From Arctopsyche grandis (lineage: Eukaryota > Arthropoda > Insecta > Trichoptera > Hydropsychidae), in NCBI RefSeq assembly GCF_051622035.1, contig NC_135359.1, forward strand, positions 29,417,501 to 29,481,500: 64,000 nucleotides of DNA, in the 5' to 3' direction. The position numbers and the translations under genes were made by a program. Within the stretch, counting starts at the first letter, position 1; each line of letters starts with the position of its first letter. The notes under the pieces were generated by a model. That model had not been told where the DNA came from, did not search any database, and was given only the letters and a program-made list of their open reading frames with translations. Shown in pieces: positions 1 to 64,000 of the stretch.

Positions 1-1024
1 ACCTAAAATGTAATATCAAGGATTTTACACACCCGTATCTGCATAGAAACACAGACCGTAAGCATTTATATGACTGAACGGTGCAATGCTCAAACTTCGC
101 ATATTTGAAATTCCCCATCTACATATTTCGAAAAAAACGGCATCCTCGTTTTCTGTGAAATTCGACATTGCAAAGGAATTTTTTTTTATTAGAAATGCTT
201 TGGGAAAATTCGCAAGCGCGCCCTACAAAGAGGAAAATCAATTTAGCACGAGACTCTGGGAACAATGAGCTGAAGCTCCCTCATATGAAGGCTTTGTATT
301 AATTTAACACCCTGTTTATATTTTACGTAATGTGTATTAATGTACTATCGTAAATAAAAGAGATTGATATCAACAGCCGTATAAAATGACCTGTGACCTG
401 TAAATACCCGTTTGACGTGAGAAATGTGCTGGAAGGGAAAACTATCAATTTTCATAAAGCTCTCGAAACGATATGTGACGACAATTTTAACACGCACTTA
501 ATTTTCATTTTATAGCTGTATGAGCTTTCTATGAAGTTCGGTTTTAAATGTGTGTTTGGGGATATAATAATGCTTTAAGTCTTGTAAACAGCAAAAACCT
601 CGTAGGTTTTGGGTTGTATAAAGAAAGAAATAAAAGCTCTTAAGGTGCCCATAAACGTGGATTTGTTCAAATTATTATACAAATTTGTCTGCCGTCTCCA
701 TGTTATTTTATTTTATTTCATTGAACATGCAAACTTGCATGCTTATGCAGATACAATACAATCAATCAATACAATCGATATACATGCTTATGCAGATACA
801 ATACAATCAATCAATACAATCGATATACATACATAAGCATTTCATATAATGCGAATTCATACAAACATCCACAGTGACATACATATAATATATGCAGAAT
901 TGTTTCCAATATTTTATAATCAAATTGGCAAACCTCAAGACGCTGAATAAATTGAGAATAGCAAGAGAGATAGGGAAGGAGATGCTAGGAGGTTTTTGCA
1001 GGAATCGTATCAATGAAAATCAGA
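1..1024. other. Gene-free AT-rich stretch
   Basis: I see no coding sequence here that I can defend. Open frames are short and show no recognisable family or splice structure. The only structure is the 45-bp direct duplication described separately. Confidence 0.5.
738..827. repeat. 45-bp direct tandem duplication (2 copies)
   Basis: Two consecutive copies of a 45-bp unit starting CATGCTTATGCAGATACAAT are seen at 738-782 and 783-827. They look identical by eye, so the duplication is recent or homogenised. No gene overlaps it. Confidence 0.85.
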
Positions 1025-1166
1025 AAAATTTTCAAACTCTGATAAGAAACGATCGACCTGGAGTCACAAACCAATATCTCTCCAGCAGCAGGCCTCTAGT
1101 GGGACTCGAACCTGTGGATACTCTGCTCGAAAGCATAGCATGCTAACCACTAGTCCACGCCGCTGG
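1025..1166 (-). repeat. SINE, subtype B, partial, minus strand
   Basis: Minus-strand copy of a tRNA-derived SINE. The head read on the minus strand has a box A-like segment (ACTAGTGGTTAGCATGC) and a box B-like segment (GGTTCGAGTCCC), followed by the body motif found in all copies here (reverse complement of GATCGACCTGGAGTCACAAA). It sits head-to-head with the next SINE. The 3' tail is missing. Confidence 0.75.
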
Positions 1167-1520
1167 TTAACAACCAGCAGTATGTCTCAGTGGTTGCGTT
1201 TATGTTTAGCACCAAAGATTATTTTGTTCGATCCCGGGCTAATCTTTTATACTGCTGGTTAGACTTGGATATTTGTGACTCCAAGTCGATCGTTTGCCAA
1301 TTTTATCTGATTTTCAATGAAACGGTTCCTCAAATTAGCAAATATCATCCTACCTGCTGTCACAAGTATCTGAATTTGATTTATGTTCCATAGATGTCTC
1401 AATGGAGTAATTAATTGTTAATATCATGTTCTTCAGCCTCTCGAAATACAGTTATTTATGTAATTAATTGTCTAGAAAGCGCACTGGGGTCTTCCTGTTA
1501 AGCCTTCCTAGTATACATAT
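1167..1520 (+). repeat. SINE, plus strand, near full length
   Basis: tRNA-like head with box A-like TCTCAGTGGTTGC and box B-like GTTCGATCCCGG. The body has GACTTGGATATTTGTGACTCC, and the tail is a divergent form of the family end, CCTGTTAAGCCTTCCTAGTA. The tail carries a TTAA that matches the site occupied by a TTAA-flanked element in the copy near 27030, so this copy acts as an empty-site comparison. Confidence 0.8.
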
Positions 1521-2159
1521 ATCTACATATGTAACTAACTGTAGGTGAACACCTTACGAGAGACACGACTGATCTTTGAGTTACATAAAATATGAGTATT
1601 GAAGTTCCAATACGAATTCAGTATTCTAGAAGGATGGTAAAGTACAGGTTATGAAAGTGACCTATTAAAATCGAATAGGAATAATTATAAAAATCACTTT
1701 CTATATGCCTCTATATATTTGTAAGCATTTACTTCTGTATCATCTAGGATACTACATAGTTCAAGTTAAACTTGTGTCTACATGAATATCATCACCATCT
1801 ACTACTAGATGAAGGCCTTCCATTCGTCTCTATTCTGAGACAAATCTCATACATCTCACTCCACTCATTTTTTTCTAATTTTATCTACCCATCTCCCTCG
1901 AAGTCTTTCTTATACCCTTTTTTTCATTCTCTTGTTAACCATTTGAGCACTACTTTTGTCAACGTTTCGTCCATTCTTCTAGCTATATACAATATATGTG
2001 CATACATATTACACTTATGCCCACACTCATTTCAGACCTTTCCTCATTACTTCAAACCTTTCTACACTTCCATACTTAAATAGATCTATAGAATGAGACC
2101 CAACGTTCCCAACATTGTCACTATACTAGTGTCGAACATATAAACCGTCGCATATATTT
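1521..2159. other. Gene-free stretch
   Basis: AT-rich and pyrimidine-rich sequence. One 103-codon open frame at 1772-2083 is low complexity and shows no domain. Nothing here can be supported as a gene. Confidence 0.45.
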
Positions 2160-2430
2160 TAGGTACATTTAGCCAGTAGCATGAGAGGTAGCCGCGTTCT
2201 ATCCCGTGAGATGACCTCGATTGAAAATAATTTATTCTCAGTATAATCTTTAACGCTGCTGGTCAGACTCGGATATGTGTGACTCTAAGTTGATCGTTTC
2301 CTATCAGTTTGCTAATTTATCTGATTTAATTGTTAAAGCGGTTCCTCCGTCAAATTGGCAAAAATCATCCTACCCACTATTTTACTACTATTTGAATATT
2401 ATTTCAAAAAAATGTTATCTATAACATAGA
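2160..2430 (+). repeat. SINE, plus strand, 3'-truncated
   Basis: Contains the degenerate head (CCGCGTTCTATCCCGTGAGA in place of box B), then GCTGCTGGTCAGACTCGGAT and the body up to the CCTACCCACTATTTTACTAC region. It lacks the terminal GGCCAGGAAGGCGC tail. Confidence 0.75.
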
Positions 2431-3035
2431 ATTTGTATTATGCTTACATGTCTGGTCGCAGTGACGCCTTATAGTATTCTGTAATTTCACTGTGGCTCAT
2501 TATTACATATATAAAAACGGGCGCAATGTGGGTATGTGCCGGACTGTGGAGACAGGGTCATGTGACGTCAGGATGAGCGACTTCAGGCCGAGAAACGGGT
2601 GACACATACACACATCCACAAAGACACAGACACATTCATTCATCATTTCAAACGGGTTGGATTGGTGAGCGTGTAATACGCGCACTCAATTTTTTACGAT
2701 TAATACGCTTATAAATTACCTTACATTATTTTTATTTTTTTTATTACATTTTATACCAGGAAGGCCTTACAGGTAAACCCCAATGCGACTTTCTGGCCAA
2801 TTACAAACAATACAGCATTGCTATTATACAAGTCAGTGAATTATGAGGCAGTGAAAACTCGCAAATTATCGAGATATCTATGAATTGTACATACATTTTA
2901 TTGTACATTAATCAAACTCAAATAGTGGTGACATAGTAGGTAGGAAGGATTTTAGCCAATTTTTGATCGGGAACCGTTTCAACTATGATATCAGAGAAAA
3001 TTGGCAAACTCTGATAGGAAACGATCGACCTGGAG

Positions 3036-3398
3036 CATAGATATATAATACACATAGATGGGCCCTGACTTGTGATTTTGGTCGGAGATCTTGTCGTCAC
3101 TAATTGAGGGGTGCGGGGGGTTTAACTAGCGGGGAAGTTGGGAAAAAAAAGGTTTTTTTCCCTACGACTCAGCGGCCGGCGTTTTTTTCACTTCCCCGCT
3201 AGTAAAACCCCCCGCACCCCTCAGTTAGCGACGACGAGATCTCCGCATATCTATCGACAAGATCTCCGCAATCGACCTTTCCTACTTAGAACCTAACTAC
3301 CTACTGAGAGATGGTGTGCATGCGCCATGTATTTTGCATGCGCCAAAAGGGAGACCAGTATAAAGCGTGAGGGCGGATCTATGTATTATACATCTATG
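3036..3398. mobile_element. 363-bp TIR MITE with 8-bp target duplication, inside a SINE
   Basis: The host SINE reads ACCTGGAG immediately before (3028-3035) and again immediately after (3399-3406), which is an 8-bp target-site duplication. The ends are imperfect inverted repeats, CATAGATATATAATACACAT and the complement of TGTATTATACATCTATG. The interior contains a foldback at 3105-3222. An 8-bp duplication fits hAT, but Mutator-like elements (8-10 bp) are also possible. No transposase is present. Confidence 0.8.
3105..3222. repeat. Long hairpin inside the MITE
   Basis: Arms of roughly 40 bp, GAGGGGTGCGGGGGGTTTAA on the left and the complementary CCCCCCGCACCCCTC on the right, surround a short spacer with a poly-A/poly-T core. 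It would form a very stable GC-rich cruciform or RNA hairpin. Confidence 0.85.
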
Positions 3399-3545
3399 AC
3401 CTGGAGTCACAAATATCCAGCAGCACTACAGATATACTCAGAAAATTTCTTTTCAATCGAGGTCAGCTCATGGGATCGAACCCGGCTCCTCTCGGTGCTA
3501 GGCAGAAGCTTAACGACCGAGCTATGCTGCTTGATGGCTTAATAT

Positions 3546-5640
3546 TATATTTATATATAACATATAACTTTATTTTAATTCTTGTATCCTTTCCGAAACC
3601 ACCCGTTGAAATCAACGGGCACAACACTAGTCTTATATAATAATTATCCAATGCGTGCGTGCGTGCGTGTGTACGAAGTACTCGCTGTTAATACCATGCT
3701 CCTTTTCTCCCCTTGGAATCGTATATCGTGGAAAGAGACGCGGCATATACGATTCCATAACCGGCCGACGAAAACAAAATAATTTTGTTCAAAAAAAATG
3801 AATTAAATTTTAAATTATTAATTCCTTTGATCCCAATTGCACAATCATGTGCACACATGCCACTAGTATGTACATATATCATATATATAAAGACGGTAAA
3901 CTGTGTGTGTGTGGGTGGGTGTGTGTGTGTGTGTGTCCGTGTCCTAACTCTCGCCGAACATAATGAACGAATCGATAAAAATCGATTAATTCATTTTTCG
4001 ACGAGACGACTTTGTCGCGACTCGAACCGATCACCCCAAATAGCCCGAATATGGGTCTAAATTGAGGTCTCGGACATCACGCCAAATCCAATTTTTCATT
4101 TCGCCTTTTTTTTTAAACAATAATTGAAACATTCCTTCTCGCTGTATAAAAATACGTAATTTTGATAATTTCATTTAGCGAGGTTTTGAACCATTTTTTA
4201 TGTATTTATTTTCAATTAAATTATAATTATAATTTAAATTATTTATATTTTGACGATATTCGAGAAAAAAATTGATTTCATTCACCGCGGGCGCCGGGAA
4301 TCCAACCTCGGACCCTCCGATCCAAACGCAATGTCCTCATGAGCTCGCGTCGCACGCCATATCTTCGCCCAGAATACGTGTTGTAAATACACATCATATG
4401 TATATGCACGTAATTTGTTATGTGTAGTAATAATATTCAACGTTACAAGGTCAATGACCGTTTGTGTATAATCGGAAAATATTACATTTTGTTAACGTTA
4501 ACTTTAAGAATTGAAAATTATTACAAATAAAGAATTGAAAACTATCTATGAGAGTCTACGAAAATAACGGTTCCGGTTCCGGATTTTTTTTTAGTTTTAT
4601 ACGGGTATATAATAATTTTATACCCATGCGATGATATTTCATCGGGCTATTCACTAGTAAATAATTAAATACGATTTTGTAATAATACACTACAAGCAGT
4701 TCCGGAGTTCCGATTAAGTCTCGAGAGACTTCCTTTACTACGTTTTAAACCTAACACCCTAGATTTATACTCAAAGCTGGAATGGTACATACATTTGCTC
4801 ATCGAAAGCATAACTTTTTAATCGTACTGTATACAGCGAGGTAGAACTTTCGATTCATCGCAGGTCCGAGTATCATTCGTGCGAGAGCTCCATACTACTG
4901 GGTACCGCAATTAAAGGGGAGGTACGGAAACCCCAACCCCCCACTTCCGAAAAGGCTTAAGCGCCCCTCCTAACGAGTATCTCCTTCGCCCTCCACGCTA
5001 AGGTCGAGGCCACACAACCAGCACGTCCTTTTTATTATAAAAATAAAAAAAACTGACGACGACTACTATTTTCCGGAGTCTGCTGCATAATTTTCCTCTC
5101 TGCCTTATCTCTCGAGCGAATTTGTTTGTGTTTTCCCTGCGAACGTTACGAGCCCGTGAAACGCGTCATCAGGAAACACGTCTTCCTGTTCGGCAAATAT
5201 CGTATACGTATACATATGTACACTTCGCAAATGATTACCTAATATGTAAATGGTTATATAACCTCCGGTATGCACTATATGCACGTAAATCATATCGAAA
5301 ACAGTATCGATAATATGTGAACTGGGTCATCTGAATCACGTAAATCAATCTAAAGTTTACGTATGTACATATATGTATACGTATGCTATACTTAAAAGGA
5401 TTAAGCTTATAAGGTGTAATAAAATTGATCTTGGGCATTTTATGATGCCTATAAAAAAGTCTATACAACGTTTTCCCTTAAAAATAATAATCCATACATT
5501 GTTATATTATAGCAGTATCGGTTTTTTTGAAAGTAAAAAGTTTATGGGGCTTAATTTGTAACGAAATTTTACAACATTGAAACATTGCATAAATGTATAT
5601 GTATATAATACATTTATTTTTACATACATACATATATTAT
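3546..5640. other. Gene-free stretch with microsatellites
   Basis: Contains a GCGT/GT-rich run near 3652-3672, a GT-rich run near 3902-3938 and a perfect inverted repeat at 3715-3756. Near 4621-4650 lies a short motif shared with 29995-30020. A GGTTGGATTCCCGG-like box B on the minus strand near 4290-4310 hints at an old tRNA-derived SINE. I see no gene. Confidence 0.45.
3715..3756. repeat. Inverted repeat, 12-bp arms
   Basis: GGAATCGTATAT at 3715-3726 is the exact reverse complement of ATATACGATTCC at 3745-3756, with an 18-base spacer. Function unknown. Confidence 0.8.
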
Positions 5641-5945
5641 ATATGTCACAGTGAAATTATATTTCAAGTGAAAATATGTGTTCACCGACGTTTCAGTGAA
5701 ATCATAACTAGTTACATTTTCAGGGTTGCTTTTATTCATTTAAGATTAGATTGTTAGGGTTTGTATTATTTAAGGGTTAGGATAGGTTAGGTTACGTAAG
5801 GGTTGGCCCTATTCATTTAAGATTGGGTTGGTAGGGCTAAATTTATAGAGTTAGACGTTGTAAATTCATTGTTTGATACATTTTAACTGTTTGAATTGGT
5901 GAAAATATATTTTCACTTTAAATATGCTTTCACTATAACATATAT
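5641..5945. mobile_element. Foldback MITE of the GTGAAAATAT family (copy 1)
   Basis: Both ends carry complementary TTTCACT/AGTGAAA-type sequence, and the interior holds TTAGG-like words (GGTTAGGATAGGTTAGG). An inverted copy lies at 30050-30340, and internal fragments recur near 37640-37735 and 48447-48520. No coding capacity. Confidence 0.7.
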
Positions 5946-6405
5946 ACCAGGAAAATCTAACATGTAAACCCGAATGCGCCTTCCTGGCCAATTTTAAACA
6001 TCGATATATGTATTATATAATTTTTAGAATAACTTTAACAAAGCATCATACATAGAGACATCTATTGATAAATTTTCGGGATATTTTTTTATACAAATCG
6101 TCAAAATTTGAAATGCTGAAAAGCTTGAAATTTGCGAGACATTTATGGACAAATTTGCAGCATATTATACGAATCAGCGAATTTCAAGATGCTGAAAACT
6201 CTAAAATTGCGAGAAATAAGTAAAGGTTGCCAATTCGTTGACAACGTTTTGATGAAAATCAGATGAATTGGCAAACTCTGATAAGAAACGATCAACCTGG
6301 AGTCAAAAATCAAGGTATGGCCAGCAGTAACCAGTGGGACTCGAACCCGTTACCACTATGCTCGAAAGCATATATGCTAACCACTAGTCCATGCTGCTGG
6401 TTATG
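5946..6405 (-). repeat. SINE, subtype B, full length, minus strand
   Basis: Begins on the plus strand with the tail complement (TACCAGGAAAATCTAACATG ... GCGCCTTCCTGGCC). It passes through the shared body and ends with the head, where the minus strand reads GGTTCGAGTCCCACTGG as box B and ACTAGTGGTTAGCATA as box A. Confidence 0.8.
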
Positions 6406-7768
6406 TACATAAGTATAGTGAGAAAAGCGTTGCTTGAGAATTACCTCACATACCTAACGTGTTTATTACCTAGTGTGTAAGGGCGCAGACACACAGAGTG
6501 CTACGTGGCACGTGTTTTTTTTTTAGATAATTTTGCACATATGAAAAAACGCTAGCACGTCTGATCTATGCTGTGGTGATCCGGGCCAAAACTCACCCCC
6601 TTGAGTGTTTTCGGTGATTATTTTATCCTCGTATTGACTTTTAAATGATCGATCGATCGATCGTTGACTCTCATATTTAAAGAAATATCGAAATAATAAC
6701 AATGACATGAAGATAAGCCCACAGCTGGAGTCTACCTACGCATTTCGAGCCGTACGATTCTTTGTGTCTGTACCTTAAGTTATATACATATTTGCATTAA
6801 AAAATCATTACTACATACATATAGTGTGTAGTGCAAAATAAACGGTCGACGTTTTATAGTGGAATTTATTAAATATAACTTTAATTTTAATAAATCATAT
6901 TAAAAAAATGTTTTAACTATTGTATTATATTTCACCGTCGACAATTATGCTTGGTTAGAAATAAATTTAAGTTTTCTTACTTTAAATTCTACTAAAATAA
7001 GAATAATAATGCGTTAAATTTTAAGCCAATGGTTTGAAAAGGCACAAAGGCATTCTTTAAAATTACTGAATCATTTTTGTCGATATTTGAAAGTAATTGT
7101 AGGTACGTTCATATTATATTATATACATAGCTTTGATTAATTTGGTTTACCGTGAAAATAGGACCGTGTTTATATTTGATCGTGCCTACGTTTACGTTTC
7201 GAATTGGAAAAGTTGCGAAATTGCAAAGCTAACAATGTTAATCGCCGATTGGAATCTTTGAATCGCTCATTTACAAAATTTTGTATTTTTAACGGCCATT
7301 TCCCGAGCGAAAAGTTTGCTCCACTTGTGAATTTATTTTCAATGTAGTTTAGTGGTGACGTTTACACTCGACTTTTCTATTCTCGACTGGATCATTTGTG
7401 CAAATAATACAAAACGTGCTTTGTCGCAAATGTGCCTGTTCCATTAATGCTTTTCGGCTTTTCGAACGGAATATGTATGTATTTAAAAATTAAATCGAGC
7501 GAAAAAAAATAGGACGTGGCAACGAAGTAATGTCTCCCATGGTACGTTTGCAATTTGAACGTCCTGGCGATATTTTAGAATCACTGTGATTTATCGTCGA
7601 AGCCATTTCCAATCCACAATTCTCTCACCTTCACCTACTTAGATAAGTATTATACATATAATATATATCTCGGAAATGCTTTATATAATCGCATTCCACT
7701 TTGGAATTGTTCAATTTTATATGTATATTCTACGATTGGGAGCTAGATCGAAGCAAAGTAATTAAATA
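6406..7768. other. Gene-free stretch
   Basis: AT-rich sequence with a CGATCGATCGATCG run near 6650. No supportable ORF, splice structure or repeat family was recognised. Confidence 0.45.
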
Positions 7769-7870
7769 AAATTCCACTTAGAAAAATCATATTTCGACTA
7801 TTCTTGTGGATTAATAACAAAAATTCTATTGATAACTGGCTTCCACAAGAATAGTCGAAATATGGTTTTT
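7769..7870. repeat. Inverted repeat fragment related to the 1-kb repeat
   Basis: AATCATATTTCGACTATTCT (7787 onward) and the complementary AGAATAGTCGAAATATGGTT (7850 onward) face each other around AACAAAAATTCTATTGATAA. The same words occur inside the 1-kb repeat that starts just downstream, so this is a rearranged piece of it. Confidence 0.75.
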
Positions 7871-7915
7871 CTCATATACAGACAATTTAATATATTTTCC
7901 CTATTAATTCAATTC

Positions 7916-8890
7916 GTCATATGCCAACATGTTTAACAAGCGTTTTTATTAACTTCACTCTATTATGTAGTTCAGTGACATTCCTGCAGGTCAAAAATTT
8001 GTGATCCGTTTTTGAACCAATTCCACTCTTTAAATCTCTTTGATATTTTACCATATTCAGCGGTTAGCTAACATTTAAGCAAGTTAAAGTCTTCGACATG
8101 AAGCTAGAGAAGTTTAATCATTTACGAACCCATTAAAAATGACATCAGAATCTTGTATCAAATCTAAGCGATGACAGCTACATATGCTTTCTACCGCCCC
8201 TTCACAACTCACTTAAATATTGGTAAATGTTAATAACAAAAATTCTATTGATAACTGGTTTACCTCAATAAAATAAACGAATTTTTGTTATTAATCCACA
8301 AGAATAGTCGAAATATGGTTTTTTTAAGTGGAATTTTATTTAATTCTCATATACAGACAATTTAATATATATTCCCTATTAATTCAATTCAGATTTGTGT
8401 AAATAATAGTAGCGAATTTTTAGCTCACAATTTTACCGATTTGAAATTCAGCACACTTCCAATTAACCCTTTTAAACGAAAACAAAAAATAGTGTGGTCA
8501 GAAAACTATCCCAATAAACATGTTTCAATAGAAAAAACTCAATATAAAATAGTATTAACAGTAAGAAAAAATTCCAAGTGAAAATACGTACTTTTGACTT
8601 TTGATTTGAACTGGACGACTACTTAGAGAGATTTGAAAGCTGAAAAGTACTACAAATGAAAGTTAAAATACCCGACTATAGATTTCAATCTCCATTTTGA
8701 ACAGGAAATTGATAGATTTTGAGACATCGACCGAACAACACCAAGATATAGAAAAATCGCGCGATTTAAAAACTCGAGCCAATCAACATTTTTTATTACC
8801 AGATTCGTGTTTACTGGGCATAGATCTACACATAAGAAAAGTATCATATCTCGTCTCTGAACTGTTTTTCGTGTCGAACAGTGTTATCTG
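7916..8890 (+). repeat. 1-kb dispersed repeat, copy 1
   Basis: Runs in near-identity with 19697-20672 in the same orientation, starting GTCATATGCCAACATGTTT. Sequence differences are scattered single bases plus small indels. Divergent pieces occur at about 24240-24310 and, inverted, at 41845-42030. Short open frames inside are broken in the other copy, so it is treated as non-coding. Family unknown. Confidence 0.85.
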
Positions 8891-9002
8891 ACTAATTGTA
8901 ATATCTTATGAACAAAAGCCTTATCCAGCTTAAATCGAACGTAAAGCAATCAAACAATTTGCTGGGCGATAAATCAGCACACAAAGATAAGCCTAATAAG
9001 AA

Positions 9003-9490
9003 CTGTGCCACGCCGAGTGACTTACGATAGTAGGTTACTTTGTTGCGCGACAATATCACATGTATGCAGTTGTATGGAGCATGCCACGTCGGGAAACTCA
9101 CTGGTTGCCAAGCCATAAAATCATCCGAGCAGCAAGATCGGTTTCCGGAGTTCAGTCTGTTCTCGGTGATTTTATTGCTTGAGTGACCGGCACAGTCCCT
9201 CAAAAGTGCCACACTAACTGATTACCTGCCGGCCATTATGAAAATATGTGACTGTATCATCACATACTGAAAACTGTTACAGGTATTAGTGAGCGGTTTC
9301 TTGGTCGCTTTTGGCTGACCAAGTTGAGTGACCAAAAGTGGCCCCGGGCAACTACATTTGGGCAACAAAGTCACTCGCAAGTCACCTGGTGTGGCACAGC
9401 TCAAAGAGCCTGGCAACACTGGGTGTGGCACCCTTCAATACATTTTGAGGGATCGCGACGGATGTTCAAGTAATAAAATCACCGTGATCA
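9003..9490. mobile_element. Complex foldback element
   Basis: Left segments CTGTGCCACGCCGAGTGACT (near 9004) and GGTGATTTTATTGCTTGAG (near 9166) are matched in reverse complement by CACTCGCAAGTCACCTGGTG (near 9371) and CAAGTAATAAAATCACCG (near 9468). A further related piece lies at 9725-9800. This is the architecture of a nested foldback transposon. No transposase is seen. Confidence 0.65.
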
Positions 9491-10796
9491 GTAAAGAGCG
9501 GACCAACTTTGCGCAGTTCATTGTTCGTTGTTCGCGGTGCTTTGTTCATTTTTATGATGAACCTTTTTTATGCCCTCTAGCTTTGTAGTTTGCCCTGTTT
9601 CCTGGAAAATAGACCCAAAACGCCCTGTGTCATAGAAAAAGCACGCTTCCGGTCATACTTCTAGTGATCAAATTCCAGCAAATCATTTCGCTGGTTGGAT
9701 TACTTTACGACTGTGACATGCTCCGCACAACTGAGTACATTTGATCTGGTTGCTCAACAAAGCCACCCACCGAGCTGCCCGGTGTTGCCAGGCTCTAAAC
9801 TTTGGATGGCAACTCATCTACGGGAAACTACCGTGTCATTCTCCAAAGTGAAGTCTCAAAGTCTAATCCACTAGATGCTCAGTTTGACAAACTGAGTATT
9901 TTCAAAATGGTAAAAGTCCATTATTTATTCATTCGAATCGCTACGATAAATCGTTCAATTACTAAGACAAATCGCTTTATACGTAGACTCCTTTATAAAA
10001 CCGCTGACCCAACATACCCAGGACAATGACTAGCTCTGACCCAGAACAACAACCAGACCCTAGCAGTCTTTAGTACTACAAGTAATTGAGGCGAAAAACA
10101 TGTATCACACTCGTTTTTAAACTATGCTCTAAATCTGGCACTCGCACCACCCCTGGACAATTTCATCCACTTTATCTCACATGAGACATCTTGCTCTTCC
10201 CGTAGCAACCAAGTGACGTTCCATTCCAGAGCAAGTCGACCCATTCAATCCGACACGAGTGGCGTCTCTCACCTTTCCTGGAGTGCCGTTTCAGACGCTG
10301 TCTCCCGAGACGAGAGTGCTTTGAGCATCGATTTTTTTCCCACCGGCTAAGAAAGGGTTAACGATCGCCGACGAGGAAATCCAAGGTGGGCGTACGTAGA
10401 CGGAAAACTTTTGTTTGAGTTTTCCGGAGGCCTACGCCGTAGCAGGGGCGATCGAACCGAACGAGGTCCGCATTGTGGCGCGTCTGACCCGCTTTTATTG
10501 CCCAATGGAGCTTTGCCAACAACTGCAGAAAGAGTTCGCACAATAGAGCTTTCGAATGCCGAACACGTTTTGTGGAGGATAGGGGTGGCCCGGCCCGGCT
10601 GCAATAAAACAGAAAGTCTTGCAAATAATGACGTTTGACGTATTCGATTGGACGTCAAAATCGTAAATCGTGTGTTTGTCCCGTTTTGAATGAATGGTCA
10701 CAATAAGGGTTTCCAAACCAGAAAATGATGATTACCGATTTTCCGTATGAAGGAACCGGCTAGCCGGAATTGTGGGTATTGTAAATTTTTAATTTT
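9491..10796. other. Unassigned stretch with a GC-richer segment
   Basis: The segment 10140-10640 is richer in G+C and CpG than its surroundings and is open in several frames on both strands (for example 10347-10658 minus). No domain or splice pattern singles out one frame. It could be a regulatory island or old exon; I cannot decide. Confidence 0.35.
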
Positions 10797-11195
10797 TAAC
10801 CAGCAGCATAGCTCGGTGGTGAGGTGCCGGGTTCGATCCTATGAGCTGACCTCGATTGAAAAGAATTTTTCTGAGAATATCTGTAGTGCTGCTGGTCAGA
10901 CTTGGATATTTGTGACTCCAGGTCGATCGTTTCCTATCAGAGTTTGCTAATTTTTCTGATTTTATTGTCCGATTAAAATTGGCTAAAAAACCTTCCTGCC
11001 TACTATGTCAGCACTATTTGAGTATGGTTAATGTACAATAAAAGTTATGTACAATTCATAGATGTCTCGTTAATTTGCGAGTTTTCAGTTTCTGGTAATT
11101 CAACGTCTTGTGAAATAAAAATGCTGCATTGTTTGTAATTGGCCAGGAAGGCGCATTGGGGTTTACCTGTAAGGCCTTCACGGTATATATGTACA
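10797..11195 (+). repeat. SINE, subtype A, full length (best copy)
   Basis: Cleanest example of the family. Pol III-type box A TAGCTCGGTGGT is at 10809-10820 and box B GGTTCGATCC at 10830-10839. The body follows with CTGCTGGTCAGACTTGGATA and GACTCCAGGTCGATCG, and the tail is GGCCAGGAAGGCGCATTGGG then CCTGTAAGGCCTTCACGG. About 15 related copies are recognisable in the window, in both orientations. Confidence 0.88.
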
Positions 11196-12260
11196 TATGT
11201 AAAAAAAGGGTTCCAAAAAACCGCCTGAAAGAAAAAGCCGGTTTTCGGTTGTTTTACAAATAAAAAGCCGGTTGACCGGATTTTTTTACGTTTAAAATTT
11301 TTATATCGACAAAAAAATGTAAAGATATATTATATTATGCAAAAAAAATAGTTTTTTTTTAAATTAAATTGCGTTATAAACATTATGAACTTTCATAAGA
11401 GATAATTCATAAGTTTCTGAGGTAATCCTGTGGCGCTTTTCCTTACCGGTCCTCACTTAGTTTCGTGAAATGTTTCAGCTTAGCTATGCTTCGTACAGTC
11501 GACGTCACTATCAAAGTAATTGACATGTCGTCCGTTAAGAATTAAAAAAAAAACATCCCTTTAAATTGATGCGAATGTAGGGTATTTTTTACATGCGCCA
11601 AAACCCTTACATTGGCGTTTTACTCTTTTTTTTTGTAGATACTTACTGTTTATAGCCAGTCAGCAAAAGTCGGTGGTAGTTTCGGTGAAAGGCTTGAATT
11701 ATAAGATAAAATTTGCCGTTTGAAGGCAAAGGACGGTTCTTAAAATAGATCCTGAAAGTCTTAAAATAAAATATATATCTACATATATATATGCATCAGC
11801 GCATGCGGACACTTCCGTGTCAAATTTCCTTATAAATGACAAATAACATGTTAAAAATACTCATAGTATGGAAAAAGTACATGTACGTAGTGGTTTACTT
11901 TTGAATAATGATCTTTTTACAAGCCTCATATCATTTCAATATAAAAGGCCTATTTTATAATTATTTTTTTTATTTTAAAATTTATATTTTTACCATGTTT
12001 ATATTACAGGTATCCCTTAAGCGACACCTACAGACATGTGTGGTTAAACTTGTACATATGTAAATTTTATATATTATAATGTTGCGTAGAGGTGGGTTCA
12101 GGATCCAAATGAAAGGCCAAAGTCGCTTCACAGGTCCATACGGAACCACCGCTCACTTCTGAATATCAGATCTACCGTTTTGACCTCATAATAAAGGACA
12201 ACCACAGCCTCTAGCTAATCGGTCTACCCTTGCTTACCTATTATTTACGCACGGACTTTT
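11196..12260. other. Gene-free AT-rich stretch
   Basis: No supportable gene. A short repeated AAAAGCCGGTT motif occurs near 11237-11275. Confidence 0.45.
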
Positions 12261-12261
12261 T

Positions 12262-13195
12262 TATTTTTTAATGCTTTTTATTATTACTAAATTATGTTCA
12301 CAATACATCTAATATCTATTTTAATAGCTACTGATCTACTGATCATTTTCTATTTTACAATTTTAATTTCATTTTGTTAGTAATCATAGTATTATATTAT
12401 TATAATGTTAATGTACAGCATAATAGGAAAAAGAGCTCAAAAACCTATTTACAATTCTTAAAAAAATCTCATAATACATCTAATACATAATATTAACCAA
12501 AGACTTTCTAAAGTCTTTGGTTAATATTATGTTTAGGTATTCTTCGTTTATACCTGAAGGGTATAGACATTTTGTTGTAATCACCGAGATTTTTTACAAG
12601 TGTGTTAGTATGGTTATTAGTAGAGGTAGGATAGTCACAGTGCTATCCATTGTTCGGCAAACCTTTAACAATGCATTTACAACCTTTGAACAATACACGG
12701 CCCTCTCAGGCTCCGGTGACTAGTTATTAGTGATTCTGTCATAGAATCTACTGCTTAGTTTGTTAGTAATGTCTGTGACTGACGGAATATTATTTATAGC
12801 ATGCAGTATTTTCGAGTTAATATACATACATACATAGGTGTGTTATAAATTATTTGTAGGGATTTTATTTGTATTATTTGTAGCTTGGAAAGGTTAGTAT
12901 TGGAGCCGTTATTCCATACAGGTGAAGCACAGGCTAATAATGGTATATGAGCGCGTGATATAATTTTATTTTATTTTGAGTTGATAAATAACTATGGTGA
13001 TTAAATATTGGGTATATTGAGGATATACCCCGCATCGCCTTGCATTTCGCTGCTTGAATATGAGGTGCCCATCTCATTCTTTCATCGAACGTTACTCCTA
13101 AATATTTTATTACCGATTGCCATTTCAGACTTTCTCCAGAGGGGATGTTTAGATCTGAACTTGGCTTATGCTTTCTAACACTAAAGAATAAAAAA
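12262..13195 (-). pseudogene. Non-LTR retrotransposon remnant (RT C-terminal part + 3' UTR), minus strand
   Basis: Read on the minus strand from about 13190, the sequence gives a peptide including KYLGVTFDERMRWAPHIQAA (near 13145-13040). Further on (about 12950-12870) comes LLACASPVWNNGSNTNLSKL. Both are typical of the end of the reverse transcriptase and connection region of jockey/CR1-like LINEs. Several frameshifts separate the pieces. The 3' untranslated part (12500-12270) is repeated at 18720-18950. It is a dead copy with no intact ORF. Confidence 0.8.
12486..12531. repeat. Near-perfect 46-bp palindrome in the LINE
   Basis: AATATTAACCAAAGACTTT is followed within a few bases by its reverse complement AAAGTCTTTGGTTAATATT. 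The related copy at 18930-18960 reads only one arm, so the palindrome marks a rearrangement breakpoint in this copy. Confidence 0.8.
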
Positions 13196-13339
13196 TTACT
13201 ACACTAAAGAATTACGCACGGACTTAACCAGGTCTGTGAGACCTAACGGGTTCCGTGAGCCTAATCCAGGGTGTGTATTGTCAACACACGAATTCCATTA
13301 GGTCTGTACACCCTCGCTTTAGTTTCCACATTACAATAC

Positions 13340-13423
13340 ATTCGAAATTAGTGTCAGTTAGCCAATTTGGTGAGGAACCGTTTCAACAATGACACCAGAT
13401 AAATTGGGAAACTTTGATAGGTA
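13340..13423 (-). repeat. SINE fragment, interrupted by the Merlin-like element
   Basis: Minus-strand SINE body (GAGGAACCGTTTCAACAATG, then AAACTTTGATAGG) stops at 13423. The family continues after the foldback at about 14007 with ACTTGGAGCCTAAACATCCA. The middle of the expected SINE sequence is missing, so the insertion came with a small deletion or is not a clean insertion. Confidence 0.65.
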
Positions 13424-14006
13424 AAAGTCTAAGAGCCTCTAGGCTCGGAAGCGAGGCTCGGTCGACACGCTCCTTCCTGTCATTCCAACTACTCTAGTAT
13501 TTCCTTGTCCTGTATTAACTCGACTTTCTTCTGATGAAATACTCCGACATATACTGCCTGGTTCGCATATAATTTCGGACGGTTGGGCAGCTTACGGAAA
13601 TATTCCACATATTGCGAATGAAATATACACGCATTCGTTTGTGGTTCAATACAAATTCATCTAAATATGAATCAAAAAGGGTACGCGTTGTGCCAAATTG
13701 ACGCCTTATCATTCTTTTCACACGCATCCACATATTTTCCACATTTTGCGTATGTATTTCACTATTATTTGGATCCACGAAATTATAACCACTTTTACCG
13801 GAATTCGGAATATTTACGTACGCTGCCCAACCGTCCGAAATCATATGCGAACCAGGCAGTATATGTCGGAGGATTTGATCAGGTAAAAGTCGAGTTAATA
13901 CAGGGCACGGAAATAATAGTAGGAAATAATAGTAGAGCAACCAATGATAGAAAGGAGCGGGTCGACCGAGCCTAGAGCGTCCGTCCTATCGAGAATTCCG
14001 ACTTTT
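13424..14006. mobile_element. Merlin-like foldback transposon with transposase fragments
   Basis: The two ends are inverted repeats of about 200 bp: 13424-13610 pairs with 13800-14006, sharing GGCTCGGTCGAC and CGACATATACTGCC among other words. Read inward, both arms encode a peptide with LPGSHxISDGWAAY, including the first acidic catalytic residue of IS1016/Merlin-type DDE transposases. The minus strand also continues through FVDPNNSEIHTQNVENMWMR, where the final Glu of the triad is expected. The N-terminal half of the transposase is missing. Confidence 0.75.
13640..13900 (-). pseudogene. Merlin-type (ISXO2-like) transposase C-terminal remnant
   Basis: Translation on the minus strand reads LPGSHMISDGWAAYVNIPNS ... 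EIHTQNVENMWMRVKRMIRR ... DSYLDEFVLNHKR. The order SDGW (Asp), then HTQNVE (Glu), then the LDEF(V)xxHK tail matches the ISXO2-like domain of Merlin transposases. After about 13640 the frame runs into antisense of the opposite arm, so the protein is broken at its C-terminus, and its N-terminus is absent. Non-functional on present evidence. Confidence 0.78.
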
Positions 14007-14055
14007 ATCAACTTGGAGCCTAAACATCCAAGTTTGACCAGTAGCACTGCAGAAA

Positions 14056-14681
14056 TACTCACTCAATCTGCAGTAGGGAGCAAACAGTATACATATGTAC
14101 ACATGTTGCACGTCGGAAAGCTACACCACACATGGAGATTAGCACTGTTGAGTGTCGGTATTTTTTATTTTTTGTTTTTTTTTTTTGTCGTCATAGACGT
14201 AGGATTAAAGAGAAATAGCTACAGAGCGGAAACGGAAGTGTGTTTCGAGCTTTCGTTGGCGTGGTGTGGTTGGTGGTGGTGTGGCGTGTCACGGGGGCGG
14301 CACACATCCGGCACGCGAGCCCGGCCTTGAACGACGCCAGGGGCGCCAAATCGCGGGTCCTCGAACCGCTACCTGTCACGCGACAGTCGACGACCCCCCC
14401 TGGATATTTTCGTCTGTCGTCTGTCGACCGGGAGAAACTGTCATAATCGGCCATTGTCGACGACCGTCTACTATTTTATGTCTGTCAACGCGACACGCTA
14501 AAAATATGTATAAGTTTTTTTTTATATACGAGCGTTTTACATTTACTTTCGTATACATATTGCGTAGCTTCAATCTGATTTTGCTCTGGAATCTCTGATT
14601 GGAACTACTCAATATTGTGAATACGCCAATTCAACGTCGTTCTGTATTACTAGTGTTCTACCCGGTGGTATCTGGGCATGG
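14056..14681. other. Unassigned GC-richer stretch
   Basis: 14240-14480 is GC-rich with CpGs and GTCGAC-containing inverted words. Frames are open on both strands but no family is recognisable. It could be part of a transposon or a regulatory segment. Confidence 0.35.
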
Positions 14682-15555
14682 GGTCTACGTGACGATCCAG
14701 AATGTTAAATTACAGAAAACACAAATATCGGAAGGCAAAGATCTTAAGTCGACAGATCAAAAAAAAAGGGTGCATGGTAAACGGTACATACTCACGTATG
14801 TACATACTAGGGTTTCTGACCCGGGTCGACCCGGGACAGACATTCCCAGGAATACACGGAATTTTTGTTGTCCCGTGTCCCGGGAAATTTTATCTCGAAT
14901 CCCGGGAATTGGATTTACATACATACAACATTTTCACGACTGCACGAAGGGAAATAACAAATCAAATACACAAAGAATCGTAAAATATTCTCAAAAATTA
15001 AAATCGAAGAAAGAAGAAGATTAAAACTGATTGTTTAACATAAAATTTAAATAATTCTGATTTTATACCGAATGTATATCCTACGGTGAAGTTTCACATA
15101 ATAGTTATTATGGAGCGAGTATATCCTTCTTGTATTGACGATTCCACAATGGAAGAAACTCTTTTAGATTTGGATGAAGACGAAACAATTGTGTGTTTGA
15201 CGATGAACGAAGAATTAAATAAGGAGTTATCAAAGACGGATATACAAAATAACGTAAATAAAAATAACATCGACTTTAAAATAGAGATTAAAATATGCAT
15301 GCTGACAGGAGAAAAAACCGATAATTTAAAAAAAATGTTTTCGTCCCTATTAACAATAAAACCAACTTCGGCCGAAACTGAAAGGGTTTTTTCCATTCTG
15401 CGCGCGCACATTAATACGGGAGGAAAAGCCTGTTCCTCTTGTTCCTGTTGTATCCTGCTCGCGCAAATTAAGTGAGTATGTACCGTTCACCATGCACACT
15501 TTTTTCCGATATTTGCATTTTCTGTAATTTAATATTCTGGCTCGTCACGGAGACC
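14682..15555. mobile_element. 874-bp TIR element carrying a hAT transposase fragment
   Basis: The left end begins GGTCTACGTGACGA and the right end finishes with the complement of GGTCTCCGTGACGA. The TIRs extend about 100 bp (including AAATATCGGAAGGCAAAG left and the complement of TGCAAATATCGGAA right). The same terminal sequence starts another element at 63758. The interior includes a hAT C-terminal piece (next entry). Confidence 0.78.
15110..15472 (+). pseudogene. hAT-type transposase remnant (C-terminal dimerisation region)
   Basis: The frame ending at 15472 contains LLTIKPTSAETERVFSIL, which matches the core of the hAT C-terminal dimerisation domain (usual form: P-x-[ST]-S-A-x-x-E-R-x-F-S). 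Upstream it is acidic and unlike a full transposase; the catalytic domain and BED finger are missing. The last residues are already inside the right terminal repeat, so the protein is a truncated chimera. Confidence 0.7.
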
Positions 15556-15590
15556 GCTGGACATGCAGCCCCTGGACACGTACCCTCCGG

Positions 15591-15806
15591 CAGTGCCGGC
15601 CTTACATCCAATGGCGCCCTCGGGCAATTTTTTCTAAACACCCTTAGAAAAAACTTTCGCCTTTGGCGTTCTAATCTAAAATTTTGAATGGCTTTTGGCG
15701 CTCTAATTTTAAATTTTAAAGCGCCTTTGGCGCATCGTTCGGCGCCTCAACATATTTAGCGCCCTCGGGTGCCGCCCCACCCAGCCCCCCCCTAAAACCG
15801 GCACTG
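15591..15806. mobile_element. 216-bp hAT-type MITE with 8-bp target duplication
   Basis: Starts CAGTGCCGG and ends CCGGCACTG. It is flanked by CCCTCCGG (15583-15590) and CCCCCCGG (15807-15814), an 8-bp duplication with one mismatch, as expected for hAT. The interior is a set of GGCGC-containing words (CGCCTTTGGCG, GGCGCCTC). A second, more broken copy lies at 45545-45765 in opposite orientation. Confidence 0.85.
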
Positions 15807-15959
15807 CCCCCCGGACACATACCCCCCGCCATGAATAAAAAATGTTATATAATATTAATAAATAATTAATATTAAAGTAAAGTAAATAATAATAAATTGA
15901 ATGTGGTAGAGCATATTGAATTTCAATTTATATACAATTAGTTTCAATTTATTGTAGTA

Positions 15960-16495
15960 AATGTTGCCACATGTGGTTTATTGTGCCACTGTGCTTAATG
16001 TTTAATGGCCAAGATTTAGGAAAGATGCAAAAATTACAAAATAAAGCTATGAGAGGTATTTTGAATGTGGGTATATTAAAAAGTATTAGAAGTATGTTAG
16101 ATGAATTGGGATGGATGAGTATTAGAATTAGTTTCAATCCTAGTACATTGTCTATAAGTTAGATCATAAGTTATTACCTGAGTACTTTAAGGATTATACA
16201 ATAAGGAATAGAGATATACATAGTTTTTATACTAGAAATAAGGACAAATTAGTTGTAAGTAGAGTAAGAAAAAAGAAGACAGCTGGGGGTGTTTTTCACA
16301 GGGGTGTGCTCATGTACAATGCCCTCCCTGAGTGCATCAGGTCTTCTAAGATCGTGGATGCATTCTTGCGAGGTGCGAGGAGACACCTCTGAGTGGCAGT
16401 ACATACATACATATAAGTTAAACATAAAATTTTAGAGTTAAGTAATTAAGAATGCATTTGTTTTAAATTAGCTAAATAGCTAAAATTAAATAAAA
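15960..16495 (+). pseudogene. Non-LTR retrotransposon 3' end (RT C-terminus), plus strand
   Basis: Reads KMQKLQNKAMRGILNVG ... MLDELGWMSIR from 16022. After a frameshift near 16150 it continues LPEYFKDYTIRNRDIHSFY ... GGVFHRGVLMYNALPECIRS to a stop at about 16392. This is the conserved C-terminal tail of ORF2 in jockey/CR1-like LINEs. An AATAAA-type A-rich 3' tail follows near 16480-16500. 5'-truncated, as usual for LINEs. Confidence 0.85.
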
Positions 16496-16499
16496 TAGA

Positions 16500-17980
16500 A
16501 TAAATATCAATTTAAAAGGCTTTTAGCGTTTGCGTTCTGTGATATTGAAAGTAAATTTTACCGGTATACCGGTAGTAGGAAAAATCATTAACCGAAAAAC
16601 ATCATCTTTTCAAAAATTGTACAGAAGAATTTCCCCATCATGAAAATTGCACACGCTACTTCATGTAGGGCTATCAATTGCGTACAAATAATAAAGTGCA
16701 TTTAATATTATAATAATTTTAATAAAACAAGCACTTCCATTAATGCACAACTTGCACGTTAACATAAAGCATAGGCTTTAACCCAATTAATATTATATAT
16801 GTACGATACAAAACCCTTTTTTTTCTCATAAATATCACACCTAACCAATTACATCGCCTCTCAGTGCACCCTTTTATCAGTTTTAATTGCAACTCCACAA
16901 ACATTGCAATATCGAAATTGAAGATGCCTCTTCGACGCGTTGCATTGCAATATGCACTTCTTGCATATATAATATATATGTGCATACATACAATATACAA
17001 CCCCTATATGCACCTATTTATATAACATACATACTAGTATGTGAATATATTCATATAAGCAAAGGCAATGGGTCGATTTCAAGGTCGACATGCAATATTA
17101 TAATATACCGTATACGTAATTATTCATCATATTCATAGCCCCATTTCGAATTCTAAGTATACCTATGTATGTATGTATGTATGTATAATATGTGTTGTAC
17201 AAGTAGTATTTTATACATAATATAATATGTACGCTTGGCTAAATTATAAACAAGTGGAAAATATAGATCAATATCGCGCTTGACGCCGAAAAGTTTATCG
17301 CTCGCGAAAAACAGTGGCGGTTGGTCAATGATTAAATTTATAAAAAATTATATATGTACATACGTGAAAAATGTTTGGAAAAGTCATTAATGGCGTCAAT
17401 TTGCGGATCGTGAAATGTTTAATTTGTCTAATTGAGAAACTTTGTTTCGGAACATTTTGAACACTCGTTGAATTTGAACGAAGTTTTCTATGTCTTTTAA
17501 TGCGTTTAAATGTCGTCATCATCATCATCATCATCAGCTTTTCAACATCCACTCTTGGATTAAAGCTTCTTCCATTCTTGCATGCGTACATTTTAAATCA
17601 ATATTAAAAAAACTTCATCGTCGACACTTTATACATATATTATATACATACTTCGTTTATCCATTTCATCTCCAATCTTTTCCCTCGCTTTATTTTATTC
17701 AAGTTTTTATATCTTTCTAAGCGAACTAATCCCAAAAGCCATCAAGTGAGCTTTTAGAAGTACCTCGCATGCCTTTGCCTAGTAACTGTGAAGATTCCAC
17801 CACTACATTTAGTAGATAACTAAATAATCTCAAATACTATCCGAGCTATTATCGCTATGAATTGGTTAACATCTTTTTAACATGACATCGTATATGTATA
17901 TATGTGTGAATATAGTTGAAAAAACCCTTAAAAAAGTGAATGTTACTCAAAGCATCAATATTTTTTACTTTATCTATGCA
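16500..17980. other. Gene-free stretch with microsatellites
   Basis: Contains TATG repeats near 17164-17190 and an ATC trinucleotide run at about 17515-17537. The open frames around the ATC run are short and lack domains. No gene can be supported. Confidence 0.45.
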
Positions 17981-17984
17981 CTTA

Positions 17985-18215
17985 GTAACAATAGATGAAG
18001 TGTTGTGATCATTTTGACTGATTCGAACTCAGAATCGATCACTGATCACGTTTTCTTGATCTAGAAAAAATGTGTGTGTCTATGTATTTGGGGGATTTTT
18101 TGAACACCATTAGTCCTATCGAACTGAAACTTAGTATCGGTTACTGAAATTTTTATTGACACGACGTAAATTTTTTTCAAATTTTTAAGTTGACCGGAAA
18201 TGGTACCTCCCCTTA
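17985..18215 (+). repeat. Dispersed repeat shared with the GNAT-gene intron (copy 1)
   Basis: Starts AACAATAGATGAAG and ends near ACCGGAAATGGTACCTCC. The same order of words is found at 32358-32609 in the first coding-gene intron, same orientation. Family unknown. Confidence 0.75.
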
Positions 18216-18718
18216 TAAGTGAATGAATTCAATGTTCTCCCAAACCGCTAACTGAATCGGACGGAAATTTTTCCACATGTAATAGAAATTATAAATTTTA
18301 TAACCTAATATTTTTATCTGAAGCGGAAGTAGTACTTTTACTCTAGAGAATCGAGGTTTTTCTCAAAAACCTTTTGGTTTATTGAACTGAAATTTCATAT
18401 CTAGAAGTTTAAGCGTAATAACAAGTTATGTATAAAATTTGTTAAGCATCCCTCAACGGGAGTGGCAGTTTACTCTTGTTCAATTTTTCTTCAACTATTT
18501 TTTCGACCCCTTAAACATGTATACTCTTCATGAAAAATTCAAGTATAATTATTGTATCAATGTGATAAAAATAAAATAAAATCACTAAATTTAATAAACC
18601 GGAAGTGAGATTTTTTCCTCTTAGAAAGGTCAAAAATGTTGTCGCCACAATTCTGTCCACACCCCTGAACGTATCAAGCTGAAATATATATGTAAAAATC
18701 CAAACGCTTGAAAACATG

Positions 18719-18955
18719 CTTTTTATTATTACGAAATTATGCTCACAATACATCTTATATCTATTTTAATAGCTACTGATCTACTGATCATTTTCTATTT
18801 TACAATTTAATTTAATTTGGTTATTAGTCACAGTATTATATTATTCTAATGTTAATCTAAAGCATAATAGGAAAAAGAGCTCAAAAACCTATTTACAATC
18901 CTTATAAATGTTCATAATACATCTAATACATAATATTAATTAAAGACTCTCTAAA
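18719..18955 (-). repeat. LINE 3' UTR copy, minus strand
   Basis: Near-identical to 12270-12500 (shared GCTACTGATCTACTGATCAT and GAAAAAGAGCTCAAAAACCT). It carries only the 3' end, so it is a 5'-truncated insertion of the same LINE family. Confidence 0.8.
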
Positions 18956-19690
18956 GTCGATGACCTAAAGCAGAATGTGATTTGTTTAAAAATTCAACGT
19001 ACAAGTGAAATTCAATGGACAAAATGGCCGCACCCTCGTATGTATTTGAATATTAAAACGCGACTGCAGTTTTATAACTGGTTTAAAATTCCATATCGAA
19101 CTCGCGACAAATTCAATTAACTCGACAGGCAGACCGTCCGGCGACGGGAAAATTGAACCGGAAGTCATTTTATTTTAAAATGTACCGGAAAATACATTAT
19201 AGATTCACAAGCGGCGGGGGGTGGTAATTTCCTTTGAGTTTTCCACGAATGCAACGCACGCTATGTGTCACTGCAGAACAGTGAAGTTCGCCGCAACTTT
19301 ATTAGCTCGGAATACCGGCGGGTGTTTATTTATTTGTGCGTCCCGAGGCGCCACTGGGAAATTGTTCGCACGAAAGCAGTAGTCTTGGAAATTACAATTT
19401 TCCACGTGTATGGTATAAGGCTCGTGCTAATTTGAACTTTAGCACTCGCGAATGTATCGATTCGCCGTTATTGTTTGTCCTTCGACTTTGTCGACATTTT
19501 CTTTTTCATTTCATATTATTTTTGACCCCAGGAAAATTTCTTGCACGTGCACATTAATCACGTCAAAAATGAGTGACGTATTTAAATGAGTATAAAATGT
19601 GAAATTGTGTATAATATATAATAATAATAATAAAAATTACTCATTTTTATACTGAATTTCAAAAATACCGATATTATTATAATGTTAAGA
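18956..19690. other. Unassigned stretch
   Basis: Moderately GC-rich near 19080-19400, with no coding or repeat identity that I can support. A TAATAATAATAA run lies near 19617-19630. Confidence 0.4.
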
Positions 19691-19696
19691 CCGGTC

Positions 19697-20672
19697 ATAC
19701 GTCATATGCCAACATGTTTTACAAGCGTTTTTATTAACTTCGCTCTATTATGTAGTTCAGTGACATTCCTACAGGTCAAAAATTTGTGATCCGTTTTTGA
19801 ACCAATTCCACTCTTTAGATTTCTTTGATATTTTACCATATTCAGCGGTTAGCTTACATTTAAGTAAGTTAAAGTCTTCGACATGAAGCTAGAGAAGTTT
19901 AATCGTTTACGAACCCATTAAAAATGACATCGGAATCTTGTATCAAATCTAAGTGATGACAGCTACATATGCTTTCTACCACCCCTTCACAACTCACTTA
20001 AATATTGGTAAAAGTTAATAACAAAAATTCTATTGATAACTGGTTTACCTCAATAAAATAAACGAATTTTTGTTATTAATCCACAAGAATAGTCGAAATA
20101 TGATTTTTCTAAGTGGAATTTTATTTAATTCTAATATAAAGACAATTTAATATATTATCCCTATTAATTCAATTCAGATTCGTGTAAATACTAGTAAATA
20201 ATAGTAGCGAATTTTTAGCCCACAATTTTACCGATTTAAAATTCAGCACACTTCCAATTCACCCTTTTAAACGAAAACAAAAAATAATGTGGTCAGAAAA
20301 CTATCCCAATAAACATGTTTCAATAGAAAAAACTCAATATTAAATAGTATTAACAGTAAGAAAAAATTCCAAGTGAAAATACGTACTTATGACTTTTGAT
20401 TTGAACTGGACGACTACTTAGAGAGATTTGAAAGCTGAAAAGTACTACAAATGAAAGGTAAAATACCCGACTATAGATTCCAATATTCATTTTGAACAGA
20501 AAATTGACAGATTTTGAGACATCGACCGAACAACACCAAGATATACAAAAATCGCGCGATTTAAAAATATCTGCGAATCTCGAGCCAATCAACATTTTTT
20601 ATTACCAGATTCGTGTTCACTGGGCATAAATCTACATATAAGAAAAGTCATATCTCGTCATTTGTCGAACAG
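19697..20672 (+). repeat. 1-kb dispersed repeat, copy 2
   Basis: Direct-orientation partner of 7916-8890, 11.8 kb downstream. It shares the start GTCATATGCCAACATGTTT and runs through AATCAACATTTTTTATTACC. Small indels separate the copies, for example an extra CTAGTAAATA-like insertion near 20190 and AATATCTGCG near 20566. Confidence 0.85.
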
Positions 20673-21949
20673 TGTAATTAATTCATTCCTATTTCTAGTT
20701 TTATAATTATGTATATCTCTATTCTTAACTACATATACGATTATTGAAATATTTGGGTAATATGTAGATTCTTATCTAGCTTATATACAAATTTTAAAGT
20801 GCTTAATTTAAGACTATTTCTAATATCCAACCATTTTCAATTCATCTGACATATGTTCTTCAAACATTCTTGCGTTTCCTCACATTCAAAATTTTTTGAA
20901 ATATATTTTAATAAAATGCTATGAAAAATCTTGAACTATATTTTAAATATCTTCCCATAGAAGCTGTAGTTTTTTCTTATAAAGTCTAACCAGTTGGACT
21001 GATTTTATTACCTTTTAGTACATCTAAAGAAAATTTCGTCCAGTCATTCGTAAATCGTGCCTAAGCCAGTGTGAACTAAATCTAGTGGCTTACCACTACG
21101 TAAGTACATAGATTCACTTCACAGGGAAATGAAGCCATTTTGATTGTTCAATTATATATTCAATGTACTGAAAAAGCAAGTATTATATAATATAATACAA
21201 TGTCGAGTTTCCAAAATGTTACAAATTGACTGTCGTAAGCGTACAAATGTTACGTAGATAACATTGAACGTGACGAAGCAGAAGGGTAAAAGCTCTGACA
21301 ATTTCATGCGTATTTCGAAAACGACGTATGTATCTACATAGGTATACGAATGTTGCGAATAGTCGTTAACCCTTTTCGCAGGGCGCGCCGCCGACAATGT
21401 GTTAATTAAGTTTTATGAAAATTCGCGTAAAACAATGCAAATAACGTTAGGAAGCGGCGGGCGAGTGAAAAGAGGGGAACGGGAACAGAGATGGGGGGAG
21501 GGAAAGCTTGGAAAAGTCTGCGAAAGTTTAGCAAACGTTTCATAAACATTTTCCATACGCTGCGTTACTGTGGAGGATCTCAAAGGAAAGTGTATCGAAA
21601 GAGACGACATCGTAAAATGGGCCGGTTTTCCTTATGAAAATGGATTTTCTCGTTGAGATTTTTTCGCGCCATTTTTATTTTATTTCTACACGCTGAAACT
21701 TTTACGACTGTATTTTTACTTTCAATAAGGCTAACGTTACTCTTACCCAATTATATCTACATACATATGTATATATCCAACATATCGCATTTTATCAATA
21801 TTCATATTCAAGGACATACTTTCCGAAAGAGTGATACGTCGTTTCCTTGCTTTACTATCAGAACTAGCACATATGTATAATATATACACCGTCAACACAC
21901 TAATCTTAACAATTTCTATGTTTGACTTATTTAATACTAGCTGTATTAC
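20673..21949. other. Gene-free stretch
   Basis: AT-rich, with a purine-rich GC-richer block at about 21440-21620 that is open on the minus strand for 65 codons. I see no homology. It could be a conserved non-coding block; comparative data would be needed. Confidence 0.4.
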
Positions 21950-23760
21950 CCGGCTTCGCTCAGTGTTTATAATATAAACCGCTTAAACATGACTATGCTA
22001 ATTGAATTAAAAAAAAAAAAAAAATTAAAAAAAAATTTAAAAATTAAAAAAAAAAATAAAAAAAAAATCAAAAAAAAAAATTAAAAAAAAAATAAAAAAA
22101 AAATAAAAAAAAAATTAAAAAAAAATTAAAAAAAATTTTTTTAAAAAATCAAAAAAAAAAATCAAAATTTTTTTTGCCTTCTAGGGCTTCGCCCTCGGCG
22201 CCCCCCTGAGCCTTGATTAATGATTAATTGCCGTCTAGGGCTTCGCCCCCCTTAGTTAATGCCTATTAGGGCTTGCGCCCCATGAGGCTGGGCCCCCCGG
22301 GCCCCCTTCGGGGCACCACGGGGCTGCGCCCCTTGTGGCGCCCCCTTTTGAGCCCCATGGGGCTGCGCCCCATGAGGCTGGGCCCCCCGGGCCCCCTTCG
22401 GGGCCCCACGGGGCTGCGCCCCTTGTGGCGCCCCCTTTTGAGCCCCATGGGGCTGCGCCCCATGAGGCTGGGCCCCCCGCGCCCCCTTCGGGGCTTCACG
22501 GGGCTGCGCCCCTTGTGGCACCCCCTTTTGAGCCCCATGGGGCTGCGCCCCATGAGGCTAGGCCCCCCGGGCCCCCACGGGGCTGCGCCCCTTGTGGCGC
22601 CCCCTTTTGAGCCCCATGGGGCTGCGCCCCATGAGGCTGGGGCCCCACGGGGCTGCGCCCCTTGTGGCGCCCCCTTTTGAGCCCCATGGGGCTGCGCCCC
22701 ATGAGGCTGGGCCCCCCGGGCCCCCTTCGGGGCCCCACGGGGCTGCGCCCCTTGTGGCGCCCCCTTTTGAGCCTCATGGGGCTGCGCCCCATGAGGCTGG
22801 GCCCCCCGGGCCCCCTTCGGGGCCCCACGGGGCTGCGCCCCTTGTGGCGCCCCCTTTTGAGCCCCATGGGGCTGCGCCCCATGAGGCTGGGCCCCACGGG
22901 GCTGCGCCCCTTGTGGCGCCCCCTTTTGAGCCCCATGGGGCTACGCCCCATGAGGCTGGGCCCCCCGCGCCCCCTTCGGGGCTTCACGGGGCTGCGCCCC
23001 TTGTGGCACCCCCTTTTGAGCCCCATGGGGCTGCGCCCCATGAGGCTAGGCGCCCCCTTTTGAGCCCCATGGGGCTGCGCCCCATGAGGCTGGGCCCCCC
23101 CGGGGCCCCACGGGGCTGCGCCCCTCGTGGCGCCCCCTTTTGAGCCCCATGGGGCTGCGCCCCATGAGGCTGGGCCCCCCGGGCCCCCTTCGGGGCCCCA
23201 CGGGGCTGCGCCCCTTGTGGCGCCCCCTTTTGAGCCTCATGGGGCTGCGCCCCATGAGGCTGGGCCCCCCGGGCCCCATTCGGGGCCCCACGGGGCTGCG
23301 CCCCTTGTGGCGCCCCCTTTTGAGCCCCATGGGGCTGCGCCCCATGAGGCTGGGCCCCACGGGGCTGCGCCCCTTGTGGCGCCCCCTTTTGAGCCCCATG
23401 GGGCTGCGCCCCATGAGGCTGGGCCCCCCGGGCCCCCTTCGGGGCCCCACTGGGCTGCGCCCCTTGTGGCGCCCCCTTTTGAGCCCCACGGGGCTGCGCC
23501 CCTTGTGGCGCCCCTGGCGGGGCCCCATGAAACTACTCGCTTTGCGCCCCAGCGGGGGTGAATCCATTGAAACGAAAAAAACAAATCGGCGCCCATGGAT
23601 CGAAAAAAAAAAAATCGAATCACGTGTTCGATGACGTCACCGATCTACGGACGACGACGACGAAAACGACGAAAACGACGAAGACGACGACGAAGACGAC
23701 GACGACGACGACCAAGGATATTTACATACAAAGTCTCTTTCCAAATTATAGATTAGATTA
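21950..23760. mobile_element. Composite repeat: CCCGGCTTCGC head, A-rich tract, GC-rich array, GAC-rich tail
   Basis: In order: ACTAGCTGTATTACCCGGCT, a 160-bp A-rich tract with scattered T (22007-22165), CTAGGGCTTCGCCC words, the GC-rich tandem array, a CACGTGTTCGATGACGTCAC segment and a GAC/GAA trinucleotide run (about 23650-23712). A related short head (CTAGTGTTTCTATACGGCTT) occurs at 34748. The whole looks like one repeat unit with an expanded array, but its class is unknown. Confidence 0.55.
22262..23530. repeat. GC-rich tandem array, 90-bp unit
   Basis: The unit is 90 bp, measured from recurrence of GGGGCTGCGCCCCTTGTGG at 22320, 22410 and 22500. It has two related halves of about 39 and 51 bp, each opening with GGGGCTGCGCCCC. 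Some units lack the CCCCCCGGGCCCCCTTCGGGG part. G+C is extreme compared with the AT-rich surroundings. Because 90 is divisible by three, several frames on both strands stay open for 90-180 codons. The open frames follow from the period and base composition and are not called as genes. Confidence 0.93.
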
Positions 23761-24235
23761 AATTAATGCTATACAAGCTAGAGTAATTATTGCAAATTTG
23801 TTTTTCGATGATTAATTTTAATGAAAGTTTATGATTATGATTATGAATTTTTATTTTGATGTATTTATTTTGTCTTTTTGTTTTTTGTTATATATTATAT
23901 TTTTTATATTATTTCATAATTTTTATCATATTATTATTCTTATTATTCTGATATTTTTATTATACTGTTATTTCTATTTTTTTTCTTTTTTTTGTTTTCT
24001 TTAACTATCTTACTCTATTATCATTTTTGTTTCTTATTTTAAATGTTTGAGCTTTTCTTTTTTTACCTATATGTGAAAATTATTAATGGTTTACTTAACA
24101 TAATTATATTTTTTTTACTATCAATCTAATAAACTGTAAACTGTAAATTTTCCAAATAAATAAAATAAAATAAAATAAAATAAATAAAATATAAGATTTT
24201 ATGTAAATTCGCGATCTATTCATACCGATGCTAGA
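23761..24235. other. AT-rich low-complexity stretch
   Basis: T-rich sequence followed by a TAAAA/TAAA run at about 24157-24190. No gene. Confidence 0.5.
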
Positions 24236-24419
24236 AGCTTTTTAATCATCAAGCTTTTTATTAGCTTCACTCTGTCAGTTCAGTGACATTCCTGCGCGTC
24301 TAAATATTGTGAAATACGGTTATTCTCCAACCCTTTGTCTTCTCGCTTGCTTTCAACTCGCTTGTTAGAAGTAAGCTAGAGTATAATGCGATTGTGTAGA
24401 ATCCGCATGAAGGAAATTA

Positions 24420-24800
24420 CTCCCTTATGATCGAAAAAGTGCAAAAAGTATTTCTTCGTTTCCTTTATAGGAAAGAATATGGGTATTACCCATATCTCTA
24501 CCCTACTCCTTTCCTTTTGGGCATGCTTGGGTATAATTCCCTTGAACTTCCGAGAAACTTCTCATTAATTCGTTTTGTTCTCCAGCTACTACGTGGTAAT
24601 ACGTCATGCCCGTTGTTGCTGGAACAGTTGGGACTAATATATGCGTGGTAGACATCGTCATTTGATAGTTGTACCTCCTGCTCGCACAGTTCTTTATCGA
24701 ATGGCTCCTATTCCAAGAGCTATCCGACTTCTCAATGAAATCGTTGCTGCTGAGCCTGAATGTGATATTTTCCAACTTAGTGAACGTAGATTATTTTAAC
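24420..24800 (+). pseudogene. Second LINE lineage, ORF2 C-terminal remnant
   Basis: Reads IEKVQKVFLRFLYRKEYGYY ... LGYNSLELPRNFSLIRFVLQ up to a stop near 24650. After a frameshift it resumes RHRHLIVVPPARTVLYRM ... RAIRLLNEIVAAEPECDIF to about 24799. This is the tail of a non-LTR retrotransposon ORF2, different in sequence from the remnants at 12.3-13.2 and 16.0 kb. Inactive. Confidence 0.8.
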
Positions 24801-25605
24801 CTATATGTCTGGTAGCCTGCGCTCATCATTACTTTCAAAATTTAATTTTTGATCTCTGTTTCCTTTTGGCCTCTAAGGAATGTTTTGTATTTGCGGCTGG
24901 TTCTTATACATATGTATATTGGTGCTGGTTGTAGGTGCAAGACATTCCCTTCTTTATATTTTATTATTTGATACTTTTACTTTATCTGCTATTATTATAA
25001 TGCTATTGCTTTTTAAGATTATTTATTATTGTATTTTTTTATCTTATCTATTAGATATATTTTGGACCATCTGTGAGAAAATACTCGTTGAAAATTCACT
25101 GCATTCGATAATGTCAAGTGCAAGCTGGTGTCCAAAAGCTCGAAATCTCCTGCGGTGCAACGTCTAAATATTACAAAGCTCTCGTGCCAAAACTATCGTG
25201 ATCTACGACAATGTACGCCATTTGACTCGATTCCAAAATTGCGAAAAAACAACTGTCAAGGGTTCCTAGCTGACACATATGTGCATATGTATGTAATACG
25301 TCACTCGATTGAATCAAGAGCGAACGACGTAAATACATACCTTGGCAAGGTGCTTCAATTATGCATGAGCTAGCTTGGGCCAACTGAGATTTTTCCACTT
25401 TTCTTTGATTAATTGTCGTCGAAACGATCGTGATATACGAGGCTTGCTGTGCGCAAATAGACTATAATTAACCGTTTGTACGTTACGTTGTGTACTGACC
25501 TGTAATACAAAATTATCAATGATACTTCGTATGGCACCGTATTTCTATATTTATATACACTCAACTTGTAGCTTGAATGTAGCTTTTTACAATGTAGTTT
25601 AAATT
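24801..25605. other. Gene-free stretch
   Basis: Short open frames only, none with recognisable features. No repeat identified. Confidence 0.4.
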
Positions 25606-25607
25606 TT

Positions 25608-26920
25608 AAGAAGGGTGTTCCTTCTACATATATCTTCTGGCATAATGGAAATAGAAGTTTCATTTACGAAAGCCTACCCACACTCCTCGGAAAAGATGCG
25701 CACGCTAGAATGGTGTACTAACTATTGCTATTGCGCACCTTTTTCAAGTAGTGGGGATGGGCCTTCACGAATAAAAGACAATGACGAATCTTCTTCTTTG
25801 CCGCATTTATCATTAGAATGATCTCGATTTTAATTAAGAAGGGTATTTCTTCTATATCTTCTTCTAGCGGGGAAGTGGGGGGGGGGGGTGGAGCGTCATG
25901 TGACGTCAGGCTGAGCGACTTCAGGCCGAGAAACGAGTGACACATACACACATCCACAAAGAAACAGACACATTCATTCATCATTTCAAACGGGTTGGAT
26001 CGGTGAGCGTGTAATACGCGCACTCAACTTTTTACGATTAATACGTGCGCGCGCGCCTATAAATTACCTTACATTATTATTATTTTTTTTATTACATTTT
26101 ATACCAGGAAGGCCTTACAGGTAAACCCCAATGCGACTTTCTGGCCAATTACAAACAATACAGCATTGTTATTATACAAGTCAGTGAATTATGAGACAGT
26201 GAAAACTCGCAAATTAACGAGATATCTAAGAATTGTACATACATTTTATTGTACATTAATCAAACTCAAATAGTGGTGACATAGTAGGTAGGAAGGATTT
26301 TAGCCAATTTTTATTCGGGAACCGTTTCAACTATGAAATCAGAGAAAATTGGCAAACTCTGATAGGAAACGATCGACCTGGAGCATAGATATATAATACA
26401 CATAGATGGGCCCTGACTTGGTCGGAGATCTTGTCTTCACTAACTGAGGGGTGCGGGGGGTTAACTAGCGGGGAAGTTGGGAAAAAATGGTTTTTTTCCC
26501 TACGACGCCGCGGTACTTACCTACCTACTAAGAGAAACTGTGCATTCGCCAAAAGGGAGACCAGTATAAGACGTGAGGGCGGATCTAGTGTATTATACAT
26601 CAATGGTACTAACTTTTATTATGCTTTTGCGCACCTTTTTCAAGTAGTGGGGGTGGGTCTTCACAAATGAAAGACAATGATTTGGTGAACATGGTGAATA
26701 TTCTTCTTTGCCGTATTTCTCATTAGAATATATCTCGATTTTAATTAAGAAGGATATTTCTTCTATATCTTCTTCTGACATAATGGAAATAGGAGTTTGA
26801 TTTAAGAAAGCCTCCTTGGAGAAGATGCGCACGCTAGAATAGGGTACTAACTATTGCTTTTGCGCAACTCTTTCAAGTAGTGGGGATGGACCTTGATTTG
26901 GCAAGTATGATGAATTTTTC
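25608..26920 (+). repeat. About 225-bp tandem repeat, interrupted by the composite insertion
   Basis: A unit starting AAGAAGGGTGTTCCTTCTAC recurs at 25833, 26748 and partially elsewhere, with shared words GATGCGCACGCTAGAAT and TTTTTCAAGTAGTGGGG. The second unit is cut at about 25864, and the array resumes at about 26606 after the composite. Roughly 90 bp of a unit are lost at the junction. No coding role seen. Confidence 0.75.
25880..26605. mobile_element. Composite repeat: SINE with nested MITE (copy 2)
   Basis: Same order as 2560-3398: GTGACGTCAGG flank, SINE tail and body, then the MITE starting CATAGATATATAATACACAT at 26384, inserted after the same SINE word GACCTGGAG. The sequence stops at the MITE's right end (about 26605). 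The rest of the SINE that follows in copy 1 is absent. Confidence 0.78.
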
Positions 26921-26989
26921 CATATTTATTTATCCAAAGATGTCTCTATAATGCTCTGTAAAATAACCGTATATATTGTTGTTTATCGA

Positions 26990-27570
26990 TGTTTGTAATT
27001 GGCCAGGAAGGCGCATTGGCGTTTACCTGTTAAGAGGGCTGTACACCTGAAACCTTAATTTTGTTACCGTTCCTTTCTTCGATATATATATATATATATA
27101 TATTGAGTGTATGTATATATTGAGTGAATGCGACAATATATATCAATATATATATATTGAGTGAATGCGACAGTTGCGCTTCGACCAGATAAAACGTATT
27201 TTAAATTGACAAAATCGAGGTTTCGTATTCTACTATTTTCTCCTCTAAAACTGGACCAATTTTTAAAAAAATTTCATCATCGTTATGAGAAAGATACTTT
27301 CTGTGCATCTATCGGCGTATTTCGACCCTTAAATAAGCACGCTGGACTCGTTTCGTGGGTGTAAAAAAGAGGCGATTTTATAGATGTTTGGCGGCTCCTA
27401 GCTCATATAAAAATTATTAATCAAAAAAAATAAAACGATAGATGCACCCCAATGGTGGATATCCATAGCATATTAAAAAATAATTTCTCTAGTGCCATAA
27501 TTGAGGAAGGGAGAAGTATAGTACGTTTGTATGGACAAGGCGCTGCTGTCCAGCCCTCTTAAGCCTTTTT
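26990..27570 (+). repeat. SINE tail split by a TTAA-flanked element
   Basis: GGCCAGGAAGGCGCATTGG ... CCTGTTAAG is interrupted and resumes with TTAAGCCTTTTTGATA at 27559. Only the SINE tail is present. Confidence 0.8.
27034..27558. mobile_element. 525-bp piggyBac-type MITE (TTAA target)
   Basis: TTAA at 27030-27033 and 27559-27562 flank the element. The ends are inverted repeats GAGGGCTGTACA and the complement of GAGGGCTGGACA. A TA microsatellite lies inside (about 27083-27105). The unoccupied SINE copy at 1497 reads CCTGTTAAGCCTTCC, giving the pre-insertion state. There is no transposase. Confidence 0.88.
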
Positions 27571-28185
27571 GATATATTTGTATGAATGTGAAAATAAAAT
27601 AAAATTAAAAAGATCTCCTTAGATAAAATAAATCTGTGAAATTACTATCTCCTTAGATTTTTTCCTTCTCTAAAGTATAGTCTGCCACAATCTGTCTTTT
27701 CTTCTTGTTAAGATAATTTAGATTTTACATAGAATCGTCTTAAGTTGTGAGCAAATCCAAAGAACGCATTATTTTTTATTAAGGTTCATATAATAACTGT
27801 TGATAATTTCCTCTGGATTTAGAAGTATGAATTTTCAGAGCATAGTTTGTTGTACATATGTAGAATGAATTTAGTAAGTTTAGTGTATCAGATATCTGCT
27901 TCTCCCCCTGGTTCTGACGAATCATTAACATATGCGAAATTTACCAAGGATTTAAGCGTTAGTTTGTATAATTCATTGGTGTTGCCAATTTTATCTGGCT
28001 TCAGTTGAAAAGAAAGCTGTCACCAGAGTGCAGTTTGTCGTGGAATGATTTTGGCTGATAGGACTTGACCATATTATTTTATGCAGATAAAAATAGGCAC
28101 TTCCTTTTATTACATATATATGTACATACATAGTTATAAAAAATTCAAAAATTGTCTTTAAATATATTTACATACATATACACCA
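27571..28185. other. Gene-free stretch
   Basis: AT-rich, no supportable gene or repeat. Confidence 0.4.
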
Positions 28186-28400
28186 CCCAGCAACAAAGCT
28201 CAGTAGTTAGCGTGTAATTCTTTCAACTAAAGGGTCATGGTTTCGTTCCCAGGTCCAGTGTTGCTGGCCAAACCTTGGATATGTGACTCCAGGTCGGTCT
28301 TTTTCTATCAAAGTCGGCCAGTTTATCTGATTTCATTGTTGAAACAGTTCCACGTTCAAACGGTGGCAACCTATCCCCGTTTTAGTATCTCGAATTTGTT
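28186..28400 (+). repeat. SINE, plus strand, partial
   Basis: Head AAGCTCAGTAGTTAGCGTG (box A-like) and GGTTTCGTTCCCAGG (box B-like), followed by GACTCCAGGTCGG and the body. The tail is missing. Confidence 0.75.
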
Positions 28401-29074
28401 GATTATTATAAATATGCTACCCACCTACATATGAACGCTGTAAAAATGTATGCATTTCTCGCAAAAATTTGCTGTATATCCAATTTGTTCATCTCTATGA
28501 TATGTATTGTATAAATATATTTTTTTATGTTAACAATGGGCTTACCCGTAGGAAAATAAAAATACGTACATATGTACATATATTTTGAAGACAATTAAAT
28601 TTTATATATGTACCTATGTTTGTATAATACATATATATATATTTTATATAGAAAGTATATATTTTTCACCTTATACAAAATATTCAAATACAGTACACAT
28701 TTTTTTACGCTAGAAATATTCTGGAATTACTTCAATCCGATAAAGCGAGGAAAAAGTAAGAAGCTTTCGCCCATCCGTTTCTACTGAAACATTTTTCTTT
28801 CACGTGTTTTTGATGGTGAGCACGTTTTCATTCGAACTTTTTCCAAGAAAAACAAAATGCGAGTTGATCTTCTTTCCAATGACAAAAAATCAAAGAAATT
28901 TCATATGAAAATTCTAACATTTTCAAATAAAATATCATCCAACAAGGCTATAAAATATGACACAACATGAATTATTCAAATCACTAAATTTAAAAAATAG
29001 CGATATTATATCATATATATAATATCGCTATTCTGTGTGCCTGTGTAATATAACGCTCGCCGTAGGTACTATAA
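28401..29074. other. Gene-free stretch with an AT hairpin
   Basis: AATAGCGATATTATAT and its complement ATATAATATCGCTATT form a hairpin at about 28997-29032. Otherwise AT-rich with no gene. Confidence 0.5.
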
Positions 29075-29512
29075 GGGCGAAATCACACAGGGAAAAACGG
29101 CACGTCGCGTGCTTGGCTCCCCGCTGTGGGGTTTCGCCTACATTTCTTCAAATATGGGATACACCGTTATCGATCACTGTCAAGCAAAGATAAAATTTTA
29201 CCGAAAACACTCCAGGGGATGATTTTGGAACGGTGTATGCTGGGCATGCCATGAATATGTGCAAGGCATGCCACTTTATCTAAAGAAAACCACGTATCTA
29301 AAGAAAACCACGTGCCGCGTTCCTTAGTATCTAAAGAAAACCACGTGCCGGGTTCCTTCCTGTGTGATTTCGGCCTTAGGACTTGTGCCAAGTAGACCCC
29401 GTGCGGACCCACCGGCTTGACTTATATATTGCCTAAGTTCCTTAATATTAAAAGGATAGTGATGAGAATTTAATACGCCATACGTTGCGTTGTTTCCTGT
29501 GTGATTTCGCCA
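29075..29512. mobile_element. PIF/Harbinger-type MITE, long form (copy 1)
   Basis: The left end GGGCGAAATCACACAGG (29075) and the outer right end CCTGTGTGATTTCGCC (about 29496-29511) are inverted repeats flanked by TAA on both sides. A second, internal right end (CCTGTGTGATTTCGGCC at about 29359-29375) precedes TTA. The interior has a triplicated TATCTAAAGAAAACCACGT. A TWA 3-bp duplication is the hallmark of PIF/Harbinger. Confidence 0.78.
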
Positions 29513-29578
29513 TAATAGTCGTTTCGATTCGACATGCATATGTATGTGCGTCACAGCTACAAAGCTGCCAACAAAATA

Positions 29579-29698
29579 TACGAATATAATACAAAATGTG
29601 CTAATATAATACAAAATGTACGAATATAATACAAAATGTACGAATAAAATACAACATTTATGAATATAATACAAAATGTACGAATAGAATTCAAAATA
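29579..29698. repeat. 20-bp minisatellite, six copies
   Basis: TACGAATATAATACAAAATG and close variants repeat with an exact 20-bp period across the interval. Confidence 0.88.
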
Positions 29699-30049
29699 CA
29701 TATACCAATATACTACAAAAGAAAAATCTTCTATATAGTATACTGTTTGCTACCAATGTTTCTTCTAAGCAAGTCTCTCGGCACTTAGCGCCGTCAATTG
29801 AGTTTTTTTTTTCAATTAATTAATTATTTGGTGTTTTATATTGTTTATATGTTAGGTATTTTTACAATTTTTATTTTCATATTAAATAATTTAATATAAA
29901 TATATTTAAAAGGTATTTGAAAAAAATACGAGCGCGTGCGGATCGAACACATTTCTTTTAATTGTTTTTTTATTTAATAACTTGATGTGCCATTACCCAT
30001 GCGATGATATTTCATCGGGCACAATACTAGTGTATACATAATATGTATA
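29699..30049. repeat. Dispersed repeat fragments
   Basis: TTTGCTACCAATGTTTCTTC ... CTTAGCGCCGTCAATTGAG resembles 34220-34330. GCGTGCGGATCGAACAC resembles 35488-35505. ACCCATGCGATGATATTTCA (29995 on) resembles 4622-4645 and, in part, 34174-34190. These are pieces of one dispersed family of unknown class. Confidence 0.6.
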
Positions 30050-30340
30050 TATGTTACAATGAAAGCATATTTCAAGTGAAAATATATTTTCACTAGTGAA
30101 CATATACACATTTTCACCAATTCAAGCAGTGAAAATGTATCAAACAATGAATTTACAACGTTTAACTCTATAAATTTAACCCTAACAACCCAATCTTAAA
30201 TTAATAGGGCCAACCCTTACCTAACCTAAACTATCCTAACCCATAAATAATACCAACCCTAACAATCTTATCTTAAATGAATAAAACCAACTCTGAAAAT
30301 TTAAACGTTAAATATATTTTCACTTAACATATAATATAAT
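30050..30340. mobile_element. Foldback MITE of the GTGAAAATAT family (copy 2, inverted)
   Basis: Reverse-complement counterpart of 5641-5945. It shares AATGAATTTACAACGTTTAA, AGGGCCAACCCTTACCTAAC and terminal TTTCACT/AGTGAAA words. The CCTAA-containing words are internal to the element, not telomeric. Confidence 0.72.
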
Positions 30341-30815
30341 ATCTTTATGTTTGTCGCGTCGGAAAACTCTTTAGTGACACTAAATTATGCACAGATGTTA
30401 ATTATTAAAAGGTCGTTCAAGTTACGACTTGGCCAATTTAATTTCGAGTATTTTTAAAGTGGAAAGTTCTCAATATCGATCAGTCAGAATGTTTTAAACA
30501 ATGTTATGGCCGTATTGTTTCCAGTTTGGCACCGGAAGTGAACCCCATTGACCCATTTCGCACAAACACGACAAATTGCTCTTATTTATTAACGGCAAAC
30601 GCTCCACGCTTACATCACACATGGGATTGTGATACTGAAACTTCATTTCGTATGTATTTCATACGCATAAAATGGACATACGCGGTTATAAATTCGCAGA
30701 CATTACATTTCTGACGTTTATTGTCATGTATTATATGTATGTAAGTCGGCTCTATGCTAGAAAATACATTTGAAAGCTTCCATAATTGATTTTTCACTAA
30801 AGAAAGGTATAGAAG
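30341..30815. other. Gene-free stretch
   Basis: No supportable coding sequence or repeat. Confidence 0.4.
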
Positions 30816-31285
30816 TATAACCAGCAGAATAAACTAGTGGTTAGCATATAATGCTTTGAACATAGTGGTCATGGGTTAACATCCCACTGGTTTCTGCTGG
30901 CCAGGCCTTGGATTTTTTATACTCTAGGTCGATCGTTTCCTACCAGAGTTTGCCAATTTATCTGATTTTCAAACAAATTGGCAACCTTACCCATTTTTCA
31001 CGCAAAATCGCGAGTTTTCAGAAATCTCGAATTTTGCTGAATTGTATAGAATGCTGCAAATTTACAAATTTGACCATAGATGTCACTATGGATGCCAATC
31101 GATATGTATTTACTGAATTTCGCTGAATTGTTTAAAAAATGCTGCAAATTTACAAATTTGACCATAGATGTCTCTCGGATGTGAATTGATATGTATTTAC
31201 TTTGTATAATACTTGTATCAAATGTACAATGTTTGTGGACAACGAAGATGCATTTGGGCTACCTGATAGGCCTTCTTGGTACAAA
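30816..31285 (+). repeat. SINE, subtype B, plus strand, internally duplicated
   Basis: Head AACTAGTGGTTAGCATATAA and the body up to the tail GCATTTGGGCTACCTGATAG. The segment AATGCTGCAAATTTACAAAT ... GTATTTACT occurs twice (near 31050 and 31139), a roughly 90-bp internal duplication. Confidence 0.78.
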
Positions 31286-31319
31286 TCAAAAATTAAAATA
31301 TCCTAAAATTGCTCTTTTG

Positions 31320-32010
31320 TCCTTTATTTTGTAATATCGACCATTGCTAAAAATATTAATTGATATGTATTTACTGAATTTCGCTGAATTTTTTACAGGC
31401 TGCAAATTTTTTATTTTATTTTATTTTTTATTTTACATATATACCAGGAAGGCCTTACAGATAAATCCCAATGCGCCTTCCTGGTCAATTACAAATACAA
31501 ATGCAGCATTTTTTTTTATTATAAGTCGTTGAATTGCGAGACACTGAAAAAACTCGCAAATTAACGAGACATCTATGAATTGTACATAAATTTTTATTGT
31601 ACATCCATCAAATTTCAAATAGTGGTGACATAGTAGGTAGGAAGGATTTTTAGCCAATTTTTTTTCCGGGAACCGTTTCAACAATGAAATCAGAGAAAAT
31701 TGGCAAACTCTAATAGGAAACGATCAACCTGGAGTCACAAATCCAGGTCTGACCAACAGCATACTCTGAAAAATTCATTTTCATTCAGGGATAGAACCCG
31801 GCACCTTCTTGACGGTAAGCAGAAGCTTAACGTCCGAGCTATGCTGCTTGCTATGCAAATGTACAAATTTGATCATAGATGTCTCTGTCTATATTAATTG
31901 ATATGTATTTATTTACTTTGTATAATACTAATAATATCTGTATCAAATGTACAATGTTCCTGGCGAGGAAGGTGCATTGGGGTTACCTGTTAGGCCTTCT
32001 TGGTATAAAT
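31320..32010 (+). repeat. SINE subtype B interrupted by another SINE
   Basis: The plus-strand host SINE (TTGATATGTATTTACTGAAT) is cut near 31405. It resumes at about 31856 with GCAAATGTACAAATTTGATC and ends GGTTACCTGTTAGGCCTTCT at about 31990. Confidence 0.75.
31406..31855 (-). repeat. SINE, subtype A, full length, nested, minus strand
   Basis: From the TTTTATTTTATTTTATTTTT tail through the tail complement TACCAGGAAGGCCTTACAG to the head. On the minus strand the head reads AGCATAGCTCGGACGTTAAG (box A) and GGTTCTATCCC (box B). It is inserted into the older subtype B copy, so subtype A moved later. Confidence 0.82.
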
Positions 32011-32217
32011 TAAAGATAAAATAAAATATGGGTGTGGTAATATTAAATAGCACTGTATTTGTAATACAAAATATACTTCATCGTAAAATTTTATTGGTTT
32101 TGATTAATATAAAATATATTTTCATTGATGAAATACTAACGTTTTGAACTGATTCTTATTATTTGCAAGGCTCTTTTAATACATATAATAATTTTGTATT
32201 TGTTTTCTGTTTCAGAA

Positions 32218-35200
32218 ATGGAAATCGTGTCTGAAGGGAGGAACTTCAGATTGCTTCAAGAGGAAGAGCTTCCAGCTATTTTAGACTTTCTGGAAAAGTA
32301 TTTACCTGATTCGCTTAAGGTGAGACTTTTTACTTTATCTATATATGTACATACATACGTAGTAACAATAGATGAAATTTTGTGATCATGCGAAAATTCG
32401 AACTTGAGATTTTGTCTGATTCGAACTCGGAATCGATCACTGATTACGTTTTCATGATCTAGAAAAAAATGTGTGTCAGTGAATTTTGGGGATTTTTTGA
32501 ACATCGATAGTCTTATCGAACTGAAACTTAGCATCGGTTACTGAAATTCTTATTGAAACGATGTAATTTTTTTTTCAAATTTTTAAATTAACCGGAAATG
32601 GTACCTCCTACCAAAAATAATCCAACCAATTTTGTCGCTTTGGGGTAATTCCAGTCATGACACATATTATGTAATAAAAAATTAAAATCAAATAACTATT
32701 AATAAATAAGCCAGCTCAGTTTTTATAATGGAGTTGTGAATTGAGCCTTTGTATTTCCACATATATATCAGTGGCGTGCGGTGACTTTTCAATCAGAGGA
32801 TGCTATCCAAAACACGATCAGTTTATTTTTTTAAATTTTATCTTATTCTTCCAAACATTGTCATATTTATATTTATTAAAATGTCTACGATTTGTTTTCG
32901 TTTTTTATTGAATGAATATTCAATATTGGTGTGGGTTTTGGGCTCTTAACAATAATCTCTTTTTCATTACATGGTAGAGAAGCAAATGTCCTTTTTAGTA
33001 CATTTTTAATTAAACAATTGTAATTATTGTTAACAACGGCGATAAATCCACTTGCATTGTCACTTTGGCTATCTATATTTAGGGCCATAATAAATTACAA
33101 TAAAATAATATAACTTAGGACGTAACGTACGAAATATCAATCAACGAATCAAGCGAAAGTAAATAAATACGCAAAAGGAGATTTTGCTTCCAGAGCAAGT
33201 GTCGCGCGAGCGAGACGGCTGTTGAGTCGTCTCACTCATGCGCATACGCAAGAGTGACAGCTCACTTGTGCGCATGCGCAAAAGATTTGTAGAGAACTTC
33301 AGCATCCAAGGCGATACGACCTTGATGTAAAACAAGCATCGGTCGCGTAGACAGCTACGGCCTTTCATCGGGGATGTTCGTTTATGTCAATTTTGAATCA
33401 GACAAAAGATCGTATATATCATAATCACGTTATCAAAAATAAGTGAAAGAGAAATATAACTAAGAACTTCAGAAAACAAACGTATGGAAATATTTTTGAC
33501 GTAAATTTTAAGGGATGCACAGCATCCATGGACGGCACGCCACAGATTCTGTATCCTTTTCTGTTCTCTAACTTGTACATAAATTCAATAAATAATTATA
33601 ATATAATGCAATATTGTTATTTGTTTCAGTTTCATCAAACTATTAAAACTTATTTGAATAATCGCGTTTGGGACTTCCATTTTTATGTATCGAGAAATTG
33701 GCCAGTTGAGCCCGTGTGCCTTCATTTTCCAGGCTGCACTAGCACGGTAACAAATTCAAACTATGTAATGATCATTATTTATATACATATATGTACATTA
33801 TTGTGTGTATTAAACGTGTGGTTTCGTTTGATTTCAGCCGAATGGACGATTGTATGAGAGTTTTAGTGTGTTTTGTCCCAGTGATAGTCTGGAATCTATA
33901 GATTTAATCAGAGAGGAAGATATACTTATTGATTGGACCCGCCCACTATTCTTAAACTTCACTCACAGCTCGATCGTGGACAGGATCGAGGAGTTTTATA
34001 AAAATATGGGAACGTTAGAGAAAGTGCACGGTGATGTCTACGTATTCGAAGACTCGCCCATGGACTTCAATATGGACGAGTAAGACCACCTTCTACAGTA
34101 TCTACAATCCATCAATGACATAAATCAGCATAATCAAATATTATATATACATATAACTACATACATAGTGCTGTACCCGATGAAATATAAAAATGAATTT
34201 TCAATAGATGGCGGTAAACGTTCAGAGACTTAGCGCCGTCTATTTTCCAAGAGGAAACATTGGTAGCAAACAGTATATATAGAAGTCTCTGAGCATGTGG
34301 CGCCATCTATTGAAAATTTATTTAATTAATTAATTTTTCTATTGATATTTTATATTTTTTATATGTTGGTAGTAGAGGTTGTGATTTCTCGACATTTTTT
34401 GACTCTCGAGATTCGAGAATCTCATTTTCTCGGAATATTTGAATCTCGATAATTCGAAATTTTCTTTTTTGTTTCTCGGTATTTTCGAGAATTCTCGAGT
34501 ATAATTTATTTATTTTAATATAGTGAATCGATTTGTTTTAGTATATAAAATTGACAACACACAAAAATCAAATGGGTACAAAGACTATATTGTAACTTTA
34601 TTAAAGTCATGATGAAAGAAAGATACAATAGAACATTGAATAGAAAAGAAAAGTAGAACTATATAAAAAAAAATTATAAAAGAAGACATGAAAAGAAAAA
34701 TATAGAATAGTAAAAATAACAATATGTAACAACGAATTTTATAAAACTACTAGTGTTTCTATACGGCTTTGCCCGTGTTTTGTATACATATATTCATACT
34801 AAACATTTGACACAAAATTATTTACGAGTTAACAAGTATATAAATCAATCAATTTATTGAACAAAAACATTTAGTGATAAATTTAAAACATCCTCGATAT
34901 TTTCGAGATTCTAATAAACGATCTCTCGAGAAACGAGAATCGCGAACTTTCATAATAAAATTTTCTCGAGAAATGACAATCTCGAAATTTCACAATAAAA
35001 TATTCTCGAGAAACTAAAATCAAAGTTTCTCGAGAAATATCGATGCAAGAGATCACAACCTATAGTTGGTAGGTAGGTAGATAGTTTTTATCATTTTTTT
35101 TCATATTAACACTGTGCGGCCGCTGACTTATATTTGTATCATGTTGGGTGCACAACGCTTACTGACCGCTTCTGTGATTCACGACTGCGCAAATATATTT

Positions 35201-36461
35201 TTCAGTCCTATGATATATATTTGTATCACGTTTTCCCAAAAACGAAAACTTGATACAAAATTGTATCAACGGCCACAAACGATTGACGCAAACGTGATAC
35301 AAAAATATATCAGCGGACTGAAACAGTTTGCGCAGTCGTAAATCATATACATATGTACCAGCGGTCACTAAGCGTTGTGCACCCAACATGATACAAATAT
35401 GAGTCAGCGGCCGCTATCGCGTTAACCAATTAAATATAAATATTGAATTAAATATATTTAAAAGATATTTGAAAAAAAATCGACCGCGTGCGGATCGAAC
35501 ACGGTACTGATATATATTTTTTATTTTTTTTTATTTAAATATAGATAAAGATAAAACGCCAGACAGACTGAACCACAGATTAACGACACGTGTACCTTAT
35601 GCGTGCGCACTGCTCGCACTTACACTAAGCGAAATCTACCCGAAGTCCCGACATACCTACCCTGTATACGTTCTGTGCTTCTGATACTTTAGTTCCGAAT
35701 TTTGCCTTATTAAACTCGCCAGAAAGATCCAACTCAATTTTAATAATTACCATTTTAATAAAAGCATCTGTGCACTTCGAAAGGTTACTCGTTATCTGAT
35801 GTGCAAGCTATCATTCGTGAAGTCGAGAATTGCGTTTAAAGCAGCCATCCAGTTAATCTGTGGTTCAGTCTGTCTGGCGCTTGTCGATCGTTTGCACCAA
35901 ACCCATATAAGCATATTGTATTTAGTTTTTAATGCATCTATGTTTCTAGTACTGTTTGAATATTGTGATTGTGTGTCTAAAATTGGCTTAATTTGCATTT
36001 CCAGATTACCGAGCGATGTAGAAATGTGCCGTCTGAAGCCGCAGCACATGCAGTCGATACACAACTTGTATCCCGCTAACGATATGGAGTGTGTCGACGT
36101 GTTCGAAAAATTAGTTTCAGAGCTGCCAGCCTACGGCATATTCTCGTCTGGTGAATTGGCCGCTTGGATGGTTCAGTCGTACTATGGTGCTATGTTCTCA
36201 ATGCAGACAAAACCCGAGTTTAGACGGAAAGGTTACGGTATTCATTTAGCTAAGTATCTAACTAAGGAAGTGTCGGAGAGAGGGTATAAGCCGTTCGTCG
36301 TCATACGCCCCGAGAACGACGCCTCTAAAAGCTTGTACACAAAATTAGGATTTAAGAAAAATTACCAGATGATAAGAGCGGTGCTACGACCCGACAACCA
36401 CGAACAGAACGGCACTCTGTCGTCCGAGAACGGAGAGATCGAGGCTGTCGGAGTCGACTAA
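32218..36461 (+). CDS. GNAT acyltransferase, glycine N-acyltransferase-like (4 coding exons)
   Basis: Coding exons 32218-32319, 33630-33746, 33838-34079 and 36005-36461 join in frame with GT/AG borders to give about 305 residues. The exon with the ATG opens at an acceptor (TGTTTTCTGTTTCAG, ends 32215), so a 5' non-coding exon must lie upstream; I could not place it. The N-terminal half (LPAILDFLEKYLPDSLK, then WDFHFYVSRNWPVEP) and the C-terminal Gcn5-related fold (QTKPEFRRKGYGIHLAKYL, residues about 221-239; ASKSLYTKLGFKK after it) match the insect GLYAT-like/FR47-type family. RRKGYG at 227-232 is the acetyl-CoA pyrophosphate loop (R/Q-x-x-G-x-G/A). The reaction is inferred: transfer of an acyl group from CoA to an amine; the substrate is unknown. 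The third junction splits the Glu-154 codon, and the donor GTAAGA itself creates an immediate in-frame stop if the intron is kept. ATTAAA at 36555-36560 is a possible poly(A) signal. Introns 1 and 3 carry transposons. Confidence 0.88.
32358..32609 (+). repeat. Dispersed repeat in GNAT intron 1 (copy 2)
   Basis: Same order of words as 17985-18215, including GAATCGATCACTGAT, GAACTGAAACTTAG and ACCGGAAATGGTACCTCC. Confidence 0.75.
32769..33545. mobile_element. hAT-type element with degenerate transposase N-terminus, in GNAT intron 1
   Basis: Ends CAGTGGCGTGCGG and the complement of CTGTGGCGTGCCG (33533-33545). On the minus strand 33088-32885 reads MALNIDSQSDNASGFIAVV ... VKSPKPTPILNIHSIKNEN. 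A frameshift follows, then RRHFNKYKYDNVWKNK, which resembles the N-terminal part of ZMYM1/TTF-type hAT transposases. No clear 8-bp duplication survives. A TGCGCATGCGCA palindrome at 33269-33280 could be the element's promoter. Confidence 0.6.
34084..35105. other. GNAT intron 3, 5' part: repeats with TCTCGAGA-rich block
   Basis: Contains a facing pair of words (TCAATAGATGGCGGTAAACG at 34202 and GTGGCGCCATCTATTGA at about 34298) and a block rich in TCTCGAGAAA-type words at about 34380-34510 and 34880-35060 that are partly inverted copies of one another, as in a foldback. ACTAGTGTTTCTATACGGCT at about 34749 resembles the head at 21951. Confidence 0.55.
35110..35421. mobile_element. 312-bp palindromic TTAA-flanked MITE in GNAT intron 3
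   Basis: TTAA at 35106-35109 and 35422-35425. The arms are long inverted repeats: GCGGCCGCTGACTTATATTT on the left faces the complement of GCGGCCGCTGACTCATATTT on the right and pairing continues inward through CATGTTGGGTGCACAACGCT. The TTAA target indicates the piggyBac superfamily. Open frames inside are by-products of the palindrome. Confidence 0.85.
35557..35879. repeat. Perfect 27-bp inverted repeat, 269-bp spacer, GNAT intron 3
   Basis: 35557-35583 (CGCCAGACAGACTGAACC...) is the exact reverse complement of 35853-35879. No longer arms extend on either side. It could be the relic of a small foldback element. Confidence 0.85.
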
Positions 36462-36932
36462 TGAAACCGAAACGTCGACTTGCAGTTCAGTATAATCTTG
36501 TCGCACAGCATTTTCTCCGCAATACGTGTTAACTTATATTTCTCTTTATATAAAATTAAATATATTGTACAATTACGACGCCATTTTGTTGAAAAATGTG
36601 AACAAAACCACCCTTAAGTACTTAAATTTTTGACTTCCTCCACTGAAATCAGCAACTGCAAGCCACTTTAGCGTTAAGCGTCTCTGATGGACCGTTCGTA
36701 CCGGGGCATTTGAACGACAGCCCATGTCGGCGATGAAATTCGTAAATCTTGAGACTTTACTATCACTCATATGCAATTATCTCTTTGAGATCAGTGCGAA
36801 ATGTTATACGTACATATAAACATCGTTATTGATGCACACATACTACTGGCAGCAAAAAAAAATACGTTTTGACAGATGCCCGACCAAGAGAGCGATTTAT
36901 CGTTTCAAAGTTACTTAAATATATTTCAACTA
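36462..36932. other. GNAT 3' flank
   Basis: Probable 3' untranslated sequence up to about 36580, then unassigned sequence. No other gene. Confidence 0.4.
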
Positions 36933-38225
36933 CAGTAGAACCTCCACTATCCGGACTAATTGGGATGAAGGTAGTTCGGATAATCGAAAAAATCACATTT
37001 GAAAGGGAAAGACGTGTACATTCAGTATGAATAATTTTTATTTGTTGTCATTTACACATACAATAACATGAGGATCAATATTAAATAAATTATTATTTAT
37101 TAAGAAAATAATGGATGTTTGCATAAAGTTAGCTATTCTTATTAAAGCTGCCAAATCGCGATAATGGACCAGATATTGACTGTCCAGACGATCGTCTTTG
37201 AATGAACCACATAAAAATATACTCTTCGGCTTCTTCATTTCCTGATTTTTTCATAACTTTACGCTTCCATTATTCTGACATTAGAGAATCAGTAAACTTG
37301 ATCATTTTTTCGCTTTGTTATTTTATATCCGATATCGTTGACGTTCCAAACACCATATTTATTTGACGTAAAACGTCCTAAGAATCTAAGATATTGCTTT
37401 TTAAAGGGGTGCGATTTAACTGTACATCGATAAAAATACTTTGTACCTTAAATAAAATGTTTGTGCATTAAAAATTTGCATTATTATCGAATTAATTATT
37501 TTGGCATTATAAAGTGACCATTAAAAAATATGAAACGATCATTCGGAAAAGTAGATTTTAGCATTAGAATAGATACAAAAAGTGGCAACGTTGCAGTCTT
37601 CTGCTATTAACACTTGTCAACTGTCAAAAGTGTTTCTTACTAGTTTCTCACTAGTGAAATTATAATCTCACTATTGAAATGTAATCTTAAATAAATAAAA
37701 CCAACCCTAACCAAACCATAAATAAATAAAACCAAACATTAATTCTTATTTTGGTATTTGCGACGTTGCCGATTTAGTTCATCTGTCATTTTAATGCACA
37801 TTTCATCCACTTTTTAAGTACCAAATATTTTTTTCAATGATCAAAGCAAACTTTTTAATGCAACCTGTATCCGTCATTAAAAATGCACACAAATTGTTTG
37901 TAATGTACAAAAAAAATTTTAAATGCACATTTATTTTATTAAATAGACGTTTAAATCGTTCCCTTTTTAAAGCATTGATTATTTCTTATTTGTCTTTTAA
38001 TAATAATACAACACGTTTTCTTTTCCAAATTGATAATATTAAAAATAAATATTTAGATTACGATCAAATTTTCAAGAAACAAACATCCTTTTGAGTATTG
38101 AATTTTGAAGACAACTAACAAATTTCTCCATGTTATTTTCGAAATTTTATATTACGCATTTCAAAGCAGCAAAATCGTAAAATTTGTGTTTGTTTTTAAC
38201 AATCCGGATAATCGAGGTTCTACTG
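36933..38225. mobile_element. Tigger/pogo-type DNA transposon, 1293 bp, non-autonomous
   Basis: Ends CAGTAGAACCTCCACTATCC and the complement of CAGTAGAACCTCGATTATCC, each next to TA (36931-36932; 38226-38227), matching the well-known pogo/Tigger terminus and its TA target. No intact transposase is readable. Open frames at 37038-37238 (minus) and 37837-38094 (plus) show no recognised domain. A fragment of the GTGAAA foldback family lies near 37640-37735. Confidence 0.88.
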
Positions 38226-38227
38226 TA

Positions 38228-40720
38228 TTACATATTAAAACAAAACTTTCTTTTATATATACATACGTAGATTAATATATTGTAAGATTTACGTCATAAG
38301 TGGGATTTTTTTTAAATAACTATTAAAAATGCATTGAAAATTCCTTCACATTGACTATTTATCATTTAGTTCACATTTTAATTTAACAAAACGGCCTGAT
38401 CTTAGAAGGGACATTGTTCATATGTGCTTTAGAAAATTGTATTGTCTCTTTGGTGTCTAAAAGTGACGACGTTCATGTTCGCCGCTATAAACAGCCCATA
38501 AGATGATTTAATCTTTGTCAATTTTAATATCTTCTTCTAAAAAGAATCTTGTAGACTACAATTACGATTTCTCTAATCTAATTGTTTCGATATAATGGAA
38601 AAAAAGCAATGTTAAAAAAATACCTCTATGAGAAGAGCTTCTACTGTTTTCACTAGGGCTTTGTAAATTATAAATTTAGTGTGGCAGAGTTAAAAAATTA
38701 AAAAAAATAATAATCGTTGAGGATAGTGTCGAAGAAATGATGTTGAGTCATTTTTTTTTTTTTATTAAAAGGCCTGGCAATTAATTGCCGTCGATTGCTC
38801 ACTTTAAATTTTCTTTAGAAATAATCTTAAACTTTGTATCGAAAATGCGTGCAGCTGCTGATTTAGCAGAAAATAAAATATAAAACTAAAAACGAAAAAA
38901 AAAAAACAGAATTTGCTAATCATCGCATTATTACTACTTTAACATTCCTGTGTATTATGTGATTATATTTTACTAATTTCACTTTAATTGTTAACTTCGT
39001 TCCCATGCATACGTTACAGACGATTCTTATTTTGCCAAATAAATCTTAAAATGAACTCTGTGTAATTTACATTTCAAAAAAACTAACGTACAGTCATAAA
39101 AATTAGACGTGATAAATACACACAAAGAAAAATCAGGATTATGCATACATTATTTATATGAATTTTTTCTTTTTTTCAATATATATTATACAATGCATGG
39201 TGTATAATATATACACACATACATACATATACATATACTTGTACGAGAAAATACGATACGTATCGACGTATAAAGTATTCGACTTTTTTCTCAATGTAAC
39301 CAAATACATAGAGTGAAATTATTCATTTTAATATTATATAACACTTTTATTATTTTATGTCATCATATTTAAATTTAATACAATATTTATTTCAAAATGA
39401 ATACCGTTTTGTGTTTGTATTTCTATCATTCTAATTACCCAAGGAAACGAGAAGACAATATAAGGTAAAACAAAGCTGACATTCCATTTTAATGATTTTC
39501 CATTTCATTTAATGGATATTCATCAATTTACAAAAACATTCTTAAATTGTACAGTAAAATATGTGAAAAAATAATTCTTTTGGAATGTTTTTGAAAAGTT
39601 GATTTGTTAAACAGTGTGTTTGTAAGACATACTTGTACAACGCTGATATTGTACACGTTTTATTAAATATATACATATATAAAATGCAGAAAGCCTTTCA
39701 TTAACAACGACAACCAGTTCTACTACAATACAAAAACCGTTTAATTAATTGTATAATTATACAACGAGAGACTAAGTGGCAACCCTAAGACCAAATTATT
39801 TGTAATTCAATATCGTAATGTATAACAAAATACACAATCATTACATAAAGTTACTTATATAGTATATAAACATTATTTTTCATTATTAAAAAGGCCTGCT
39901 CCTAGATTTGTCGGCTTAAACTCAAGCTTTCAGTTCCGATCAAATGACATTTATGGATATTACAGTCACATTTCATAATCAACTGATAGTTTGAGTCCCG
40001 CTTACCATATGTTTACATTGAGGATTGGGCCTGATATTGAAGATTAACCGTTTTTTATACCTAGGCAATGATTGGTTTGTGTATTTTGAGTCTAAATGAT
40101 TAAAATCAATCAACCGGATATGATCTGCGCTAATGAAAGGTTTCCTGTATGATAATTTTAGTCAATCGCTAGTCAGATTTGCAAGTGTTTGAGCAAAATT
40201 TGATAAACGAATATGCTTTATTAAGATTTAGGCATTGATATTCCACTGCTACGGCGCTTTTACAATTTCATTTGACAATTTTACATATATATTTGTTTAC
40301 TTTTACTCGTTACTTATTACTTTTTCTCTCTGTTTGTAGGTACGATCTATTTAAATCATTATTTCTAGGAACAAAGTATTTTTGAAACTGACTTTGGCTG
40401 GACCATCAGTTATCATCGCTATGATAAATATGTGATATTTTTATAATCGTAGTTTGAAAAAATGGCACTTTTCAATTAATGATTATAAAAGGTGAAAAAA
40501 TTAATTAATAAAAAAAAATAGTAGAAATTATTTTTATATATATATAAGCCATACTTCGTAGTTTATTATTGAATTGTAGTTACGATTGCTACAATCCGAA
40601 GAAGTAAAACGGGCTAAATTTTTTGGTGAACGCGGAATGCGAGTGTAATGTGGCATTATACTGTTGTGATCTATGTCTTGTTTGTACAGTTACCTATATA
40701 TTGAGATATTTACATATCTA
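38228..40720. other. Gene-free AT-rich stretch
   Basis: No ORF above noise. Sequence is AT-rich with A-tracts and could include an unrecognised 3' UTR. Nothing else can be supported. Confidence 0.4.

Positions 40721-40721
<1 letters not shown>

Positions 40722-40802
<81 letters not shown>
40722..40802. repeat. AT dinucleotide microsatellite, about 80 bp
   Basis: Uninterrupted AT repeat. The long apparent reading frame of alternating residues across it has no coding meaning. Confidence 0.97.
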
Positions 40803-40810
<8 letters not shown>

Positions 40811-41095
40811 TCTTGAAAGTAGCAGTGGAAATATCGCAAAATATTTTTTTTATCAATATATTGCATAACAGTAGTAACCATCGTACCTACATTGCGTTAC
40901 TCATTTAATATGCACATTTTTGTAGTGTAAGTCATATCTCAAATAATTTAGCATAACACAACACAACATCATTAAATCATAACATAATAATAATAATAAC
41001 TATTATATAATATTATAATTAATACAATTAAGTGACACTAATAAAAAAAAAACATATATATTGGAAAGCAATTTTAGCTAGCTACTATGTAACAC

Positions 41096-42130
<1,035 letters not shown>

Positions 42131-42625
42131 CAAGGCTATTCTATGTTTCACTTCGCTAATGATTCAGGCAATATTCCTACATTCTTCCGATCGGTTTGAA
42201 TCTTTGCCATTTCGCGCGGTTTGATCACCGATAGACATTTAAATCGATTTTTTACAAGGCTATTCTATGTTTCACTTCGCTAATGATTCAGGCAATATTC
42301 CTACAATCTTCCAAACGGTTTGAAACTTGGCCATTTTGCGCGGTTTGGTCACCGATAGACATTTAAATCGATTTTTTACAAGGCTATTCTATGTTTCACT
42401 TCGCTAATGATTCAGGCAATATTCCTACAATCTTCCAAACGGTTTGAAACTTGGCCATTTTGCGCGGTTTGGTCACCGATAGACATTTAAATCGATTTTT
42501 TACAAGGCTATTCTATGTTTCACTTCGCTAATGATTCAGGCAATATTCCTACATTCTTCCGATCGGTTTGAAACTTGGCCATTTTGCGCGGTTTGGTCAA
42601 CGATAGACATTTAAATCGATTTTGA
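42131..42625. repeat. 124-bp satellite, four tandem copies
   Basis: CAAGGCTATTCTATGTTTCA starts at 42131, 42255, 42379 and 42503, an exact 124-bp period. Copies 2 and 3 are nearly identical; copies 1 and 4 share variants (CATTCTTCCGATCGG). Each unit ends near ACATTTAAATCGATTTT. Confidence 0.93.
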
Positions 42626-43835
42626 CAGTTCGATGGTGAAAAATAATCATAATAGACACGTTTAAGATTGCGAAATTTTAGCCAGTAGCCTAATATGTTT
42701 GACTTTCCACCACCCACTCGTGTTGTCAGATTTTAATTGTTTAAACGCCTATAACTTTAACCATATCTTATAAGATTTGCATTATAGGCTCTCATATATA
42801 TTTTCACTTCACTAATTCAATGACTCCATAGCCCTGGTATATACATATAGTCAATTGCATACACACACAGTTGGTATAAATAGTTGCATCCAATAAATAT
42901 ACAATATGATGGTTTTCACGCATGCGTGTAATATGCATTCGCTATTGTTTTTAAATGACTTTTTTTTAATAGATTAAATATTATTTTTCGCGAATACATA
43001 CTGCATGCATGGTTTACCGTTGAACATTGACCCGGGCACGCCCTAGCAATTCCGTTCTTCGATACAAAACTCTACAAATTTGCAAAAAAGGACCAACAGT
43101 TGTATAGTAACAGTATGCCATATTATAGTCCTGAGAACCGACGGGCGTATCCGGATTTGTTATCGAGATCAAAATACGGCTGATTGTCTGGAATAATGTG
43201 CCAACTGAATATTATTATTATTATGTACACATATATGAAATTATGCATGAATATTTCAATTTTAAATTACGTATAAGACGTTACTATTAGATTAATTTTA
43301 ATTTGTTGTGTATTATATTTATCGTCTATACAGTATTTCCGACAATTGGCCCGGTTGTATATTTGAAATGATTGAACTCTCTTGGTGATATATAAGGCGT
43401 TATCCGAGTTGTGCTTTATAAGATATATTTAAGTAAAAATAATATAATAAATTCTAAGTACAGCGGCTTTTCTAAACACTCAATTATACAGCTTTCGTTC
43501 GACAAAATCTCTCCGTCAAACTTTACGTGATACATTCATATATTATACATATATATATATATATATACCTATTTTTTATTATTATTAGTATCATTATGAA
43601 TATATTATAATAAAAACTGTACATTTGTATTGTTTCATTTTACAAAAAATAAAAAAAAATACAAAGAAAAATAAAAGACATACCGTTCCAGAAAAATTAA
43701 ATAATTAAGGTCAGATAACTTATGCTATTTTATCAACATAAGCGTTACCATTAAACATTTGCTTTATTGTTTTAATATAGCAAATAATACACTTTCCTGT
43801 GAGCCAGTAGTAGACGGCAATTATTCAATTATTAC
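42626..43835. other. Gene-free AT-rich stretch
   Basis: No supportable gene. A short AT microsatellite lies near 43547-43567. Confidence 0.4.
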
Positions 43836-43837
43836 AG

Positions 43838-44593
43838 GTTTTTCATTCCAAATTGACCCTTTTTCGTTTTGAATTAAACCTCTTTCATTTCAAATTGACC
43901 ATTGCCACCTTTTCAATGTCAATTTGAAATGAAGAAGAGTCAATTTGAAATGAAAATGATTTAATTTGAAATTAAAAAAGTAGGGGCGTCATTTGGGGGG
44001 GCTGTGGTGGGCAGCTGCCCCCCCTAGATTTGAGCGGGACTATCCAAGTTGTTTAATGTATTATTATACCCATTTTCATTTCAAATTGACCCTTTTTCAT
44101 TTCGAATTAAACCTCTTTCATTTCAAATTGACCATTGACTCCTTTTCAATGTCAATTTGAAATGGAAAAGGGTCAATTTTAAATGAAAAAGATTTAATTT
44201 GAAATGGAAAAGGCTGGGGTGTCATTTGGAGGGGCTGGGGTGGGCAGCCGCCCCCCTAGATTTAAACAGGACTATCCAAGCTGTTTAATGTATTATTATT
44301 AATTTGAATTAAAATACTAAACCAACAAAAACAGACTATTGAAATTCTTTAGAACAAATTATTTTACTATTAATTTTATTGATAAAAATATATAAATAAA
44401 AAAATGATTTAAAGAAATGGTTAAAATTCATATACACTCATTTTTTAAATATATTGCACCCCCCTCCCCCTATAAAGTCATTCCTTATTGATTAAAAAAT
44501 GTTGCCCCCCCCCTGGGAAAAGCTGAAATGACGCCCCTGGAAAAAGAGTCATAATTTGGAATGAAAAAGGGTCAATTTGGAATGTAAAAACCT
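43838..44593. mobile_element. Nested repeats: AATTTGAAATGAA foldback hosting hAT-type insertions
   Basis: Outer ends AGGTTTTTCATTCCAAATTG (43838) and the complement of AGGTTTTTACATTCCAAATT (about 44593) face each other. Between them the block TTTCATTTCAAATTGACC ... GGGGCGTCATTTGG ... GACTATCCAAG occurs twice in tandem (about 43860-44060 and 44090-44300). The inner GGGGCGTCATTT and AAATGACGCCCC (near 44530) resemble hAT terminal repeats. Confidence 0.6.
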
Positions 44594-45515
44594 ACATATA
44601 TGAAACATTTGAATTATTATTAAAATAAAATTCGACATATTATTTACACCGACTAATACTGGTACATTTTATGTGATATTATATACATATATTATTTTTT
44701 TTAATATACATTTATATTATAATTAATGTCCACGTTTGTGTTTATTCAATTATAAACATTGTTATACCGAAAAAAGCTCAATTTGATAAACAATTGAAAT
44801 CAGAAAATCTAATTTGATTTCAAATCAGAAGAAAAACAATGTATGTACATATCAAAAACGAATTAAATCATTAGACGGAATCTGTCACTCTGCATAACAA
44901 TATTTATGATTATGATAAACACTTTTCTATATCTACACATTAATATATACATATATTTTATTTTATTTATATTATATATATATATTGCAAATTTACTTAT
45001 TATTATTATTATTATCTCGATTAAAATCTTATCATCGAAGTTCACGTTTGTAATGCAGCGGTCAGTCTGAAGATTCAGTACGCATATAAGCACAAATTTA
45101 CAATATCTGAAAAAAGTACGAATTGATAAAATTTTATAACATATATGCGTTGATAATTATTGATCGCTGACCGCTTGCATATATATATTTTTTTCAAATT
45201 ACAAATAATAATCTAGACATCTAAATAATATACATATTATTATCGATATACGGTAATTTGTATACTTAAGTGTAGTGAATTTATTGCAAGCTGTTTATTA
45301 TAAATTATTTTAATCCCAAATGCCTACAGCTTGGCCTCACAGGATATTAAGTCCATCACAGGATCTTGGTAAATAATTCTCAAATAAATTGCTTAGAAAT
45401 TAAAAAGAATATTTAAATATATTGTGCTGTTTTATTTATAATTCCCACCTGCTTAATTTTATGATCAATAAAGAATTACATAGAAAGAAATACCTTATTT
45501 TATTTCTACATAGAT
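44594..45515. other. Gene-free AT-rich stretch
   Basis: AT-rich with a TTATTATTATTA run near 44997-45015. No gene. Confidence 0.45.
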
Positions 45516-45519
45516 ATAT

Positions 45520-46130
45520 ACCAGGAAGACCTAACATCAGTGCCGGTTTTGGGGGGGGGGGGCTGGGTCGGGCGGGGCCCAAGGGCGCCAAATTTTATTT
45601 TTATTTTATTTTATTTATACCAGGAAGGCCTAACATAATAAGTTAGGGCGCCGCACGATGCATCAAAGGCGCTTTAAAATTTAAAATTAGAGCGCCAAAA
45701 GCCATTCAAAATTTTAGATTAGAGCGCCAAAGGCAAAAGTTTTTTCTAATGGTGTTTAGAAAAACAGGTAAACCCTAATGCGCCTTCCTAGACAATTAAT
45801 TACAAACATTGCAGCATTTTTTATTACATAAATCGCTGTATTTCGAGACGGTGAAAAACACCTAATCAACAATTAATTAATCCATAGAGAAATCTATAGA
45901 CTTAGACTTGTAGATAATTTTTTACATGGCGGGTAGGATGATTTTTGTCAATTTGATGGTGGAACTATTTCCACAATGAAATCAGATAAATTGGCAAACT
46001 CTGATAGGAAACGATCGACTTGGAGCCTAAATATCCAAGTCTGGCCAGCAGTATTAAGGATAAGCACAGGATCGAACCCGGTTACCTCTTGGTTCAAAAC
46101 ATAAACGCAACCACCGAGCCTGGCTATATT
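45520..46130 (-). repeat. SINE, minus strand, interrupted by hAT-type MITE copy 2
   Basis: The tail complement TACCAGGAAGACCTAACAT breaks at 45545 and resumes near 45765 with AACAGGTAAACCCTAATG. The body runs to a head at about 46065-46125, where the minus strand reads GCTCGGTGGTTGCG (box A) and GGTTCGATCC (box B). Confidence 0.8.
45545..45765. mobile_element. hAT-type MITE copy 2, itself carrying a SINE tail fragment
   Basis: Starts AGTGCCGGTTTTGG and contains the same GCGCC words as 15591-15806 in reverse order. At about 45600-45645 a second SINE tail piece (ATTTATACCAGGAAGGCCTA) is lodged inside it. The right terminal repeat is not visible. This is a three-layer nest. Confidence 0.7.
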
Positions 46131-46778
46131 TTCTTTAACATTTGCCTTACTGTGCTAAAAAATTCCGGTAGCTACTGTGTTGGACGCCAAGCGTCCAGTT
46201 AAAAATGTGTGTTTTAAGTTATAATAGCTATAATAAAGTATTAAACGTCAAATAATATAAAATAAATGCAAGAAATGAAAAAAATAACGGCTGAAGCAGA
46301 GCCTTTATTCCAAGGCGGATATCATTCTCACACTGGCCGTCGAGCGCGGTGCGTGCTGAATTACCCCTCTCTCTCGCATCTGAGAGGCACGTGTGCAAGG
46401 GGCTTCCCGCGAAAATATTTATTTCTGTTGGTATTGATCAATGTTTTTATTTTATAATGGCCTAATTCGAATCATTAAAGTATTCATGAGGAATTCTTAA
46501 AATATGAAGACCCTGCATTCAGAATATTTGGAGGAATAAAATAAAATATAAGCCTGGTCACTCGCTATCCATCACAGTGCGGCAAGTATGAACACAATTT
46601 TATTTCCTTTTTTCCAACTTTCAACCAGCTAAATAATGCCAGGAAATTCAGTTGTGATCATTATATTTGACGACCAGAATATATAAATGTTCTGGCTATT
46701 AATTTTCAATCTATTGATGAAAGTTTGTACTCAAATAAGGCACAAAAAAAACATCATTATCAAATACATAATAATAAA
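46131..46778. other. Gene-free stretch
   Basis: No supportable gene. A short palindrome GGACGCCAAGCGTCC lies near 46181. Confidence 0.4.
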
Positions 46779-47003
46779 GGTTCGGTGATTACTAGTCAAA
46801 TGTGAACCGGTCACAGGACAACCGGTCGCCCTGGATCGGTCACACGTGATCACCCGTCACACTAAAACTGTTCACACCCAAAAATTAAAAAGTCGAATTT
46901 TTGGGTGTGACCAGTTTTTTTGTGACTAATTTTCGGGTGTGACCGATCTAGAGCGACCGGTTGTCCTGTGACTGGTTCACATATGACTAGTAGTCCGTTT
47001 ACC
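46779..47003. mobile_element. 225-bp Mutator-like MITE with perfect 9-bp target duplication
   Basis: AATAATAAA at 46770-46778 and 47004-47012 is a perfect 9-bp duplication. The ends begin GGTTCGGTGATTACTAGTCA and the complement of GGTAAACGGACTACTAGTCA. The arms pair for about 90 bp (GAACCGGTCACAGGACAACC). A 9-bp duplication and long TIRs fit Mutator-like elements. No ORF. Confidence 0.88.
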
Positions 47004-47012
47004 AATAATAAA

Positions 47013-47590
47013 TATATACATTATCAAATAATACTTTTTTAAAGGGAAATTTTCCCTCATAATTCGAACCCATAAGCAAAATATGGAGTCAACGAAAAAA
47101 ACACTTCACAATTTTTAATAATTTATTAATATCATAATCAAAATAAAGTCATCAGATTTCTAAAATGTGAAAACAATGTTATAGACTAGGATATTGATGT
47201 GCGTTTGACCAGTGTTCTGGTCTATAGTGACCATAATTTTTTGGAGAAAATAAAGAATATAATCATAATCGTTTTATAACCTAAAAAAATGCTTTCTAAG
47301 TTAACAATATTTATTATAAAATAAGAATTTAATAAAACAAAATTTAGAATTTCAAACAATCATATTTATTACACATTATTGAAATTTTAAAGACATATAC
47401 CCAGAGTGATGTAATAAGAATAGAGGGGCCCTTACGAATAAATAATTGATGTAATACGCTACATCGCACGGAATACAATCGGATCAATTTACTTTGAAAA
47501 ATTTGCGAAATAAGCTCATTGCATCACGGGAAAAAAATGGGTATAAAGTATATTTTTGACTTTTAAAATTCGCTAGATAATCAATTTTAA
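47013..47590. other. Gene-free AT-rich stretch
   Basis: No supportable gene. Confidence 0.4.
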
Positions 47591-47599
47591 AGCAATAAA

Positions 47600-47875
47600 A
47601 AATGATCGACTTGGAGTCACAAATCCAAGATATAAGAAAAATCATTTTATACAATTCATCATTTCATACAAAATCGAGATTTTGCGAGAAAATGGGTAAG
47701 GCTGCAAATTTTTTGGAACTGTTTCAATGAAAATCAGATAAATTGATAAAATCTGATAGGAAACGATCGACCCGGAGTCACAAATTCAAGGTCTGGCCAT
47801 CAGAAACCAGTGGGATTTGAACCCGTGACCACTCTGTTCATAGCATTATAAGCGAACAAATATCACATTTAAAAG
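47600..47875 (-). repeat. SINE, subtype B, minus strand, partial
   Basis: GATAGGAAACGATCGACCCG, GAGTCACAAATTCAAGG, then CCAGTGGGATTTGAACCCGT (box B complement). A second scrap of the body (GATCGACTTGGAGTCACAAA) lies at about 47603, so the copy is partly duplicated. Confidence 0.75.
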
Positions 47876-47956
47876 GTTTGTCCATACTGTGAATTTTTAC
47901 ATGATTTGTTAAATCACTATTCCTAGCGAAGCATTTTCAGCACGCTTCATATTTAA

Positions 47957-48443
47957 CCCTTTGTAGGCGGCAATAAATATAGCGAACAAGCCCTGTACGC
48001 GGCGGCACCTTTTTCGCGAATTTAGCAATCGAGTTTTCGACCTTAAATACAGATTTTAATATTTACTCAAGTAACCAGATATGTTAATTAACACATAAAG
48101 TATTATTTTAAACAATAAAATTCATAATATATATCGTAGTTTTGGATTAATTGTCAAATAATCATTCTTCTCAATTGTATGAAGACGTGACGTCACATAA
48201 ACGAGGTTTCAGTATGGTTCCACAAAAAACTAATTTTTACTGGTCTTTATTCATTTTAAGCAAATTGAATAGATGGCATTCAACTCTCAGTAATACATTA
48301 AACCAATTTTGAACCTTAAAACAGTTGAAATAGGCGCATATAAGCCTCAAAATCCCGTGCAAAGTTCAGAAATTCTATGGAAGACAGCCGCGCTACAGAC
48401 TTGTCGCCCAAAGCTTCCATAGAAGACGGCCACGGGCAAACGG
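47957..48443 (-). mobile_element. 487-bp TTAA-flanked MITE, copy A
   Basis: TTAA at 47953-47956 and 48444-48447. The ends are CCCTTTGTAGGCGGC and the complement of CCGTTTGCCCGTGGCC. It has the same length as, and opposite orientation to, copy B at 49934-50420, and the two are near-identical. Lies about 165 bp beyond the stop of the zinc-finger gene, probably in or next to its 3' UTR. piggyBac superfamily by target site; no transposase. Confidence 0.9.
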
Positions 48444-48514
48444 TTAAGGGTCAGGTTAGGTTAGGTTATGTTAGGGTTGGCCCTATTCATTTGTGATTAG
48501 ATTGTTAGGGTCGG

Positions 48515-48607
48515 TATTTTCAATCCTTTCAATCTTTAAAATCCTTTTCTTTCCGTCGTGATTTTTCATTCAAACCTGACTTTTCTGGAAAAGTTTTCGA
48601 GCAGATC
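48515..48607 (-). pseudogene. Decayed 13th zinc finger beyond the stop
   Basis: In the frame one base off, the minus strand after SHTGE reads VRFKCEICSKTFPEKSGLNE and KSRRKEKDFKD before a stop. The two cysteines and FKCEIC spacing are intact, but the His ligands are gone. So the array once continued and the end has decayed after the frameshift. Confidence 0.75.
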
Positions 48608-51031
48608 TCACATTTGAATCTCACACTCTCCCGTGTGAGATTTTATATGTGTTATTAATTTACCTTTCGTTATAAAACATTTCGAACAAAAATCACACTT
48701 GAAAGGCTTCTCCCCTTTATGATGCATCATATGTATTTGTAAACTTTTATTCAATAAATAAGATTTCATACAAATTTCGCATTTGAACGGCAGTTCCCCG
48801 GTGTGTGTGATCATATGCCGCGTCAATTCGCTATTCCTTTGAAAACGTTTTTCACAGGTTACACATTTGAAAGGTCGTTCCCCAGTATGAACCATAATGT
48901 GACTATTTAAATCACCTTTTGCAACAAAAGTCTTTGCACAGAACTCGCATTTGAAATCCTTTCTTCCGATGTGATATTTCATATGCGATGTTAAATTATT
49001 ATTTCGTACGAAGCATTTCGAGCATATTTCACATTTGAAAGGTTTCACTCCGGTGTGATATAGCATGTGCTTCGTCAATTCCGAATTCCTACCGAAGCGT
49101 TTCGAACAGGTTTCACACTCGAAAGGTTTCTCATCGTTGTGCTGTTTCATATGATAATTTAAAGTGCGTTTTTCGACGAAACTCTCCGCACACATCTCAC
49201 ACTTGAAAGATTTATCTCCGTTGTGATATTTCAAATGAGTTTGAAGTCTGCAGTTGGTTCGGAAGCATTTAAAACAAATTTTACACATCAAAGACGATTC
49301 CGCATCGTGGTTTTTCATATGCACTATCAAGTCTCGTTGGCGTGTGTACGATTTTGAACACATTTTACACTTGAAAGGTTTGTCCTCGGCGTGGTTTTTC
49401 ATATGACAATTTAAAACTGTTTTATTTCGGAAACTCTTCGAACAGATTTCGCATTTGAACGGTTTTCCATCTTTGTGAAATCTCAAGTGTTTTGTCAATT
49501 CACAAAACCTTACAAAAGACTTCAAACACATGTCGCATTTGAAATCTCTTTCTCCGTTGTGATAATGCATGTGCCGTTGTAAATTTACATCAGCGGCAAA
49601 ACATTTAGAACAGACGTCACATTTAAAAGGCTTTTCCACAATTTGATGTGCCTCCAATCCACTTTGTGAAATGTTAATTTTATTTGTCAATTTACATTCT
49701 GAAGATTGTTCAGAACCTGTTTTGTTGACATTGATCTGTAAAATGAAACAAATGATTGAAAAGTCAATTACATATAATACAAGCTATAAAAAGAGTAACT
49801 TTTAGTATTGGAATAAATTTTGCCACATTGAAATAATAATATGAAATCATTTATACCACAGTTAAGCAATGGATCTGAAGCAATGGACCACGGTCAAAAA
49901 AATTATGTGGACAATATTTGTAAAATGTATTAACCGTTTGCCCGCGGCCGTCTTCTATGGAAGCTTTGGGCGACAAGTCTGTAGCGCGGCTGTCTTCCAT
50001 AGAATTTCTGAACTTTGCACGGGATTTTGAGCCTTATATGCGCCTATTTCAACTGTTTATGGTTCAAAATTGGTTGAATATATTACTTGAGAGTTGAATG
50101 CCATCTATTCAATTTGCTTAAAATGAATATAGATCAGTAAAAATTAGTTTTTTGTGGAACCATACTGAAACCTCGTTTATGTGACGTCACGTCTTCATAC
50201 AATTGAGAAGAATGATTATTTGACAATTTATCCAAAACTACGATGTATATTATGAATTTTATTGTTTAAAATAATACTTTACGTGTTAATTAACATATCT
50301 GGTTACTTGAGTAAATATTAAAATCTGTATTTAAGGTCGAAAACTCGATTGCCAAATTCGCGAAAAAGGTGCCGCCGCGTACAGGGCTTGTTCGCTATAT
50401 TTATTGCCGCGGGCAAAGTGTTAAACAGTGTTTGTATGATACATTACCATTAAATTTCTATTTACGTTGACATCCTGTTCTTTGCATAGTGAAGGCCTAT
50501 GCATCTGTTCATCTTGATTGAAATGAATAGATTGTTTATCTTCAAACTGATTATTCTTAGTCTGTAAACCAGAAGATTCTCCCCAAATTAAATCATCGAG
50601 TAAAACTTCTTCCACTTTAATAGGATTTGAGCTTTGAACCGGTCTTTGTCTCGCTTCGGCATCACTTTGCTTACAATTACTTTTAAAATCAGTGAACAAT
50701 CCCAAGGTGGATTCACAAGGTAAGCATATTCTAGGAGAAAGATCATCGTATTTTATTGCCTGTAAAAGAAATATTAATCAAAATAAGAATTAGTTATTCT
50801 ATGAGAGTTTTGTTAGGCTTAGTTTGATGATAACAATATTGTTATTACAGCTGTCAAATGTATTGGGGGATCTGTCAGTGTCAAAAATATCAGATAAAAG
50901 CGACTGACCTGCAGACGACAGCAACTCCAGATGCGTTCCAACAGTTCCGGAGAATCCAAAATTTGAATTGAAGAATCTGGTGAAACGACTCGCAAGCAAA
51001 GCCAGCACTCCATAACTTCAAACTTAACCAT
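48608..51031 (-). CDS. ZAD-domain C2H2 zinc-finger protein, 12 fingers (3 coding exons)
   Basis: Exons on the minus strand: 51031-50909, 50759-50448 and 49735-48608, all phase 0 with GT/AG borders, giving about 520 residues. Exon 1 and the start of exon 2 form a zinc-finger-associated domain with its four cysteines at about C9, C12, C53 and C56 (ECWLC ... ICLPC), a dimerisation module of insect transcription factors. A charged, disordered linker follows (about residues 70-180). Exon 3 encodes 12 consecutive C2H2 fingers (about 182-512) with TGE(R/K)PFKC-type linkers. It is therefore a nuclear DNA-binding protein; target unknown. Met7 is a possible alternative start. After finger 12 the frame changes: one extra base turns the next FKCEICSKTF into CEIQM and a stop. 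Intron 2 contains a 487-bp MITE and the promoter side a Mutator-like MITE only 71 bp upstream of the ATG. Divergent to the DNAJC21 gene, about 1.1 kb apart. Confidence 0.9.
49934..50420 (+). mobile_element. 487-bp TTAA-flanked MITE, copy B, in zinc-finger gene intron 2
   Basis: TTAA at 49930-49933 and 50421-50424. Ends CCGTTTGCCCGCGGCC and the complement of CACTTTGCCCGCGGC. Fills about two thirds of the 712-bp intron and is the inverted twin of 47957-48443. Confidence 0.92.
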
Positions 51032-51101
51032 TCCGTTTGACCTTTAAGCAACATTAGATGTAAGGACGCCAGCACTGCGTTTAATGCCATTGAACTTAAC
51101 C

Positions 51102-51340
51102 GGTAAACGGACTACTAGTCATATGTGAACCAGTCACAGGACAACCGGTCGCTCTAGATCGGTCACACGTGATCACCCGTCACACTAAAACTGGTCACAT
51201 CCTAAAACTGGTCACGAGAAAACTGGTCACACCCTAAAATCGGTCAATCAGTTTTAGTGTGACGGGTGATCACGTGTGACCGATCTAGAGCGACCGGTTT
51301 TCCTGTGACCGGTTCACATTTGACTAGTAATCACCGAACC
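51102..51340. mobile_element. Mutator-like MITE copy 2, at the zinc-finger gene 5' end
   Basis: Same TIRs as 46779-47003 in opposite orientation: GGTAAACGGACTACTAGTCA left and the complement of GGTTCGGTGATTACTAGTCA right. The centre differs, with TCACACCCTAAAA-like words repeated. No clean 9-bp duplication is visible. Lies in the 5' UTR or core promoter of the minus-strand gene. Confidence 0.85.
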
Positions 51341-51430
51341 CTATCGAGAACTATCTTACTAACAAGAACTTGAGTGCTAAATATTCCATATTCGCGATTC
51401 TCATGGCAAAGATTGTCTTTTGTGCATAAT

Positions 51431-51697
51431 CATAGGCGGATCCAAGGGAGGTGACAAGGGTGCATGCCCCCCTCCCCCTTGGGACGAATTTAATTTCATA
51501 TATATTGTAAATTTTTCATATTTCATATGGGTTTTTTCACCATAATAGTTTTATTTAAAAAAATCAGTACAATGTAAGTATTATATCTACTATTATTTAC
51601 ATCGTAATGTTAATCTAAAATCATATAAGTTTTAATTTTTTTTTATGTTCAATTTTAAAATGACCCCCTCCTTGACTACTTTCTGGATCCGCCTATG
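51431..51697. mobile_element. 267-bp hAT-type MITE with 8-bp target duplication
   Basis: CATAGGCGGATCCA at the left end is the exact complement of TGGATCCGCCTATG at the right. Flanks TGCATAAT (51423-51430) and TGCGTAAT (51698-51705) give an 8-bp duplication with one change. The centre is AT-rich with C-runs near the ends. Confidence 0.85.
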
Positions 51698-52119
51698 TGC
51701 GTAATAATCCATTTGCCTTTCAAAACAGAGTCAATTTTCAGAACTTCATCGTATTTCAGGGTGCCAGATGTTCCGTGATCGAGATTTTAGTGACTTGCGC
51801 AAGATCGCTTGCGAAATAATCACCGAACCCCTTTCTTTATACATAGGTTTTCTCTTTTTATTTTCTATTTCATGGATTGGACAAATTTGATTTTTTCTGT
51901 TCCAAATTTCACAGAAGGATTTATTTCTAGCCAAATATAATTATAAAACTTCCTATCCTTGCATTTTTAGACAAACCAAGAAGCCTAAATAAAATGTATC
52001 TACATCGAACATGGTCGATTTAGCTTGTATTTAGTCGACGAGTTTTGACAGCTATCATCTGGCAGCCAACACGAGCCTCGTGCTCGCGATACATCAATTG
52101 ACACACGCATCATATCACG
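51698..52119. promoter_or_regulatory. Probable DNAJC21 promoter and 5' leader
   Basis: About 420 bp between the hAT MITE and the DNAJC21 start codon. The last 90 bp are GC-richer (CCAACACGAGCCTCGTGCTC inverted words). I see no TATA box that decides a start site. Inferred from position only. Confidence 0.4.
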
Positions 52120-54403
52120 ATGCGGTGCTACTACGAAGTCCTGGATGTTAGTCGAGAGGCTGAAGCTGCAGAAATCAAATCATCTTACAGGAAATTGGCC
52201 CTCAAATGGCATCCCGATAAGAATCTCAACAACTTGGACGAGGCCAAAGAGCAGTTTCAAGTAGTCCAAAATGCGTACGAAGTCTTGTCCGATCCACAAG
52301 AGCGAGCCTGGTCAGTATTGGTATATTGAACCGAGACATCCTTTCGTTCATATTATATTTACGTAACCTTATATTCTCAATTACTTTCTTCATATGAAAC
52401 ATAACCTTACTTTCTGCATATACTCAGGTATGACTCTCATCGCGAGCAATTGTTGAGAGGTGCCGGAACGGAATTCAATGACGATAGCTTAGATTTGATA
52501 CCGTACTTTACAGCGTCTTGCTTTAAGGGATTCGGCGACGACGATAAAGGTTTCTATGCCGTCTATACTGAGGTAACTTAGTTCAATGTATACGTATAAT
52601 GTTCGTTTTTGTACGACTTGGCTTAATTCTTTCTCTTTTTTAGGTATTTAAAAAGCTGGCTGCTGAAGAGGTGGATTATTTAGACGACCCAGAAGATATT
52701 TCTAAAATACCTACATTTGGAAAGTCTGATACCGATTATGAAACTCTTCAATCGTTTTATACGTATTGGTTGTCGTTCTCTACGTCTAAAAGTGAGAATT
52801 GATCGTTTATATAAGTTGGGTTTTCATTTGATATAAAGTCTGTATGTTATTTTTTATGATTTTCCATTCAGGTTATGTATGGCTGGATAAATATGATATT
52901 AGAGAGGCAGATAATAGGAAAATTCTTAAATTATTAGAAAAAGAAAATAATAAAATTAGACAGAAGGCGCGCAAAGAAAGAAACGAAGAGATAAGGCAGT
53001 TGGTGAATTTTGTTCGTAAACGTGACAAGCGAGTGATTGCACAAGCCAAACTTAAAGAAGAAAAAGCTTTAGAAAACAAGAAAAAGGTTCTTAATTTATT
53101 TGAAAATGAGTCAAAGTAAATATAAATAATGCTATAATCAATTATTGTGTGGTTAGGTTGAAGTAAACCGCAGAGAAAAGCTTATTCAGCGTCAACAAGA
53201 AATGGAAGAGGCTAAGAAACGGCACAAAGATATAGGAGTGTACACTATGGAAAATTTTCAAGCACAGTTGGAAGAGATTGAAAAGCATTTCGTTGAAGAA
53301 TTTGGCGATTCCGATGAAGAAAACTATGTAACAGAATCCAGTGAAGATGAAAATGCTGAGGTGAATATAATGTTATGTTAATATGCAGCCTATACCCATA
53401 TGTATTAAACTTGAAGCGATAATTTTCATTTTCAGAAGAAATCTGGTGCAAAGGAAGTGCAAGAGTTGATCGACAATGACTTTATGAATTCGAATTTACA
53501 AAATCTCTATTGTATGGCGTGTAATAAATTATTTAAAAATGTGAAATCGTTCGAAAATCACGAAAAAAGTAAAAAGCACAAAGATAATGTGATGAATTTA
53601 GAGTTAGAAACTGATATAGGAATGTCCGGAGACGAGAGTTCTAAATCTAAATCTAATAAAAGTTCTAAATCTGATGATGTCGAATCGGGTAGATCTGATA
53701 GTGAAGTCGAAGAGGAAATAATACTGGTAAGATTAATCACAAATCAATTTGTTGCAATGTTTATTTGTGTATAACTATTTTGTTCACTTTTCAGAAGTCA
53801 CCCAAAAATAAGAAAAAGAAGAATAAAAAACAGAAAATCATCACCCAAAATTCCGACAGCGACGACGAAGAGACGGCGATAGCTGATTTAGATTTAAACT
53901 TACGAAGTAGGAAAGCAAGGCGGTCAAAAAAAGCAGATAATCTATCAAAAAGTACAAATTGTTCAAAAAAAGTAGACAATGTAACAAAAATCTCAGAAAA
54001 CACGTCCAATGATACGAAAGACGAAAAATCAACTGAAATTAACCCAGATTTGCCAGCTAATACTGTCGAGACGAGTAGTATAGACGTTGAAATTAAAGAT
54101 AATAACAATAAACTAGTCACAAATGACGGTGGTGTTAAAGAAAACGGCGATAAAACGAATAATGCCACCACCAAATCTAAGAAGAAAGATAAAAAAATCC
54201 TGAACAAAAAGGCCTCCGTTCAAATCAACATTGACCTATCCAACTTAGACACGTCACATTGTTGTGCAACGTGCAAAAACGAATTCGTATCCAAGAATAA
54301 GCTCTTCGATCATCTGAAGAAGACGGGCCATCAAATTTATCTACCCGACTCCTTCACGGCCATCAGCAATAAAACTCAAAAGAAGAAATCTAAACAGAAG
54401 TAA
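52120..54403 (+). CDS. DNAJC21: DNAJC21-type J-domain protein, ribosome biogenesis (7 exons)
   Basis: Exons 52120-52310, 52428-52572, 52644-52791, 52872-53086, 53157-53360, 53436-53726 and 53795-54403 join in frame to 600 residues. Residues 1-65 are a J domain with HPD at 31-33 (KWHPDKN), which stimulates Hsp70 ATPase. The middle has the family's [18 protein letters not shown] and VRKRDKRV segments. A first U1-like C2H2 finger is at C327/C330/H343/H349 ([10 protein letters not shown] ... NHEKSKKH) and a second near C555/C558/H571/H577. Between them is a Lys/Ser/Asp-rich disordered tail. The family (yeast Jjj1, human DNAJC21) acts with cytoplasmic Hsp70 to release Arx1-type factors from pre-60S subunits. 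The exon 4 donor (AAG/GTTCTT) is weak but keeps phase. The longest reading alternative runs into a stop at about 53119. AATAAA at 54550-54555 is the likely poly(A) signal. Confidence 0.93.
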
Positions 54404-54549
54404 ACAAATTTGTGCATCTCTGATATTCATATCGACAGTATAAATATGACTTTGCAGCAAATTCTGATCCTTCGATGAATTGTGATATATGTAACTTAGC
54501 TACAGTAGTATTACTATTTATTATTATTATTATAAATCCTAAGCTTTCA

Positions 54550-54555
54550 AATAAA
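54550..54555 (+). terminator. Poly(A) signal of the DNAJC21 gene
   Basis: Canonical AATAAA about 147 bp after the stop codon, the first such hexamer downstream. Confidence 0.65.
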
Positions 54556-54559
54556 AATC

Positions 54560-55338
54560 GGTACACCATTATTACTTAACAAGTTTCTTTATTGTATTTT
54601 ATTAGATATAACAATATTTCTTATAGATTTAATTTATCATACATTAAATTAGTTAAACGAAAAAAAATCACCACAAATCAGACACATATTAACTTCACAG
54701 CGTCAAACACATATAGTTTAGAGTTACTCAGGCGAATACTTATTCAATCATTATAATATAAAACTGGGAAAATAAAACTAATAACAAAATCTAATAGTTA
54801 TATCAGTTCGTCATGTTTAGATATTTTTATAATATTTATTATTTGTATGAAAATGAACTGAAAAAATAATAAATAATCGAAATTCTTTATCCAACTCGAT
54901 CGATAATAATAAATTACAATTTATGTTATTATTGATAACAACAACATTTCTATTAAAACACACACACACATTCACACAAACACAAGGAAAATTTACATAT
55001 ACACTTAAAACTACATATACATATTTATCATTATATAATATCAATAAGTATAAAAGTCATATTTACAATCATCGAGTCGTCTGATCATGAGAGTGACCTC
55101 TTAAATGTTTTGAAAAAATCATTGGATTGAAATTTAATAGGAAGTGATTGATTTAGTTCACTTTTATAATCAACGGCGTACATATTTTATAAGTTTTTAA
55201 TATTGATTTTTTTTTAAAGAGATCAAAGATCAAAAAAATGAGATTTATTTTGGCAACAATTTAACAATTTTTCTTTTATTTAAGGACCTTACACACAATG
55301 CAAGTAGAGATTTTGAAAATTTTTAGAAAATACACGTC
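54560..55338. other. Intergenic AT-rich stretch
   Basis: Lies between two convergent genes; may include 3' UTR of the serpin gene on the minus strand. No gene of its own. A CA-rich run lies near 54958-54985. Confidence 0.4.
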
Positions 55339-55341
55339 TTA

Positions 55342-55609
55342 GGGCGAAATCACACAGAGAAGAACGGCACGTCGTGTGCTTGGCTCCCCACTGTGGGGTT
55401 CTCCTACATTTCTTCAAATATGGGATACACCGTTATCGATCACTGTCAAGCAAGGATAAAATCTTACCGAAAACACTCCAGGGGGTGATTTTGGGACGGT
55501 ATGTGCCGGGTGTGCCTTAAATGTGTGCCAGGCATGCCACATTTTTTCGCATGTTTAAAAGTATCTAAAAAAAACGACGTGCCGCGTTCCTTCCTGTGTG
55601 ATTTCGCCC
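55342..55609. mobile_element. PIF/Harbinger-type MITE, short form (copy 2)
   Basis: GGGCGAAATCACACAG at the left and the complement CTGTGTGATTTCGCCC at the right, with TTA on both sides (55339-55341; 55610-55612). Matches 29075-29375. The extension found in copy 1 (GGACTTG ... CCACCGGCTTGACTT) follows it here as well, without the outer right terminus. Confidence 0.8.
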
Positions 55610-55612
55610 TTA

Positions 55613-56321
55613 GGACTTGCGCGAATTGTACCGCGCGCGGGCCCACCGGCTTGACTTGCATCTTGTCTAAGTTCCTTTATAATAAAAGGATAGCAATGAG
55701 AATTAAATACAATGATAAAATATAAAATCAGTCGTACATACAATAACCACTTTGTTCATCCCTTCACCAGATCCAAACTTTTGATACCAATTTGGCACGG
55801 TTTTAATAGTATTTAAGAAATTTACTTTTTTAAATATTCACAGTCTTGAATGATTCACTCAAACGTTAATTCAAAAAAACAAATTTCTTAAAATTGTCTT
55901 AGACTAAATTTGTTAAAAAAAAATATCATTTAAACTTAAGCACCCACTTACAAATCGATTTTTTTTTTGTAACACCATATCGAACAAGTCCATGTGTTAT
56001 TGTATAATATTAATTTCAATGAAAAATATATACAATCTTTCTGCACCGCTTTGTATATGTTATAGTATAGTTCAGTTATTAGCTTGTAAGAAACAACCAG
56101 GAGTTATACAGCATCTTCCAAGAACGAATACGACTACATAAGTCCAGAGCAACTAGCGTGGACACACAATCCTCAGCCATCGAATAGCAATGGTACCAAG
56201 TCAAAACAATGTCTGATGAACTGATTGCCCTAGATATAGAAGAAAATAGAAGTTCTTGGAGGAGGCTGAGCGAGACTCGTCCTGGGTTGTCTGGCCATTT
56301 ATAATAAGAGTCCAGTTACGT
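55613..56321. other. Likely serpin-gene 3' region
   Basis: Sequence downstream of the minus-strand serpin stop codon. 55613-55690 is the Harbinger extension. The rest has no recognisable feature. Confidence 0.4.
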
Positions 56322-59300
56322 CTACGGCAACAGTCTCGGATTATACCGTCCCATGTGTAAAATTAAACCGGTAGGATTGTGTCGCACAAAGAACATGAAC
56401 GGTCTGTCGAATTTGAGCTTTGGTGCTTCCTGGATAGCCTCGGGCAGTCTCGCTTGACGTGGTCTGAGATGCAACGGCATCGACAAGTAACTGCTGTCGT
56501 GGAGTGGATCGTGGAAAGCTCGTTGGTAGTCCCTCGGCTCTTCAAGCAGCTCCGTCATCACAGGAGCATTGAATATATCCTGGATGACGGGTCTGTGAGG
56601 TGTCCTCCACAGCCTTCTTTGAGCCTTGTTCGCCTCTCCTGGATACACCTCGACGTGATGCTGCTCGGCTACATACCCTTCACCGCAAGTCGTGAAGGTA
56701 TTCACCAGTGTCATATCTGATAGATACAAATCGTTCGACTGTCCGTTGAGTCCCCTCAGATCAGCTTTGTCAGGTGTGAAGAGATCTCTCAGACCCATCC
56801 TCTGTAGGGCGTAGGAACCATTCTCGACGGATCGATGCGAGAATCTAGGGATTTGCAATTCCAAGCCGGGTCTGGGTGTTAAGGATCTCAGTAGTTTCGA
56901 CCATGTGTTGTCTTTGAATGACGTTTCTATTATTCTTCTCTGTAAGTCTACTATGTCGTCCCCGTGTGCTGTGCTTCCTTGCTGTCCCGGCATGATCAGG
57001 ATTGTGCTGACGATTTGTTCACCACCACCTATGGCTGCTACAGTGGCGTCTATTTCTGGTACATAGCCTGCTAAGAAGTTGTCGCTGTATAACACGGCTG
57101 GTACTGGTACAAGTCTGCGTTGTCTGATTGATGGTGAGACTACGAAGTACATTTCTCCATTTCGTCCTTCGGTTGATGCAGCTGAGCAATCGGTCTAAAA
57201 CAAGTATACATTATTATTGGTTGTTCACTATTGATCTTTAATTAGATGGGTACTGAATTGACTGATACTATTCAGAATGGTCTTTCGTATATAACATTTG
57301 AAATAGAAAAAGTTTTGAAATATGTCAGCTGGTGAGTAATACGAATCCTAAAACGTGGATTTAAAATTATGCCATAGTTTAACCCTTTGAGTGCTGATGT
57401 CATTTATGTTGAAAGCCCGCCACGCTGAAAATTTCGCCCACATTTCCAACTAGAATCATTTAGAAATCCAATGGAAATCGGGTATAAAAATTTTGACCAA
57501 ACACAAAAAAGGATTTCGAGTTTTGTAAAGATGTGTTTAGGCTCTCTAATATATCTTGCAACAATATAAAATAAAAAAAAGAAGTCTATTAATGAATGTA
57601 TTTTTCCAAAACTAGTTTCATCTTTTCATTGTTATTAAAATTTAATGCTCACAATCTAAATGCCAAGTCACAATCTTAAATACTCAGCATTTAGAATTTC
57701 TGCCATGTTTATAAATTCAGAAATTCCGGTGTAAACCAGTCTTTATAAACATTGACACGGATTGCACGACCCATGTTCAATGCTACCTGGAGAGGCTTAG
57801 GGGGTAGTATTTTTGTTTATTTTTTACATACTCAGAATACAACGCTCATCGGCGTATTTTAAGCTCATGGACTTGTTGGCAAAACGCCGATCGGCGTTGG
57901 TCAGCATTCAAAGGGTTAAATGTATAAAAAATACTCACTTGGAATACGTTTGCCGAAAACACGGACAGTGGTGGTCTCATCATCATATTGTTCCCCTTAA
58001 TATACTCTGGAATTTTGCCCCAGGTCTGCCTCTTAACAAGCAAGTTGGTTCTTCTCCTGACAATGTCACCAATAGAATTAAAGTTAATCTCCTCAACATG
58101 GCCGCTGTAGAACTGCTGAACTCGATCCTTGTAAAAACTGAGAAGTCGTCCCTTTGCCTTGTCGCTGTACAATTCTCGAACAAATGCTGAAGTCGCAACT
58201 CCTGCTTTCTTAGACACTTCAATAGATTCCGTCACGTTTTTGAAAACGATGTGAGGGTTGAACGTAACCATATCGTCTAGTTTGAGTATGTCATTCATCT
58301 CTCCAGAAGTGGCTCCTCGAGCACCCAAGAACATCATAGCGAGCAAAGAAGTGACGGCGAATGGAGACACCACTAAACTTCTCTTGGCATCTACCCCATT
58401 GGAAGATACCGATTCCCAATATTTGAACGCCAACTCATTACAAAGCTGAGAGAACTCGTACACATCCTTCCCGAGAGCTGCCGTGGTCTTTTCCAAACCT
58501 TCAGCCTGATGATATTCGTGTTTTGAATCGGGTGTTGGCACTCTTTCGATTATATTCTGTGAATGTGTCACTATGGTGTTTATCTTCTGTGGTATGTTCT
58601 GGTTTACTTTGTGATGTGTAGTGGTTGTGGTGCTTTCTGAAGACGATGCAACAGTCGGTAGTGGTTCCCAAGTGTCATTTTTAGCATCGGAGAACGCTTC
58701 TACTGAGTTCACTCTGGTTTCTGTGACGATAACTGGAACTATGTGGTCTAGTTTTGGGCTTGACAAAGTCGTGTCAATAGTTTTGGCTGTTGTCGTACTT
58801 GGCAATTGTTCAGTGTTACGAGAAACTTCAGGTGTTGAAATGTATCTTTCAGTTGTTTTTACTATTTGCTGGGTTGTTGGGTTGTCATATTTTGTCGTTA
58901 CAGTGGTACTCTTTAAGTCGTTTAAGGTTGTGGGTAGTCTTGTAGTTGAAACTAGGTCTGCTTTTTCTGTTGTACTTGAAATATTTATATGCTCATTTGA
59001 AGCTGTTTGATTTTCAACTGCTAACTTCTCACTACTTTGAGAAATCTCTTCAAATACTTCTACTTGCGGAGTAGTTTCAGCAATTTTCTCTGTATCCTCT
59101 GGTATAGTAATATTCACTTTATCATAGTTATCAATAGTTAATGTTTTGTTATCATTGCTTTCGTTTTGTTTGATCATAACCGTTTCATTATTTGCCAGTA
59201 CTTTTTGAGAAACATCTGTTAAATTGTGTTTTTCTTCAATTAAACTTGAATTGTTTTTGGATTCAAGTTCTTCGTCGATAGATATTTTGCTTTGAATTTG

Positions 59301-60794
59301 TACCTTTACTTTGTTTTGAGAAAGTTCCGTCAAGTTTGACTTATTTGTTATGTTTACTTCCTGAAAGTTTGCACTTTCTTCACCGCTTGTTCTTTTTTCA
59401 GTTGTCACTTGCACTAAAGTACTTTCAAATGGTACATCGGTTTTTTTATACGCTGTCTTTTTATTTACGGCTTGCTCTTCAGACTTTGTCTGCGAATCAG
59501 ATGGAATTTGGTACATTTGACTGACTTGATTTATCATTGCCATTAATTCCGCATCGTCGGCTTCGTTTGTGTCAGTTGCTGTATCATAATCTATGAACGT
59601 ATCACCTGTGACAAGTTCGACATCTTCTTCAAACTCTTCTTCCTCCTCTTCTGTGGGTGGAATCGTAGTTAGGATCTCAGGAGCTGGTGTTGTCGCCTTA
59701 ATATTTTCAATCTTTACATATGTTATATTTTCTTTTTGATTATTTGGTTGGATCTTGATCAACGGTGCACTAGTCGTAGCTCGGGTATTGGGTGTAGGGG
59801 GTTTCGTGCTCCTTACATACAATGGTACCGGTCTATAAGTAGTCGGAACGATGTCTTCAGTTGTTATTTTTTCCTCTGAGGATCCACTTTGCGACGAATC
59901 ATCGAAATCTTCAACGATGATCAACAACGATGAATTTTTAGGATTCTCTTCTAGTTTTGTTCCATCAATTTCTACGAATTCTTGGACAAGTGGTGAAGGT
60001 TTTTCAGTAAATGCTTCTGTCGTTGTCCCAACAGTCTTCGTTTCTAGCTTAACGGGTGCTTCAGTGGTTGTCGTTGTTGCTTTGGTTCTTTGGATCGGTG
60101 CAGGTGAAGTTGTTGGCAAAGTGGTTGTTGACGAATACTGTATTCTCGTTACAACTTTATCTGTTACTGGAATATGGGTAGGATTTGAATCTTCGACGAT
60201 TTGAGATATCAAATCAGTTATAGATCCAGATAATTCGTCAAAATCGGGTTTCGTTGCGTCTGAATAATCAGATATAGTTGTCGGATTCGTAAGTTCGAGA
60301 TAATCATCGTCCATATACGTGCTCTCGCTTTCAAGAGTTGTTTTATTGGGTTGAACTGTAGATTCTGTTGATGAATCAGCTGCAGCAATATCGCTCGTAC
60401 TGTTTATAAGTATTGGTAGTATTTTTATGAAAGCTAATTCTTCTTCTACTATCGGTCTATGAGTTGATACCAATTTTTCAGTTGTGGGAGATAATTTAAT
60501 GTTGGATTTCAATGTTGTTGATTCGGTTGCTTTGACTGTTACCTTTTCAGTATTTTCCTCTTCTTTAAGTTTTGTTGCTTCGGTTGGAGCAGAAGTCGTT
60601 ATTTTAGCTGTCGTAGTTTGTTTTTCTGTTGTCGTTGTTTGTTTTTCTGTTGTCGTTGTTGGTTTTTGTGTAGTCGTCGTTGGTTTTTGTGTTGTCGTTG
60701 TTGGCTTTTGTGTTGTCGTTGTTGGCTTTTGTGTTGTCGTCGTTGGCTTTTGTGTTGTCGTCGTTGGCTTTTGTGTTGTCGTCGTTGTCGTTGA

Positions 60795-60826
<32 letters not shown>

Positions 60827-62438
60827 TGGGTAATTCAGTGGATGTCGTTGTATGTCTGATATACACTGCACTACTGTTATCGTTGTTTAAATCCATAGCT
60901 ATTTTATTTATTATATCACTCATATTAAAAATAGGAATTCTAGACCCATCACTGTCCACCTTTACGGGTATCATCACTATTTTCTCTGGTTTTTTAGACT
61001 CAGTTGTTGCGTTTACTTTTGGCACTTCTTTAATGTCTTGGATTTTAGTAACATTTTTAATGGATACTGTACTGTTTACTCGATTTTCTTCCACTTTTTC
61101 TTTTTTTGGTGTGGTAGTTGAAGTCGGTCGAACAGTTGTAGTAGCTTTGTTTTGAATTGTGACCGGAATTATAGTACTTTGCTTAATCGGTTCAATATTG
61201 GTTGTTGTGACTGTTTTTGGTGTGGTCGAAGTAGTAGTTGTTGTTGTGGTGCTGGTGGTGGTGGTAGCAGCTGTGCTTTTAATTGCTTGATCAGTTATTG
61301 ATTCTATTTTGGAGTAATTGTCAGTTTCCTTTTGAGTGGTTGAAGTTATGACACTTTTGTCAGTAGTTGTCAAGCGTATTGGACTTGCTTGTAATATGGG
61401 TACGTATTTAGTAGGAGTTTCGGTCGATTTTTCAGTTATCTTTTCGTCTAAAATGTACGCGACAGGCTTTACTGAAGTAGGTACTTCACTGGAGCTGAAA
61501 GAAAGTGTTGATATTTTCACAGTTGTGGGTATGTTGAACTCTGAAGTTTTAGTTTCAGACGTGATCGAGTCTTCATACTGTGGAATCTTAGCAGTTGAGC
61601 TAATTCTTTCATATGTTGGGTATTGCGTTGTCTTTTTAGTTTGCGGTGCTGGAGATTGAGATGCTGCTGTAACTTCTTCCTCGCGATGCATTGGCGCTAT
61701 AGTAGTCACATATTCTTCCTCTGCTTCATCAAACATCTCGTCATCGTCTTCCAAACCATTTTGGACGTGAATGACGTCAGTTTCTGGTTCTAGATGTGAC
61801 GAAATCATACTATCTGGAGCTATGCTGCCTCCAGTGTTACCAAAGATAGCTGGAAGAATCATACTCCAAGAAGACGATACGTCTGGAGTGTCAAACATTA
61901 TGGGCTTAGTCGGATTTGTCTTGTGAGCTTCCATCTCAGCTTTGAGCACATTTTGAACGCTATTGACGATGGTGTGCACCTTGACATGTGTCGGGGGTTG
62001 GAAATTGAAGGTAACAGGCGGTTTGGAAGAGTCGGTTTGAGCTATGGTGAGCATATGACCATCGTCTCCGTCTCCAGTGGCTATGATGGCTTGTATTTCA
62101 GCAAGGGTCATCAATCTCTTGATGAGTTCTCCCGTCTCGTCGAAAGTGTAGAATTCGTATCTATCTGGACGAATCAAATGTGAAGGGCTGCCCACCGCTG
62201 CTGGTAGTCTTGAAGGTTTCGATAGTGGGTTTCCGACTGGATCTGCTACATATCCCACGTCCTGCTCCCTAAAGAATTGAATATATGTACATTAAAATAA
62301 TAAATATAATGACTCAATAGAATAATAGCAACTTTTTATAAGTAAGAATAATTATTTTTACCTTTCAGCAGCTCTCCCAATTGATAAATTCATCGATAAG
62401 ATGAATATCAGCAGCTTGAGTGTTACACCGCACCCCAT
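56322..62438 (-). CDS. Secreted serpin-fold protein with giant Thr-rich N-terminal region (3 coding exons)
   Basis: Minus-strand coding exons 62438-62362, 62268-57939 and 57194-56322 join in frame to about 1759 residues. The ATG exon starts at an acceptor (62448), so a 5' non-coding exon exists upstream. Residues 1-22 are a signal peptide (LKLLIFILSMNLSI). About 35-150 is a non-repetitive folded-looking region. About 150-1285 is Thr/Ser/Glu-rich and mucin-like, with TTTTQKP heptads near 485-585. The serpin domain starts near 1293 (YEFSQLCNELAFKYW, then KRSLVVSPFAVTSLLAMMFL) and ends with LKFDRPFMFFV (residues 1729-1739), which fits the serpin signature. The usual inhibitory hinge (E-E/G-T/S-E-A-A-A) before the reactive loop is not seen; instead there is a long basic stretch with RPRQAR. 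So it is probably a non-inhibitory, extracellular, possibly O-glycosylated protein. Insect Spn85F-like proteins are a candidate relative, not proven. Intron 2 is mostly a MITE. Confidence 0.9.
57383..57915. mobile_element. 533-bp TTAA-flanked MITE in serpin intron 2
   Basis: TTAA at 57379-57382 and 57916-57919. Ends CCCTTTGAGTGCTGA and the complement of CCCTTTGAATGCTGA. Makes up about 70% of the 744-bp intron and ends about 19 bp from the upstream exon's donor. piggyBac superfamily by target site. Confidence 0.9.
60600..60830 (-). repeat. Coding heptad repeat (TTTTQKP) in the serpin gene
   Basis: A 21-bp unit, read on the minus strand as ACAACAACGACAACACAAAA with one more base, is repeated about six times. 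It gives Thr-Thr-Thr-Thr-Gln-Lys-Pro heptads, then a Thr run (TTTTTTTTTTSTTTTTT type). Length variation between individuals is likely, in multiples of seven residues. Confidence 0.88.
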
Positions 62439-62448
62439 TTTATTGATT

Positions 62449-63757
62449 CTGTAATAAAAAAAATACTATTATGTAGTAAAATTATTAAATTAACTGAAAG
62501 AGCAAGAGAGGTCCGAACTAGAGGTTGTGATCGAGAAATCTCGTCTCGAAATTTGAATATGAACTTAAATAAATATATGGAACATAAAACTTGCCTATTT
62601 GGACTAAAAAATTGTTTTCTTTTTCTTAATATTATATATTTTTCTTAAACATGTACCATTTATAAAACGTATTCTTTAAAAATTAAAAGGGGAGGTTGCG
62701 TTTTAACCGATCTACCTAGGGGTGCCATATACCCTTGGGCTGAGCCTGTTTGTACATATGTAGGTATAAAATAGGGCGAATCTGAAACTCTTTTGAGATC
62801 CTCCTCCATCTTCCTTTGAATAAGTATCAGTGCCTAGTGCTAGGCCAAAAGTCTTTCTATAAACATACAGACATGCAATGTGCTGTCCAGAGCATTTTCC
62901 AGCAGTTTGGTACTGTCAATCTACGTTACATAGCCTCTCTATCCCAGTCCAATGTTGAGAAAATACCATTCTAAATGCAAAAAAAACACAGGCACATTCG
63001 GTTTTTTGCAACTACATAAGCCTCATTGTGAAAATACGCACGAGCTTACGGGATGACCCAATAGCTGTATCTCGAGTCGAATTCATCAAGATTACCCACG
63101 CCGTGGAAAACCGCTGCTTTCATCGTCTAGTCGGTGATTATTTACAAGTCATCAGATATTATGGTCTGATATTGCGAAATGTGTGGATAAACCGAACAAA
63201 TACACGAGATGAACGAATGGCCAGTCCGTAATAACTAATAAGGCGATCGTTTAACGGTACGGGTCCTTATAATTCACACACCGCGTCGTAACAGTTACGC
63301 TTTATTATTACGTATCGCGATCATAATAAGCGGCAAATTACGCTGACGTCGTTAGCGTCTCGAATCTTTTATTCGATTGATTGATGACTTTTGATTCGGA
63401 CTTTGCATCGGCTCGGTCGCGGCGTTCACACGGACCGGACCCAATTTCAGAACGGAACAATCAAAAACCGTCGAAAATTCAATCTATATAGATATGTATA
63501 TAAAATTTCAAAGAAATTTGCAACTGTCAACCGCATGCACTTCTCGTACTGATTCGATGCGCGTTGATGTACTATACTGTATAGGAGCGCCCTACTGCGC
63601 ATGCGCAAAGCAGTTAATCATTGCTCTGCGCTACAAATGATACCCGGAGATAAAATACAATAAGATAATATTGGGTCAGAATGAATTGGCGATTTGCATT
63701 TGAGGCTTAGCCTCAATCCCAAACCCACTGCTCTGAGGCTGCTATATGTACAATGCC
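62449..63757. promoter_or_regulatory. Serpin upstream region, probable promoter within
   Basis: Must contain the serpin 5' non-coding exon or part of it, judging from the acceptor at 62449-62450. 63240-63610 is GC-richer and has an NRF-1-like palindrome. I cannot place the transcription start. No other gene is seen. Confidence 0.4.
63596..63607. promoter_or_regulatory. NRF-1-type palindrome TGCGCATGCGCA
   Basis: Perfect match to the consensus bound by NRF-1/EWG-type factors, usually close to transcription starts. The only other copy in the window is in the hAT element at 33269-33280. Confidence 0.55.
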
Positions 63758-64000
63758 GGTCTCCGTGACGAGACAGAATGTTAAATGACAGAAAATGCAA
63801 ATATCGGAAGGCAAAGATCGAAAATCGAAAGATCTTAAGCCGAAAGATCAAAAAAAAATAGTGCATGGTAAACAGTACATACTCACTTAATTTGCGCGAG
63901 CAGGATACAATAGGAACAAGAGGAACAGGCTTTTCCTCCCGTATTAATGTGCGCGCGCAGAATACGGGAGGAAATGCATGTTCCTCTTGTTCCTGTTGTA
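63758..64000. mobile_element. Foldback TIR element (second copy), cut by the window end
   Basis: Starts GGTCTCCGTGACGAGACAG and follows the terminal repeat of the 14682-15555 element, including the subterminal AATTTGCGCGAGCAGGAT. Near 63930 it turns back on itself: AACAAGAGGAACAGGCTTTT and its partner ATGTTCCTCTTGTTCCTG face each other around GTGCGCGCGCA. The other half lies beyond the window. Confidence 0.78.

What the first reader, a model, noticed from the sequence alone, without database searches (positions are those of the whole stretch)
47957..50420. Inverted twin TTAA MITEs bracket the finger-encoding exon
Two near-identical elements of exactly 487 bp, in opposite orientation, lie on either side of the 1.13-kb exon carrying all 12 fingers. 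One is in intron 2, the other about 165 bp past the stop. If both are in the primary transcript they can pair over almost 490 bp, looping out the whole DNA-binding exon. That would favour RNA editing, altered splicing or circular RNA, and at DNA level inversion of the exon.
Basis: partly seen in the sequence, partly recalled or inferred. Interest (0 to 1): 0.75.

Follow-up and report, generated by a model that had tools for sequence, protein, structure and literature searches.

The report
Sister MITE pair around zinc-finger exon
Two copies of a common, non-coding mobile DNA element in a caddisfly sit in opposite directions on either side of a zinc-finger exon, most likely because one copy hopped a short distance; the layout could let the RNA fold on itself, but nothing seen here shows that it does anything.

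Summary
In detail: two 487-bp TTAA-flanked elements, A (47957-48443) and B (49934-50420), inverted, 96.6% identical. B fills two thirds of intron 2 of a ZAD-type C2H2 gene; A begins 164 bp past the stop. The DNA matches Arctopsyche grandis (Trichoptera). The element is common there: 350 exact copies of a 34-mer in 475.7 Mb. Close inverted pairs recur: 3 among 100 listed copies, not significantly above regional clustering (1.1 expected, P 0.10). A and B share four derived changes absent from 42 other copies, so they are sisters, probably from a local hop. A lies between the exon and a decayed finger, downstream of the live frame; nothing suggests that the exon was carried in or inverted. RNA pairing is possible (474 A-B pairs), but A is in the 3' flank, not an intron, and an AATAAA private to A would cut the hairpin to 211 pairs. 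No near-identical protein was among the 120 listed database hits, so expression is unproven. Editing, circular RNA and inversion polymorphism remain untested.

The parts
47957..48443 (-). MITE copy A, 487 bp; in gene-sense direction it reads CCGTTTGCCCG...CAAAGGG
   Evidence: aligned to 20 other genomic copies
47953..47956 (.). TTAA target-site copy, gene-distal end of A
48444..48447 (.). TTAA target-site copy, gene-proximal end of A
49934..50420 (+). MITE copy B, 487 bp, in intron 2, opposite orientation to A
49930..49933 (.). TTAA target-site copy of B
50421..50424 (.). TTAA target-site copy of B
50909..51031 (-). exon 1 (coding part) of the ZAD-ZNF gene, first half of the ZAD
   Evidence: zf-AD PF07776 E 7.3e-6 on the joined exon 1-2 product (26.6 bits, gathering cutoff 28); exon 1 alone matched no Pfam family
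50466..50759 (-). exon 2, second half of ZAD and linker
   Evidence: alone no Pfam family
49736..50465 (-). intron 2, 730 bp, holds B
48608..49735 (-). exon 3, 1128 bp, 12 C2H2 fingers and stop
48535..48607 (-). frame-shifted, decayed 13th finger just past the stop
   Evidence: frame 2; tblastn, E 0.72, weak on its own
48450..48479 (-). CCTAA-like repeat tract between the decayed 13th finger and A
   Evidence: read from the sequence
47853..47956 (-). finger relic beyond A, begins at A's distal TTAA, one stop codon
   Evidence: tblastn E 1e-7
48246..48251 (-). AATAAA hexamer inside A in gene sense, private to A among 22 aligned copies

Best explanation
A and B are two copies of a high-copy, non-coding TTAA MITE of Arctopsyche grandis. 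They come from one immediate source copy and most likely from one short-range hop: one copy in intron 2, the other in the dead, frame-shifted tail past the stop. Shown: TTAA at both ends of both, different flanks, shared derived changes, high copy number, recurrence of close pairs. Inferred: that the shared source means a local hop rather than two arrivals from a small sub-lineage; and that the sites persist because an intron and a dead 3' tail tolerate insertion, so that the bracketing of the exon is a by-product. At RNA level the pair can form a long hairpin that loops out exon 3, but only in unspliced RNA, and probably with only about half of A if the poly(A) signal inside A is used. Any effect on editing, splicing or circular RNA is possible and unproven.
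For: TTAA on both sides of A and B with unrelated flanks, and on both sides of 19 of 20 other fetched copies (the 20th, L017, has TTGA on one side). 350 exact 34-mer copies genome-wide, reversed-pattern control 0; 1295 first-look candidates, only the 40 best scored (A and B among them), each covering at least 483 of 487 bases at 95% or more. A/B share 4 derived events absent from the other copies in a 28-copy set (378 pairs) and in a 44-copy set (946 pairs); the only higher-scoring pair there, L069/L070 (6 events), has the same bases on both flanks, so it looks like a segmental duplicate. A-B identity (96.5%) equals the median of all pairs among 22 copies, so there is no sign of recent homogenisation. 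Three more pairs closer than 3 kb among 100 listed places, all inverted. Finger relic beyond A on the same strand (E 1e-7).
Against: The sister argument is not general. Of the 6 other pairs closer than 10 kb that I examined in the 44-copy set, 2 keep uniquely shared changes (the L059 pair 3 events, L065/L066 2); L058 and L060, which had 3 and 2 among 28 copies, fall to at most 1; L061/L062 and L063/L064 have 0. Two pairs that are not close score as high as close ones: L063/L067, 75 kb apart, 3 events, and L060_1/L068, on different contigs, 2 events. One fragment, L058_2, was dropped before these counts, terminal gaps were masked, and several copies are partial; before masking A/B had 3 columns of this kind and an end-gap artefact ranked first. 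The three pairs 3-10 kb apart are all in the same orientation, so pairs in general are not biased to inversion. Whether other members of the A/B sub-lineage exist was not settled: the diagnostic pattern search did not complete. Gene conversion between neighbours would also give shared changes. The excess of close pairs over local shuffles is not significant (3 vs 1.1, P 0.10). The search for a transposase with matching ends did not complete.
Confidence: 0.8

Rival explanations
1. The inverted pair is functional at RNA level: intron-2 B pairs with A in the nascent transcript, looping out exon 3 and giving edited, alternatively spliced or circular RNA.
For: RNAduplex -819.9 kcal/mol over 473 pairs; the minimum-energy fold of a 3141-nt pre-mRNA has 474 A-B pairs. 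No AATAAA or ATTAAA between stop and A, so A's near half is probably transcribed if the gene is. Donor-like site AAG|GTAAAT at 48663 scores 8.0 against 3.2 for the intron-2 donor and 8.9 for the intron-1 donor, with an approximate matrix of recalled frequencies. Reverse-complementary repeats promote back-splicing in mammals (PMC8516420, outline and abstract seen).
Against: A is in the 3' flank of the terminal coding exon, with no downstream intron seen. The AATAAA inside A would leave 211 pairs. Any inverted repeat gives such a fold. No near-identical protein among the 120 listed of 5710 hits, the only A. grandis entry listed being 42% identical, so expression is unknown. No RNA data were available.
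Confidence: 0.12
2. A supplies the gene's 3' end: a change private to A turned AATATA into AATAAA in gene sense, and the MITE became the poly(A) site.
For: AATAAA at this place only in A among 22 aligned copies; 20 of the other 21 read AATATA there (L025 does not). A U/G-rich stretch follows about 15-25 nt downstream (and the sequence). No AATAAA or ATTAAA between stop and A.
Against: About 5% by chance given 9 private changes, so weak. AATATA is itself a weak variant signal (recalled). AATGAA variants lie between stop and A, at 48570-48565 and 48491-48486. No 3'-end data.
Confidence: 0.3
3. A and B arrived independently from a small sub-lineage rather than by a local hop.
For: The family is large and regionally clustered; the pair's spacing needs no special mechanism (P 0.10). 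One pair on different contigs, L060_1/L068, also shares 2 unique events.
Against: Four derived events unique to A and B among 44 copies. Among the 40 scored matches to B no third copy is as close: A scores 798 bits, the next 784.
Confidence: 0.2
4. The two MITEs and the exon moved as one composite unit, or the exon was inverted between them.
For: Outer ends both carry TTAA.
Against: A finger relic lies outside the bracket on the same strand. Exons 1-3 join in phase 0. A and B each have their own TTAA pair.
Confidence: 0.02

Closest known systems
TTAA-type (piggyBac superfamily) MITEs of insects
   Same: TTAA target-site copies, short imperfect terminal repeats, no long reading frame, high copy number and homogeneity
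   Different: A paper search with letters of the ends listed only two unrelated papers.
Inverted repeats flanking circularised exons (mammalian TE pairs, PMC8516420, outline and abstract seen; Drosophila laccase2, recalled)
   Same: Long reverse-complementary repeats on both sides of an exon
   Different: Here one repeat is in the 3' flank of the terminal coding exon, not an intron; no RNA evidence
MITE in a 3' UTR acting on its host mRNA (rice Ghd2, PMC5338036, outline and abstract seen)
   Same: MITE probably within the transcribed 3' part
   Different: No expression or translation data here; the rice element is stowaway-like; a plant

Membership tests
piggyBac-superfamily MITE | TTAA target-site duplication | tested here: met
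   A, B and 19 of 20 other copies have TTAA on both sides; L017 has TTGA on one side
piggyBac-superfamily MITE | terminal inverted repeats | tested here: met
   Imperfect, about 15 bp: B ends CCGTTTGCCCGCGGC / CACTTTGCCCGCGGC; 11 (A) and 14 (B) of the first 20 positions agree. The usual letters of piggyBac ends are recalled only.
piggyBac-superfamily MITE | non-coding, short, many similar copies | tested here: met
   486-bp consensus, 20 copies 6-12 differences from it (A 17, B 16); 350 exact 34-mers; stop-to-stop frames touching A or B are 50-60 aa
piggyBac-superfamily MITE | autonomous relative with PF13843 transposase and the same ends | not tested
   family search unanswered in all six tries
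circular-RNA-forming inverted repeat pair | repeats in introns on both sides of an internal exon | tested here: not met
   A lies past the stop of the terminal coding exon
circular-RNA-forming inverted repeat pair | 5' splice site downstream of the exon | tested here: inconclusive
   Only donor-like sites within or just past exon 3 (48663, 48611) by an approximate matrix
circular-RNA-forming inverted repeat pair | back-splice junction reads | not testable with these tools
   no RNA data
ZAD C2H2 zinc-finger gene | N-terminal ZAD followed by C2H2 array | tested here: met
   zf-AD PF07776 E 7.3e-6 on the joined exon 1-2 product, but 26.6 bits is slightly under the gathering cutoff of 28; C2H2 families on exon 3; query matches 159 stretches of this genome, three of them this gene's own

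The most novel reading that the evidence does not exclude
A locally hopped MITE pair has turned the terminal finger exon into an RNA loop: pairing of B (intron 2) with the transcribed half of A, whose private AATAAA ends the mRNA, delays intron-2 splicing or gives edited or circular finger-only RNA, so that a transposon pair tunes the dose of a ZAD zinc-finger protein.
Probability: 0.08. Interest if true: 0.5.

Novelty: new member of a known kind. Interest (0 to 1): 0.2.

Why it matters
Mostly as a calibration: in a genome with more than a thousand candidate copies of one MITE, inverted pairs round an exon are expected somewhere, and sister relationship plus regional clustering explain this one without function. 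If the RNA reading were true, it would show a simple route by which a MITE pair alters a transcription-factor exon. A second, possibly more useful lead is that this MITE and the ZAD zinc-finger clusters share chromosomal neighbourhoods.

Tried and rejected
Targeting of ZAD genes by the MITE. Four of 20 fetched 10-kb ZAD windows hold a copy (L038, L040, L051, L055), and 1 of 5 paralogue loci (L032, of L032 and L034-L037). Copies lie after ZAD exon 2 in L032, L040 and L051, past the fingers in L055, and 2.7 kb upstream of the gene in L038. With shifts of 5-50 kb as control, the union of 154 copies gives 7 observed within 10 kb against 4.1 expected (P 0.085), and with shifts of 0.1-1 Mb 7 against 2.4 (P 0.009); the 38 best alone give 5 against 2.1 (P 0.03) with the short shifts, the 100 listed alone 2 against 1.5 (P 0.47). 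I read the association as regional; a weak fine-scale effect is not excluded. I had planned 60 of 128 ZAD windows and 40 evenly spaced background windows; 20 ZAD windows and no background window were obtained, so the 4 of 20 has no control.

General rule 'close pairs are sisters'. Supported with 28 copies, where the four close pairs ranked 1-4 of 378, but not with 44 copies; kept only for A/B and, less firmly, the L059 and L065/L066 pairs.

Composite transposition or inversion of the exon: disfavoured by the finger relic outside A and by exon phase. Viral collection scans with element words gave 0 and 1 matches; the one contig, L001, was not studied. The ZAD part alone found no protein at E 0.001 among 61 candidates. 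A paper search for letters of the element's ends listed two unrelated papers.

Full report
Observation. Self-alignment gives A at 47957-48443 and B at 49934-50420, each 487 bp between TTAA copies, inverted, 96.6% identical over 497 columns. They differ by one insertion and one deletion as well as substitutions, so the equal length is partly coincidence. In the 64-kb window no other inverted pair of 200 bp or more exceeds 90% identity. The host gene reads on the minus strand: exon 1 51031-50909, exon 2 50759-50466, exon 3 49735-48608, all phase 0. Exons 1 and 2 joined match zf-AD (E 7.3e-6, 26.6 bits, slightly below the Pfam cutoff of 28); exon 3 matches C2H2 families and holds 12 fingers, counted by eye in the translation. 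B takes 495 of the 730 bp of intron 2, TTAA copies included; A starts 164 bp past the stop.

Organism. A DnaJC21 protein hand-joined from window reading frames is 99% identical to the Arctopsyche grandis protein P0001, whose contig length (35,353,004) equals that of contig C5, on which the window lies. Taxonomy: Trichoptera, Hydropsychidae. Among the 120 listed of 5710 protein hits of the ZAD-ZNF translation none is near-identical; the only A. grandis entry listed is 42% identical (P0129; only proteins of 0.55-1.75 times the query's length are considered). Whether the gene is expressed or annotated is therefore open.

The element. The own-genome DNA search gave 1295 first-look candidates, of which the 40 best were scored. 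An exact 34-mer occurs 350 times (170 forward, 180 reverse; reversed-pattern control 0), an exact 95-mer 35 times. Twenty copies aligned with A and B give a 486-bp consensus; the 20 differ from it at 6-12 columns, B at 16, A at 17; 19 of 20 have TTAA on both sides. A longer, about 510-bp form also exists. This is a TTAA MITE, most likely of the piggyBac superfamily; the transposase test did not complete.

History of the pair. A and B share derived changes that no other copy examined has: 4 events among 28 copies (378 pairs) and again 4 among 44 copies (946 pairs; several copies are partial, and one fragment, L058_2, was dropped). The only pair with more is L069/L070 (6 events), with the same bases on both flanks, which I read as a segmental duplicate; L063/L067 (3 events, 75 kb apart) share the flank on the one side that was fetched; L060_1/L068 (2 events) lie on different contigs. 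The flanks of A and B are unrelated and each has its own TTAA pair. A short-range hop from one source copy fits best; gene conversion or two arrivals from a small sub-lineage are not excluded. Of 100 listed copies, three pairs are closer than 3 kb, all inverted; three more are 3-10 kb apart, all in the same orientation; shuffling each copy within 200 kb gives 1.1 pairs under 3 kb on average, P 0.10. So such pairs need no special cause beyond regional clustering. By simple scaling (my arithmetic, 3 x 350/100), about ten such pairs would exist among 34-mer carriers alone if the other contigs are alike.

Where A landed. Past the stop the frame shifts and a 13th finger can still be read in another frame (weak in tblastn, E 0.72). 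A CCTAA-like tract follows, then A, then a relic of a finger ([33 protein letters not shown]) that begins at A's distal TTAA (tblastn E 1e-7). A therefore sits downstream of the live frame, between the exon and a dead finger. That the array once ran through is an inference; the stretch between the 13th finger and A is no longer finger-like. The relic lies outside the bracket on the same strand, which argues against the exon having been brought in by the MITEs or left inverted.

RNA. If both are transcribed they pair strongly: -819.9 kcal/mol over 473 pairs, and 474 A-B pairs in the minimum-energy fold of a 3141-nt pre-mRNA. That follows from any such repeat and is no evidence of use. No AATAAA or ATTAAA lies between stop and A; the only AATAAA in gene sense in 47400-48620 is inside A at 48251-48246. 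Among 22 aligned copies only A has it at that place; 20 of the other 21 read AATATA there; about 5% by chance with 9 private changes. If used, 211 A-B pairs remain. After intron-2 removal B is gone, so pairing could act only before splicing. Back-splicing would need a donor past the fingers; donor-like sites at 48663 (8.0) and 48611 (6.4) score above the intron-2 donor (3.2) but below the intron-1 donor (8.9) with an approximate matrix of recalled frequencies, which proves little.

Surroundings. The ZAD query matches 159 stretches of the genome, three of them this gene's own (1125 first-look candidates, 150 scored). MITE copies and ZAD clusters share neighbourhoods; fine-scale enrichment was not significant for the union of 154 copies (P 0.085), though it was nominally so for the 38 best alone (P 0.03) (details in Tried and rejected). 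Copies lie after ZAD exon 2 in three paralogous loci and past the fingers in a fourth, with no similarity found between their flanks, so they look like separate insertions; for L032 and L040, same orientation and same long form, this is less certain.

Literature. Outlines and abstracts seen: PMC8516420 (circular RNAs and young TEs, mammals), PMC5338036 (MITE in a rice 3' UTR represses translation), PMC5333637 (piggyBac prefers highly expressed genes in mouse ES cells, with part of its introduction). Drosophila laccase2 and the usual form of piggyBac ends are recalled. The listings of the searches for this element's ends and for caddisfly piggyBac or MITE work show nothing on this element; no further paper was opened.

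Verdict. Real, correctly described, and most likely an ordinary local MITE pair. The RNA reading is a cheap test, not a result.

Noticed in passing
46779-47003 and 51102-51340: A second pair of elements, each a near-palindrome (foldback type), lies outside the gene, one 71 bp upstream of the ATG. The left copy has a possible 9-bp duplication AATAATAAA at its ends, read by eye from the sequence; arms. Its genome search did not complete.
   Followed up: partly
own genome, e.g. C6:2.4-8 Mb, C3:32.7-32.95 Mb, C12:3.8 and 25.3 Mb: Large clustered expansion of ZAD zinc-finger genes in Arctopsyche grandis: 159 matches to the ZAD query, three of them this gene's own, in neighbourhoods shared with this MITE.
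   Followed up: partly
L032, L040, L051 (after ZAD exon 2), L055 (past the fingers): The same MITE family sits between ZAD exon 2 and the fingers in L040, after ZAD exon 2 in L032 and L051 (no fingers found in the stretch held), and past the fingers in L055, in both orientations and without similar flanks.
   Followed up: partly
C3 and C2 copies L063/L067, L069/L070: MITE copies 50-75 kb apart share derived changes and flanking bases, as if the surrounding DNA had been duplicated.
   Followed up: no
22269-23514: GC-rich tandem array with units around 70-90 bp in an AT-rich window.
   Followed up: no
47682-47857, 45931-46061, 10885-11025 and others: Dispersed SINE-like repeat, several copies in the window; one abuts the finger relic.
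   Followed up: no
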